Assembly: GCA_025526935.1 (NCBI GenBank)
Contig: JAHLKD010000018.1
Coordinates: 248,001 to 312,000 of the forward strand
Direction of reading: 5' to 3'
Length of the DNA: 64,000 bases
Source of the DNA: Cladochytrium replicatum
Lineage: Eukaryota; Chytridiomycota; Chytridiomycetes; Cladochytriales; Cladochytriaceae
In this document: positions 1-64,000 of the stretch, one piece after another
How the letters are laid out: each line of letters starts with the position of its first letter
Numbering within the stretch: position 1 is the first letter of the stretch
The notes under the pieces: model-generated
The model's input: the letters and a program-made list of their open reading frames with translations, nothing else
The model's database searches: none
Told to the model about the DNA's origin: nothing
Position numbers and translations under genes: made by a program

Positions 1-133
1 TTCTTGATCTATTATTGTTAAACTGAAAGCAGTAACTCATTTCTTTTTTATTAGCCTCAGTGAGGTCTTGGTTTGTTTCTAAGAGGACAGAAACAATACC
101 GGGATTACTTATGCTCCCCTTCAAGTTGGTCAT
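1..133 (-). CDS. Possible 5' end of a gene running off the window
   Basis: On the minus strand an ATG at 133-131 opens a frame that stays open to base 1 (44 codons). Composition is unremarkable and no family is recognised. It lies 70 bp downstream of the USP gene, in the same orientation. It could equally be chance open sequence, because no splice or homology support is visible. Confidence 0.2.
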   Translation of the reverse strand, partial: MTNLKGSISNPGIVSVLLETNQDLTEANKKEMSYCFQFNNNRSR

Positions 134-201
134 GATATTAATCCCTCCTCATCGCCAAGGAAATTTTAATATTGAACTAAGTTCACAAAATCAAAGCATG
201 A

Positions 202-846
202 TCAGTTTGGCTTTACAATAATGACATTTGCGTTGCAGTTCTGAACCAGATGAGTCGACACTGATCCCAAAAATGCTCTGGAAAACAATGATGGTAAGAT
301 CAGCAATCGTGGGTTGAAAGGCGTGGTACCGCTTCACAGCGCCAACACCTCTGCTTCCAACAATGACCGTGGAAGAGGGGCTAGCCTCTGCGTATCTGGT
401 GATGACTTCCCTGGGGTCGCCTCGTTCAATTTTCACAGAAACGACGATACCTTCGATCTTTTGGGTGATGAGATGAGAGCTGGAGTAATTTGCGGCCATT
501 TCGTAGAAGATTCGCCTACGAGCATGGTTAGTTTGTGAGTCACATTCGTTTAGAGAAAAGTCTGAAAAATACGTCAAAGTGTTCTCCATTTCGCGCAATG
601 TGTCGTCCGACAGCTTTTCAACGCCGGTGGGAGAGTTTGCGCCACCAATCTCCAATTTCTTCGACGCATGGACCAGAGTGATGTTATCACCAGAACGAAT
701 GTGGTTCGCCAGAGCCCATGCAGCCACTGACGGGGATCACTCTCTGTGATTTATGTATTTTTGTATCGTTAATAAGTACCAGCGCTTGTCTTTAGACCTT
801 CCGAAGTGTAGTTCTCAATTCCAATAACGATCTTGCGTGAATCCAT
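202..846 (-). CDS. Universal stress protein (UspA-fold) domain protein
   Basis: Three exons on the minus strand: 846-780, 726-330 and 277-202, separated by introns of 53 and 52 nt with GT/AG ends, giving about 179 aa. The start gives a classic USP first strand (MDSRKIVIGIENYTSEG). Exon 2 carries the nucleotide-binding core GDPREVI...VIVGSRGVGAVKR, and exon 3 supplies the usual C-terminal strand with GSVSTHLVQNC and VIIVKP. A single domain of this length is normal for the family. USP proteins bind ATP/AMP and act in stress tolerance, but the specific role here is unknown. The unspliced frame after residue VKR reads through intron 2 and gives a wrong tail. Divergent from the eIF2B gene, with 193 bp between the two start codons. 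Confidence 0.88.
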
Positions 847-1039
847 GATTGATTGGGATGCTTGGACACGAAGCTCAGAAGTGTGACGCGACTCATTTTT
901 TGTTGCTAATTTCACGCAGACTCACCAAGAAACCCACAGTCCTACTTAGCAAGAAGTAGCTGTAACATCTCCTTGCATCGAATTTTTCTTACTATAACCT
1001 CTGCACTGAACTGCAGACCACCGGCTCAGCCGTATCAGT

Positions 1040-3456
1040 ATGGCCAACAGTCAACCACCTGCAAAAAAGCAAGAGCTGACTCCAAAGCAAAAGACTGTCG
1101 GATTCAATCCTGTAGTGAGTACATTTCGCGAGCATTGGTGCTGTGTTAGCTGATCAAGTGTAATCTCAGGCTGGTACTGCTTCAACAAGCGCTTCGTCAA
1201 CAGAAAATAGGTAATACCGGTTTCCCCTTTTCAACAACCGTAATAACTGTGCGCTTCAAGAAAATCACGACTTCAAGGGTGGACCGACGACGTAGCTTTA
1301 TCACAAAAGTTTTCGATTGAAGAGCTGCACCTCTCCTCTGCTTCCACAAGCTCCGCTTCCATGTCCACGTCGCCGGGAGCCCAACCGACTCCTCTAAAAC
1401 GTGGAAATCGCTTTGGAGGGCAATCGCGATCCCCAACTAGAGCATCGTATGACGACAGATTGTTTATGGACATTGAGAACCGACCGATCGCAGCCGATGA
1501 GGATCAAAGTCAGATTGCCGAGGGGGAGGCGACGTCTAGCGAGAACAAACAAAAGGGAAAGCAACCGCAAACAATTGCTGATTTATCTGGGAAGCATAAG
1601 GGTGATAAACAAAAAGTGAAGGTTGCTGCTGCTCCACTCGGAGAGGGAGATGGACAAGAACCCCAGAAGAAGGTAGAAGGAACGATATCTCCATATGAAC
1701 CAATACTTACACAGGCTACAGTCAATGAAGGAAATGACGAAAGCGGAGCGACGCGAGCTGCAAGAGAAGCAGCGTGCAGCAAAAGCAGCGGCCAAAGCTG
1801 GAGGTCCTGGCCCTTCGGCAAGACCAAACAATGCTGGAAACGCCGAGGGAGGCAGCTCAGAGTCACCGGCCAGTTCTACGACAGGGCCTCCTTCGGTTTC
1901 ATTATCAGCATCCTCGAACACGGTTGCTACCGCACCTCGCACTGGAGCTGCAGCACAAACACAACGAGGTCGCGCCACCAAGGCGGTTACGCAATCCATT
2001 GCAGCAGAACGACCGGTTCCACTCTTCTCTCATCTGGATCAGTTTGAAAAGAATCATTATAGGGCGTTAGTAACCAAGAATCAAGGAGTAGTTCACCCTG
2101 CGGTTATGTCGCTTGGATTACAATACTTAGAATTCGTCATATCGGGAGGAAATGCACGTGCCATTGCCATGTTGAATACCTTTAGGAGGGCAAGTTCAAA
2201 CTTCGAGTTTACCCGGTCTTCTTCTCGTTAACATATATAGTGCAGGTTATCTCTGACTACGAAACTCCTCCAGGAACCTCATTGCAGCGGCATTTGAACA
2301 GTTACATCAGCAAGCAAGTCGACTTTCTTTCCAAAACTCGCGTTCTAGCAGTGTCAATGCGGACGGCAGTGAAGTTCCTGAAGAACGAAATAACAAATCT
2401 GCCAATTGAAATGCCAGACAAAGATGTGAGCTCGTACTTTCAATATTCTGCATGATTTATCTCACCGTTTGTAGGCCAAAGAACATCTTAAAGAGCGAAT
2501 TGATATGTTCATTCGGGATCGTATCGTTGTTGCAGACGCAGCTATATTAAACTATGGCCTGGAGAAAATCGAAGACGGCGATGTGATAATGACTTATGCG
2601 AGGTTCCTGAAGTGAGAGCTAATTGTGTTTATGAACTCATTCATTGCCCCTTTGTAGATCGTCCGTCGTTATTCAGCTACTGTTGAAAGCAAAAGCTGAG
2701 AAGATCGATTTTCGAGTTGTGATTGTCGATTCAAGACCCAAGCTTGAAGGTAGCTAATCACAGTGAGAAAGGAAATTCTCGTAATAATTATCAATTTATT
2801 CAAGGAAAAGAGACGCTCAAGCAGCTTGTCAATGCAGGGATCGATTGTAGTTACGTCCTGCTGAACTCGGTTTCCATGATCATGAAACAAGTGCGTTCCT
2901 TGTCGCCTTCACTCCTCTTTTGCTCACAAACTCCAGGTCACGAAAGTGTTGGTCGGTGCAAGCGCTGTCATGTCGAACGGGGCGGTAATGTCTCGGATCG
3001 GCACAGCTGTGATTGCGATGGTTGCACACGATACACAAATTCCACTGATTGTCGTGTGCGAGACATATAAGTTCACCGAAGACGTTCGGGTGGACTCCTT
3101 CGTTTGGAATGAGATCGGTCAGTGGAAAAATATCTTTAGCTCGTAATCCACAGGCGTTGACTGGTTCTTTTTTTCATTCTCCAGGTAACCCTGATGAATT
3201 AGCGGACACTCGAATGCGTGCGCCGTCCACTGTTTTACCAGGCGTCGTCCCGAGTGTTAGCGGTTCTGCGGCTCTGGCCTCTCAACAGGCACCCCTAACT
3301 CCCTGGAGAGACACAGCTGAGCTAAAGTTGCTGAACTTGCATTATGATGTCACTCCAGCACAATACGTAACGGTGGTATTGAGCGATGCTGGGTGGATAC
3401 CTACGAGTAGTGTACCTACATTCGTGAGAGAGATTGGCCCCACTGCGGTTTATTAA
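1040..3456 (+). CDS. GCD2: Translation initiation factor eIF2B, delta subunit
   Basis: Ten exons: 1040-1114, 1170-1210, 1261-1672, 1722-2189, 2246-2425, 2475-2602, 2658-2749, 2805-2890, 2937-3117 and 3185-3456, giving about 644 aa. The N-terminal third is charged and disordered and contains the family signature MTKAERRELQEKQRAAK. The C-terminal two thirds is the Rossmann-like eIF2B alpha/beta/delta domain: AIAMLNTFRR, VISDYETPP, SMRTAVKFLKNEI, RSSVVIQLLLKA, VVIVDSRPKLEG, LVGASAVMSNGAVMSRIGT, VCETYKF and NPDEL. The protein belongs to the regulatory subcomplex of the guanine-nucleotide exchange factor that recycles eIF2-GDP, and is the target of inhibition by phosphorylated eIF2 alpha. The intron at 2190-2245 starts GCAAGT, so it is a GC-AG intron. 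Confidence is high because the phase works across all exons. Confidence 0.95.
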
Positions 3457-5059
3457 GTCCTTTTTTCCTTTTGATGAATATAAGTTGCTTGTGAGATGTG
3501 AACGATTTGTCTTTCCTGTGAGAAGAAATCAACCCGGTCCCCCCGATAACAGCAGAAATGGCAGCAAATCGCCCGCCTGTCGTGATAGATTTACTGATAT
3601 CTTCCGGAGCACCAACAGCCCTTTTACGAGGAAAGGGGATCCGCATACTTGCGAGTTTGCTCGACAACATTCAGCAGCCAAGGATGACGATGATCCCACA
3701 TTCCGCACCACATTCTGGAGTTGTAGTTAATTCCAGTGCTTTGTTCGCACCATAACCTTATCAAGAGCAGCTTTTTAAGCAGATAATGATGGTGCCTCAG
3801 AACTTTCAGCAGCCCTAGAACAATCAGACGCACAGTTACACCAGCTGCAACAGATGCAGTCGCAAGCTCTTTCAATCTCCATGCTCAGATGCAGTAAACA
3901 TCAGTCAAAACAGCAAGCGAGTCTGGTTTTGGTCCTAAGACACCATGCAGCACTTCTGCTAACCCCAACAGAACCATCAACGTCAACCCAGGCAACGCCA
4001 ATCATCAGATATTAATAGCAATAATCAGCTTCAGCTGATCCAGAATCTACTCATGCTACACAAGGTTACTCTCAAAGTTCTTTGAGACCAACTCAACTTA
4101 ATTCAAATCAAATGAATTGTTCTGCAGTATTTTCCAACAATCAGTCATTTAAGTCACAATCAGTGGGAGACATAAAAGAATCAGCAAACTACAATGCTTC
4201 AAATGTGCAAATGCCGTCAAAGTCACTGCCTTCCTTAGCCATAATCAAGTGGAAAGACTTTTGCCAGACCTGAGGAGTTTTTGGTTATTCAAGCACATTT
4301 CCACACCAGGGAATCAATCCTGGATGGCAAATGAGACTGCTAATCATCAACTTTATCAACTTCTCAGATACAGTCTGGCAAAGTACCCAAGAAAATGAAA
4401 ACAACTTCAGAATTATTTTCAACCATGTCAATGACTGATCTATGATTGAATCCCCAATTGTGCTCATGCTGCTCATGTTTGGTTTGCTCTGACATTTTAT
4501 GCCTCTACTATCTAATTTTGTACACAAATATACCCACTCTTTGATCTTAGCTTATACCAAGTGTGCACATCTTTCAGGTCATCACATTTTAGCCAAACAC
4601 TACATTGCAGTTGCTTCGCTGACTTTTTGTTAGGCACTATTTTTGTCGTGAACAATAGTGTTGATCACTGGTGGTAAATGAGATAACCAATACGTGCATC
4701 GCACTCAGCATCAGCCTGTGTGCATAGCAAAAGATTGTCATTGATGGACAGATTGAACATGAAATGTCAGATAAGCAAACAGCAAAGTCGAAGATGAATG
4801 ACCCATTTTTAGAGATTCGTCAATTGACAAAAGTCTGCTTGCAAGGAACACTTGCTCAGGCTCAATAAGACATGGCTGTGAAATTTAAAAAGAAAATTAG
4901 TAGAGAACAACCACAACAAAGATCCACTCTCATTAATTGGTTGTTTGCAACTAGACATGCCAGTTTGACACCCAAATACTTCTCTTTAAAGAGAAAACAG
5001 TGGAATATATTATTTACAAATGCACATACAAACAACAAAATTCAGATAATCAGGAGCCA
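3457..5059 (+). pseudogene. AT-rich stretch with a broken Q/N/S-rich reading frame
   Basis: From ATG 3558 a 65-codon frame begins MAANRPPVVIDLLISSGAPT and then stops. From about 3782 to 4273 one frame reads as a Ser/Gln/Asn-rich low-complexity protein (for example QLHQLQQMQSQ) but is broken by several TAA/TAG codons and switches frame near 4270-4400. I could not join the pieces with convincing introns. Either this is a decayed gene for a Q-rich nuclear-type protein or it has exons I cannot resolve. From about 4530 to 5059 I see no gene. Base composition is similar to the AT-rich coiled-coil gene that follows. Confidence 0.3.
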
Positions 5060-8000
5060 TTAAAGCTGTAAATGTGAATGTTGATGTTGTTCCTCTAGTC
5101 TCATCACTTTTGTTGTTAGCTCCTGCACCCCAAATTACTCTATGGAACTGTTTCACAAATTCTAGTTCATACCTCAATTAGTCTTTGCATTTTAATATTT
5201 ATGTCTGCTAAAAGGACTGGGTCCATCTTTTGCATTGCCGATGCGCTTGAAAGAATGCTCATGTTAAACTGTCAATATCAAAGAGTTTGAGTAATATGAC
5301 TGGGCTCAACTGGAGTAGTACCTTTGTTGCTTTCTCATCTGGTTGGAGTTTTGCTGAATGTTCACGTAATGCATATTGTTGCAGGACTTTTGATTTCTGC
5401 TCTAGTTCATCATTTTGCTTAGCAAATTTTTCAATAGTGGTCCGGAGCTAGTCTCTCTTGTTAGCTCTGTTACATTTTTCCAGTGACTCTCTTACCTCTT
5501 CTTCAAGCTGCTTTGTTTTTTTGTTTAAGACTTCATTCTCCTGAGCGATGTGGAGAAGGTCTGCTGTAATCTCTCAAACTAATGAGCGTTGCATAGCCAA
5601 AAATAATTTTAGAGCTACCAGATCAACTTTATTTGTCACAGTCGCCTCAGGACTATATGTTGATTTTTGAAGTCTAGCCATGTCAAGCCTTGGCTCTGAT
5701 TTGGTTGTTATGTCTTCTCTACACATTTATAATTGATCTTATAATTAAGTATGCAATATGTTTACCTGGAAAATCAACCAGCTCATCAGGGCTATCTTTC
5801 TGCTTTCTTTCCTTTGCTAATTGTTTCTGAAGATCCTTAATCTTGAAGCAAATTATACTAATTATACTACGATTTACAATAACTATCTCCCATTTCTTAC
5901 AATCTGCGTCTTCTTGCGTTCCAATATTTTAAGCTCATTTTCTGCATCTTCCCACTTTTTCTGAAGCATTTCAGCTTTTGCTCTTAGATCAGTAAGTTCA
6001 CTCCTTGTTGCTATTTCTGCACTTTTCATAGCCAGATTTTCTTCCTCTTTCTTATGTAAAAGCATGGATGTTTTTTGCAGCTCGTCTGCCAGAGTTTTTG
6101 CATTTAATTCTGCGTCATCTTTTGAACGTTCAATGGAAATGAGAGCCTTCTTGGAGGTGGCTTCACTTTGTGTGAGTTCTGATAATTTAGTTTTCATTTT
6201 CTTAATAACATCATCTCTTTCTGTGAACGCTTTTGATAATCGATCATAAGCAGATTGCGAAACTTCATATTCAGCAGATAAAACATCAAACTTAGACTGT
6301 AGTGCACTATAATGGTCCTTAATTTGAGAGGAGTCCCGTTGGACATTATTAAGACTATTTCGCTGGTTGTCAAGCTCAGCATTTGCTTTTTGCAACTCTT
6401 GTGATGATTTCACTAATAGTGCGTCACTGTCCTTTATCTTCAGCTTAAGTGATTCAATTTCTGCCATCTTCTTCCCAAGCTCCTCATGCTTTTGCTGAAC
6501 TTCTTTTTGTAATCTTGCTGCATCTTCTCCCTTTTTCACTTCCAGACCAATGCTTACCTTCAGGGCTTCAAGATCTGAAACAACTGTTTTTCTTTTCTCG
6601 TCGATTTCATTTTTCTCTTTACGCTCTTTTTCAAGCTCTTGTTTTGTACTCTTTATTATACTTTCAAGTTCAGCTTTTGCTTTGTTCTGCCTGCCATCAG
6701 CTTCTGCACGTTCTTTACTGTGCTTCAATTCTAAGTCTGTAAGAGACTTGATGTTTTTTACTTCAAGATCGGCTTTTGCCTGCTTCAGCTTCTCAATCTC
6801 AGATTCAGCTTTTCTAAGTGCAGATTCCAACTTAGCACGATCCTCTTTAGACTTCACCACTTCAGTATGTTCAGCCTCAAGCTTCTTTCTCAAATTTTCA
6901 AGTTCTGCAGCAGCTGAAGGTTTTTGTGATTCATTCAGCAATTGTGCTCTTAATGCTTCTTCAGATGATTTCAGCTTAGTGATTTGTTGGTTTTGCAATT
7001 CCATTTCCTTCTTTATGTTTGTCAACTCTGAAGAATGGGCTATTTTAACAGATTCTATTTCAGCAATTTTTGATGATTTTAGGCAGTCCACTTCTGCCTG
7101 TCTTTTCTCTGCAAGCAGCAAACTTTCTTGAAGTTTTTCTGTGCAATTTTGTATCTGTGATTGAAATTTGACAGCATTATCTTGTAATTCCTTTTCAACT
7201 TTCAGTTTTGTTTTTTCCCTTTCTTGGATTGCCAGGTTTAATTGTTGAATATCAGCCTCCATTGATTTGACTTTATGCTCATACTCTTGCACTTCTCGCA
7301 CCCTTTTTTGCATGTCAGTGTTTTCATTTTGTGAAGAAGTCAGTTTTAATTGAAGCTGCTTTATTTCAGCCTCGTTGTTTTTGATAACTGTCGCCAGGTC
7401 CATAATGTGCTTGTTCTTGATATCTTCTATATATGAGTTGTAAAGTGTCATTTCTCTCTCGTATACTGACTGTAGTGTTTGAAGTTTATCCAGGAACAAA
7501 TTTCTATGAGATATCTCATTCCCATTCAAGGCCCGTCCATCAGAATCAGATGTATTCTCTTTACTTATTGACTCCCTGATAATTGCAATCTCATTCAAGA
7601 ATTGGCCACAGGTAAAATTTTGTGGCATCCCAGCGGATGAAGTCTTTGCTTCCAGAATGTATTCAAGTGTTTTAACTTTCCCCTGTAAGACTTGACGATC
7701 TATCTGCAGCTCTTTTATTGTTTTCTGCAAGTCATTCCTAGAAGCCTCAGCTGTCAACTTGTCTGACCCTTTGAAAGATTCAAATAGGCATGACTTTCTA
7801 TTAGTAAGCTGATATATTTACCAGCTCTTTGTCGAACATCGTGCAGCTCATTTTTTAGAAGCTTAAGTTCTGCAATTGCAGTGTTCAGCTCATCCTTAAA
7901 ATGCCCAAAGTCAAATACTTTTTAAATTTAGATGCATTACCAAAATTCATTTGTACTACTTTTCTTCTATACCTTGAACTTGTCCAGGAGCTTGACCTTT

Positions 8001-9407
8001 CATAACAGCTTTAGACCCAGATTCTTCAATGCTGCTTTCTGTGTGGGGAACTATTTTTTGCTCTATCAATAATGGCTCAAAGATGTCAGTAGAACTATTA
8101 ATACCAATTGACAGGTTTGCAGAACTGCCAACTTCCAATAACTTCTGTGTTAAGTGCTCACACTGTTTGCTAAGATTATCTCGCTCAGTCAAAAGATCAT
8201 TAAGAAGTTTGTCAGACTGCTTAATTGAATCATTCATCTTGACTAATTCTTCAGTGTTTGTACCAGTAGTTGTGTACTCTGACCTTTGTGCAGACTTAAC
8301 TGGTTGGGATTCCTCAATGTTCGTCAATTGATTCAGTGCTATTGAAGGAGCAACAGGTTCCAGAGTATGAGGTGGAGTTGAAGTGCTAACCCCAATAGAA
8401 ATGGACGCTCTGGTACCACCCTTTACCCATTTTGCCCATATTGCTGACCCGGATGTTGCCAGTGAGGCAGTATTTGATGGCAAAGTACTTGGTGTATTAG
8501 AGGAGTTTGAAGTGGGCACCTCACGTTGCCCACCAAGCACAGATGCTATAGAACCAGTTGGAGCAATACTTTGTAAATAAGATGGAGGAGCATGAGCAGG
8601 ATCCTCTCCAGGCTTTGTAAGCTGCTGCTTCAGAGTCTCAATCTCAGCTGTTGCACTTTTGAGACTATTTCTAACTGTTATCAGTTGTTCAGCCAATTCT
8701 CCCCTCTCTTCAACCTCCTGTTTTCTCAAATTTTGCTCTGTAGATAGCTTGCTTTTAAGAGTGGCAATCTCTTGCTCAAAAGACTGTGTGATCAGTTTGT
8801 CTGGATTTATACTTTCCAGTTCCATGGGTAGTTCACCACCATATGAATGCTGTTTGAGTTGTGTCACTGCTGTAGCAAGCTTCCTTTCCAACTCTCGCCG
8901 TTTTTCATCTGCAGTGTCTGCAATTACATGTATCTGATCCCTGAGAGCTTGATTCTGAACTATTGTTTTAGACATTGTAACCAAAATTATTGTTGGTGCA
9001 ACCTGCTGCTTATGCTCCATAAGTAATTCCACTTCGGCTTTTAGTCGCGAGTTCTCTTCCAACGCCGACTGCAACGCCATTTTTTCCTTGGATTTTGTGA
9101 TTGTGCCTAATTATAAAATTGGTGTCACAATCTGCATTTAGGTGGGCTAAGATTCTACCATTAAGTCTCTTAAGCTCCTTTTCGAATCCAACCTTCTCCT
9201 TCTCCCATTGTAATTTCTCCTTCTTCAGAGTCTGGATTTCTTTCCCTTTTGTTAAGTGGTTTTGTGAGAAATGTGTACTGGAGTTATTCGTACCTTTCTC
9301 AAAATTTGAACGCTCTACCCGCAGTTGTGCCAGCTATTCATATATCAGCGCTCAGCGCGCTGAAAAAATCGAGTCCTGCATACCTCTTGGTCTTCATGAT
9401 CTGCCAT
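5060..9407 (-). CDS. Large coiled-coil protein (about 1,260 aa, golgin-like)
   Basis: Twelve exons on the minus strand: 9407-9384, 9333-9294, 9245-9159, 9106-7973, 7917-7822, 7768-5901, 5841-5766, 5716-5619, 5570-5496, 5447-5322, 5268-5173 and 5122-5060. All introns are short and in phase; two use a GAG acceptor. The start at 9407 is preferred to the in-frame ATG at 9080 because three upstream exons splice in frame into it. The protein is almost wholly heptad coiled coil, rich in Lys/Glu/Gln/Leu, interrupted by a Ser/Thr/Pro-rich segment near residues 220-330. A conserved-looking tail reads SKVLQQYALREHSAKLQPDE. This layout resembles golgins and vesicle tethers; the tail is vaguely like CCDC186 (a RAB2-linked protein), but I am not sure of that. 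No membrane segment seen. The 5' end is 48 bp from the next gene, which is divergent. Confidence 0.8.
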
Positions 9408-9455
9408 CGTCAGGGTGGTGAGGCTTTGTAGCCAATCAAGCACTTTGGTTCTGAA
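9408..9455. promoter_or_regulatory. 48-bp bidirectional promoter region
   Basis: Only 48 bp separate the start codon of the coiled-coil gene (minus) from that of the orphan gene (plus). Transcription of both genes must start in this gap or inside the opposite gene. No TATA box is visible. Confidence 0.5.
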
Positions 9456-10619
9456 ATGGACGAGGTATGGTGGTGCTTCTGTCGTGAATTCAACCGTTAA
9501 AAAAAATAGCGTATTTCATTTTCTGGATATACAACGGGATTCGAAGAGTTGGAGCTGATCCATCCGAACAGAAAGCGGGAGAACCGAGGAAGTCGCATTC
9601 AGTATCGCCCCGTTCCTCGACAAGGCATAAAGCTGTTGCCTCTCGAAGGTGCGCCTCCATTCGCTAAGGAGCAAAAGGGCCAATCTAGGATTGGAAGTTT
9701 TGACAGTGGGAGATGTGATCAAATATCTCAACTGGAGAACATCCAGCCGTTGAGCAAGATCACGAGGCAAATTCGGAATCTGGTTGGACCATTGGATATA
9801 ATACCTTATAGTTGTGAAGCTCCCCCACTAGATCGTGACCTCAACGTGGTTCTGGAACAACTTTCTTCTCAAGAAGGCGAAGAGTCCGAAGGTTACGAGG
9901 AGGACGACCAAGATATCCTGACGGCAGGATTACTTACGCAGGAAAGCCCCGAATATGGGCTCCCGCCCGCTGACGAGCATAAAACAGCGAAGTTGACTGG
10001 TGATATTTTTTCTGGGTTTCGATCTCTACGAACAGAGATTCACTCAGTGGCCCCTGAGCCGAACATGACTTCTGATGCAGACGACAGCTTCGATAATGAT
10101 GCTCAAAATGCAACAGATATTCCCGGACAACTTAAAACCGTTTCAGACCGGCCACATTCGAATGTGCCAAAAAGCGATGCGCTTGGACTTGGAGAACCAA
10201 TTGTCTTGCGCGGACAAGTCAGAAAGATTCTTCTCGACCCCAAGAACTTGCCGCGGTTTCAAAATCCTCGGCTGGCTGTCGGAGGAACCACGGCGGGAAG
10301 GATTTCATTCATGCAACGACAGCGCTCACGAGCGGATGTGCAATCTGTCCCCCCGGCAGCGGAAAGGTTCATGCACAGAGACAGAAGCAACATGTCGCTC
10401 ATTTCGTCAGAGAGCAATGCTCGATTATCAGTTTCAAGTCGTCCACCGATCGCATCATCTACGGACAGGTTCAGCACAACCTCAAGGGCTCCCCGTATCG
10501 GAAGCTCAGTTGTGGTAGCTGACAGAGCGTCGAGCTCCCTCCCACCAAAGTTGACGCCTCGCGTCCCTTACGAGGTTGAGACAATCTGGAATGAAATGAA
10601 ATCCGCATCCCGACAGTAA
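9456..10619 (+). CDS. Orphan, mostly disordered protein
   Basis: Proposed exon 1 is 9456-9464 (M-D-E), followed by an intron with donor GTATGG to about 9548 and a single long exon 9549-10619, giving about 359 aa. The long exon is open without an internal ATG near its start, so an upstream start is required; the GAG acceptor is a weak choice. The protein is rich in Ser/Pro/Arg with an acidic patch (EGEESEGYEEDD) near residue 115 and Arg/Ser-rich tracts in the last third. There is no recognisable domain, signal or membrane segment. The divergent neighbour is the coiled-coil gene, so a shared scaffold or tether function is conceivable, but nothing in the sequence shows it. The 3' end converges with the kinase gene 77 bp away. 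Confidence 0.7.
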
Positions 10620-10696
10620 ATCTATGTACTATGTAACGTGTTCGCAGTGAATGCATAAAAGGAATGTACAAACAAGCAAAGATCACGAATGATGCC

Positions 10697-12942
10697 TCAT
10701 AGATAGAATCCAGGGTGCTTTTCAACAGTATCCAGAAGTCTTATACTCTCTGATAATGTTTGGTACAGCTCTTGATAAAGGCTCTCTGTAGACGGTTGCA
10801 ACAGTGACTCCGGGACATTGTGCAGCAACAGAGAACCACCAGCATCGCCGAAAACCGAGCTTTCTGCCCCACTCACTCCAGAGAGACCTGATCCGCCACT
10901 AGAGTTAGGTTTGTGTCCGATTCCGTTGCGTATTCGGGAATCCCTAGTTGATTTTCGACGTTCTCCTTGAATATCTGTGATGTGTGGGTGGACTGGGAAA
11001 CCAATCGGTCCACTGGAACTACGTTTTCGTGAGGAAATACTGCTCGCGTTAGGGCTAGTCGCCCGCCATTGTGGCGTAACGGATGCCAATGTTTCGGGTA
11101 GCCGTTCTGGGCTAGTTAGTGGATTTGTTGGAAGTTTGGTAGCTTCTGGTGCTGCAGTAGACCCGAGATGTTCAGATTGCGTTGCCAAGCCATGATTGGG
11201 AGTTGCGGGGTGTACATGGTTTTTGGAAACTGATGTCGGTGGATGAATGGTTCGAAAATTATCATCGTCAGTAACTGGGGATGTCGGCGATATCAGATTT
11301 CCTCTCTCGTCGCTGCTATCCGGGCTGTAAAGATCCTCAAGGATGTCACGTAGTCCCAACTCCATGGATGCAGTTTTTACGTTCATGTCAGGAGACTCCG
11401 GATCGGCAAACGATGATGAAGAACTTCGAGGTGACTTGAGATCACTTAAAGGTCTTTGCTGGGCACGATTGATTCCAGAAGATAGATCGAACGCGCTGGC
11501 TCCAACAAATTGAGATCGTCGTCCATCCTCCTTCCCGTTATGCGAAAATGTCGAATCTTCAGGAACCGACGCCAACCCACTCAAAACGCTTCTTTTTTCT
11601 TGCAGTTGCTTCGGACGAACGGTGTCGTCGATTTTGGACGATCCGTTTCTTTGTTTGCTGGCTATGGAGGACCTCGATGACTGTGGTTGAAGACTTCTAT
11701 ATGTGTCGAATATCCATTCATCGTCGTCCATCTTGAAATCATCCAAATTTTCCCTTTTAGTTCATCAGTGGGATATTTGAAAGCACAGCAATTTCCTTAC
11801 TTTTCCTCGACGTGATCGGCTTCCGAAACATTTTCTTCTACCCAAAGCTGATGGCGGGCGATTAGGTCTTGCAGTATGGTGGTTCCCTTTACTGCACTTC
11901 TTATGAACTTTGTTCTGAGCAGCTCTTCCGCTGTTAGACGCTGAAACATCCGTGAGAGAGGACTTAACAAATCATGTTTGACGACCTACTTCAGCTGGAT
12001 CTTCTTGTAAGCATAAAGAAACAAACTCTCTGAGTGCTAGAGAAAATGGCCCTTCACCCAGACGCGGAGGATTTGTCCGGGGAATCATGAAGATTGCGCG
12101 ACGCGGATCGTACTCAGCTAATGGGGGATTTCCCGTCGCCAGCTCGATGATAGTGATCCCAAACGACCACACATCAGCCTACAAAATCCGAGTTCAATGA
12201 TGATATCACGATAACATGCTTTGACCGATGATACCTTGTAGTCATATTGTGCTCGATTTATAACCTCTGGTGCCATCCAATATGGTGTACCTACGAAGGA
12301 CGTACGTCGCAAACTTGACATTGTGATTTGACCCGCAACACCGAAGTCGCAAAGCTGGACACGGCCCTCCCCTGTAAGGAGAATGTTGGCAGCTACAAAG
12401 GTGACATTACCAACAATTAATATATAAAAATCCTGGTGTTACCTTTGATATCCCTGTGGACAATATTTGCGGATTTATGTAAATACGCCAGCGCCATCAA
12501 AACCTCCCGGGCGATAATGGCGATGTACTTCTCCTCTATGGGGCCAGAACGGAGCTAACAACATCTTTAGAAATTAAGCTTGATAAAGAACTCCGGGAGA
12601 GGTGCATACAATTGCTCTTAGCGAACCACCGGCTCCATACTCCAAGACGATCCAGAGTTTGGTTCCCTCCAGATATGAACCGAGGTAGCGCGTGATAAGT
12701 TCAGAGTCACAAGCTCCAAGAAGATTGATTTCTTTCTGAACGTCGGTAATCTCATCAGAGTCCGTGTCGAGGTCGAGAATCTTGAGTGCCACCAGCTCAT
12801 TTGTCCTCTTGTTTACTCCTTTGTACACCTCCCCAAACGACCCTTTCCCTGCAAAATTCCAGAATGTAAGCTCAAAGCGACTCCCCATCGATGCATGCGC
12901 CGCCCTACCTATCCGCTCGAGCTTCAAGTACAGGTTGGACAT
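10697..12942 (-). CDS. STE20-family protein kinase, GCK-III (MST3/STK25/Sps1) type
   Basis: Seven exons on the minus strand: 12942-12909, 12848-12610, 12554-12443, 12392-12235, 12178-11990, 11940-11801 and 11753-10697, giving about 642 aa. The N-terminal kinase domain (residues 5-270) has the G-loop in [19 protein letters not shown] (catalytic Lys), [18 protein letters not shown] and [19 protein letters not shown]. The spacing and the order NELVALK...ITRYLGSYL...LWIVLEY match germinal-centre kinases of the MST3/4 group. The remaining 360 residues are Ser-rich and disordered, with a short region at the C-terminus that may bind a partner (MO25 or CCM3-like dimerisation is known for the group but not shown here). 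GCK-III kinases act in polarity, Golgi organisation and septation networks. Divergent from the HAUS5-like gene with a 46-bp gap. Confidence 0.93.
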
Positions 12943-12988
12943 CCACCGCGGGTCACCACACCCAGAAAGGTTAAATTGGCACGCGTCA
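12943..12988. promoter_or_regulatory. 46-bp bidirectional promoter region
   Basis: This gap separates the kinase ATG (minus, 12942) from the HAUS5-like ATG (plus, 12989). It contains no obvious TATA element. Both genes probably have very short 5' UTRs or start inside each other. Confidence 0.45.
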
Positions 12989-15579
12989 ATGGGCCACCGA
13001 ACTGTGGCAGCAGCTCTGCAAGCCTGGCTGGATGAACATGGATATCAGCAGTTTGTTCACAAAATTCCTGAGGGATCTGCCAAGCCAACAGCAGAGACGT
13101 TACAGAGGTAGTCCGGGTGTGTGTAATTGAATTGACGCTTACTCTGTGGTTTCTCGCAGCCTCTGTTGCCACCAGCTCCCTTCAATATGGGAGTTCCTGT
13201 ACCAGCGAGTGAAGAGTCCCAGGTAATAACGAAAGCTATTAAGGCGCTCATATTTCTGATTGCCTCTCGAAACAGCGAAGCGAAGTACATTCGAACCAAG
13301 CTGAATCAGTAAGTATCTCTTTCACCAAATTGATTGTGAAGTCGGGTTTTGATGGATCGAAAAGGATAATCGATTCTTCGGAACCAGAAATCCAGCACAC
13401 AGTGCACACTCGGTGCAAACGTCTTCTTACAGAGCACCGAGATCGCAACAGTCGTCTCCAACGATTGCTAGCACGTCGCGCTGATCTCCAGCACGCAGTT
13501 GGTGAAATTCGTAAACAACTGCGAGAATCAAACGATCGCATCGAAGCTCTTAATCCAGATGCCGTCTCAGCTGGTATGAGATTTATTCACAATGAACTTA
13601 AGGGCAGACCAACCATTGAAAAACAGAGAAGCAAATCAACTCGACGAAGGCTGAAACAGTTTCCAAGGCAAGGGCAGCTATGGCTTACAAAACTCTCATT
13701 CGTAGAGAGGGTTACTCGCTTCAGATGGTCCATGAGTATTTGGACGTTTTTGCACCAGCTTCACAGCTCCTAAGGTTCGATTCACTTCCCGAATGCAGTG
13801 ATCATGATAATGTTAACCAACTCTGGTTTCTCGACATTAGTGCCTCAGAACATCTTACGTTTGTGAGTGTCCAGCGCAAGTTCATGTAACTCTCTTCTAA
13901 ATCGGATCAGAAATCCCTGACCGAACTTCGCTCGCTTATAAATAGTTATAATCAAACAAGGTGTGAAAGTACAAATCGGTGTTTGATTTGCAAATATTTG
14001 TCTGATTACGATCCCAGAACTTACGATGCTGCCCAGGAGGTCAAGCGCTTCTACCAGGTTCTTCATTTTTGCGTTGTTTTATCTTCATCTGCTCACTCCT
14101 ATTCAGAATTTAGTCAGGACTGGCCCTTCACAACAGCTTGCGAACGCAACGATTGCGATGATCAAGGAGATGATGAACGACCACTATAAAAAGCTGCCGA
14201 CAGTGGTCCCCCTGCGGAAGTAAGATTTATTAGGTTGTTCTTTCTTAGTGATTGATTCCTCCCAGGAGCGACGCGATCAGGGATTTGGATCGGACATACC
14301 AAGTATGAGTCTGGATTAAAGTTGAGTTTGACACTAACAATGTGACGCTCATCTTTCTCTCTTAGACGCTCCGTAAGCGTCACGCAGAGCGACTTAAATT
14401 GTTGAGTGTCAGATACCAGTCAGTTCTGAAAAAGAAAATGCTGGCTGATCGTGCAAGACAAACCCTTGAAAGCCAACCTGCAACTGATGAACTTGAAACC
14501 TTGAGGTAGAGTGGAAATCGCCGGACCCAGCATTGATCTCATCCCTAACTCGATAGGTCTCGAGCACTTGTAGTGCTAGCAGACCTTGTTGCTCACACTT
14601 CGACATTGGATATGTTGAAAACTATTTCTGCGAAACTGGTTCGCGAGTCAACCCTGAGCCAAGACGAGTATACCCACCAGGAGGAAGACAGCGCACTGAA
14701 ACAAACATTGGTTCGAAGATCGAGTTGGGTTTGATACCATATGCTCACTTTCTTCTTAGGAACTAGAAACCATGCAACTTAACGGATTGATCGAAAGTTT
14801 CCTTCATTCTGCTGGCCAAATCATGAATCTCGCAAGAGAAGTTAGTTCCTATTACAACGGTTCAACTGGCTCTTACGCGGTTCCCCTAAGTGTAGTGCTA
14901 TTTTCGGGGAGAATTCTTGTTTGATGGAAGTCCTCCAAGATCTCGGTAATACTTTGGATGGCCATACGTTAATGCAACGAGCTGCTTTACAAGAGGCCAG
15001 TTCCGTGAGCCAAGTCCAACAGTATGATTGCGTTAACAGGAATAACATATTTCTCACGACTTTTTTGATAGGCCTTCGCAAACAGACCACCAAAAGTGTG
15101 TCGCGCCGGAAGACGATGGAATGCCAGACAAGTTTGGAAAGGAAATCGACAATGTATTAACATCTGTTCAGTATTGTGAGTTTTGTCTCGCGATTTTGAA
15201 AAATTATTAACATTTGTTTTAAGCCAACAATCGAGCCGAGTGCTCGAGCGTTATTTCGCTTGTTCAGGAGTTAGGTATGTTGAAGATCACATTCTGTACC
15301 TACTGAGGCTAAAAGTAAAACAGACTATCGCAAAGCGACAGTTGAAAGATTCTATCAGCTGAAGGAGGCGGCGTTAGGTAGATTGGTTGGATTATTAGAT
15401 CAAAACGAGTCCCTTTGCGCTCGGATAAGTCTGGCATTGGAGCAAAGGTAAGGAACGGTGGATCATTCCTCGTAAAACCTAATCAAGCCCTTTTGTTTCA
15501 AAGGACTGAATTGGCTATTGATGGATTACAACATCTGGTTGAATTACAGGACAGATTTTTTAACCAAGAAATGTATTGA
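12989..15579 (+). CDS. Probable augmin (HAUS) complex subunit 5
   Basis: Sixteen exons keep frame: 12989-13107, 13160-13222, 13276-13308, 13365-13573, 13627-13862, 13911-14057, 14107-14219, 14266-14302, 14366-14505, 14557-14710, 14760-14840, 14891-15021, 15072-15175, 15224-15274, 15324-15447 and 15504-15579. The product is about 605 aa, close to animal HAUS5. The N-terminal LPSIWEFLYQRVKSPREAKY resembles the conserved HAUS5/AUG5 block, where a Trp-x-x-Leu segment precedes a run of charged residues. The rest is alpha-helical coiled coil. Augmin recruits gamma-tubulin to existing spindle microtubules; many yeasts lack it. The assignment rests on one short block plus overall architecture, so another coiled-coil spindle or centrosome protein is possible. 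Its 3' end converges with the exostosin gene 40 bp away. Confidence 0.6.
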
Positions 15580-15619
15580 TAGTAGGACGCACAATGTCAA
15601 TGTTTCTTTGTTATACAGC

Positions 15620-17430
15620 TCAGATAAAGGTTGATAAATACGAAATGACGTCTGTGAATGCATCTCCGCGGGCGAAGTGTCCGGCAGGACTGCTTGTCCA
15701 ACCATCTGTGGGGACTTCAAACGAGCCCAGGCTATATTGTAACCATGGGATAATGTTCACAATTGAGTTCCGATAATGATCGATCTGCTGCTGTGTAATT
15801 TTTGAGACTGTTTCAAGCAAGTTTACTCGACCACCGATGACATCTTCGACAGGGATAAGCAGGGCAATGTCCTGCAACGTCACCTTGCGCCTTCGTGAAG
15901 ACCGCCCATATTCTCGAAATTGGAAAGAAAGGAGTGACTCGTAGGTGTCATTCCTGAAGATGACCGGGATACATCCGGCAAGTATGGTATCGTAGAAACT
16001 ACGTCGATTAGACAACTCCCCGCCAGGCTCAAAACAGAAAACACTTCTCCACTTGGCTTCGAAGAATTCCCAAACCTTCTCTTTGTATCCATCAGCAGTT
16101 GTGTATGAAAACTGAAATCTGGGAGTCACAGTGTCTCTTGAAGTATCTTTGTTCCACAGGGCAATGGCGTCTCGTAGTACCGTCTCCAATCGAAAACCAT
16201 TGGAGCGCATTCCGTAGTTCTCTCTGTCCCTCAATTTGGGCTTGCCAGCATATTGTCCGTGCGTTGGTCTTTTGTGTCCGTACAGCGCACGGTGCAGCAC
16301 TGCTCTGTGCACGCCTAAGGTGGGTATATGCATAGTTGAAGCGTAAGGAATCTTAATTTTGAAATAGTAAATCATGAGTTTTCGGCAAAACAAAAGTTTG
16401 CGACTGCTTTACCATTACAAAGAAATTCGATAGTTTTCGTGTAGCTGCGTCAACACCAATTACCACGGTATTGTTCGGCCAGAATCGATGCTGATGATGA
16501 AGCATATTGCCGAGCTTTGATATTGGGTCGCTTATTGTCACAATCGCGTGTGGAACAACTCCGTCCCTACATGGACGTCCCGAAACGCTGCTCCGGCGAC
16601 AACTCGTCGCAGTTCTAAGACGGCGTTTCAATAGCGGGGATGAGGTGACAATTGATCGTACGCTTCTCATCGCATGCTCTGATATGCTCTCGACAGATCT
16701 GAGATGTGATGGCAAAGTTTGCAGCTCCATGCGCGCTTTGTCGGGAGGGAGTGATTTGTAAATCATCTCGACATAACGCATGCAAAGCATCATCGAATGA
16801 GTGTAGAGTGGTATGTATTCGAAATCTGCTTCGTCCAGCTTCATAACTCGATGTTTGTAGGACAGAAACTTGTGGTGGATGATCATCTCAGTTGCATACT
16901 ATAAAAAGAGATCAAATCGGTCATGACATCGTTGTTTTTAGCCGGCAAACCTGACTCGTGTAGCGCGCAACGTACGGCTTATACTTTTCCTCCAACGATG
17001 TTGGCAGCTTCGGACCCAGGCCATCTGATCTCGCTAGCAGCTGCCGTCTGAACAAGCTGGCTTTTGCATACTTGGAACTGCACTGAAGAAACTGTGCGTT
17101 GAGCTCAGTGATTTGATGCACATAAACTTTGGGACTCCTTGCGGCTCTTCTGTTGCCAAATCCAAAGATGGTTTGGAGCGAAGCATTATTCTTCTTCGAC
17201 TTCTTTTCGGACTGATGAATATGTGAACTTCCTTGCCGCTTTTCTTCCGGTGCCAGGTTTACGTTCTGATCTTTGATCTCCTTGTACAGCTCCTCAGAGA
17301 GCTTCACTTCGGACATAGGTGGATTCCTCCAATATATAATCCCGATAGACAACAGACTCGCTCCAGTCAATAACAAAAGCAAACCCCACACTTTCCCAAC
17401 TATCGCCCTTTGCACTTGGGTGTTGGCCAT
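15620..17430 (-). CDS. Exostosin-family (GT47) glycosyltransferase, type II membrane protein
   Basis: Three exons on the minus strand: 17430-16951, 16898-16413 and 16351-15620, giving about 565 aa. I chose ATG 17430; the longer frame begins with a GTG. Residues 12-35 form one membrane anchor (VWGLLLLLTGASLLSIGIIY), followed by a Lys/Ser-rich stem, so the enzyme is probably Golgi-resident with a lumenal catalytic domain. Exostosin hallmarks are ADFEYIPLY, IPYASTMHIP at the second splice junction, and the late block SVFCFEPGGELSNRRSFYD with AGCIPVIF. GT47 enzymes use nucleotide sugars to build polysaccharides; donor and acceptor cannot be read from sequence. The family is rare in higher fungi, so this supports an early-diverging lineage. 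Confidence 0.88.
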
Positions 17431-17480
17431 CGTCTCATAAAGCCACACGTTCGTGTTTCAACAGCCAATACAATGATGGA

Positions 17481-18969
17481 TTAAACATTAATGACTCTGC
17501 CAAGCTTCTGAATCTTGCTCAGTAAAGCATCTCCGTTCCTAATAGTCTCCACATATTGACGGTTTTTCCCGTCCGCTCTGTTCGTTTCGACCACACCGCC
17601 AACTTTGTCAATCACAGCCTGTATGCGGCCAGAAGCAATAAATCGAGAGAGATCTGCATCGATATACTCCTCCGAAACACCAAACGATTGCGCCACCAAA
17701 GCTAAGGTTACACTGCGGTAAGACTGAAGGAGTTGGTCGTACGCCTTGATACGCATTTCTCGAATGTAGTAGCGGTAGTGAGCGGCAAGCACTCGGTCGC
17801 GCTTTAAAGACTTTTCGATGGCAGCTTTTTTTGAATATTGAGCTATGACTCGAAAATGCCGGCAATGGTTATGGACTTGCTTACCAAGAGCTGTGAAGAA
17901 TTGAGCGTAGTTCGCACGGTAGAGTGAGAAAGCGAACTGTTCAAGGTTTGGGATCTCATGAAGAACTTCCAGAATCTCGGGAGCATTCACAACCTGTTGT
18001 CGTGTCAGTCGACGACCCGAACCGTACAACAATATCACATACCTTCTTCTTAAATTCGGGACGTTCAAGCGTGATTGCCGCTGTTAGGACAGCATAACGA
18101 ACAAAATCTTTGTACTCCATGACCTCTGTTGATGTGAATGTAGCGAGAGTGTCGAGGAACAAACTCACGGCCCCTTTGAAATCCCGGATAGAAATCAAGT
18201 AGAGCCCTCGGTAGACCTTCAGACGGTTGCGACGGTCCCAATCTCCACCTTCCTCAATAAGACTGTTGTAAAATATTGATCAACCATCTGCAGACTGATG
18301 AATTTGAGGTCATCTAGCTTACTCTTTCACCTTGTCGATATTTCTGGAAATTAAATCGTTGTCTTCGAAAAACAAACCAATCCGAATGACTGCAAATACG
18401 AGATCGATTCGGGCACCAAGTGGACCAGTTTTGTCGTATGCCAGTCGGAATGCGGCAACGGCTTTCTCCTGGAGGAATTTCGATAAATTGTCAGCCGATA
18501 AGTTGTATTTTGTTTAGAAATCAAAAGCAAGACCTTGTCTCCAATCTTCGAGAGATGGTAGGCAGTGGCCGCAAGTGCATCCGAAATCTCCGTCTCACCA
18601 AGATTCTGTGTTGCGTCATCCAGCTTTTCTTCAAGCTTTTTAAGCTCCTCTGCGTTTGCCTGCTCCATTTTTGAGAGGAGTGCTGCATCAATTGGCTCAT
18701 GTAGATCCTCCGCGACCTTTTTGTAATACGGAGCCATGTCTAAGGTGCAGGCCAAAACAACACAAAAAGTGGACACGCTCAAGAGTCAGTGGGATTTGAG
18801 ATAATCTTCTTCGTCGGCAGGGCATACTGTTGGATGCGATTGATTCGAGGAGTGTTTTCCTGGCGTTGCTCTTGGTCTCGGCATCGACATCAGCTGAAAC
18901 TGCCAAGAATTCCAAGTTTGCAAGCTCTAGATCTGGGATTTTGGGGACGCCGTCTGCGAGGTCGGACAT
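17481..18969 (-). CDS. RPN7: 26S proteasome regulatory subunit Rpn7/PSMD6
   Basis: Six exons on the minus strand: 18969-18828, 18739-18534, 18468-18323, 18262-18043, 17993-17885 and 17842-17481, giving about 394 aa, the usual length. Landmarks of the family appear in order: [130 protein letters not shown] and a PCI-domain end [14 protein letters not shown]...[10 protein letters not shown]-like tail. Rpn7 is a PCI-fold scaffold subunit of the 19S lid, needed for its assembly. The 5' end abuts the decayed PHYHD1-like pseudogene, so its promoter must lie within that remnant. Confidence 0.96.
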
Positions 18970-18984
18970 GTTTTGTCAATCCGT

Positions 18985-19500
18985 TACAAGTTCAAGTTTG
19001 GGTTGGATGGTGACGCGTCAGGTGCCCAATTTGCCATCAACAAGATTGGGCACGGTATGCATGTGTTCACGGGCGAATCCGTAAATTAACTTCAATTTTC
19101 TCCTTCATTAGCGCTCCACGAACTGGAGCCGCTATTTCGAGAGGCGTCTGAAAACGCTCGTGTTCGGGACATTGAGAATTGGGCTTGGACTGACTGATCC
19201 ACGAGTCCAGCAGTCTATGGCTATCTGCAAACAACCGTGTATCGGTGGGAAGGTGTTTCCTTCGTCGTCCTGTTACTATCTCGCATTCTCACCTCCGAGG
19301 TATAGTGCCGTCCCAATCAGGATTCAACTTTTCTATACACCGATCCTCACTGAGCATCGGCTTCTGGTTTTCGCTCGAAGATGCGACGTCAACTAACGGA
19401 GGCATGCACGGAATGGATCTCACCTCCGCACACCAGTTTCAAACCGATTTGTGCGCCGCCCCAAACCAACATTTTTCAATTGCGAATTGTATTAATTTCG
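18985..19500 (+). pseudogene. Decayed, 5'-truncated phytanoyl-CoA dioxygenase (PHYHD1-like) gene
   Basis: Fragments of one PhyH-family protein lie in order but in different frames: FKFGLDGDASG...INKIGH, then (after an intron 19055-19111) ALHELEPLFREASENARVRD, then LGLTDPRVQQSM...CIGGKV, then DSTFLYTDP, then LSIGFWFSLEDATSTNGG, then GSHLRTPVSNRFVRR. At least four single- or double-base indels are needed to connect them. One of these removes a base from the codons for the HxD iron-ligand segment (P-H-Q-D-S in relatives). The N-terminal third and the C-terminal part with the distal His are missing. Intact relatives are Fe(II)/2-oxoglutarate dioxygenases. The remnant begins directly beside the RPN7 start codon on the other strand. 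Confidence 0.75.
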
Positions 19501-19596
19501 TGTTAATTCAGGCTACAGCCTACTTCAGAGATGCCTGAACAGCTAGTTGATGTGTGAAATAACTTTCTGAAAACAAGAAACTTTGTGCACGTGACC

Positions 19597-20067
19597 ATGA
19601 AATCGCTTTCAAACTGCAAACGACGAAAACTTGCCGTCCAGCATCCAGAAGTTCGCCCAACTGACATCTATGTTCGGCGAAAGTCGAATAGGCATGCGCT
19701 GATAAAGCGTGCAAAAACTCTGATTGATTCTCCAGGGTAATCTGCTTCAAGAATTTTCATATCTCAATCTTAACACAGCAGAGAAGGTTCAAATCACTGG
19801 ATATTCACGGTCTTGGGGCTGCTCTGGTGATGGCAATGGAGCTTGCATTGAAGCTGAAGGAAATATATGGAGACACCATTGAATGGAATATAACAACTTC
19901 GTCGGTGGAGCTTCATGATGAGGTAGAAGATGACCCAGAGGTATTTCTCAATTTCGTTCAGGTTGTGCACCACTTGTTTACGATTTCTGTCTAATCAGGT
20001 GGATGTTCAAATGCAAACTCGAATCAATTCCGCCATTCACATCAAAGTCGCTCGTGCATTGAAGTAA
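19597..20067 (+). CDS. POP7: RNase P / RNase MRP subunit Pop7 (Rpp20), Alba fold
   Basis: Three exons: 19597-19736, about 19787-19940 and 19999-20067, giving about 120 aa. The acceptor of exon 2 is uncertain between two AGs a few bases apart. Signature segments are TDIYVRRKSNRHALIKRAK, LDIHGLGAALVMAMELALKL, ITTSSVELHDE and TRINSAIHIKV, all typical of Rpp20/Pop7. In the holoenzyme it pairs with Pop6/Rpp25 and binds the P3 arm of the RNA subunit; RNase P trims tRNA 5' ends and MRP cleaves pre-rRNA. Small size and basic N-terminus are normal for the family. Confidence 0.9.
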
Positions 20068-20192
20068 ATGGTGCACGGGAGTGTCTTCATGTTTATTTAT
20101 TCGGAAATAAGTTAAAAGTGATTCCATTACGGTATGCTATGTGCTTTAAAGGTTTGTTTGCAAGGACAGTTCCCTCCACTCTCTCGTCATGA

Positions 20193-22215
20193 TCACTGGA
20201 ATCTTCTTTGTCCAGCGATAATCGCATTCCAATGATCTCTCAGCTTCTTCTCTATTCTGTTAACTTCCTGGTCTGCTTCAATGCTCGAAAAAGAATGCCC
20301 TAAAAGTGCCTCAACCGCCTGAACTTTTACAGTGCGAAGATTTCTCTTCGCCTCTTCGCTGTCCCTCTCGAATAATCTTCGCCCCGCATCCGCGAGCTCC
20401 CTTCGTTGCTCAATCGGCATTGATATTGCTCTCCCAACAGCATCACATATTGATTCCACCGATACGTCCACTTCAATGCCGATACCGTTTTCGTGAAGTA
20501 GCAGAAGATCCTTGTTGCGTGGCGGCAGCGGCGTTATGTCTGAAATGAGAAGTCCAGTTCTGTAATTCTCGACGAATTCGTTCATCGGTCCAAAATCAGT
20601 TGTGATGAGAAGCGCGCCGTTTGAACGGGCATCATTAAGGGCGTGCCCAGCACCTTCCTTCATCGAGAAAAATCAACTGCGATCCAAGTTAATCAGTGGT
20701 ATCACACCTACCTTTGAAGAAGGATAAACATGCATCGCGTTCATCCTCTGCAACCGCCTCAACTCCCCCAGGCTCAACGAGCCCAAGAAAATGATGTTGT
20801 CAGCCTCACTCAAATTGTCGCCGAGGTATTCCTTTCTGAACAAGTCGTCAGAATCCCCGACGATGGTGATTACTGGCCATTCAGGATACTGCATCCAGCA
20901 CTCGATCAGCTGGCGGGTGGACTTTGGCCCCGATGAGTTCCCATAGGCGTGGAACGCTCTGCTAAAATTGCGCTCAATGTTCATTACGGATCCACCGTCG
21001 TATGCAAGAGAGTCTGTTGTCCCGTGGGGTGCGCGAACGAGGGAAACCTTGTTGGTCAAATTATGTGTTGAGAGATAAGTCGCGAGAAGACGCTCGGCCT
21101 GTGCGGTTTTGGCGAACAGTGTTTCTGTCAGCGGGAATAGGTCTCCTTCTGAAGTGCGTATTTTGTCCAAATTTGGCATCCTGGTCATCGAAGGTCAGGA
21201 CTGGATAGGCGTTGCTTCAATTCCCTCACCAGAAATTACGGATCCCTGAAGTCTTGAACATGGAGTGAACAACTGCATCACCATGAAGACGGATTGACTT
21301 AGGACAAAGTGAAACATGCTCTGAGAGTATATCTTCCGGGAAGTCTTCCGAAATTCGCGCTCCGGCATAGTAAACATAGAACACAAAGTCGGTGCACTGG
21401 GATACAGTCCGCTGAGAGGTTGGCAGTATGATCTCTATGGGGAAACACTGCAAACTATTATGATCTTTCGTGTTTTCTTTGTGGTAAATCAGCTTACGTG
21501 TTCCAGGAACAACTGCTTCGTCATTCCACCGGAATATTGAAGCTCCCTAGTAATCATGTGTGTGCTTCCTTCGGAGCAAATTTCCAAAAGTCGTATCAAA
21601 CCCTTGGATAAATTTAGCTTTCCCACTTCCTTCAGTCCAGTGCACACATCATCTCCATACCTGTGCTTCTAAAAGCTGTGCATCTTGCTTGAAAGTCCTC
21701 GTCGTAGCTGCTCGCATATGGGCTTGCAAATGCTTTACCATAAGTGCTTGAGGACTGTCATCAGCGTCTGTTTGTTTTCGGTTTGCAATGTCCTGAGGTC
21801 TAGGGTTAGGTCTCTCCACAACTGGTTTTGAGATTTTTAAATCTACATCCGCTTCCTCGGCATTTTCACGATGGTTTTGATGGTTTCCGAGAGGTTTCAT
21901 CGGTGGTACTCCATGAACTGAATCACCATGAACTGTTGACCGATCCTGTTCTGTTTTCTCCATTAGAATATTTTGGTCCACTCGAAATGGAATAGAATCC
22001 AACGGAGTAGACGGATGAAAGATCGAGCTGACCACGTTTGCGTGGATTTCGCTCTTTGCGCTCCCTGACAGTGGAAGAAGAGAGCGCGTTTTGAGCGAGA
22101 TGATCGAGTCAGCGTTGTGATCGAAGAAGCGCGTTACGAGTATAGTGATACATCCCGTTGCGAGAATCGAGATGATTACAAACTTCTTGCTCGTGCACCG
22201 CGAACTGATTTGCAT
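20193..22215 (-). CDS. Type II membrane GT-B glycosyltransferase (GT4-like)
   Basis: Five exons on the minus strand: 22215-21661, 21602-21498, 21447-21230, 21180-20712 and 20657-20193, giving about 603 aa. The ATG at 22215 is used; the codon before it in the open frame is GTG. Residues 11-31 are a membrane anchor (FVIISILATGCITILVTRFF), followed by a low-complexity stem of about 150 residues. The catalytic C-terminal half has the GT-B donor domain: VITIVGDSDDLF, NIIFLGSLSLGELRRL, MHVYPSSK and the nucleotide-sugar loop EGAGHALNDARSNGALLITT with GPMNEF. The substrate is unknown. A second TM-anchored glycosyltransferase (the exostosin) lies 4 kb upstream, so this locus holds two Golgi-type sugar transferases. 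Confidence 0.8.
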
Positions 22216-22249
22216 CACGATGGCACGTGATACTTGTTTCCCCGGTACA

Positions 22250-22890
22250 TTTGAGGCGGGCGAAGAAGCTGTCGGCCAGCTTCCAGTAGCACGATGACCA
22301 TGCGCTTTGAGAGTTCCATCGAGATCGTTTGCTTATCGTGCAGCCTCAAATGTATGTCTTCAAAAAATGCGAAGGTCATTTCCCGGATTCGAGAGACGAT
22401 AATTACAATTACGTTACCCGATCGGTCGACCCTCCTTGTTAAACTGCACCATATTGAGTCGCAGTTCTTCCTGGTCCACACATACTTCTACTTCTCGAAG
22501 AAGCTCCAAATATCCAACCTCCACCATTCACATCAACGAATTCATGAACATCTAATCGGATCGGCATTAATCGTGTGCTCAATGCCGAGCGTGATCTAGA
22601 AATAGTCGAGGTAGGTGGACGCATTTCAAACCCTTCAGGGACATAAGCGCGATTTGTGACGTGGAGCGTATGTCCTGGCTCAACCGTTGGAACCTGATGA
22701 GAACCTTTCAGAGCAATGAATTCTGGCTGGGGCTTCAGATCATCCTCTTCTGCTTCTGCATCGAGAGCTGTGATCACCTCAAGAGTTCGCTTCCACATTT
22801 CACGAAGGAGCCTGGATTTACATAAGTTGTGCTGGTGATTTTGTGCCCCACTGCTCGCTCTTCTTCGATTAGCGACCTCAAGTGGTCCGG
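22250..22890 (-). pseudogene. Partial, decayed duplicate of the neighbouring Sec14-like gene
   Basis: On the minus strand from about 22890 the segments EEERA, LLREMWKRTLEVITALDAEA, FIALKGSHQVPTVEPGHTLH, TYLDYF, LELLREVEVCVDQEELR and LSKRMVIVLLEAGRQLLRPP align in order with the intact gene at 23323-24711. The copy has a frameshift after YVPEGFEM and a TAG replacing the Trp codon of the intact YFWVTLGIEH block. It has a deletion covering the ISRFLRARKW region and ends about 35 bp before the glycosyltransferase start codon. It lacks the whole lipid-binding second half, so it cannot encode a working transfer protein. A tandem duplication followed by decay explains it. Confidence 0.85.
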
Positions 22891-23322
22891 GAGATCGCCA
22901 TTTCCGGGTAGATTTGGAAGAATGTTCCTCAACAGACCTCTGTGAATTGAGGCTGTTTGTGCGACCTATGACGACATGCATTTTTGGGGGATTGAAATAT
23001 TTCTTTGAACCAAGAATATCTGTTCTAAGTGCACAGTTCAAACCAATTTGTAAAGTGGGAAACCCCCATAGGACGTTCAGTAAAACATTGTCTAAATGCA
23101 AAGATGGGCCCCCTCGGCCGGAAATTCAGCCATTCACACAAAAGACCAACACACGAGATACAGCAAATGGACTCAGATCTCGCCATTCACGGGTGGCGAT
23201 TTACTGAATTTCTTTGAGAATCTGAGTGGCTTCAGGGAGGTACTTGCTGCGATGGTAAGTTGTCCTTCCACTGTGCAAATAAACATATCAACAATTTGGA
23301 CAATCTCACACAGCATTGAACG
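22891..23322. other. Intergenic region with no gene seen
   Basis: Between the decayed copy and the stop codon of the intact Sec14-like gene there is no conserved frame. It may contain 3' UTR of the intact gene. Confidence 0.4.
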
Positions 23323-24711
23323 CTACCGGAGGTAAATGTCAAGAACGGCAAGTTTCTCACGGAGCTTTCGGGCAGCAGTCTCACGCCTGGTTTCAACATC
23401 GCCCGCAGCCGACTCATCAGTGACTGAGTACCATTCGCGGTTGACAGCGTTGAATTCGGTCCAGGCGGCCTTGTACTCCTCGCGAGCCTTGTCTTGGGCG
23501 TCTTTGTCGCCCTTGATCTTCTTCTCCCATGCAATGTCGTCTGCTGTGGGCTCGGCGTAGGTGAAAACGTAGTCCGAGGTGAAGTTCTTCTCGTCGAGGG
23601 CTTTGTTAATGTTCTCCTTCTTGATGTGCTGGTCAAGGTCCTTGCTTTGGATGAAGTGCACCTTGGAGGCGACAACGGGGTCGAGCCAAGGACGGATGAT
23701 GGTCCAGCAACCTGTCAAATGATGAAAAATGGAAAAATGGTCAATTCGAGTTCTGAACTTTGTCCCATAACTACACTCACCGTTGAAGATCCACGGGGCA
23801 TTCAAGATCAGGGCTGCTCCAAGCGATTCTGGGTAGTGCGCTTCAAGAGTGCTGACAAGGAAGTTGATAAAGTTGTAGTCCTAGTTTCTTTGTTTAGAAT
23901 AAATTACCACGGACAAAAAGTAAACAACTAACCATGTTTACCAAGCCGAAGTGCGTCATGTCGAAGATCAGGGTGGCTGCAATTACAGGAGGGCGAATCA
24001 ACTGGCGACCGGTTTCGAGAAGAATGACCGTCAAACGCTTTGTGAGCTCCAAAGACACCTTGTACTTATTGTGCATGCGCACGTGGATTGAGCTGGATGA
24101 AAGGTAATCAGTGTGAGTTTTTGGAAAGAAACTACCGATCAGAGAACGTACGCAACAGGACGACCCAATTGGTCCACGTCGTTGAAGTACACCTTGCCGG
24201 AGACAATCTCCTCCTTGTCCAAGCATGCTTCACCCTCACGGATAATTTCGAGGGTCCCATAGTCTTTCCTCCACTTGATCGAGTGCTTAATCATCTCGAC
24301 CGCCTTCTCGACGTCCCACTTTCTTGCGCGGAGGAAACGACTGATGAGGGTGTCGGGGTGCTCAATGCCGAGGGTAACCCAGAAGTAGTCTAGGTAAGTG
24401 GATGCAACACGCACGCCTTCGGTGACATAGTGAGGGTCAGTGACGGGAAATGTGTGGCCGGGCTCGATGCTCGGCGCTTGGTGAGAACCGTTGAGAGCAA
24501 TGAAGGCCGACTGGGGGTTTACGCCTGACGCTGCGGCTTCGGCATCCAACGCTTCGATTTCCTCCAAAGTCCTCTGCCACATCTCACGCAGAAGCTTTAC
24601 ATGGCAAAGAATGAACTTCGATTGAGATTTGCATGGAATGAGATGACTTACAGCTCGTTCCTCCGCTGTGAGAGCGGCCAGATGGGCAGGGAAACTACCA
24701 GTTGAAGCCAT
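23323..24711 (-). CDS. Sec14-like (CRAL-TRIO) phospholipid transfer protein
   Basis: Five exons on the minus strand: 24711-24652, 24594-24152, 24092-23933, 23880-23781 and 23711-23323, giving about 383 aa. The N-terminal CRAL-TRIO_N part contains SRFLRARKWDVEKAVEMI. The lipid-binding domain follows: GKVYFNDVDQLGRPVA, LTVILLETGRQLIRPP, TLIFDMTHFGLVNM, DYNFINFLVSTLEAHYPESL and ILNAPWIFNGCWTIIRPWLD, where the FxxxWxxIRPxL gate motif is clear. After it come VHFIQSKDLDQHI and a charged helical tail. Sec14 proteins exchange phosphatidylinositol and another lipid between membranes. The tandem partner at 22250-22890 is dead. Confidence 0.93.
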
Positions 24712-25030
24712 GATGCAAATTCAGACGAGGTGGAGGTGGGAACGACGGCAATTTGCGACGCACGAAACTTTTAGCTGCCCACGCGACAGGGGCAAGTTGA
24801 TTTATAGCGTCATTTCCGGACATTTACATTTGCATTCTATCGCAACACACACAAGACACACCGGACTTTTTAACTTTAGTCTCTCGCTCACAGCAGCATT
24901 CATTGTTCATTGTGCAGCTTTCTTTTAATTGACGATGTATTCAGCCCATTGAAGCTGTGGCACAAGGAACCAGCCACAGCGTTCGAGGCGCAGCATACCT
25001 GGTTGTCCGTTGTCTCTCCAGCAATCAGTG

Positions 25031-26144
25031 ATGTATTCGGTGAGCTATCGGCGGGCAGTTGATTACTCCCTTTCCTCCCCTGATCGGCCTTGAATTGTTT
25101 AAGAACAAACAGAGCTTCGAAAACCAATACCGCACCAGTGGCGACTATATGCTGAGTGGTGGTGGGCAGCAGTTGGAATCCATGGATCAATTCCTCTCCG
25201 AAGTTTCAAGGATCAGAAATGACATTGACGCCATCAATGGCAATATCGATGAGATACAGAGGCTTGAAGTCGCGAACTTGCGTGACTACTCGAATAGGTT
25301 GAACAACCAGAATCTCGAGATGGTCACCAGCGCGACCACGCAAATGCTTCAACAAGCGAGGCTCGCAGTTAGAGGTAGATCGGGCCAGTTTATTTAAAAT
25401 TTGTGCTGAGACGTTTATCTTTTCATTTACAGGTTTAAGTGATCGTATTAGGACATTGGGAAGCACTACCGAAGCAACCATTCGACGACAGCATCGTGAT
25501 TCTCTCGCAAAGCGTCTGCAAGACTGCGCATACCGCTATAAAACTGTACAGGAACAAATGAAAAAGGAAACCCGTGATGTGCTGGAGCGTCAATACAGAA
25601 TAGGTATTTCCACTTCCCAAAGAATGTCCACATCCAGTTATTTGAATTGATTTACCAATAGTTCACCCTGAGGCAACTTCTCGAGACATCCAAGCTGCTA
25701 TCGACGAAGGTGGATCTGTTTTTTCACGGGAACTCATTGCTGCTGGTGCTGCACAGCAACGCCGTGTTCTCGAAGAAGTAAAAGAACGACACCAACAGAT
25801 CGAGCGCATCGCCGCTCAAGTCTCTGAGTTACTCAGCTTGATGGAGGAAATGGGATCACTGATTGACTCGCAGCAACTGACACTGAACGTCATCGATGAA
25901 GATGTCAAGCATGCAGACATGTAGGATGTTTTCCAGTGCTCAAGAGATTTACTTATTTTGCATGTCTTTTTCCCCCAGATATATTCGTGAATCGATCCCA
26001 ATTCTCGGTGACTCAATCGTTAAGGCTCGTGATACTCGGAAGACGAAATGGATCATTACAGGAATCGCCTCTGCCCTCGCATTCATCATCCTCTTGATCA
26101 TTCTCTGGAAAGTGGGCGTGTTTGAGCCTAAGGCGAAGCAGTAA
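25031..26144 (+). CDS. Syntaxin-type Qa-SNARE (Sso1-like)
   Basis: Five exons: a 9-nt first exon 25031-25039 (M-Y-S), then 25113-25374, 25433-25603, 25662-25920 and 25979-26144, giving about 288 aa. The tiny exon is favoured because it supplies an ATG that splices in frame; the next in-frame ATG is 25149. The N-terminal Habc-type helix contains FLSEVSRIRNDIDAINGNID. The SNARE motif runs from IERIAAQVSELLSLMEEM through IDSQQLTLNVIDEDVKHAD, with Gln at the zero-layer position. The C-terminus is a single tail anchor (WIITGIASALAFIILLIILW) and a short basic end. It should act on the acceptor membrane, probably the plasma membrane, in vesicle fusion. Confidence 0.93.
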
Positions 26145-27110
26145 CTTATCCATTACTATCTGCGGTCTTTGTTTTATGCATGTGCGCTATGTGGTGGTGC
26201 GTTATCAGGCGTTTGCTGACACGCGGAAAATGTTGTAAACATATATTGTGAAACAATTTGATATTTTGATGAAGTTATGAAGAGGCATCAATTAATGGCG
26301 AAAACGATGAGCGTGACGTGCTGCTTCCTAAAACATCATTATTACCTTGTCCACTTCCAATAAAGGCCGATCGACCGTAATGTACGGCGTGTCACGAAAT
26401 ACATGAGGTGATTTAAAGGAGATTTAAAGGACTATTTCCTTCGTGCAGTTATCCGATACGTGTGAGCTTACTTCATGAGCGGCCCTTGATGACCCCTACC
26501 GCATTGCATTTTGCTTGCCCATAGGCACAATCACTCAAGAAAGCTTCCGTGAGTCGTTCAAACCGTATCTCACTTGGAATGCTTTGATCGTTGTTCATCG
26601 ACACTCCAATAACTGTCAGAAGCGCCATGTGGACTATGTAGTGTGTATTCTAAACAGATCGCCATGGCCCCGTTCCAGCCGATCGGCAAGGAGCGACAAA
26701 CGGCTTGCAATTCGGTGAAATATCCACTATGCTCAATATCTGCGGCGACTTGTGCAGCTTATGGAGCGAATAAGTCAGCGCATACCTCTCCGTACATCTA
26801 ATCCACCAAGGTCACCCTGTTTTCTGATCTTGAGATGAAGGTGCCCACACGTGGCGATGTAATACCTGCAGGCAATGGATCCAGCAAGATTTCGGAAGGA
26901 GTCAATATGCAATACAAAGAACAACACGGGAGATTGGGAGAGACAGTTTCCCAGAGGACCAGTGTCGGTGTTTGTGTGGATTGAAGAGAATCAGGAAATT
27001 GAATCTGGATGTGCTTTTGATTTACACAACATCTATTGCAAGAAGTACTGGGAGAATGCAGTTTATACAAGGACAGATCTTCAACATCATTGCGACGAGC
27101 GAGAGCGTTT
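26145..27110. other. Non-coding stretch, no gene seen
   Basis: Short frames only; no splice-supported or family-supported coding region on either strand. It forms the boundary between the housekeeping block and the mobile-element cluster. Confidence 0.4.
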
Positions 27111-27112
27111 AA

Positions 27113-27534
27113 TGAGCTCCTTGATCTGGTCCAGAACTCTATCAAAATCTTTGACTGTAAGCAACTTTGTGCATAGTTTATGTTGAGCTGCTTTTTCTGG
27201 TGGCAGACCTGGCCAGACTCACACTTGCCTGGCGTGTCTGTTTCACGTATCAGGACCTGGCCAGACTCCGAATTCTGGCCAATCAAACCAACCCTCGCTG
27301 ATAGGGGCGTATTATATCACTATATCACATCCTACGCCGTGTGAAGTGAATGACATGTCCAGGCGGGATAGAGGGTTGGGGGACCTTCGGAAATTGAATG
27401 GGAGTGCCGGGGGAGGGAGACCATGGTACTCAAACGAGATGAGTTCCTGGATCTGGTCCAGAACTCTATCAAAATCTTCGACATTAAGCGACTTTGTGCA
27501 TTGCTTCAGTAGAGCTGCTTTTCTTGTTGGCGGG
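27113..27534 (-). repeat. Pair of imperfect 95-bp direct repeats in a decayed coding remnant
   Basis: Bases about 27113-27207 and 27440-27534 share long runs such as CTGGTCCAGAACTCTATCAA and then drift. On the minus strand both read as FDRVLDQI-like helices, so they look like duplicated pieces of one coding sequence, possibly a retroelement Gag. A shorter direct repeat, ACCTGGCCAGACTC, occurs near 27209 and 27253. Confidence 0.55.
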
Positions 27535-27539
27535 ATAGC

Positions 27540-28749
27540 GGGTCTGGTGACTTTTGGAAATTGAATAGGAGTGCTGCGGGAGGGGAGACTACGATACTCA
27601 AATGAGCAGCCGATATTGGTCCACTTTGTTAAGTTTGTAGTGCACCTGAGCGGCTTCAGGTTGGACAAACTTTGCGACGGTACTGCTGAGATTCCCCTCC
27701 AGCAAGACATTTGTGTCTCAGAATGAGACTGATTCGATCCCTGTGCACTTCTCAAAGAGCTTCATCCCTACAACTTTGGAAAGTGAGAACTCCTGGTGTA
27801 TAAAAATTTGATGGTGGAGGATGGGGTGTGGAGGGTACTGGTGGGTCGTGTTGGTTTTAAGCTCAGGTTGGTCTTGCTGGTGCCACTTGGTCAACAACCC
27901 TGTCAGTGTGCAAATCAATTGAATTGCTCTTGAGCCAGTGTGGTGGTTTTTGAAAACTAACAAGCAGATCCAACAAGATTTGAGTAATCAGTACAAGAAC
28001 CGCGCGTGAAGGTTTGAGAGCTTGTCGTAAATTGGAAAAGTTCATTTACACCTGAACCATATTCTTGTTTGCTTACCTGATTTGGAAAGTTAAAAGTTCC
28101 TTTCTCTTTTCTCTTTTCCTACTTTCTAGATGTTTCCTTTGCTGTTTCTGCTCAAAAAAGGAGAACAGTCTTTCTCAATAAATCCAGTGAAGTTAGAAAA
28201 CCATCTATTTACGACAGAGCTGTACCAACATAGTGCCCCAGTGAGGCCTTGAGTTTGTGTTCTACTAACATAATGAATACAAGATAGCAGTCAATGACAC
28301 GGATCCCATACCCAACCAGGGTTAGCCTCGAACAATCCCCCTTCCACAGGAGTCCCATATGTGAAACCCCAAAGGTAGCCTGCCACCAACTATAAATGGA
28401 AAATTCCAACACACCAGCCCCCCCTCAGGTTTCCACCTAACTATTCCCACTATGCCCTGTTGTGGGTTGTCAGAAGTGCCTCAACAACTCCCTCTCCATG
28501 CTCTGATAGCCTCCTGACCCCCTTCCACCAGCTTGTTGGTGTATGCTCCTCCCAGCCACCAGCTTCTGCCTCTTGATTCCCATATAAACCTCCTATAGCA
28601 TTTTGTCGATTGCAATCACGTTGCCACTTTCCAGTACTGTGTCCTTCCTTGACAATTCTGTTCACCAGCACTTTCCCAGATTGCTCTCCACGGCTGACGA
28701 TTCCCCATTTCATGCACCCTGAAAGCACCCACTCTATTAGCCTAAGGGT
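27540..28749. other. Decayed sequence, no intact gene
   Basis: Only short, broken frames on both strands. Probably degenerate mobile-element sequence linking the repeats at 27.1-27.5 kb with the Gag-like remnant. Confidence 0.3.
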
Positions 28750-28835
28750 TTGGGTGCCTTTCGGGCCTCATTGTGATTGACACCTCCCTGGTCACGAGTT
28801 GACCCTCTCCTTTGACATTTTCCAGCTGACATTTC

Positions 28836-29600
28836 TCAGCAATAGTCCTCTGGACTGCTCGCGGGACTCCTAACCATCTGCTGCAGCGAGGCTAGATTGG
28901 CTAGCAGGAACATTGTGTGAATTTGCTGAACTGAGCCTGTGTCCTCCAAACCTACAGAAAATGGACCCAATCCTGATAGATGGCAGGTTGCTATCTGGTC
29001 ATGTAGGCCTCCCATAATCTCGTCCGGGTCCATTTGTTGTTCTTCCCTTCCATTCCTTGCGTCTTCCAGGATCTTTTGTGTTTCCGACTGTACTGCAGTT
29101 GCAACTGCATCTGCTATTCCATTTCTGACTGCCTCAATTTCCGAGCGAATTGCAGCAAACTCTTCATTTGCATGGCCTCTCAGAGTGGCAAGCTCGATGC
29201 AAAGTCCTTGGGCTGTGGCTTCCTGCTCATTGGCTTTGCCCAGAGCTTCTCCAATTCACCGGCACATTGTGTTGACGTCTCTAGAGCCATTGCAGCCATC
29301 TTCACTACTTGCTGTTGCAGGTACCTGACTCTACACGACCATCTCTGTCGTACATCTTTCCTCTTGCAATCCCAGCCCATGTCACATGACGCCCTCTGTC
29401 CTCAATGTCCATGTATCTGGCCAGATCACTCCTCTCATCTGCACCTCAAGAATGCTGTGCCCTGTTTCTGCAGCTGACAGGAGGGAGAGAACCACCTGTT
29501 ACATTGCATCCATCTCTAAAGTGTCCAACACCCTGGCATTTTGAGCACAACGCATCATTTGGATCACGAACAGGCACTGGGCCAAGAGACGGAACCTGGA
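28836..29600 (-). pseudogene. Gag-like retroelement remnant with zinc knuckle
   Basis: On the minus strand bases 29547-29506 encode a CCHC zinc knuckle, C-x2-C-x4-H-x4-C (CSKCQGVGHFRDGC). Downstream, in other frames, is a helical segment (FAAIRSEIEAVRNGIADAVA) ending in LASLQQM. Frameshifts and stops separate the parts. The order knuckle-then-helix is unusual for Gag, so the pieces may be rearranged. It lies just outside the 3' end of LINE 1 and is not part of it. Confidence 0.5.
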
Positions 29601-29709
29601 GCTGTTGTGCTAGCTACAGTACAGCTAAAAACGCCCTACCGCTGCCAGGAGAATCCCTTGGTTTTTAACACGAACAACCACGTGGTGAGGTGGTTCAGAA
29701 TGGAGGCGG

Positions 29710-29718
29710 CAGAGACAT

Positions 29719-29764
<46 letters not shown>
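29710..29764. repeat. (AG)n microsatellite at the 3' side of LINE 1
   Basis: An almost pure AG tract of about 55 bp, broken by single C bases, directly abuts the LINE 1 poly(A) (read as poly(T) at 29770-29782 on this strand). Confidence 0.9.
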
Positions 29765-30004
29765 GCAGATTTTTTTTTTTTTAAACAATATTATTATTTA
29801 TTTTGCACATACAATGCATAACAAAAAACAACACCCAAAGTGCCTTACAAGATGGTCATGGACCAGCACATAGGGAAGCGCGCGCAGCATAAGGAAAAGC
29901 AATTAAGCAAAACAGAGAATGTAAACTCAAACCTGTGGCTACCCGTCAGATACTGCTAAGGTGCCAAAAAACAGGTGAGTAATAAATAATGAGAGAAGAA
30001 AACG

Positions 30005-33000
30005 TTAAAGATCCACAAATGCAGGGCCAAAGAGGGAGTCTGGAGGAGAAACTTCTAATGGCAGACCCATACAGTGAAGCCAAATCTTATGGAGACAACG
30101 AAAAACTAGACACCACGGTGCAAGATTCACTGGGTTGACAATGCGAAGTGGACGAAGGCTATCAATTGCAACGTCAAGCGGAAGTTGTAAAACAGGAACA
30201 GGAACAGGAGGCAACAATAGGTCAAGACGCAAACATTCTGAAACATGAGATCTAGAGAGAGTTGCAGTGCGGCAGTGACAACACTGCTTGCGGGGGTGAT
30301 AAAACAAACGTCCAAGACGATACTGCAGAAGCCTCAAGATTGAAATAGGGAAGCATGGAGGAGCAATTGCTAGCGCATGAGGGTGTGCAGATGCAAGGGG
30401 AGCAAAGCTAGCAGCTATAGAACCATAGGCAGATGAGGCTACTTGGTGAAAGTGATTTGCGATAACATCAGAAGGTTTGGGAACTACAACATTTGCAGCC
30501 GGGAAGAGGAAGTGATTGTTGAAAGGGACAGGAGAACAACGAAAGTGCTTTCCCTGGTGAAGAAAGAATGACAACATAGAGTGAACCATATCAGGGGCAT
30601 CATCATCCAGCCAACGTTGAAACATCTGAAACTGCAGATATTGAAGCCGAAACTGAAGGTAAGGAACCTTAAAAGACAGTAAAACCCCAGCAATTGAAGT
30701 AGAAAATGAAAGGCGAAGAAATTGACACAAACATTGGTGAATAAAAGTCTGAACTGGTTTGCAAACAGCAACAGAGGGAAGAATAAAATATAAACCAAAT
30801 TCAAGCGTAGGTCGAATAAAAGACAAAAACAAATGACGAACCACAACCAGAGAATGAGAACCAAACATCCTTGAAAAAGAAAGCAAAGCAAAAGAAGCTG
30901 CGCGCGCTTTGGCAAGTCGATGGGAAATAGTCAGTGAAACATCAAATCCAGTATCTCCAAAAAAGCAACCCAGATAACGAAATGAAGGCTTGACAGGCAG
31001 AGGTTGACCATGAAGAAGCAAAGGCGAATGAGCAGGAATAGGAATTTTTGTGAGAATCACAGACTTCAAAGGAGCAAAAGAAAAACCACGAGCTTGGGCA
31101 AACTGGTCACAAACAGAGAGAAGAACCTGCATAGCATCCAAAGTAAGTGCAAACAAGGCCAAATCATCTGCAAATAAAAAAGAATTATATCGTGGTTTGG
31201 CAGGATGAAAGAGTGTTATAGGTGGGGCAAATGGTCGGAGGAGCCCAGGTAGAGGATCAAGAAAAGTGATATAGAGAAGTGGACTGAGAACAGAACCTTG
31301 AAACAAACCTCTAAACAAATCAAAAGCATCTGAAAAACAATTTGCAACAACCACTCTGGAAGAACAAAAATCAAACAGAGACTTCAAAACAAAAACAAAT
31401 GGCAACGGTACTCCCCTAGAAAGAAGCTCAGCCCAAAGAATTGCACGATTTGTGGTGTCATAAGCTGCTTGAATATCTAAAAAACCAGCAACCCAAGGAA
31501 CCTTGGCATTAGACGCACGGGAGATACATGCCTGAAGACCAAAAACACATTCCATTCCCGAGCGGTGTGACTGAAATCCCGCTTGGGCAGCATCAAGTGG
31601 GCGTTGAGACGTGATAGCAGAATAAAGATGTGGCAACAAAGCTCGCTCGAAAATTTTTCGGGCAACAGACGAAAGAGTAATGGGGCGATAATTAGTAATA
31701 TCACCAAGCGTACCACGTTGCTTCCAAACTGGGTGCAAAAGCCCAAGATTCCATGAAGTGGGTGTAAGACTACTGCGAAAAATGGACTGAGAAAGTTGCA
31801 GGAACAATGGAGCAAGAATAGCTGAAATTGGGCGATAAAGTTCTGCAGGCAGACGATCATGACCCGGGCAGACTCCAAAGGGCAGTCCCTAATAGCTAGA
31901 ACAAAAGCTTCAACATCCAATGGCAGCTGAAAATCACACAGAACAATTGAAGGTGAAACTGGGTCAGCAGCTTGAGCATTGTAGACACTAGCAAAATGAT
32001 CAGAATATTTGGCTAAAGACTGAGGATCAAAATCCAAACCATTAGCTGAAGTACGAAAGTTAGCGCAGCGCCGAGCATGAGACACATGTTTCAGAAGAGA
32101 AGGCACTGATGAAGAACTAGGGTCATCAAAAAATTTGCTTTTGTCTTACGCCTGTGTGATCTCAGAGCTGATTTGAATGCTTTGTGACAATCACGTTGGC
32201 GAGTTCTTAGAAAAGGAAGAAGAGGGTCAGAAGAATTGTGGTGAAAGAGGGAATAATAGTCACGGAATGCTGAACGAGCCTTACTACGCAACAAAGCAAT
32301 CTCAGGGGGCAGAGGAGTGGTCGCTGGTGCTCTACGACGAGGTGTTGGTGGTCCCAATGTCAGAACTGCTGTTGCCTCAACAAAATCAACTATAATTTGA
32401 AATGCGGAATCAATTGCTCCCTGGGCCACTGCACGAGAAAGAGAAGTCCCCACAGGGACCTGAAGTGGTTCCAATGCTGCTGTTAGCGCCTCTGATGTTG
32501 GAGGAAGCAGAATCTTAGCAGTTTCTCTGTGCGACTTACAAATAACTTCATCCTTTAACAATCGGAGATTCCAAGAAGGTAGAGGAGGAGGCACAGTGGC
32601 CTGAGGATCTGGGCCAGCTAAAGAAAATGAACAGGTCACTGCAAAATGGTCTGAAGGATGGGGAGCCATAGACTGGGGTTGATCATGCACTAAATAAGAG
32701 GAAGCTATCACATAAGTAGAAGCAAAAAACAAATCAATAATTGAACTCCCTAAGTGGGAACGAAAAGTTGAGCGACGAGCTGAAGAAGAAGCTGGGACAA
32801 CCAATGAAAGTGAGTGGGCTGTAAAAAAGGAAGAAGTGCTCTGGCACGGGCATTAGTAACATGATCACCAGTGCTCTGAGTTCTAAAATTGAAGTCACCC
32901 ATCAAAACTACTGGTGTATCCGAATTCGAAACAAATTGAGGAAAATCAGATAATGCACCCAAACAGTCTTCCGCAGTCCAACGTGGGGGAAAATAAAATC

Positions 33001-33310
33001 CACCAATCACGACCTGACGAAACCTAAACCACAAACCAAACCCAGAAGGAACTGATGCAATCAACCTAAATTGATAAGTACTGCAACGATGTGGGTTAAT
33101 AAGAAGAGCAACACCAGATGCCAAAGGAGCGTCTGGTGGAGGACGAGAATCAAACAACAAATACTCAGAAGAAACACTGTCTAAAGTTAACTGATGAGTT
33201 TCTGTTAAAACTAAAAAATCAAGCTGATGAGTAACAAGCCAAGCAAGTAAATCTGAAAAATCCAGAGGCAAACCTCTACAGTTGAAGGTTCCAGAACGAA
33301 AAGTCCACAT
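30005..33310 (-). pseudogene. LINE 1 ORF2: endonuclease-reverse transcriptase, frameshifted
   Basis: The frame starts at ATG 33310 with an APE-type endonuclease: FRSGTFNCRGL, LTETHQL, VVLMGDFNFR, and SIIDLFF and SDHFAV in the next frame after a shift near 32,790. Further shifts near 32,100 and 31,800 lead into the RT: NYRPITLSSVARKIFERALL, DAAQAGFQSHRSGMECVF, FLDIQAAYDTTNRA, GLFQGSVLSPLLY and the catalytic FADDLALF. The C-terminus has a C-x2-C-x8-H-x4-C zinc cluster (CCHCRTATLSRSHVSEC) at about 30,290-30,230. No RNase H domain seen. At least three frameshifts make it non-functional. Confidence 0.9.
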
Positions 33311-34579
33311 TAATTGCGAGATGTAGGTTCAGAACGCGAAGAACGGGCTAAAGAAACAGTAGCTTCAAAGTCTGCAGCAGGAAGATTAGAACGAAGATAA
33401 TGAAAAACTGCAGGATCATGAGTAATTCGCAAGAGGTGAGCAAATCTTAAACTCAGCAGTGTTACGCCCAATAAAACTAATATGGCGAATGTCACGGGAA
33501 AATTGAGGGTTTCCAGAAATTCGATTAATCAGAGTGCGGAGCTGATTAAGTGGCTGACGACTAATTTCCTTAAACCTCACAGTAGCAAAACCAGCAGCAC
33601 GATCACGAACAGGCTGAGGAGGATTGATCAAAATTGGTGACTCAGCCGGGTAATCAATCACCAATCTGGGTGGCCGTAGTGATCTGCGAGATAGGGGGTC
33701 CACTCCAGCAACCACTGAGCGATAAAGGGCGGGTTGAGCATCTGCTTCGGCAGCTTCAATACGAACAATAGCATTTGATGCACGAGAGGCAAATTTTGCA
33801 GTGCTGAAAGGCCCAGGATTGCGAGTAGCAGGGGCAGGTGGCGGTCGGCTAGCACTCGCAACTTGAGCATAGGAAGGCACGGCAGAGACAGCAGCAGGAG
33901 GGCAGCTGATAGTTTCAACCAACGGAACTACAGCAATAGTCAATGCAGCAAAGAAGGCAGCCTCAGTCTCTGGTTCCAATACTGGGAGAAATTGCATTGC
34001 ACGAGTGAAAGCAGACATCACTAATGGATGAGATCCAGAAGTTTGAGCAGGGGCCAGCATATGCAGAGCATCCAAGAATCGGTCACGAGGAGTAGGCAAG
34101 GGAGAGGTAGCATGATCAGCTGCAGAGGCATTCTTCTCGACCCTGGCACGAGAGGCAGGTCGGCGAGTCGGGGGTGATTTTGATGCTCGACGTTTCCCTT
34201 TGGGATCAGCATCAGCAAGGGTAAGTGACATTTTGACTGTATCATTCATGTGAACATCTACGACACTTGCGGGGGATCTTCCTCTAATTCGAGGCGGTTC
34301 TGAAGTGGATGACGCTTGGTCACGTGATCGTGAGTCACGTGATTCGCGAGGAGAATTCACTTCATCTGCCCACAGAAAATTTTCTCCATCAAAGTTGCTG
34401 GGCTGAGAGTCAGGAATGTTTTCCTGAGGGGCGCGAGGGTGGGACACAGAGGGAGCACGGGAGCGAGCACGGCCAGAAGCGATGAAAATTTTTGAGGCGG
34501 GTGCGGCGGGCGGCGCGGCGGGCGGCGCGGCATGCGGCGCATCAGGCGGCTGCGCAGGCGGAGCGCTGGGAGGCGGCAT
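33310..34579 (-). pseudogene. LINE 1 ORF1 (nucleic-acid-binding protein), with internal deletion
   Basis: From ATG 34579 the frame encodes a Pro/Ala-rich N-terminus, a Ser/Arg-rich middle and a conserved block RDIRHISFIGRN (about 33,490) also found in LINE 2 ORF1. The frame then stops. The tail continues in another frame as ITHDPAVFHYLRSNLPAADF to SRN and TAA at 33312-33310. LINE 2 has about 50 extra residues between these blocks, so LINE 1 carries a deletion that shifts frame. The final TAA overlaps the ORF2 ATG by one base (TAATG). Confidence 0.8.
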
Positions 34580-34586
34580 TGATTTG

Positions 34587-34661
34587 AGAGAGAGAGAGAG
34601 AGAGTGAGAGAGTGAGAGAGTGAGAGAGTGAGAGAGTGAGAGTGAGAGGGTGAGAGAGTAA
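34587..34661. repeat. (GA)n / GAGT microsatellite at the 5' side of LINE 1
   Basis: Alternating GA with regular T substitutions. It doubles as the apparent 5' leader of LINE 1 on the minus strand. Confidence 0.9.
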
Positions 34662-34664
34662 CTT

Positions 34665-34972
34665 GACCTCATAGTGGCTCAGTCGGTACGAATGCGACTT
34701 TTCGAAGCTAAACTCCGCGGTTCGAATCCTATAGGGGACTGGATTCGAATTTCCTACGAAATATATCTCTCGCAATATCGTGTCACGTGCAAGTACCGCG
34801 CCACACCTCCTTCGATTCGCCATTGCCTTCGCTCCTCTTTCCTACGGCTCGCACGGCTCCCCAAGTACTGAAGATTCCAAATCTTGGTTGAAGTACACGT
34901 GGGTGACATGTACTGATTAAGCATTGTCAATACATGTTATAACATTCAAAAAAAAAAATAAAATAAAAAAAA
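34665..34972 (+). mobile_element. tRNA-headed SINE with a LINE-derived tail
   Basis: The head has an RNA polymerase III A box, TGGCTCAGTCGG at 34675-34686, and a perfect B box, GGTTCGAATCC at 34719-34729. The surrounding sequence does not fold as a functional tRNA (no matching acceptor stem). The body ends with TTCCTACGGCTCGCACGG at about 34840-34857 and a 3' segment ending in an A-rich tail at 34949-34972. Both tail segments match the 3' UTR of LINE 2 (44,932-45,054), so this SINE probably borrows the LINE 2 reverse transcriptase. Confidence 0.75.
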
Positions 34973-35095
34973 TTGCGCGCTTCCCTATGTGCTTCTGAAC
35001 GACCATCTTGTAAGGCACTTTGGGTGTTGTTTATTGTTATGCATTGTATGTGCAAATAAATAAATAATATTGTTCAAAAAAAAAAAAAAAAAAAA
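34973..35095 (+). mobile_element. 5'-truncated tail of a LINE 1-type element
   Basis: About 100 bp followed by a 20-bp poly(A) match the 3' UTR of LINE 1 (29,783-29,885 on the other strand), including GACCATCTTGTAAGGCACTT and TTATGCATTGTATGTGCAAA. It follows the SINE tail directly and precedes LINE 2. Confidence 0.8.
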
Positions 35096-35905
35096 TTCAC
35101 CTCCGGTTGCCCCTGTGTCCCGCCATGATGATGCTGTGTGCCTTCCCCCTAGACAACTGCATGGTATTCCTTCAATTCAGGACGATCTTGGGAACTCTGG
35201 TGCTCCTGGCCCTCGCCCCCCGTCTAGTCGACCTGCCCCACGTGGACATCGTGGTCCACGCACTTATGCCGCTGCTGCTGCCAATGCCCGTGCCCGTGTA
35301 CTTGAGAGTCTCCCCACACTGAGTGCTGAATCTCGTACAGAAGCTGTCAGGACTGCCCTTGCTGGTCGTGACCCCACTTCGAATGTCAGCCTTCGTGGCC
35401 CTCGGCCTGTCGTATTCTATCCTCCGACCTCTCCGCTGCTGGTCTCCCCACCTGCTGATCTTCAGGCCCGTGTGGATGATTTGACCACTGTGTACATCAA
35501 GGACATCATGAGACAGTGGCTCGGCTTTGTGCGGACCATGCTGAGGGCCCTCTTGGGCGATGAGGTGGTGCGTGGTATCCGCCACATCAGTTTCGTTGGT
35601 CGCAACATTGCTTCCTTTATCTGTATTCGCTCAACCGCAATTGCTCTCCGTGCGCACTTCTCCACCCAGGAAGCTTCCACTGACGAATCAAACCCTGACT
35701 TTCTTCGCCGAGCCTCTACTCTGCCTTTGGAGCAGCGGGAGGCTGCGGTCAGGGAAGTTGTCCACAAGAGATATGCACATATCCTCAGTTCAGTTACTGA
35801 TCCTGCTATTTTCCTGTATGTCCGTGGTCAGCTCCCCATGGATGCTCAGGAAACTGTGCTGGACAGTGCCCGCGGGATTGCGCGTCAGCCTCGCTCAGCC
35901 CATCT
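35096..35905 (+). pseudogene. LINE 2 ORF1, 5'-truncated and interrupted
   Basis: The frame is open from the poly(A) junction. It encodes an Ala/Pro-rich start and then the conserved blocks RPVVFYPPTSPLL, VRGIRHISFVGRNIASF and DPAIFLYVRGQLPMDAQE shared with LINE 1. The natural end (A-H-L-R-Q-stop) is split by the hAT insertion at the target duplication 35898-35905. There is no start codon of its own, because the 5' end of the element is missing. ORF1 proteins of such LINEs bind RNA. Confidence 0.8.
35898..35905. repeat. hAT target-site duplication, left copy
   Basis: GCCCATCT, identical to 41524-41531. Eight bases is the diagnostic length for hAT transposons. Confidence 0.92.
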
Positions 35906-35920
35906 TAAGGATCGGCGGGT

Positions 35921-36064
35921 TTTAGGGTCTTTCGGGTCGGGTCCGGGTCCATTGACTAAATGTACCCGACCCGAGTGCCGGGTTTTCATGGAAAATTTTC
36001 GGGTCGGATCCGGGTCGGGTATCGGGTCCAGTAGGAAAACCCTTCTCGGGTCAAAAGTCAGACC
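35921..36064 (+). repeat. Left subterminal CGGGTC-rich region of the hAT
   Basis: CGGGTC/GACCCG hexamers recur many times on both strands, as in subterminal transposase-binding regions of hAT elements. A matching GC-rich block lies at about 41,350-41,508. Confidence 0.75.
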
Positions 36065-36114
36065 CGAGTAAAACCCGATGTGATAGAGAATCTAAAACGA
36101 AGCTATTGTTCTTT

Positions 36115-36900
36115 CTGTCCACGCGGACACTTTCCAAGAAGACGCAATATAAGTTTTGTATGTATCAAACAATTTTGCATCACAACGGACATCGAGGCAT
36201 GTATTTTCTGTCCACCCGGACACTTTCTCAACTCATTGACGTACTTCAGTTATCTCTACCCAATACAACTAACCTCTCTATCAATGTTACTAGCAATAAG
36301 ATTCTGTCCACCCGGACACTTTCTTAACTCATTGACAGTACTTGAGTGATCTCTATCAAGTACAACTAACATCTCTATCAATGTTACTAGCAATAAAATT
36401 ATGTCCACCCGGACACTTTCTCAACTCATTGACGGTACTTCAGTGATCTCTATCAAGTACAGCTAACCTCTCTATCAATGTTACTAGCAATAAGATTCTG
36501 TCCACCCGGACACTTTCTTAACTCATTGACGGTACTTGAGTGATCTCTATCAAGTACAAACTAACATCTCTATCAATGTTACTAGCAATAAGATTCTGTC
36601 CACCCGGACACTTTCTCAACTCATTGACGTACTTCAGTTATCTCTACCCAATACAGCTAACCTCTCTATCAATGTTACTAGCAATACGATTCTGTCCACC
36701 CGGACACTTTCTCAACTCATTGACGTACTTCAGTTATCTCTACCCAATACAGCTAACCTCTCTATCAATGTTACTAGCAATAGGATTCTGTCCACCCGGA
36801 CACTTTCTCAACTCATTGACGTACTTCAGTTATCTCTACCCAGTACAACTAACCTCTATCAATGTTACTAGCAATACGATTCTGTCCACCCGGACACTTT
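36115..36900 (+). repeat. Left array of 96-bp tandem repeats
   Basis: Each unit contains CTGTCCACCCGGACAC, at about 36208, 36304, 36498, 36596, 36692, 36788 and 36882 (one variant copy at 36401; a diverged copy at 36115). Spacing is 94-98 bp. The core is a short inverted repeat, TGTCC-N4-GGACA. Unit bodies are near identical, so the array is young. Confidence 0.92.
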
Positions 36901-37009
36901 CCAAGAAGTCACAACGGAAGTTCTGTAACAAACAATTTCTACCACGACAGACCTCGAGAGCTGTGCTTTCTGTGCACCTGGACATTAGAGTCGGTAACGT
37001 TCCAGCCAC

Positions 37010-39456
37010 ACCACAGCAAAAATGGACGCCCGCCTTTGTTAAACCAAAGCGTAAGGCAGCGTCCGACGCAAGCCAAAGACTAGTGGACAGTCATCCGCTT
37101 GACACACGGAAGCGAAGTCTGCCAGCCCCCCAAATTTCAGAGGCGTCCAGCGAGGGGAACATCATGCAGGACAAACGCAGACGTGTATCAGGACACTGTG
37201 GCAACAACAGCGCTCGAGAGCCGAGCTCCACATCTTCTTCCAATGACTCCAGCGAGTTGGGCCCGGCTTCTCAGCATGCACCACAGCTTCCTGCCGACGT
37301 TAGTTTTGCTGACTCTTCAGTGCGACAGGAGCCTGCAGCTGGATCAGTTCAACCATCAATGCTTTCATCAGACGCAGATGTTGATAGCATGTCGGACTGT
37401 AGAGGTAGTCGAGGCGGCATAGCGAAGGATTACTATAAGGTTGATAATGGTCTGAGAACATGTTTGGTTGCGAAATGCAAGTGGAGCCAGAAGGTCGATA
37501 AGACGGGATCAACAAAAAACTTCCTCCGGCATCTGAAAAACCACCATGGAAGTATTGCCAGGTCGCTTGGACTGTTGGACATCGTCCCCAAGGGACAACA
37601 GACATTGAATTTCGGCTCGCAGGAGAAGGAGCAAAACTTTGTGTTCAATCCAGACGTAGCGTGGCGGTCGATTTTGGACTGGATTGCTGCAGACAATCAG
37701 GCTTTTACTGTTGTGGAGAACGAGTTCTTTGTCAGCATGCTGAAGACTTTTCAGCCAAACTATACACCAAAGACGGCAAAAGCAGTGAAGCAAAAGGAGA
37801 TGGATCTTTACGATAGGCAGAAGGAGCTCATTAAAGGTCTGATTGTTGGTTCGCCTTCAAAAGTATCAATAACAGCTGACTGTTGGACATCGAAGAACCA
37901 GATTTCTTTTCTTGGAATTACTGCCCACTTCATCACGAAAGAATGGGAGCCGCAGGACTTGCTGCTGCAGATGATTCCGATGGTTGGAAAGCATGAAGGC
38001 GTCGCCATGGCTAGTCAGCTTGTCAAGTGTCTGGATGAATTGGCATGCTATCGGGTGAACGCTTATTGTGCATTACAACCGACAACGGTTCAAACAACTT
38101 TACCATGAGTGCTAAGCTGGAGACGCTCTTGGAAGATAGGGATATTGCGTGGTCTGCAGAAACTCAACACATGCGGTGTATGGCACACATTATCAATCTT
38201 GCAGCAAAGGATTTTATCGATACATTCGCGCCCGCAGGGGACACAGTCGCAAATGACGATAACTCCGGCGTTAATGTCATAAACCTTCTTCGACGGCTAG
38301 TCAGAGGAATCCGGTCTTCCCCAAAACGACGAAGCTCATTTATTGATTTGTGCCGATTTGTGAAACTGGTTCCTCTATTACCAATTATCGATGTGACAAC
38401 TCGCTGGAATAGCACGTTCTATATGGTCAAACGAGCCTTACAGCTACGAGAGGCAATGGACAAAATATGCTGGATTGAAGATTCTTTGAAAGATTGGTCA
38501 ATAAATCCAAAGCAATGGGAGGTCCTACAGAAGATCCGGGATGGTTTGAGTGTTTTCGAGGTTATATCAAAGGCAATCGAAGGGTCTAGATATCCAACAC
38601 TTCCGCTTGTTATTCCATTTTACAACGATCTTATCGATCAACTGGAGGACCTAGAGGATGCAGAATTAGATGAAACTTTCACCAAAGCATTTCGAAATGC
38701 ACTAGATAAGCTGAGAATATATTACTCAATCGCTAAGAGCCCGTGTTTAGCAGTTGCTACGGTACTCGATCCTCGTTTTAAGGATCAATATTATCGATTT
38801 TCAAAGGCTTGGGAGAAAGATGTAGGAAGGGATCAGGTCACCCTAGTGCGGAAAGTCTGGGAGGAATCGTATAAGTCACGGAAAATCAAGAACAGTGGTG
38901 CCGATGTTTTTGGAAACACGCCAGAACGTCGACACGATTCGAGCGGAGCTTCCGGTGATAGACAGAAAAAACGGACGCTGAACGCTTGAGAGCCATTAGA
39001 TCCGTTTTCATCTGGCAAGAAGAGATTCCTGAGGAAAAAGATGAGCTGGATCGCTATCTTGGCGATCAGGTACTCCGCGGTATTGATTCTGATGGGAAGC
39101 CAATCAATATTATGGACTGGTGGAAGACCGTTGGAAGTGTGAACTTTCCAGCCCTAAGCCAGATGGCAATGGACTATTTAGGAATACCAGCAACAAGCGC
39201 TCCAGTCGAACGAAAGTTTTCAGCCGGGGTTGATTTGGTACCTGCAACTCGCAACCGCCTTGCTCCAAGAACAATAAATGCGTTGATGTGCCGTCATGAC
39301 TGGTTGCATCAATTGAGTGCGGAAGAAACCGTTCAAAATGATTCCCTAGATTCAAAAAGTGATGTTAGTGAGGATTTTGTAAAGGTGCATAATTTTGGCG
39401 AGGATTTTGATGTGGTATTAGAGTTGGAAGCAACTGATGATAACCCACTCTTTTAA
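37010..39456 (+). pseudogene. hAT transposase, two frameshifts
   Basis: Reading in order: a basic, Ser-rich N-terminus; a BED-type zinc finger near 37,460-37,560 (CLVAKC...HLKNHH); the RNase H-like core with TADCWTSKNQISFLGITAHF; TTDNGSNN and MRCMAHIINLAAKDF; WNSTFYMVKRAL; TVLDPRFKDQYY. The C-terminal hAT dimerisation domain has DWWKTVGSVNFPALSQMA and ATSAPVERKFSAG. Frame changes near 38,050 (just before the TTDNGSN block) and near 38,970 (in a run of A) split it into three frames. The true start is unclear; the part of the first frame upstream of about 37,010 merely translates the tandem repeats. The copy is probably inactive unless the shifts are sequence errors. Confidence 0.9.
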
Positions 39457-39499
39457 ATATAAATTGTTGTTTAGACTGTTCATCTGTTGAAGTACCGTC

Positions 39500-40302
39500 C
39501 AGGAGTTGAGAAAGCGACCGCCTGGACAGAATCCTATTACAAGTAGTATTTGTAGAGAGGTTGGTTGTACTTGATCGAGATCAGTGAAGTATCAGTGAAG
39601 TACCGTCAATGAGTTGAGAAAGTGTCCGGGTGGACAGAATCTTATTGCTAGTAACATTATTAGAGAGGTTAGCTGTACTTGATAGAGATCACTGAAGTAC
39701 CGTCAATGAGTTGAGAAAGTGTCCGGGTGGACAGAATCCTATTGCTAGTAACATTGATAGAGAGGTTAGTTATATTGGGTAGAGATCACTGAAGTACCGT
39801 CAATGAGTTGAGAAAGTGTCCGGGTGGACAGAATCCTATTGCTAGTAGTATTTGTAGAGAGGTTAGCTGTACCTGATAGAGATTACTGAAGTACCGTCAA
39901 TGAGTTGAGAAAGTGTCCGGGTGGACAGAATCGTATTGCTAGTAACATTGATAGAGAGGTTAGCTGTATTGGGTAGAGATAACTGAAGTACGTCAATGAG
40001 TTGAGAAAGTGTCCGGGTGGACAGAATCTTATTGCTAGTAACATTGATAGAGATGTTAGTTTGTACTTGATAGAGATCACTCAAGTACCGTCAATGAGTT
40101 AAGAAAGTGTCCGGGTGGACAGAATCTTATTGCTAGTAACATTGATAGAGAGGTTAGCTGTACTTGATAGAGATCACTGAAGTACCGTCAATGAGTTGAG
40201 AAAGTGTCCGGGTGGACATAATTTTATTGCTAGTAACATTGATAGAGATGTTAGTTGTACTTGATAGAGATCACTCAAGTACCGTCAATGAGTTAAGAAA
40301 GT
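39500..40302 (-). repeat. Right array of 96-bp tandem repeats, inverted
   Basis: The same unit as the left array, on the opposite strand: GTGTCCGGGTGGACAG at about 39622, 39719, 39816, 39913, 40009, 40107 and 40204, with a diverged copy near 39,515. The last unit is cut short at about 40302, where the cargo frame begins. The two arrays are mirror images around the transposase. Confidence 0.92.
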
Positions 40303-41223
40303 GATGAATTGGGCAGGGCGGGTGCATTGATTCAGCACGGCGAGCACGAAGAGCTAGCAAGATTCAGGGAGATCACCGCCGCAATGGAAAGGGAGAAGCA
40401 GGCAACTTCCCAGGAGATTTCACAATGGAAATCACGTGTGACCGCCCTGGAGGGAGAGCTTGCTGCTCTGAAACGACAGGCTGGTCATTCAGAAGCTGCA
40501 GCACCTGCGGCGCCAACATCAACAGGCGGCCTAATAAGCATATCGTCGGCTATCAAGGGGATTGGTAGAATTCCGAAGGTACATCGAACCAGTTCTCCAA
40601 CGAGTTCCCTTGCATTGCTTAGCCTGCAGCAGCATCGTCGTACGGCTATCCTTTTGGTGAAAGAGGTCATCCAGGGTATCTGCTTCCAGATGCATAAGAT
40701 CAATGAGGTTATTTATGACCTTAAATTGCCGTCTCTTCCACCAGCAATCAAGTACGTCAATGTAAACTACGAAGTCCTCTCCCGAAATGAGTTTTTACGG
40801 CCCATATTTGTTGAATCAGACGACCGCTCAAGCCGAATATCAACTTCAAGTAGCAGTTCTCGGAGCAGCCTTACTCTTCTTAGGGTGCACATTTTGCTCG
40901 GAAACTGGATACGGCACAATAATTCGCTAAGTACGTCTGCCACTATCTATCGCATGTTCAGGGCATTAGTGGATGCATATCCTTCTGAGTGGCTAAGGTT
41001 CTGGACGGCATACATCGGGCATCTTTCGTCCATAACGCTCCCTGAGGTGGATTGGAAACCTTGGAAGACAGGTTTAGCCAAGGATTTCATGCTTTCAAAT
41101 GACGACATTGATCGGTTCATCAGGACTGGGTTGGCGAAGGACGTAACCAGTGGTGGATGGGACTCTGACGATATGAACCAGATACAGAAGCTGATTTGGG
41201 CTGTTCCACCTATCAACTTGTGA
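40303..41223 (+). CDS. Cargo ORF inside the hAT, unknown function
   Basis: An intronless open frame of about 300 codons from the repeat junction to TGA at 41221. No ATG lies at its very start; the first in-frame ATG is 40384 (MEREKQATSQE), giving about 279 aa. The N-terminus is a short coiled coil, followed by a Ser/Thr-rich linker, then a probably folded helical region (AILLVKEVIQGICFQMHKIN ... LLRVHILLGNWIRHNN) and a Trp-containing C-terminus. No family recognised. A diverged copy of the array core lies beyond its stop (CTGTCCACACAGACAC, about 41,276), so the gene is inside the element. It could be a second transposition protein or a captured host gene; lack of introns contrasts with host genes here. 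Confidence 0.6.
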   Translation, partial: DELGRAGALIQHGEHEELARFREITAAMEREKQATSQEISQWKSRVTALEGELAALKRQAGHSEAAAPAAPTSTGGLISISSAIKGIGRIPKVHRTSSPTSSLALLSLQQHRRTAILLVKEVIQGICFQMHKINEVIYDLKLPSLPPAIKYVNVNYEVLSRNEFLRPIFVESDDRSSRISTSSSSSRSSLTLLRVHILLGNWIRHNNSLSTSATIYRMFRALVDAYPSEWLRFWTAYIGHLSSITLPEVDWKPWKTGLAKDFMLSNDDIDRFIRTGLAKDVTSGGWDSDDMNQIQKLIWAVPPINL

Positions 41224-41349
41224 TTGCTCAGTGGAGTTTTGTTTCTTTTTACGATAGTGTTTCTAAAATACACACTGTCCACACAGACACAAAGTGTTCA
41301 TGTAAATATCCGTGGTCTAACTCAAAATTCAATCAATCCTCTCCTGGGC

Positions 41350-41508
41350 AGCAAAAACCCGGCGGGTCAGGGTCGGGTACGGGTTTCAACCACTTCGGGT
41401 CCGGGTATTCCCTTTGTACCCGTCAGTGACCCGGCGGGTCCCCAGACAAACACGACCCGACCCAAAGGGTTTGGTGCGGGTCGCCACTGAAACCCGGACC
41501 CGACCCGG
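41350..41508 (+). repeat. Right subterminal CGGGTC-rich region of the hAT
   Basis: Multiple CGGGTC/GACCCG copies in both orientations next to the right terminal inverted repeat, mirroring 35,921-36,064. Confidence 0.75.
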
Positions 41509-41523
41509 ACCCGCCGAACCTTA

Positions 41524-41531
41524 GCCCATCT
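41524..41531. repeat. hAT target-site duplication, right copy
   Basis: GCCCATCT, identical to 35898-35905. Confidence 0.92.
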
Positions 41532-41537
41532 TCGTCA

Positions 41538-44500
41538 ATGATTAGTGTTCGAGTTGGTACCTTCAATTGTCGCAATTTGAGCTTTGGAGTTCTTGATTCA
41601 CTGTTTCGTTTTATGCGCGCAAATCACATTGTTTTTCTGCTCCTGACTGAAACACACCTTTTTCCTTTAGACCCGCTGCCTTCTCCAGATTTGATTTTTG
41701 ACACTCGTTTTTCTCCTGGGTCATCGGGTACACGACGGGCTGGTGTGGGAGTCTTGATCAATCGCAGTCTTTGTAGAGCTTCTGATTTCTGTCTCGTTTC
41801 TAGTTATGGTGGCACCTCTCTATGGTTTACATTTTGTGGGCTTTTGGTTGGAGGGTATTATTTGCCTCCGTGTGGTATTGCTCAGGACCCCTTCCTTGAA
41901 GAGTTTATTGCTTCACTTCCTCAACATGTCCCGTCGTCTCCGTGCCCTGTTCTTTTGTTGGGCGATTTCAATGCCCGTTTTTTAGCTACTGGTGATCATT
42001 CTTCAAATCGTAGGGGTAGGTTGTTTGAGCAATTTATTTCTGCCGCTAGTTTCTCTCTAGTTAAGCACCCTTCCTGTCATAACCCCACATTTTCTTCTCG
42101 CAATGGTGACTCCATTATCGATTTGTTGTTTGTCAATCCTCTGCTTCAATGTGATCCTATTTCTTACATAGTTCATAGTCGTCTAGCCGACGGCGAGTTT
42201 ATGCCTTGGGCTTCTGACCATTTTCCGGTTACAGCTGTTTTTTCATTTGCTCCTCCCAATGCCAGCGCTCCCTCTGCTGCACCCCCCCACAAGCGCTGGG
42301 CTGCTCATCTGTTGCTGCTGTCTTTCAAGCAATGGAGGATGTGGGACATTTGTTTTTTGATCCCACCCTTGCTGATGTCAATGCTGCACTCAGTCCAATT
42401 TTAGAAGCTCCCGCCTTTGCCCAAATGTCTGTGGATGTTGCACAGGGATGTATTGACTCTGCATTGGATATTATTTTGTCCTTTGTTACTTCCTGTGCTG
42501 CTTGTGTCATTGGACCCCCCAGTTTAGTTCGCCGTCGCCCTGCCCTGCCATTGTTGCCGCCGCATTTAGTGGCCTTGCGACGGAGCTACTTACTTGCTCA
42601 TAAGCACTATTTAGCTGTTTCTTCCTGTGATGATCCTGATCCTGGTTTAGTTGAGTATTGCCGCTTGGAGCGTGACCGGCTATCGCGTGAGCGTGGCAAA
42701 GCTTTTCGTACTTGGTCTCTTTCTCAGCGAGCTCGAGAGGCTTCTGGCAACAATATGTTTAGTTCTTCTCCTAGTTCTTTAACCGAGGTTAGCAAAGTTC
42801 TTTCCACCGCGCGTAGGTGTCATCAACGGCGCTCAGCTGCAAGTGGTTTATTGTCTGATCCTGCCTCTTTATCTCATTATCGCAATCACTTTGCCTCCGT
42901 TTATCAGACTCAGTTTGCACAATCCTCTGCCAGTGCAGAACACGTTCGTCTACATGCGCTGAATGATTCTGTGTCAGTTAGTGTTAGTGACTTTGTTTGT
43001 GCTATTCGTTCTTCCCCAAACAACTCTGCTCCTGGCCCAAACCATATTCCAGCTGAGTTATTTAAGCCGTTAGCTTCTGATGTTGCTATCCTTTTTGTTC
43101 AACTTTCAAACGCTATTTTCCGTTCAGGTTTGTCGCCCTCTGCCTGGAATGCTGGCTTGTTGTTACCTGTTTGGAAGAATAAGGGTTCCATTGGTGATAT
43201 TAGTCAGTACCGCCCCATTACTTTAACCAATGTTGATAGAAAAATCTTTGAGCGTACCCTGCTTCCTATGCTTGTAGCTCATGTTGGTAAACTTGATCCC
43301 GCCCAAGCTGGTTTCCAGGCCAATCGTTCAGGTGTTGAGTGTGTTTTTGCATTAGATGCTACCCTTCGACGGGCTTCCCGCACTGCTCTGCCTTATTGTG
43401 TTACTTTCTTAGATATTAAAGCAGCGTATGATACTGTGCATAGGCCTCTTTTGTGGGAACGTCTTCGTCAATTTCCCAGAATTCCAAACCGTTTGATCTC
43501 TGTTTTGATGAGTATGTTTGATCGTTGTTCTTCTCAGGTTGTTATAGAGAATCGTTCTTCTGATTTGTTTTCGCTTCCACGAGGTCTTTTTCAAGGTTCT
43601 GTTTTGTCTCCGTTCTTGTACTCAGTTTTCATCAATCCTTTAGCACAGCTCCTTCGTCGTGAATCTTCTCATCTTGCTAGGTTTTCTTATAACACTCCTG
43701 TTTTCAATTCGTTGTTTTTTGCTGATGACATAGCTTTGTTTTCTGCCACCCCTGAGCAAGCCCAACGTGCATTGAAAATTTGTGAAGATTTTGCTTTAGC
43801 TTCTCATTTTGTGTTTTCACCTTCAAAGTGTGCTGTGTTATCTTCTCAACGGTTACCCACCCCCTTGAAGCTTCATGGCTCTGCCCTCCCTGTAGAGGTT
43901 TCATTTAGATACCTTGGTCACTATTTTACTATTGAAGGGTTTGATCTTGCTGCAACTATTGATCATCGCTTAGAGAAAGCTCGTGCCTCATTGTATCTTT
44001 TTGCACCTTATGTCTCGTACTTTGGTGGGTCTGCTCCTCGTGTTGCCAGGTTGTTGTTTTTGTCTTTTATTAGACCTTCACTTGAGTTTGGTTTAGCACT
44101 TATTCGGCCTTCCACTGCTCAGCTTCAGGTACTCGAGCGTTTTTGTTATCATGCACTGTGTCGTCTGTTTTCGATAGCCCATACCACTTCGCGTGTTGGT
44201 TTGTTGCTGTTAGCGCAAATTCCTACTTTTGAGTTCAGGCTGAAGTACCTTCAGGCACGTATGTTTGCTCGCTGGTCTAGTGATTCCAGCCCTCTGTTAC
44301 CAGCTGCTGTGTTGCAATTCTATCGGTCATCTCCAGTCGGTTATGGTTCATCTCCTTATTTTTCCGCTTGTCACAATGATCTCATTGTTCCTATGCCTGT
44401 TGTGCTCCCACTTCATCCGTTGATGTTGCATTTTCAGTCTTTAGCTGTTGCGCATAATGGACCAATTGCAGTTTCGTTTGCCCCTGTCCGCAATTTGAAA

Positions 44501-44911
44501 CTTCGCCACCCTTTGTTGCTACCCCCACACCAACATCTCCCAACAGTATGTCTTCGTTTGTTCCTGCTATATCGGCTTGGCCGCCTGTTTCCAAACCCCC
44601 GACCTTATTGTAGGAACTGTCATGATGCCCCTGAAGTGTCGCGTGCCCATGTCTCTGTGTGTCTACATTTGCGTGCTAGTTTGTCTGCTAGTTTTGATTT
44701 AGGCCCGCCTGACGATCCCCGCCTACCTCTTGACATTGCAATTGATATGCTTTCACCACGGCCTTTTTATCCTTCCCCTGCCTTTTCCCAGTGGGTTCTT
44801 GTTCTTCGTGCACTTAACCGCATTTGGTCAAACTGTCTTGGTTATGAGTTAGTTTTGTCTCCAGCTCCTGATTGTATCTTGTCTGCTTTTGTTGATTTGG
44901 ATATGCCTTAG
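41538..44911 (+). pseudogene. LINE 2 ORF2: endonuclease-reverse transcriptase, one frameshift
   Basis: From ATG 41538: the APE-type endonuclease with RVGTFNCRNLSFG, LTETHLF, VLLLGDFNARFLATGDHSS, SIIDLLF and ASDHFPVTA. Near 42,330 the frame shifts by one. The RT then reads APGPNHIPAELFKPL, QYRPITLTNVDRKIFERTLL, PAQAGFQANRSGVECVFAL, FLDIKAAYDTVHRPLL, LPRGLFQGSVLSPFLYSVF and the catalytic FFADDIALF. A C-x2-C-x8-H-x4-C cluster (CRNCHDAPEVSRAHVSVC) lies near 44,610-44,665. The RT frame itself is intact to TAG at 44911, so this copy is younger than LINE 1. Confidence 0.92.
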
Positions 44912-45068
44912 TGTTTTGAAACATTTTACTTTTCCTACGGCTCGCACGGCTCCCCATGTGCTGCCAATTTACGTGTATTTTTACACTTGTATTTGGATTT
45001 TGCACCAGCGGGTGATATGTATTGGTTGGACAATAAATACATATTATGAAGTTCAAAAAAAAAAAAAA

Positions 45069-47269
45069 TCCAAAAGTTTTATTTCTGTTTCTATTTCGGC
45101 TTCATGTTCTTCGACGAAAACTTCAAAAGCCAGCGTTCCAGAAAATTCCGGATCACCAGCAAACTTGAAGGGGACTTACCAAAGGAGGAAGGAGAGCGCC
45201 GCTGCTGACGTGGCAAGGACAAATTAAGGGAGGCTTTGTTGGGAATGGGAGAACCTATAAAAGGTGTGAGTCTTAAGCTTCCAATACATCGAACAAGTAC
45301 CTCTTATCTGATCTTACCTGCCTACGACGAAATTCTACAGGAAACGACCCGGATTTCCGATCCGTCTGCAAGCCATCAGATGATTTGTTTTGCGGTAATC
45401 ATTTTCTCGCTTCCCATCTTGTCATAAACGCAACGAATGCTTCCGCCATGCATTATTTCATGGAACTCGACGATAACTCAAATTTTGTTTAACTAGTTCA
45501 ACCCTATTAAAGTTTGCTCCTCAAAGCACATCTGTGGTGCCCAATCAAATCGTCAGTTGATCCTTCACATACAGAATGGACTATGTGCAGGTCGTATACA
45601 CGGCGCTCATGATAAAGTCGGCGGCGTTGTTCCTCATGATGACCCTGACGATCTGCTTCTGGGAGGTACGCTAACAGAGATTAAAGGAAGCGAAAATTCG
45701 GGCCATGGACGTTTTATTGCCTCTGCGTGGTCTTCCTTGTCATGATGACTGATGCGAGCCCCTCCCAACAAGCTCTCGAGTTGCTACAGAACAGCATAGA
45801 CAAGCGTGCGTCCTCCCCTGGTCCTCCGCAGGCGATGATCAAATTGGACTTTCGAAGTATGCGGATGATGAGTTTGCAACGGTTGCAGGTGGACAAACAC
45901 AGATGGTACCCGACACCGGGGGAGTGATGAGGACTTCCGTGATACGTGAGGATCAGCGTCATGCGTCCTTCAATATTGCGTGATGGTGGTTGCATTGCAG
46001 TTAGGTATAAGGTTCTTTTGAGTAATACAAATCTGTTCCCACGCCATCCACGGACACTGGCCAATATAATCGGAACGGGAATGAGTGATTGCCGATCGCT
46101 GCAATTCGTCGGACCACAATATATCAGCCATCCATGAAGGCGCAAAAACTCACACCTAGTAACTCTGGATCACGACAAATCGCTCTATCCTCCTCGTTTC
46201 TTGATTTAAGAAAAGCGAAATCGAGTACTGCAGTTGAGAGCTCATTCTCTTCTACAGCACAACTCCACACGTAAATGTCCTGCCCACCACTAGCGATCCG
46301 CGCGAAAACGATCGAGCTGGTGTATATGTAACCATGTCTCCAGTGGAATTCGAAACGCGTGCGGATATGTCGAACAGGATCGCAGCGTACAAGTAGCAGG
46401 ATGCGACGTCTCATCGTGCTGTGCGCGGAGTCGAGCTGTTTGAAAAGTACCAGCCGTACGGTGCTGAAGCATGGTGGGCAAGACTAATGACCCGTTTGTT
46501 GCCCAAGAGGGGATTTGGAGGTGTCCGAGCTCGGAACGCCTTGCTTTGGGCTTGATGAGTGAGATGATAATTAATTGTTCTTGTCCGCGATCCTCTCCTT
46601 TGTTTGCTTCATGTTAGTGTACTTCTTGCCGCGGAATTTCCTCCGATTCCGATGTGGTAATATGCTGTTAATTGTGGTCCATGCTTCGGGACGCACCATT
46701 GGCAAACCCATTTTTTGTTGACATAATGAAATCAGAACAAGTCACAAATACGACAAACAGGTTTGTCTTATCCTTCTTATCGAATCCGTTTGGTACGATA
46801 GTTGAGTCCAGCCACTTTCTAGCGGCTCAGTTAAGATAATCCCACATAATCCCGCACCTCCTCATTGTGCAGCCTGTAAAGTGCCCTCTCACATAGATAC
46901 TAAATCGTTTCAGCTGCACTGGAGCTACAAAATGTGTCAGCAGCAACACCTCCAAGACGTAGGAGGAGCTTCATTCCAATAAAACACAGCGCGGTTCGAA
47001 TTTACATGATGGGTGGTTTGAGTGCTCAATGCTCTCTGCCGACATCATCATGACATTCATAACCATTGGGGATACTTCAAACCTTATACGGGTAAGATTG
47101 ATTGCTTCCACCGACAATTTCGTCAGCTCATATAATCTTCCATGTTTGTGACACCGTCGTAAGTGTAGAGTCGACCACATGAGTTTTTGAATGACCAAGC
47201 GAATGATGACGGCCTCACAATTGCACCCAATTTTATGGGATGATCAAAACATAACAAAATTCAGATGCT
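45069..47269. other. Region with no supported gene
   Basis: Only short frames. A TATA-like CTATAAAAGG lies at about 45,256, but no convincing gene follows. A short hydrophobic frame (ATG 45574, MDYVQVVYTALMIKSAALFL) ends at a possible donor GTACGC without a clear next exon. The rest looks like decayed sequence. Confidence 0.3.
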
Positions 47270-47299
47270 GTTCTCAGACCTGTCTCAGGTTTCTTGCGA

Positions 47300-47672
47300 G
47301 CCCGCAAAAACCTATTGACGCAAAACCTCCCGGCAAACTTTACAGGCAGGAACACTTCCGCCGCGAGACCCCAACGGTCGCTTCCTTTACACCTCTAAGC
47401 GTAGCCACAACAGGTGGAAAATAGACTATCAGATTCTTCCTTGCTTACACTCTTGTAATCCACGTCGTTTTCTACAAGATCGACCCGAAAACTTTCCTTC
47501 TGAGACAATTTGAAACCGTCGTATGACAGAGAGATCCCTCACTACATAGCAACACCCAAAATATAGAAGCCTTCTCGGTGAACAGCGAGACCGGCGCGCT
47601 TTTTCAGATCTTCTCGCGGGCGACTCCGTTTTCAGGCTTCGGCATGGCTGTTTCCCGCAATTTCAACGCTTG
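47300..47672 (+). pseudogene. Fragment A of a lactonase-type beta-propeller gene
   Basis: Pieces in different frames, GRFLYTSKRSHN, then FYKIDPKTFLLRQFETVV and IEAFSVNSETGALFQIF, then FSGFGMAVSRNF, parallel the C-terminal third of fragment B. Stops and shifts separate them. It represents the last two to three blades of a 6-phosphogluconolactonase-like (PF10282-type) seven-bladed propeller. Confidence 0.65.
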
Positions 47673-48479
47673 ATTCCTCATAATATATTGCTTCTGGAGC
47701 CTAAAATATTCTTCTCCGCCCACTCAAGCTGGCTGATTAGTTGCCAGCATTCCCTCCAAAAATGATTTGTATGTGCTTTGCCATTAATATTAAATTTCAC
47801 ATGTGAAACCTTTTATGTATTTCGAAAGTGCCGAAGACTATCCTCTCAGCTTGAAAGAGTGCTGATTTTGCCAATACGCCTGGATCAAATACCCTCAGTC
47901 CCCAAATACCAGAGATGTCAAAAATTTATAACTGTTCATAAACTGTCAGACGTGCACTCGGTACAATATACATGTAGAGATTGAGGACAGACCATCCCTG
48001 TTGTTCACCTCAAAGAATGATCTCCATAACTGCTCGCTCTCATTGTCGTGGCATCTCTGTTTAGCTCCTCCGTTACTGCACTCATTACAGCCTCTCGCTA
48101 GCTGTCCACAATGCAACTGACGTCGTCCCGTTCTCCGTAATGGAGAAACGGGTTTGCTCAAGCAAATCTGCCCTGCTTCAACCCCCGCTTGCTGGTTTCC
48201 ACCGTGATATTTCATGGATTCATAATGTTTTTTGGGGCCACTTGTATTGCGAAATTACCACAGAGACCCGTAGAGAAATGTATCCTCGGTTTGTATGAGA
48301 AGGAAAATTTCGGGAAACTGCTGTCTGCACAGCACAGGGTGAAAGCTGTGTGGGGTTTCCGGCGGAAACATGCTTGGCACCATGCCGCTCCACAACCTCA
48401 GCGCAGCTCTCTGGTTGCAGTGGACCAGTTCATAGTCTTCATCGCTGAGAATCTCATCCACCACTGCTCGAAAAACAGA
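47673..48479. other. No gene seen between the two propeller remnants
   Basis: Short frames only, on both strands. Confidence 0.3.
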
Positions 48480-49892
48480 ATGTCTACTCGTCGTTTGATC
48501 CTTCAGTTCGTCATTGTTTCAACAGCCCTGATCAGTTCTTCTGCAGTCCTGAAAACGCGCTATGTGTACTTATGCACTAATGCGAGCACCAACAGCATCC
48601 TCACCTATTCGCTAACTTGGGCAACCACCCGATCTCGCCATGACTCCCCTTTTCCCGGCCCGCAACATGGCGTACTTCATCCTTACCTCCCTGTACTTTA
48701 CGCAATCGAGCGAGGTGCGACTTACCCAATAGACCTCCTCCTCGTCCAAGAAACACAAACAACGAAACGGCACTGGACCTGCTATGTTCCATACCTTTGA
48801 CGGGCGGAATTGCAGCTCTTTTCCTCGACCAATATAGGCCCACAAATTTCATTTCACGTGTGCCGTCATTGGGGGTCAGCCCACCCTTTGTGGGTTTGCT
48901 TAGGACGACTGCAAACACCCCGGCAGATTCGCAGAAACAGCAAAAGGCAAAGGGGAACTTACTTCCTAACGGTAAGCACGTACGTTACCGGCTCATTATC
49001 GGTGTTCAAGCTTGATCCAAAAACCGGAGCGATCCAGTTCCCTCCAACTACACTGTTCTTTTCCCCCGCGGTTGAGGCAAACCTAACCTCCTCGAACTCG
49101 AGACAGGGGCTACCGACAGCGCATCACGCGACGCAGAGTACGGCAAAAGTGATCGGAAGGGATATCGTGTCTGCCGCAACTGATCTTGTGAGGGAAAACA
49201 GATACTCTGCTTCCATGACCTGGAGCCCGTTATCGTTGCTGTTTCAAACGGTGACGATCGAATCAAGGAGTTTGGCCTTGACCTCAACACCGGCACTCTG
49301 ACAGATCGCGGCGCCGACCTTATTTCTCCACTCGGGTCAGGGGCACGTCACACTCAGTTCCACCCAACCAACCGGGAATCCTCTACGTCATCAACGAAGT
49401 TGAATCCACAGTCAGCGTGTTTGATTTCGTTGAAAAGAAACTGCTTTCGACGTACAAAAACATTCCAGCGGACTTTACTGGCGTCAACACCGCCGCCGAA
49501 ATTGTCGTCCACCCACATGGTCGCTTCTTGTATGCTTCCAATCGTGGCCACAACACATTTCTCCGTTCATATGCTCTTCTTCAGTTGACATTGAAACCTC
49601 CAGTGTCGCCGTCTATACGATCGATCCGACGTCCTTCCTACTAACACAAACGGCCATCGTTCCTTCAGGCGGCGCATTCCCCCGGTACATTACACTCTTG
49701 TCCCTTGACTCAAAAAAGAACAATCGTTATGTACTCCTTCTGGCGAATCACAATACTCCGAATATCGTCGCCTTCTCTGTGAAGAGTGATACAGCACTAA
49801 CACAGATCTATTCGGATATCACCCCGCTTCCTGCGTTCGGCATGGCGGTTTCTCGCATATACAAGAGCTGGAAGTGCTCTTCCAAAGATTAA
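48480..49892 (+). pseudogene. Decayed secreted lactonase-type beta-propeller gene (copy B)
   Basis: ATG 48480 opens a plausible signal peptide (MSTRRLILQFVIVSTALISS) followed by a first blade (RYVYLCTNASTNSILTYSLT). After breaks come TGSLSVFKLDPKTGAIQF, VIVAVSNGDDRIKEFGLDLN with GARHTQFHP, YVINEVESTVSVFDFVEKKL, EIVVHPHGRFLYASNRGHN, VAVYTIDPTSFLLTQTAIV and NIVAFSVKSDTALTQIYSD with FGMAVSR. These are the repeating blades and SVFxxxxxTG motifs of 6-phosphogluconolactonase-like propellers. At least four frameshifts and several stops make it a pseudogene. Intact relatives hydrolyse sugar lactones or cyclise muconates; the signal peptide suggests export. Confidence 0.8.
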
Positions 49893-50141
49893 ACGAACAT
49901 GCGGTTCGTCGATGTAAGCCTAACAGAGAGTTTTTATAAGTTGCTAGACCATTTGAAGCTGAAGAATAGATATATCAACTGCAAACAATACCAGCCATTA
50001 AACAAGCACAAACATTAGTTTATTAACGACATTTCGCAGGTTTCTAGTCGTAACAAAATTATAAAGGTCATCCTTCGTTGGGCAAATCCATAGCCGCACA
50101 GAAATCTCCAAAAATTATAGAAACCTCAACAACAACCCCCT
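49893..50141. other. Intergenic, no gene seen
   Basis: Short AT-rich gap between the propeller pseudogene and the 3' end of the phosphoglycerate mutase gene; probably holds its 3' UTR. Confidence 0.4.
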
Positions 50142-51893
50142 CTATGCCGCGAGGATTGACTTTCCAGTCATCTCCTCTGGAATCGCCAGTCCCATGACCT
50201 CCAAGATCGTCGGCGCAACATCACAGAGCCCAGCGCTCTTTGACTTTTCGGCGTCGAACTTGTGCTCCGTGCTCGTCATGATGAATGGAACTGGACCCAA
50301 AAATAATCAATCAATCCAAGATACAATGCTCCATTCCCTTGTCTTACCTTTGGAGGTGGTGTGCGCTGTGTGCGGCCCACCGTTCTCAGAGACCATCTTC
50401 TCCGCGTTTCCGTGGTCCGCCGTGATAAACAGTACGTACCCGGCCTTCTTGCACGCCTCGTAGACGATCCCGATGGCCTTGTCGGTCGCTTCGACGGCCT
50501 CGATGGCGCGCTCGTACATCCCGGTGTGTCCAACCATGTCCGGGGGTGCAAAGTTGCACATGACAAACGAAAACGAGTTCTCGAGCACACGTTCAGCGAC
50601 CTATTCTCAATTCCATTAGAAAGGAATAGTAATCGAGAACAAGATGACCTTCTGGCCGACTTCGATGGCGCTCATTGCAGGCTGCAAGTCGTACGTGGCG
50701 ACTTTGGGAGACGCGATGAGATCGCGCTGCTCAAGCGGGAACTGTGCTTCCGAGCCACCGTTGAAGAAGAAGGTGACGTGGGCGTACTTTTCCGTCTCGG
50801 CAATGTGCACCTGCGGGAGACTGTTGATCTTGCCGATCACCTCCGCCAGAACGTTGTCCATCTTCTGGGGCGGGAAGATATTGGGGAAGGGGTAGTCGGC
50901 TTTGTACTGCGTGAAAGTAGTGATCGACTATAGAAGAGAGATTGATTGGTGAGATCAACTGATGCAATCGTGATTTTCTACACTTACAATATCCTTGGGA
51001 ACGACAGCTGTTTCGAAGGGCAGAGGAGCGATCCCGAGAGCCTGGTTGATCTCCCGCATACGATCGCTGCGGTAGTTGAAAAAGATCAATGTGTCCCCAT
51101 CCTTGATCCTTCCTTCCTCCTCCACAATAATGGGCTTCAAGAACTCGTCGGTCTCATCCTTTGCATACCGCTCCTCGATCGCCTTCACGGGATCCGACAC
51201 TACGTCACCCTTGCCCTGCACTAACATCTCATACGCAACCTGCACGCGCTCCCACCTCTTGTCACGGTCCATAGCATAGTACCGACCCACGATATCCGCA
51301 ACCTTGCCGTACTCAAGCTCACCCAACTTTTCCAGGAGCTCAGTGAGGTATTTGGACGCCGAACGGGGGGCAGTGTCGCGACCATCACCGAAGAAGTGGA
51401 TGTAGGTCGTGGGCACTTTGTGCTCTTTTGCGGCGGCGAGGAGGGCGTAGAGATGCTGGTTGTGGGAGTGCACGCCGCCATCCGAAACGAGACCGAGGTA
51501 GTGCAGACGGCCGTTACCAGCCTTTGCGCGATCGAATGCGGCAACTAGGTTCGGAAGGTCTTTGAGTTTGTTGTCGCGGATGGAGAGGTCGATGCGAACA
51601 ATGTCCTTTCCAGAAATGTGTTAGTTCACCAAAGAGTGCTATCACAGTGCAATTACCTGGTAAACGATGCGACCAGCGCCAATGTTCAAGTGGCCGACTT
51701 CAGAGTTCCCCATGAGTCCATCAGGCAACCCAACAGCCAAACCGTGTGCAGCGATGGGTGTAAACGGATACGTCTTCTCAAGGTCGTCCATGACGGGTGT
51801 TTTGGCGTTGCGAATTGCGTCGCCGGTCGAGTCAGGGTTCTCTGAGATACCCCATCCGTCGATGCAAATCAAGCAGGTCTTCTGTACGGTCAT
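50142..51893 (-). CDS. gpmI: 2,3-bisphosphoglycerate-independent phosphoglycerate mutase
   Basis: Five exons on the minus strand: 51893-51657, 51605-50988, 50927-50649, 50600-50348 and 50290-50142, giving about 511 aa, the usual length. Motifs in order: ICIDGWG (metal-binding Asp), [18 protein letters not shown] (catalytic Ser), [75 protein letters not shown] (metal ligands), [22 protein letters not shown] and [10 protein letters not shown]. It interconverts 3- and 2-phosphoglycerate in glycolysis with two metal ions. ATG 51893 matches the normal family start. An upstream exon (51974-52236) can splice in frame and would add 88 residues; see that entry. Confidence 0.96.
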
Positions 51894-51973
51894 GCTGCTC
51901 GATAGATCGACGAGTGAGTCACAAGTCAGAAAACTTTCGAATGGCACACTACCGCATTGCCATGCACACTCAC

Positions 51974-52236
51974 TTTGGCGATGTTCCAGTGTTAGCTGTG
52001 TTTCCAGCTCCTCCTATCCCTTTGTCAGCGTCGCTCTTCGAACTTTCTTTGCCTTGATGATCTTTGATGATCGCAGTCTCTGGGGGTGGGGCTTGTGTCG
52101 CGTTGGAGACGGGCAGCTGGGCGGTCGACGGCGGGGGACTGAGCGGGTCGGAGGTTTTGGGGTGCGACGAGGAGCCAGGTGCGTTGCCTTTGGAAGGCGA
52201 GTTTGCCGGACTTTTCTTGGATATTATCGACCCCAT
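51974..52236 (-). CDS. Small ORF, possibly an alternative N-terminal exon of the phosphoglycerate mutase
   Basis: From ATG 52236 the minus strand encodes [10 protein letters not shown] and a Pro/Ser/Asp-rich disordered stretch; read without splicing it ends as 88 aa. A strong donor (AA|GTGAGT, at 51973) and an acceptor (GAGCAG|C at 51896-51895) define an intron of 79 nt with a CTGAC branch-like site. This joins the frame exactly to ATG 51893 of the mutase. MG-x3-S is a textbook N-myristoylation start. Alternatives are a separate 88-aa protein or chance. Confidence 0.45.
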
Positions 52237-52574
52237 CTTTATTTTTCACCTCAATCTGTAATATCAACGAGACGGTGCTGAGGAGGATGCTGCCTAGTAT
52301 TCAATAAAGAATGCTCTACTTGAAGCGGCGAGCTCTAAATGAACGTCGAAGAATGCTCCAGACCTTGTGTTTGTCACTTTGTTTGCTGATCGAGGCCAAT
52401 CGAAGATGAGCTGATAAAAATAATGCTACGTCCACAAACGTGCCTCCGTCGAGAATTGTTTGTTTGCGTACATTTAGGGACGTTCTGTGATCCAGCCAAA
52501 ATGGACGGATGAGAACATGATTGTGCGCGACGATTCCCAGTTTCTCTGCTACTTTCTGAAAAACACTTGACATA

Positions 52575-52730
52575 GAACAATCTGTTTGCATTTTTTCGTT
52601 GCTGGATACGACACGACATCGAACGCACTCTCCTGCGCGCTCTACAACCTTGCCAGACACACCAGGAGGTCCAATCCAACGTTCGCAAAGAGATCACCCC
52701 AGTCATTATTTACCACTGACCCCTCAGGCC
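52575..52730 (+). pseudogene. Cytochrome P450 fragment (I-helix)
   Basis: Bases about 52582-52660 encode FFVAGYDTTSNALSCALYNL, the oxygen-binding I-helix motif of P450s, followed after one frameshift by EVQSNVRKEITPVI. The flanks contain no heme-binding FxxGxRxC segment, so only a remnant survives. Confidence 0.65.
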
Positions 52731-53507
52731 ACGAGGTCCTCGGCTTCCTAGCCGTCCATGTGATTGTCGAGGATCGCGCCATCGATAGCTAGGTAGCTGT
52801 ACGTTGGCAGCAAGTCGTTTTCAAGATGGAGCTGTAGGATGCTTATAACCTCCACGATGGTTTTCCATGGAGACAAGGATGAGGGCGAACCGTTACTCGT
52901 CGGCGAAGGGACTTGAATGCAAAATTTGGACACCGTATCATTCCCGAGAACGATCAGAATGCGGTCGACGAGTTCCCCATGGAAGTGCACTTGCGGACAT
53001 GATTGGAAAATTCGTTTTGTTTTTCATTGAGAAAGAGGCTCGTCATCAGAAAGGAGTTGTTTTCGAAGTGAACTAGGAGTAATAAGTGCGCAGGATGTGA
53101 CGCTGTGAGGGTTTGGTGGTGTAGACTTTTTTCACTAATAAAGTAGAGCAAGTGCGGGACCAAAACCCGACGTTGCAAGCCGGAGGTATCAAAGGTCCAT
53201 GCATTCGGGGTAATACGCATTCAAGAGGATAGGATAAGCGGAATAGGATACTTCAAGCATCATCTTCACCGCCAGAAAAAATAGAAAAATAAGATGTGAA
53301 TCGATGGAGAAAGAGACAAGGCCCCTATATATGCATTCAAACAGATTAAAAATAACGCCACTAAAGTAAGGAAGAAAAAATGGTGTAAAGTTAATATACA
53401 GTAAAAAGGAACTCGATAGAAAAAAATGGAACCAAACACAACCCAAGTGATCTCCACATGGGAGAGCTAAACTCATTCTCCTACGCAAGTACCTTCAGTT
53501 TCTACCT
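52731..53507. other. No supported gene
   Basis: Short frames on both strands. Probably decayed P450-related or intergenic sequence. Confidence 0.35.
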
Positions 53508-54739
53508 TTATCTCGATGTCGATAGATTATCTCTTGATTCCCTGGCATAGCGATTCAATCTGGAATCCTTGGAGCTCACATAGGTCGTCAGCGAGTCGTT
53601 CGAATCGTATCTCGGGAGTGTGTGGTACCCATTAGCGAACCACGCGGACGCAGGTAATGACGGCGTAATTCCCATGTCAATGCTCACTTCGGATCTCGTT
53701 CCGGCTCTCGAAGACGCAGGCGAGTTGGAGTTGGATGATGAGCGACGTGTTGTTTGAGGGGAGTAGAATGAGGAGGATCGGAGCCATGGGTCGGGACCGA
53801 TGACGATGATTACTGGGACGGAGAGTGCATCGAAGATGGAGGGTTCACCTTCGGCGCCTTCGGTGAGCTGCATCTCGACGAGACGGCTTCCGAAGCGCCA
53901 TTCGAGGTGTCGCGATTCGTCGAGGTTGTTGAATTCCTCTAGCATTCTGTGAGTTAAGAGCGTCAGAAAATGGGGGTAAAACGGAATAGGTTGTGTTCAA
54001 CATACTTTGAAAGAGTGTTGTGGAGGTTTGAGGTCTTCCAATGCCGAAAAATAGCTCCGCATACAACAAACCCAATCAACGCGATCCAACCCAGCATGAA
54101 TCCAATTGGGTTCACAACACCTTCAGCCGATGTAGCGAACGCCCACATAGAAAGCCCAGCGACAGCCGTGGAAACCAGAAGCCCTGCAACCCATACCCGA
54201 AAAGCCCACTCGTTCCGTACCCCCGAAACAACTTTTGGCAGTGTTCGAACACGCGCCAGGCGTGCTTCGTACTCCTCCTGTGTCAAATGCAAAGATAATG
54301 GATATGGGCCAGTTGTTGTGGGGAGAGGTGAGATTCGTGATGGTCGGAGAGAGGGAGAAAGGAGTCTGTCGCGAAGTGCGTCCTGCTCGACACCTGTAGT
54401 GGAACACCATCGAGCGAAGATGAGTTCACGGGCAGGGCTACGAATATGCCACACCCGGGTCGACGGTGACGGTTTTGAGGACGCCTGGTACATGAGGAGA
54501 TCGGCAGTTAGGCGTTCAGCTGGGGACGATTCGGCTGTGACGGGTTCGGCGTAGACGGCAGCAGCACAGATGGGATCACGGACGGGATGCCAGTCTGATC
54601 CTATTGGAGACATTGCGAGCAGCACCGCTCTGCCAGTGGTAGCAGCAGTTGGTCGCTCGAGCGACTTGTGGTCGTCGTCTCGGACGGGAACCATTCCGTA
54701 TTCGGTTGAGGAGATTTGACGGGTGAGCCAAGGGTCCAT
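53508..54739 (-). CDS. Two-TM membrane protein of unknown function
   Basis: Two exons on the minus strand: 54739-54006 and 53946-53508, with a 59-nt intron that keeps frame, giving about 390 aa. ATG 54739 starts MDPWLTRQISS. The first 210 residues are soluble and mixed; then comes a charged segment (LTQEEYEARLARVRTLP) and two adjacent membrane spans (VWVAGLLVSTAVAGLSMWAF and GFMLGWIALIGFVVCGAIF). A soluble tail follows with FNNLDESRHLEWRFGSRLVE and a Ser-rich end. The two hydrophobic helices form a hairpin with both ends on one side. I do not recognise the family. Confidence 0.75.
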
Positions 54740-55190
54740 CAATTTTTTTTGAAAGTTAACGCAATCTTTACATGGCAAAGTCAATTCCTTGATTGCACTT
54801 ATACGTAAAAGGTTTTTGTTTTTTATTGAGTCGATTTGGCATTGGTACCTGGTAAAATCAAAGATCTTGACTAACGTCCCTTGCCATGAATTGCAAACCA
54901 AGGCGAATCATGGGCTGCACTTGAAGTATTACAACACCTCAACTTCTCGCTTCACCTTCCCATCCTCAGCGCTTCACCTGCATTCAAACATTTCTGATGC
55001 TTTATCCACTTTGTCAATCCACCAAAGAGTTCCCATCAACTCATCAACTCATCAACTCACCAGAAAATTTGTTGGACTGTCTCGAAATTTTCTCATCAAC
55101 CACACTGCCAAAAACCTTAACAACTTCAAGCCTTCGTTCCAACTCAAGCTCAAACTTCCTCCGCCACGATCAAGCCAATTCCGATGGGCT
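54740..55190. other. Intergenic, no gene supported
   Basis: A frame on the plus strand opens here but shows no conserved features; its ATGs are not preferred. It may be the 5' part of the decayed gene that follows. Confidence 0.3.
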
Positions 55191-55191
55191 A

Positions 55192-55990
55192 TGAGCCGCA
55201 TCGAGCTATTTAAGGAAACACTCTACGTCCACCCGTCAAACATGGCCTGCCTGGCCATCATCCGTGGATTTATCGCTAACGCAGTCGTCGCAAAATACGC
55301 AGCCAAATCCAAATCTGAGCCGCCCGGTCTTCGCACCTCTGGCCAGAGAATTGGCGTGTTGAGCGTTCGGGATCCACAAGATCGTCAACCAGCGCACGAC
55401 CGTGACCGCGGCCGAGACCATCACGCACATGATGAAAGCGTACACGTTCCCTAAGCAACAACGCAGAAACCAAAGTTGACACTGACATCGTCCCAAAGCA
55501 CTTCCAGTCCATGACGCAGTCCTCGACCGCCCCAGAGCTCCTCTCTCTGAATTCGCTCATGCTTGCATTTCGCCGCGCGATGTTGATTCTGGCATGCGTG
55601 TGGCGAAACTCTTGCGCAGTGTGCTAAAGTCGCGTGGACACCATCGTCCCGATCTTCACGACGCTGATGCGCAGGATCTGGACATGCAAAGGAGACCCAT
55701 CTGTCGATGGATGGCAACGACTTGACCGCAATAGCGCGAGTGATGGTCGAACAACATTCTCGTGAAGAGAGGGAGAAGGTTTTGATAGAGGCGAGAGAGA
55801 GAAGATTGTGGAGCTTGGACGCTTGTGGAGATGGCGTGTGGGGAAGATCTTGACGATGTGTGGTTCCTGGCTTTGGCGGATGCGGGGGTGGGTATGAGGA
55901 AATTAGAAAGGGGTGGAGGTCGTCAGTGGATTGTGAGATGGGTCGATGATGCTTCATCGGACATAACACGAGAACTTCTAAAATTGACGT
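55192..55990 (+). pseudogene. Broken reading frames of one unrecognised gene
   Basis: ATG 55192 starts MSRIELFKETLYVHPSNMAC with a short hydrophobic helix. After a frame change comes GIHKIVNQRTTVTAAETITH, then VDTDIVPKHFQSMTQSSTAP, then LTAIARVMVEQHSREEREKV. The pieces look like protein but do not splice together convincingly. Probably decayed, or an unusual exon structure. Confidence 0.3.
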
Positions 55991-56122
55991 GGTCTCGAGA
56001 ACTTCATTCGATTCGGTGATAAATTATAACAATGATCAAAGCAACAGGACTCGAGCGGCAGAGAGTTTTAAATGCACAGGCAAAGGCCAGCACAGCGACT
56101 AACCCGCTCAGCCCGACCCATC

Positions 56123-56380
56123 ATGCCAGCCCTCCCCTTCGAGATCATCGACAGGATCCTCATTGAGCTCTCAGACCTTTCCGGTCAGCAAGTCTTTATT
56201 TTCCGTGTTGCGACCCATCTTCGCCGTCGTTATGTCTAGTCGACACTCATCGCCGCTATCCCTGATCTTTCTATGGACAACGCGAGCGCTCGCGGTGTTA
56301 TCGACCTTCTCAATCGCCATGTGTCATCAAATCATGCAGAGTATGACTTGGTCGGTATTTTTGTAACTATTTCCATTGTT
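56123..56380 (+). pseudogene. F-box-like N-terminus, probably decayed
   Basis: ATG 56123 gives MPALPFEIIDRILIELSDLS, the LPxEIxxxIL pattern of an F-box. The frame meets TAG after RRRYV and then continues with STLIAAIPDLSMDNASARGV. F-box proteins link substrates to SCF ubiquitin ligases. One stop codon and no clear substrate-binding domain suggest a remnant. Confidence 0.4.
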
Positions 56381-56890
56381 AAGCCATTTTTGTTCCATTA
56401 CGTTGAAAGCACGACCAAGGCAATGTTTAATCAATGTTGAAATAGATGAAATTCAGTCGGGGAGCGCTACGGAGGTCATAAAGTTTGCAGGTACGATCAG
56501 GCTGACAATTGGTTTGATCAACGTTGTTGTTGGTAATAGTGAAATTGAAGTGATGTGTGCTTTCAAGTTAATCAAATTGATGGTTGACCATAGTGTTTAT
56601 GTCCTGTGACGTTCTATTCTGCCTGGGAGCACCATGGAGGTCAGAGACGTTGTAGGTACGATCACTCAGGTTGATAATATGAGTGTTTCTGCAGTCGGTA
56701 AGCCCCCCACATTGGTTTTGATCTTGTTGTGACGTTCACAAAAACAGGTACCCGCTCATTTTAGCACCAGAGAGATATCTATTGTTGACTCACGGTTGCC
56801 GGCTTCTACATCAGTGCCACTAAATGCATTCACCTTTCAAGATTTCAGCGTTTTTGGAGAGGCATCAGGTTTGCTTCTTTTACAATGGGT
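56381..56890. other. No gene; two weakly similar short segments
   Basis: Segments near 56,457 and 56,626 share GGAG...GGTACGATCA-like runs, hinting at a small old duplication. No supported coding region. Confidence 0.3.
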
Positions 56891-56894
56891 TAGT

Positions 56895-57364
56895 TCAGAA
56901 ACTAATTCCCCCTCTTCCTCTGCGTTCCACTACGCTGATTGACGAAAAGTTAGAATTGCCAGCGACAAAACCCGATCCCGTGATAAGCCATGATCGCTCC
57001 GCATTATTGAATGTCCGATCCAAGGTAGCGCTTAAATTTGATGTCTTTTCTGGTGGCATTCTGCCTGGCGGCGGTGCGGAGGGTGGTGAGCCCGTAGGCA
57101 CTACCAATCCACGGAGACCTTACTTCCGTTACTATGAAATAGCCTGGTTATTGTCGCAATAGCCGTGATCGAGGCAATCATGGTCGTTGAGCTTGCAATC
57201 GAAGTTGTCGAGGCACTCACTGTCGCTCTTGTTGCAGTTGGGATTATTGTTCCCTTGTCTCCATTTGTTGTTTTGTAATAACCAACGGCGATCGACACAG
57301 CAAAACCACCAGCAAACAATTGTTTAGTCAAAACCAGAATCATCATCGTTGATATTTTAGTCAC
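56895..57364 (-). CDS. Possible small single-TM, Ser/Thr-rich protein
   Basis: On the minus strand ATG 57364 starts MTKISTMMILVLTKQLFAGG with a hydrophobic segment, then a Thr/Ser/Ala/Ile-rich stretch. A possible intron (donor GTCTCC near 57,117, acceptor near 57,064) leads to a Pro-rich tail ending at 56,895. Low complexity makes chance likely, and no family is recognised. Confidence 0.25.
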
Positions 57365-57369
57365 CAGCT

Positions 57370-57645
57370 ATGACTGCGGCTGCAATCCATAAATACATTG
57401 CCACCATCTTGAGCACCACGATGGCGTTGTGTTCTTCCCAAATTTCGAATGCATTCGGCAACGTTGAGAATCTATACACATTCGCAGTTTCCAGGAGAAC
57501 GGAAGGAAGATATCCTGACCTTGCAGAGCGTCTCATTTCACAATCACTCCGCCGCTCGGAGGATCGATGGCGTTTGACGGCCGAGAAACTTGAGGATTCA
57601 TTGAATGCCCGAAGTCCCCAGTCTGTCCGAATGGTTGTTCTCTAG
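57370..57645 (+). CDS. Possible 91-aa ORF
   Basis: ATG 57370 to TAG 57645. The second half (YPDLAERLISQSLRRSEDRW) looks helical and charged. No homology recognised. It would be divergent from the minus-strand frame ending a few bases before it. Confidence 0.2.
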   Translation: MTAAAIHKYIATILSTTMALCSSQISNAFGNVENLYTFAVSRRTEGRYPDLAERLISQSLRRSEDRWRLTAEKLEDSLNARSPQSVRMVVL

Positions 57646-59781
57646 TGTCAATGATGGGTTCGCTATTGCATGATGATGCCGAAAGGAGGATAACTTGAAG
57701 AAGTCAGTTCGGAATATTGAAAGGCTGTGAACTTAGCGGGATTGACCACGCTCGTCTGAAATGTGGGAGGGCCATTTTTTCTGTAGTAAGGATGCTTTTT
57801 GGTTTATTTAAAAAAGTGCACTTTTGACTTTGTGGTTGATATTTACGAGAAACTGGTGTTTAAATTGGTGATCATGCGGAGGTAGCGATGTGATTTTGGA
57901 AGGACCAATTGGGTGGCATTTTGGCAAAGTTCCCACGGTTGAAAGGCAAATTAGTGCTTTATGCATTGTCAGCAGGATCTAGTGGCACTCGCACTCGGCA
58001 TTTGCTGTCCGGGCCTTCACTGTATTTGACCATCAAACAAAAACACATTGGAATACACAAATGAACTACTCGCGCTTTTCTATAGTCAAACACCAACCCC
58101 CCCCGGCCCCCCCCCCCACCACCAACCATGCAAGTGGGAAGCCTCCATGGAATTGCATGCGTTGCCCAGGGCGACTGAGCAGCGATCCATGTTGGATCTC
58201 GGAAATTCCAAATAGATGTGCCACGCGTTCAGTTAAATAAGTTCTCTCTCAGTCATCCGTTTTATGGAAAGATAGTTTTTTAGGCTGACCTATTTGTGTT
58301 TCTTTTTCGCATGAATACAGAGCAAAAATCAACGTCCGGGTGAACCGGAAAACCGCAACAACCCCCTCAGAGAGATAAAGAAAAACAGTATGACAACATA
58401 CTCCCAAACACCAAACCAAAAATACTCACTCAACGAAAAGAGAGGGGTTGGGGGGTGGGGCAACCCGTGATCGGTCTGCAAGGAGAACGCGCATCGTGTT
58501 GCCTGACAGTCTCGGAGGCATCGACTGTGGCCGAGTGGTTGCGGTCTAGCGCTTCAGCCTCGATAAGCGCAGTGAAGTTTGATGCGATGACCTTGATGTC
58601 ACGTTGATGTTTACCGCAAAGGGATGGCGGGACCATGACATCCCAGAAACCGGGTTAGCTCGCAGAAACCTCTGTACAAAAACACAGGTCAATTTGACTG
58701 CACTGCATTGGGATTAACGCCAGTGCGTTTTATGTGTATATCATCGCTTTTTGTTTAAACTAACCCAAGTCATAACACTCCATTTTTGTTCAATAAGTAA
58801 GAAAAACATCAAACTACAAACTTTTCCAAAACAAAACACAAACAAAATATCATGAGATGGAATGTATGGTTTTTTTCTTTTTTTTTTGCCACCCAACCCA
58901 CCAACCAACCATCAAGAAAATAACTCACCAGGCCGGGCCTCCCACCCCCACCTTTGAGCCCAATTGTTGTGCTTTACTCTAATGATCCAAAAATCATAAA
59001 CGCAGCAAAGAATAGAGAAACGGGCTGGACATGCAGGAAGTGGCATCCAAAAAATGGGGAATGTTTGTTCTTTCAGGGCGAAAAGTTCTTTTTCAAAAAG
59101 CTGTTCATGTTCAACTAAACACAATCTACAAGTGAAGGCAGAAACGTAACAAAAACAAAAAAGTGAAAAAGGAGCTCACACACCCATCTAGAGAAATTCG
59201 AATCTCGCAAGCAAAAACAAGTTCAGGGTGGGTCGACGTAAGGTCGTAAACGATTCTGATACAAGGGGGGCATTACCTCCTTGGGCTGGAAGTTGAGTCG
59301 ACAGAAACACACAACACACACACACTCTCTCAAAAAAAAATAAAACACAGGGGGGTAGTCTTTTGAAGACGAAAACAAATGCTGTACGAAGCCCATTTTT
59401 TTCACACCATGGCAACAACAAAAAGATGCAAAAATGAGTATGACTAAAGTTCAAAAAAAGGGACCTAAAAACGCATATGAGCAACCAATGCGTGCCTCAA
59501 ACGGGAATCGGGCGAGTAGTGGGATGGCAAAAAAACAACAACAAAGGGTCCCTTGGCACAAAGAAAACTGGAAGAGCTTGGAAATGTTGGCGAGGAAAGA
59601 AAAGGGAATTGAAAAGTGAAAGCAAGACAACTGCAGCTCACGCATACAGGAAACGGCAAAGCGCAAGCAACGCAAAAAGGAGAATAAAATGCACAAAATC
59701 TACACAAAAAAAACTCACTCGAAAAAAAAAGTTCTCAAACCCACCGACACAACCATCTGTAGCGCCCCACCATCTTTTCTT
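57646..59781. other. Long non-coding stretch downstream of the kinase gene
   Basis: No gene is supported over 2.1 kb. It contains a poly(C) tract at about 58,097-58,118 and A-rich runs. A minus-strand frame at 58,430-58,636 (VIASNFTALIEAEALDRNHS) looks protein-like but is isolated. Part may be a long 3' UTR of the Kin4-like gene. Confidence 0.35.
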
Positions 59782-62700
59782 TCAGATCACAAACTCCCCG
59801 TTCCGCAACGGCAACCTCGGCAAACACTCCAAATAAAGCCTCTTGAATCCCCAAATATCCCCCTTCACCCGCTTAAAATCGACCACATACAACCCAGCAA
59901 GATTCTTAATCTTGTGAATCTCAACCGTAAACCTCACCTCCCCACCCACCCAGCTCAAAGGCGACTGCTGCTGCTGCTGCTGCTGCTGGAACTGCACCAC
60001 GCTCTGCACGTCCTCCGCCCCCGCCGCAGTCCCAAACAACACACTCCCATTCCCGTTCCCACTGACGCTCCCCTGCCTCGCAAACACAAACGAGCTCCGA
60101 CTCCGTGTGGACACAGCGTCTCCCAAACCCTTCACGTTCGGCGATGTCCCGAGCTGGCTCATGCTCGTCACTGTCATCTGACTCTCCTCCCCAAACGCTC
60201 CAACCCCGAAACTCACGCTGCTGCGAACACCCCCAGGCTGCATGTAAAACATCTGCCCGGCCCCAGGGCCCATCCCCATTCCGCTGGTGGCCGCAAGGTA
60301 CGCCTCCGTAGCCATCCGGTCCACTTCAACAAGCCGCGAGTCGCCTTTCCCGTCGTACCCCTTGTTCCACGACCGGCCGTGCGAGGCCATGTACTTAATC
60401 CGCTTGAGGAACGAGATCGGCATCGATGCAAACATGTTCGCCATCGCCCGCTTGCTCTTGTTCCGCTTCATACCGTTGGTCGATGGCGACCCGATCGATT
60501 TCACGTCGATAGACACGCGGGGCTGCGACGACGGCACCGGCACGGGTGACGCCGGCGCGGTCGGGAATGGTGCCGCCTGCATCTGCGCTTGCTGGAACAC
60601 GCTCGCGCCTTCAGACTCCCGTCCGAAACTCACAGTGTCGTCGTTCACAGCCATACTCTGCCGCCTCAGCACTGCTTCTTCCCCACCTACCCCGTTCACC
60701 GTCAACACGCTCATGTTCCAGTCCGAATTCGAAAAGATGCTGCCCACCGCACCATGGGTCACCACACCGCTAGGCGACCCGCTCTCGCTCCTCCGCGGTC
60801 GGATCACCTTCAACTTCATATCCCCTTCCTCACGACTCACAACCAACCCAAGCTCTTCAAGCACATGCGCAATCTCAATGATCAACAACTGCGGCGCCTT
60901 GCTCGTCAACGCGCGACGGTCGAGTGGACCGCTGTGGTACTTCAATTTCGCCACAACGGCGCTGTTCGGCGCGAGCCCGCCGCCGGGGCTGTTGTGCAAC
61001 GAGGATCCAGAGCTGCCCGCGCGCTTTGGCGCCTTGTTGAACATTGACACACCAAACATCGACCCTTCCTTGCCGTTGTTGATGCTCCCTTCCCGTACAG
61101 AGCTGCTCGTCGTCGACGCGTTCATGTACGTCTCCGAGTACGACGAGCTCGCGGCTTGGAAGCTCGGCCTTCCGACCGCGATCGAGCTGGCATTCCCGTT
61201 CGGAGTCGCAACGCTCAAGTTCGTGGTCGAGTCCGACACGACCGAAAGGTTTTGCCTCGACACCGCCCCGTTCGAATTCTGGTACGGCAGGTACACGGCC
61301 GAAGTTGACGTGCCTGCAGTTCCAGTGAGGTACATTGTATGTCTTGTGCCGTTGCCGATGACAGGCGAATGCATTCGCGTCGGGCTCTCAGTCAACTCCT
61401 CATCAAACATCGACACCGCGCGTGTCTTTGTGCCGCGGCGCTTAAAGATCCCAAACACTTTCGGCTTACGTCCTTCCGAAGTGCTCATGCTCCTCGAAAC
61501 GTCCACGCTCGCACGGCCGACACCGTCCACAGTAGGCGAGCTGCGCGTGCTCGGGGTTCGCGTAATGTCCATGCTGTACCCTTTGCGTTCCTGCACAACA
61601 ACCACACGTGGTTTTGGTGCAGGAACTGCAGCCTGGGTCACATGCGACGGAACAACGCTGTCTGCGGGCGGATTCGCGTCGGCGTCGTCCACCATCGGCG
61701 TGTCCTCGATGACCGTAACCTCCGCAATGGCTTCCGTCGGAACTTCCAAAGTGTCCGTGGGAGCGTCCAAAGTCGGAGCTTGGACTTCAGCCTCGTCCAC
61801 GTCCATCGCCTGCACCTTCTCCGCGCCCTCTTCGACAACAATATCCATGGGACGGTCTTCCTGCGTCGGCGTCGACGGTCCCTCGAGCTCATTGTCAGTC
61901 GCAAACAAGCTCTCCATAGTCTGGCGAACACCCTCTGGCGCAATAACAGGCTGGATCTCCAGCCCCGCAGTGGTGCTCGCTCCCGCGACCGGCACGGCAG
62001 GTGCATCCCGCAGCGTGCCTTCGACTTTAGGCGTCTCTGGCGGGGATAGCATGGCTGAAGGTGTGCTGACAATGACCTTCATTGGCGTGGGCGTTGATGG
62101 CTCAGGAACTTCAGCCTCGACAGCTACTTTTCCAACCGAAGTGCTTGGAACTTGTTGAACGGGAGCGGTGTCGCTTTCTACAGCCACGTCTGGCATAGGT
62201 GTGTCGACTGGTGCGGACGGTATAGGTGTGGTGTTGTTGAGACGTTCTTCTGGTGCTGGAGTTGCTGTAGGGGTAACGTACAAACCATCTTCCACCTTTT
62301 GCCCAGAAAAATTTTAGCCGCCGGAGGAAAAGCAAAACTATAAATGCAGAGCAACGTACGTCTTTTGCAAGAGCAGCGGCTTCCTCAAAGATGTAAGCGT
62401 AAGGAGCAAGCCATCTGTAGTATAATATTGTCAAAAGGAGGGTCATTCGAAGAATTATTTTGTGTCTCCGCACCTATGTGACATGACATCCTTCATTTTG
62501 GCACGGTACTTTGGGTCCGGCACCAGCATCTTTCGGAGCATGCTGCGGGCATCGTTGCTGACATAGTCCGGGAATTCGAGCTCGGTTTCGAGAATGTACT
62601 TGTACAGAAGGTTGATGTTGTCACCCTCGGGGTTTGCTGGGTCGTCGTCGAACGGAAGATAACCGCAGAGCATGGCGTAGAGGATGACTCCGCAAGACCA

Positions 62701-63637
62701 TATATCAGCCGCTTCTCCGACATATCCCTGTTTGGACACATGAATATTTTTTGAAGAGTACTTCTGCTGGGTCTTTTCAACTCACATCGGAGATGACGAG
62801 TTCGGGAGCAGCGTAGCACGGGCTTCCGCAACTGGTGGTCAAAAGTACACCGGGGTCTCCTTCCTCGTCCAGTACACCCCACACACCCCCCATCCCTTGG
62901 GTTTCTGCGGTTTCCGCAATACTGCGATTAGCAAATCCAAAGTCAGTGATGACAATGTTTCTGTGCGAGTCGAGGAGCAGGTTTTCGAGCTTGAGGTCAC
63001 GGTGGACGATGTGGTTGTGGTGGAGGTAGTGAACACCTGCGATGAGTTGGGCAAAGAACCGGCATGCGTCTTTTTCACGGAGGTAGCGGTGGGCCAGGAT
63101 GTGCTCAAAGAGCTCGCCTCCCGAGGCGTACTCCATGACCATTCCGATGTACTGGTCAGTCTCAATGACCTCGTACAGCTTGACGATAAAAGGATGCGAT
63201 ACAGACTGCACGGAGCACGGAAGGGGAAGTGTCAGCAAAGTGTCAGCAAAGAAATATGAATCTAGTCTGCTTTATTTCACCCACCTGAAGGATGGAAATC
63301 TCGCGCAAGAGTTTGGCCCCGCGGTCACCATTTTCTAGCGACTCCTTCTTGATCAACTTGATAGCCAGCTGAAGAAAATGGACAATGATTAGTAAATTAA
63401 CGGTACGCCAGTGAGCGCCGGCGATTCCCGCTCATGAAGGGTAAATACCTCCTTTCCCGAGAGGGTATGAACAGCCAACTTGACTTTCCCAAACTCTCCT
63501 TCACCGATGGTTTTGCCGAGTCTATAGGGACCAAAGTTGGGCTGTTTTCTTGCCGATTGGTTGTGATGCGACGACGACGAGTGGTGGTGATGTGCAGCAG
63601 TAGCAGTAGCAGCCTGCGAAACGGCGTGAGGTGGCAT
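59782..63637 (-). CDS. Kin4-like serine/threonine protein kinase with KA1-like C-terminus
   Basis: Six exons on the minus strand: 63637-63449, 63368-63285, 63205-62786, 62727-62474, 62414-62360 and 62295-59782, giving about 1,171 aa. I chose ATG 63637; the longer frame starts with GTG. After a His/Ser-rich N-terminus the kinase domain spans residues about 36-325: [94 protein letters not shown] and [20 protein letters not shown]. An insert ([20 protein letters not shown]) sits in the activation segment. The 800-residue tail is disordered, with a poly(Gln) run near the end, and closes with a KA1-like segment ([14 protein letters not shown] ... [16 protein letters not shown]). The kinase core is closest in pattern to yeast Kin4/Frk1, which guard spindle position; KA1 domains bind acidic membranes. 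Confidence 0.9.
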
Positions 63638-64000
63638 TGAGGTGATGAAAGTTTGGGGTATCACGACGTATCGGTGGTGGGTGGTGAGGTGGGTAGGGTT
63701 CGGAGAGTTGGGAGCAATAATAATATGGGATTAATAACAGGTAGGGTTGGTATTCGGCACGCGGAATGATTGGTAATAATATTGTCCAGTTGGTTGATCG
63801 TGCATATTTAGATCTGCATAAGCTTGAATATCATGTGTAGTTTCATGATAAAATAAACCACGGTCAGAACTACCAAGTAAATATCCCATTATTTGTTTCA
63901 CTCCTTTTAGGGTCTCATTGTGGGAGCATGATTGGTCTGGCTGACAAATTTACAGAAAAAGAAATATCTGGACGGGTACAGAGTGATAGAAGCATAAGTT
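63638..64000. promoter_or_regulatory. Upstream region of the Kin4-like gene
   Basis: AT-rich sequence 5' of the kinase start with no open frame of note; presumably its promoter. No defined element identified. Confidence 0.35.

Follow-up and report, generated by a model that had tools for sequence, protein, structure and literature searches.

The maize element Ac carries one gene. Ac and its Ds derivatives are hAT elements with short terminal inverted repeats (TIRs), an 8-bp target-site duplication, subterminal repeats to which the transposase binds and derivatives formed by internal deletion (PMC3260210). TIRs in the superfamily measure 5-27 bp, and overall length is given as below 4 kb (PMC3517528). 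Hermes, from the house fly, has imperfect TIRs, subterminal repeats and a preference for nTnnnnAn targets (PMC10368747), and the Buster target is nnnTAnnn (PMC3517528). Among fungi, a hAT of Pseudocercospora fijiensis with 8-bp duplications and hundreds of copies carries extra gene sequence, a recognizable host histone (H3); the histone is RIP-inactivated, and no insertion-site bias was found for the element (PMC6710886). A second ORF accompanies the transposase gene in PIF as well, a cut-and-paste transposon that belongs to another superfamily, has mostly TAA/TTA trinucleotide duplications and is compared here by description only (PMC2528002).

The hAT family of the chytrid fungus Cladochytrium replicatum reported here has short TIRs, subterminal repeats, 8-bp duplications and internal-deletion derivatives as Ac/Ds does, and differs from it by its second gene and by its long arrays of 97-bp units in inverted orientation. 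With Hermes it shares the target preference, the imperfect TIRs and the subterminal repeats; its transposase is longer (811 vs. 612 aa), and the second gene and tandem arrays are additions. In contrast to the P. fijiensis element, the extra gene is an orphan that is open in many copies, and insertion sites are biased. The accessible open-licence literature yielded no description of C. replicatum transposons and no hAT element in which inverted arrays accompany a second gene; both are weak absences, and within that literature the layout is a hAT variant that we have not found described. We read the locus, with a probability of about 0.88, as a recently active Ac/Hermes-type hAT element inside an APE-type LINE, the copy at hand being a deletion derivative and the second gene (gene 2) presumably an accessory one. 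Features of the window, the whole 64,000-nt stretch that was analysed, are as follows.

35064-35905, + strand: LINE ORF1 frame on the left side of the insert, reading through an A-run at 35076-35095 without a stop, its first ATG near the midpoint
35898-35905, no strand: left target-site duplication, GCCCATCT
35906-35920, + strand: 5' terminal inverted repeat, TAAGGATCGGCGGGT
35934-36020, + strand: 5' subterminal repeats of GGGTCGGG/GGGTCCGGG type, four starts
36206-36901, + strand: tandem array in forward orientation, about 7.2 copies of a 96-bp unit, the dyad TGTCC-N4-GGACA present in most
37022-39456, + strand: gene for the hAT transposase, in intact copies an ORF of 811 aa, its frame broken in the window copy
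39591-40303, - strand: tandem array in reverse orientation, about 7.4 copies of a 97-bp unit
40302-41223, + strand: 3' part of gene 2, nt 762-1683 of the 560-aa ORF, start lost at the deletion junction
41370-41512, - strand: 3' subterminal repeats of CCCGACCC/CCCGGACCC type, six starts
41509-41523, - strand: 3' terminal inverted repeat, TAAGGTTCGGCGGGT when read inward
41524-41531, no strand: right target-site duplication, GCCCATCT
41532-41541, + strand: end of LINE ORF1, its stop TGA (41539-41541) overlapping the ORF2 ATG (41538-41540)
41538-44911, + strand: LINE ORF2 with a broken frame, encoding endonuclease (PF14529/PF03372) and reverse transcriptase (PF00078) domains

The insert occupies 35906-41523 (5,618 bp) with exact borders, and its 15-bp TIRs, which match at 14 of 15 positions, are short, as is usual for hAT elements. 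When the insert was removed and the flanks joined in a script, LINE ORF1 was open for 283 codons and overlapped ORF2 by ATGA. The empty site exists elsewhere in the genome: of the 40 places scored among 153 first-look candidates, 34 match the joined flanks with a single GCCCATCT at 100% identity over 234 bp, and the remaining six match at 99%. The insertion of one transposon inside another is thereby confirmed; a hAT, presumably moving by cut and paste, entered the LINE copy through an 8-bp staggered cut, as the ends, the duplication and the empty sites show. A sequence-only reading of the window had proposed most of this, and its exact ends, 15-bp repeats with one mismatch, perfect 8-bp duplication and position at the ORF1/ORF2 junction all hold, as does the empty LINE copy that it expected in the same genome. 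Its assignment to hAT is supported by a PF05699 transposase, family-wide ends and 8-bp duplications, and the younger age that it gave the hAT relative to the LINE copy by empty LINE copies together with those ends and duplications. It had also called the element complete, which the copy is not: compared with other copies, the first 761 nt (253 codons) of gene 2 are gone, along with its leader and two forward array units.

The host LINE is of APE type, with endonuclease and reverse transcriptase domains in ORF2 and an A-rich 3' end (A-run at 45055-45068). This copy is itself damaged; relative to another LINE copy, 7 bp are missing near 42315, where the ORF2 frame breaks. It also looks 5'-truncated, because the ORF1 frame runs back through the A-run and its first ATG lies about halfway along. 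Scans of the window for tRNAs and Rfam families returned none. Taken alone, the insertion event is ordinary and routine.

The 15-base element end occurs exactly 458 times in the 50.5-Mb genome; its reversed control occurs zero times, so the count does not reflect chance. Over 200 bp, the 5' ends are 100% identical in all 40 scored places (the best-scored 40 of 395 candidates). Together, these two observations suggest that the family has expanded in a very recent burst, in a fungus from an early-diverging lineage. Among the 19 copies read at both ends, the flanking octamers are identical in 12, in keeping with the 8-bp duplication of hAT elements, one base off in one and different in six. The sequence-only reading had named copies lacking 8-bp duplications as evidence against itself; such copies do occur (6/19). 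Two of the six have a 3' octamer that recurs as the 5' octamer in another of the sampled copies (L027/L035 and L046/L045), a pattern consistent with sequence exchange among copies, or with joins made within repeats during assembly, rather than with a different mechanism; this would account for two of the six.

Target sites are biased. Across 38 distinct 5' flanks, octamer position 2 is T in 22 (p 4e-5) and position 7 is A in 19 (p 0.005), both together in 13, and a central TA (nnnTAnnn) is found in two. This nTnnnnAn bias is that of the Ac group, a placement judged from the flanks. Length departs from the usual hAT range below 4 kb, with 5,618 bp in the window copy, fuller copies reaching about 7 kb. 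That figure is a usual size rather than a strict definition, since the H3-bearing P. fijiensis hAT is about 9.5 kb long (PMC6710886).

Fuller members of about 7 kb run from a TIR through GGGTCGGG-type repeats, the forward 96-bp array, the transposase gene, the reverse array, two forward units and the 560-aa gene 2 to the subterminal repeats and second TIR. Across the family, arrays of 96-97-bp units flank the transposase gene in mutually inverted orientation and in variable number; among the copies sampled, the forward array has 5 to 16 units, and the reverse array ranges from 4 units to at least 31. In the window copy, 409 bp of the reverse array are perfectly complementary to the forward array.

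The transposase carries the hAT dimerisation region at its C-terminus (PF05699, E 2.2e-20, above cut-off), and PF14372 scores 23.6, just below its 27-bit cut-off. D286, D354 and E730, presumably the catalytic residues, are invariant in 12 aligned hAT proteins, as in a DDE/RNase-H fold. No Pfam match to a BED finger was found in the protein; C152, H170 and H175 align with the BED zinc ligands of relatives, the second cysteine of the CxxC is replaced by S155, and C147 lies nearby, so that, compared with Hermes, the BED-like region is short of one usual cysteine. Its only relatives of solved structure are four sequences of transposases, of which two bear the name Hermes; they match residues 694-759, and for this C-terminal part only, Hermes is the nearest solved transposase by sequence. 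The best 11 of 131 matches, at 31-37% identity over 61-84% of the transposase, are hAT proteins of the RICESLEEPER/ZBED-like kind from Rhizophagus and other fungi, a likeness that lies in the transposase. An exact core word of the gene occurs 173 times in the genome. Silent changes were counted in young copies after codons with several changes had been dropped: they make up 10 of 21 variants common to more than one copy (p 0.04) and 33 of 133 seen in one copy only, near the neutral expectation (28%).

Five one-base length differences break the transposase frame in the window copy. Spliced introns were rejected as their cause, since in many copies the frame stays open as a single stretch of 819 codons. 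All five are absent from a second assembly of the locus (C24), so they are probably consensus errors; where this assembly shows one-base frame breaks in repeats, they should not be taken for decay until the locus has been seen in a second assembly. The same absence could suggest that the window copy is intact, with its shorter gene 2 as well as its broken frames due to assembly errors, and so could the ratio of length differences to substitutions, which is 5 to 1 in the window copy and 54 to 240 over 41 aligned transposase stretches. We consider this explanation very unlikely, because the gene 2 deletion junction is present in both assemblies, with concordant flanks and target duplication, which makes a true deletion likely. 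In the set of 41 stretches, 29 of the 54 length differences sit in copies L011 and L016.

The junction, with about 2 bp of shared sequence, is found in the genome only at the window locus and at C24, which has the same LINE site, octamer and deletion. A second place of this kind could be a daughter element, made when the hAT-bearing LINE was copied by retrotransposition. The match to C24 runs on upstream of the LINE, however (34403-35201, 99.75%, 0 mismatches), and we rejected this explanation as scarcely credible; for the same reason, C24 is the same locus assembled twice, or a segmental duplication. With both ends retained around an internal deletion, as in Ds-del-type elements, the window copy is an internal-deletion derivative that keeps its transposase gene and, of gene 2, just the 3' half. 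The deletion most likely arose when an excision gap was incompletely repaired.

Gene 2 is a second ORF of 1,683 nt (560 aa) in other family copies. Of the 78 near-full-length matches that were scored among 1,100 candidates, 55 are free of internal stops. No relatives at E <= 0.001 were found among 7,997 scored candidates, a search of limited sensitivity in which true relatives may have been displaced by coiled-coil words and candidates had at least 0.55 of the gene 2 length; the 304-aa piece in the window retrieved only partial matches to three C. replicatum gene models. No Pfam family scored above cut-off, and the best E against solved structures was only 0.86. The predicted fold of the 304-aa piece is mostly helical, at a pLDDT of 43 that is too poor for fold search.

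Gene 2 might instead be a captured host gene (transduplication), a passenger without a role in transposition. A fungal hAT is known to have captured a host gene in this way (PMC6710886), and the lack of a Pfam family would agree with it, as would the absence of a significant silent excess among variants shared by young copies (6/18, p 0.40), those seen in one copy only being near neutral expectation (48/140 silent vs. 28%). We give capture appreciable weight, at rather less than an even chance. Against it, the same limited search returned no host homologue, and an exact core word of gene 2 is as frequent in the genome as that of the transposase (181 vs. 173). Gene 2 is also present in a copy about 9-12% diverged, where 40 of 100 single-base codon differences are silent (expected 28%, p 0.008; 11 codons with several changes dropped).

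We favor an accessory role for gene 2, which we infer mainly from its co-occurrence with the transposase. Its protein may perhaps bind the array dyads, regulating the element or helping to assemble its ends. A doubtful extension is a two-component hAT, in which the 560-aa orphan partner would bind the TGTCC-N4-GGACA dyads and array length would act as a dosage knob for transposase expression or end pairing, in a way comparable to TnpA in En/Spm; if so, the window copy, which retains its transposase gene but no whole gene 2, would be unable to move alone.

The interest of the locus is greater in the hAT family than in the single insertion. Dozens of empty LINE sites provide exact before-and-after pairs, and a layout with long, near-perfect inverted VNTR arrays between two genes raises testable questions on accessory proteins in hAT transposition.

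The insert has exactly the borders that the sequence-only reading proposed, 35906-41523 (5,618 bp); one end reads TAAGGATCGGCGGGT and the other is the inverse of TAAGGTTCGGCGGGT, and the proposed target duplication, GCCCATCT, adjoins it on both sides. Across the 50.5-Mb assembly (198 contigs, with the window on contig C18), the 15-base end, counting both of its versions, has 226 forward and 232 reverse occurrences, compared to zero for a reversed control pattern. We then joined both flanks with one GCCCATCT into a 234-base query for the empty site and scored 40 of 153 first-look candidates. Because 34 of the 40 match this query perfectly along its full length (the other six at 99% identity), many LINE copies free of the insert and carrying a single GCCCATCT exist, as had been predicted. 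The predicted 4-base overlap (ATGA) is also present in the joined LINE, where the ORF1 TGA falls within the ORF2 ATG. The hAT element, duplicating 8 bp, thus entered a LINE copy that already existed.

Family members were sampled by fetching up to 7 kb at each of 40 scored places, including the window copy; several of these sequences stop at contig ends. The 200-bp 5' ends are identical at all 40 places, which are the best-scored of 395 candidates and not a random sample. The 3' end is readable in 19 copies, and the expectation that other copies would show 8-bp duplications held for 12 of them, whose flanking octamers are identical; one pair is a single base off, and six differ. Two of these six have a 3' octamer identical to the 5' octamer of a different sampled copy (L027 with L035, L046 with L045), a pattern suggestive of copy-to-copy exchange or of assembly joins; the other four have no such match-based explanation. 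Among 38 distinct 5' octamers, 22 have T at position 2 (p 4e-5, local background 26% T) and 19 have A at position 7 (p 0.005, local background 29% A). This nTnnnnAn bias is the one described for Hermes in PMC10368747, unlike the nnnTAnnn target that PMC3517528 gives for Buster elements. Judging from 200-bp 5' flanks, 8 of the 40 copies are nested in other copies of their own element, and at least 8, the window copy included, match either of the window's two LINEs, although two of the places counted, L011 and L016, possibly represent a single locus. Among the first 100 places listed, end pairs identified by eye span ~0.5 kb (C7:209925-210458) to >7 kb; given pairs as close as ~0.5 kb, short derivatives seem to exist. 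Over all copies read, the most widely spaced pair of ends lies 9.3 kb apart (L037). Three C. replicatum gene models, on C6, C18, and C58, match the element.

Many other copies encode an intact transposase in a single, intron-free ORF 819 codons long, which gives 811 aa when counted from its first ATG. Its hAT dimerisation region was recognized with E 2e-20, and a hAT RNase-H match fell below threshold. Protein matches at E <= 0.001 number 131 (120 listed), and the best 11 are 31–37% identical, with Rhizophagus and Entrophospora among the sources. D286, D354, and E730 are conserved in every member of a 12-sequence alignment; within the BED region, C152, H170, and H175 correspond to ligands in the relatives, but S155 stands where these have their second cysteine. 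Solved structures match the transposase over residues 694-759 only, through four different transposase sequences of which two bear the name Hermes. Cut-and-paste movement would be driven by this transposase of the family's own. Five one-base length differences disrupt the transposase frame in the window copy, which also has one substitution.

Elsewhere in the family, a second ORF of 560 aa (gene 2) follows the transposase; its start was seen at 21 of the 40 sampled places, and in many others the sequence ends too soon, either because the contig stops or because the fetched stretch does. Of 1,100 candidate genome matches to gene 2, 78 were scored; these cover nearly its whole length at 96% identity or more, and 55 lack an internal stop. 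Exact core words occur 173 times for the transposase and 181 times for gene 2. The window element was read as complete from its sequence, a description that must be withdrawn, as it has lost the 5' part of gene 2 and retains only nt 762-1683 of 1,683. The deletion junction has its left side within the reverse array, with ~2 bp common at the join. Both genes are set among arrays of a 96–97-bp unit that carries the dyad TGTCC-N4-GGACA. With unit cores allowed one mismatch at most, 5 to 16 forward units precede the transposase in 35 countable copies (8 units in 20 of them). Twenty copies could be followed as far as gene 2; these have 4 to 18 reverse units after the transposase, and 19 of them have two forward units ahead of gene 2. 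L037 has at least 31 reverse units. The window's forward and reverse arrays are perfectly complementary over 409 bp, and all 16 exact dyads in the window lie within the element.

Failed gap repair is a model for the internal deletions of Ds-del elements, and the loss in gene 2 probably arose in the same way. Ds-del elements are treated as a class of internal-deletion derivatives in PMC3260210. A further deletion derivative may have moved, since L038 (C23:465000-470910), which lacks the start of gene 2, and C8:8080-13990 are both exactly 5,911 bp end to end, a pair compared by length. At C97:68854-78500 (L061-L062 and L018), a young copy sits inside gene 2 of an older, ~10% diverged, frame-broken copy, with a matching CGGCATAC duplication.

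The genome has one further instance of the window's deletion junction, at C24:3103-3130, in the same LINE site and with the same GCCCATCT plus one extra base 5'. The match continues upstream of the LINE (window 34403-35201, no mismatches, two gap letters), so this place is the window locus assembled twice, or a segmental duplication; a second independent insertion with this junction was not found in the assembly. As the C24 transposase has none of C18's five length differences, we read these as consensus errors in C18, with an allelic difference between C18 and C24 being possible. The C24 copy is not error-free either: its 5' side shows 11 gap letters and 4 mismatches over 245 aligned columns. 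Unlike the frame breaks, the gene-2 deletion is common to both versions. Overall, C24:1850-9050, read in pieces, repeats window 34403-41570, making the assembly redundant there, and both versions show one-base length differences in repeats.

Further features of the window.
30005-34672, minus strand: second, diverged LINE with reverse transcriptase and endonuclease domains and an ORF1-like 418-aa frame
34948-34958, 34965-34972, 35076-35095: A-runs directly upstream of the hAT-bearing LINE
59782-62295, minus strand: probable host gene, an 837-codon ORF encoding a kinase-associated KA1 domain

The host LINE is damaged even apart from the insert. Its ORF2, with endonuclease and reverse transcriptase domains, is broken by a 7-bp gap near 42315 relative to the C44 copy. 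In a genome search with an 859-aa part of ORF2, of 56 matches listed, 21 lie in a frame of 1,163 codons, interrupted by a stop in two cases; the corresponding frame in the window has 897 codons. The ORF1 frame extends back across the A-run at 35076-35095 and has its first ATG about halfway along, and the LINE therefore looks 5'-truncated. Two of the three A-runs are preceded by TTC, like the tail of the window's LINE. From these runs (34948-35095), it is as if LINEs inserted beside the tails of older ones. The diverged LINE lies head to head with the host LINE and has its ORF2 broken up into several frames. Between the two is a tRNA-like stretch (34675-34729, TGGCTCAGTCGGTA ... GGTTCGAATCC), which neither ARAGORN (bacterial setting) nor Rfam reported. 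Microsatellites occur at 29711-29764 (AG) and at 34586-34659 (GAGAGTGA), the latter where the ORF1 frame of the minus-strand LINE begins.

Searches with gene 2 returned no Pfam family above cut-off, no solved structure, and no homologue among 7,997 scored candidates, and a fold model of its C-terminal half was unreliable. The 9–12% diverged copy hosting L018 also has gene 2, frame-broken. Against it, 40 of 100 single-base codon differences are silent (28% expected, p 0.008), with 11 multiply changed codons set aside. Among young copies, no clear selection signal emerges: shared variants are silent in 6 of 18 cases for gene 2 (p 0.40) and 10 of 21 for the transposase (p 0.04), and once-seen variants in 48 of 140 and 33 of 133, respectively. 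We put the probability that gene 2 is an accessory gene maintained by selection at a little above one half; otherwise it would be a captured passenger, and host-gene capture by a fungal hAT is documented in PMC6710886. According to PMC2528002, PIF elements, cut-and-paste transposons of another superfamily, usually have a second ORF, a layout comparable to the two genes here. The insertion event in the window is ordinary; the family is a hAT variant that merits specialist attention.
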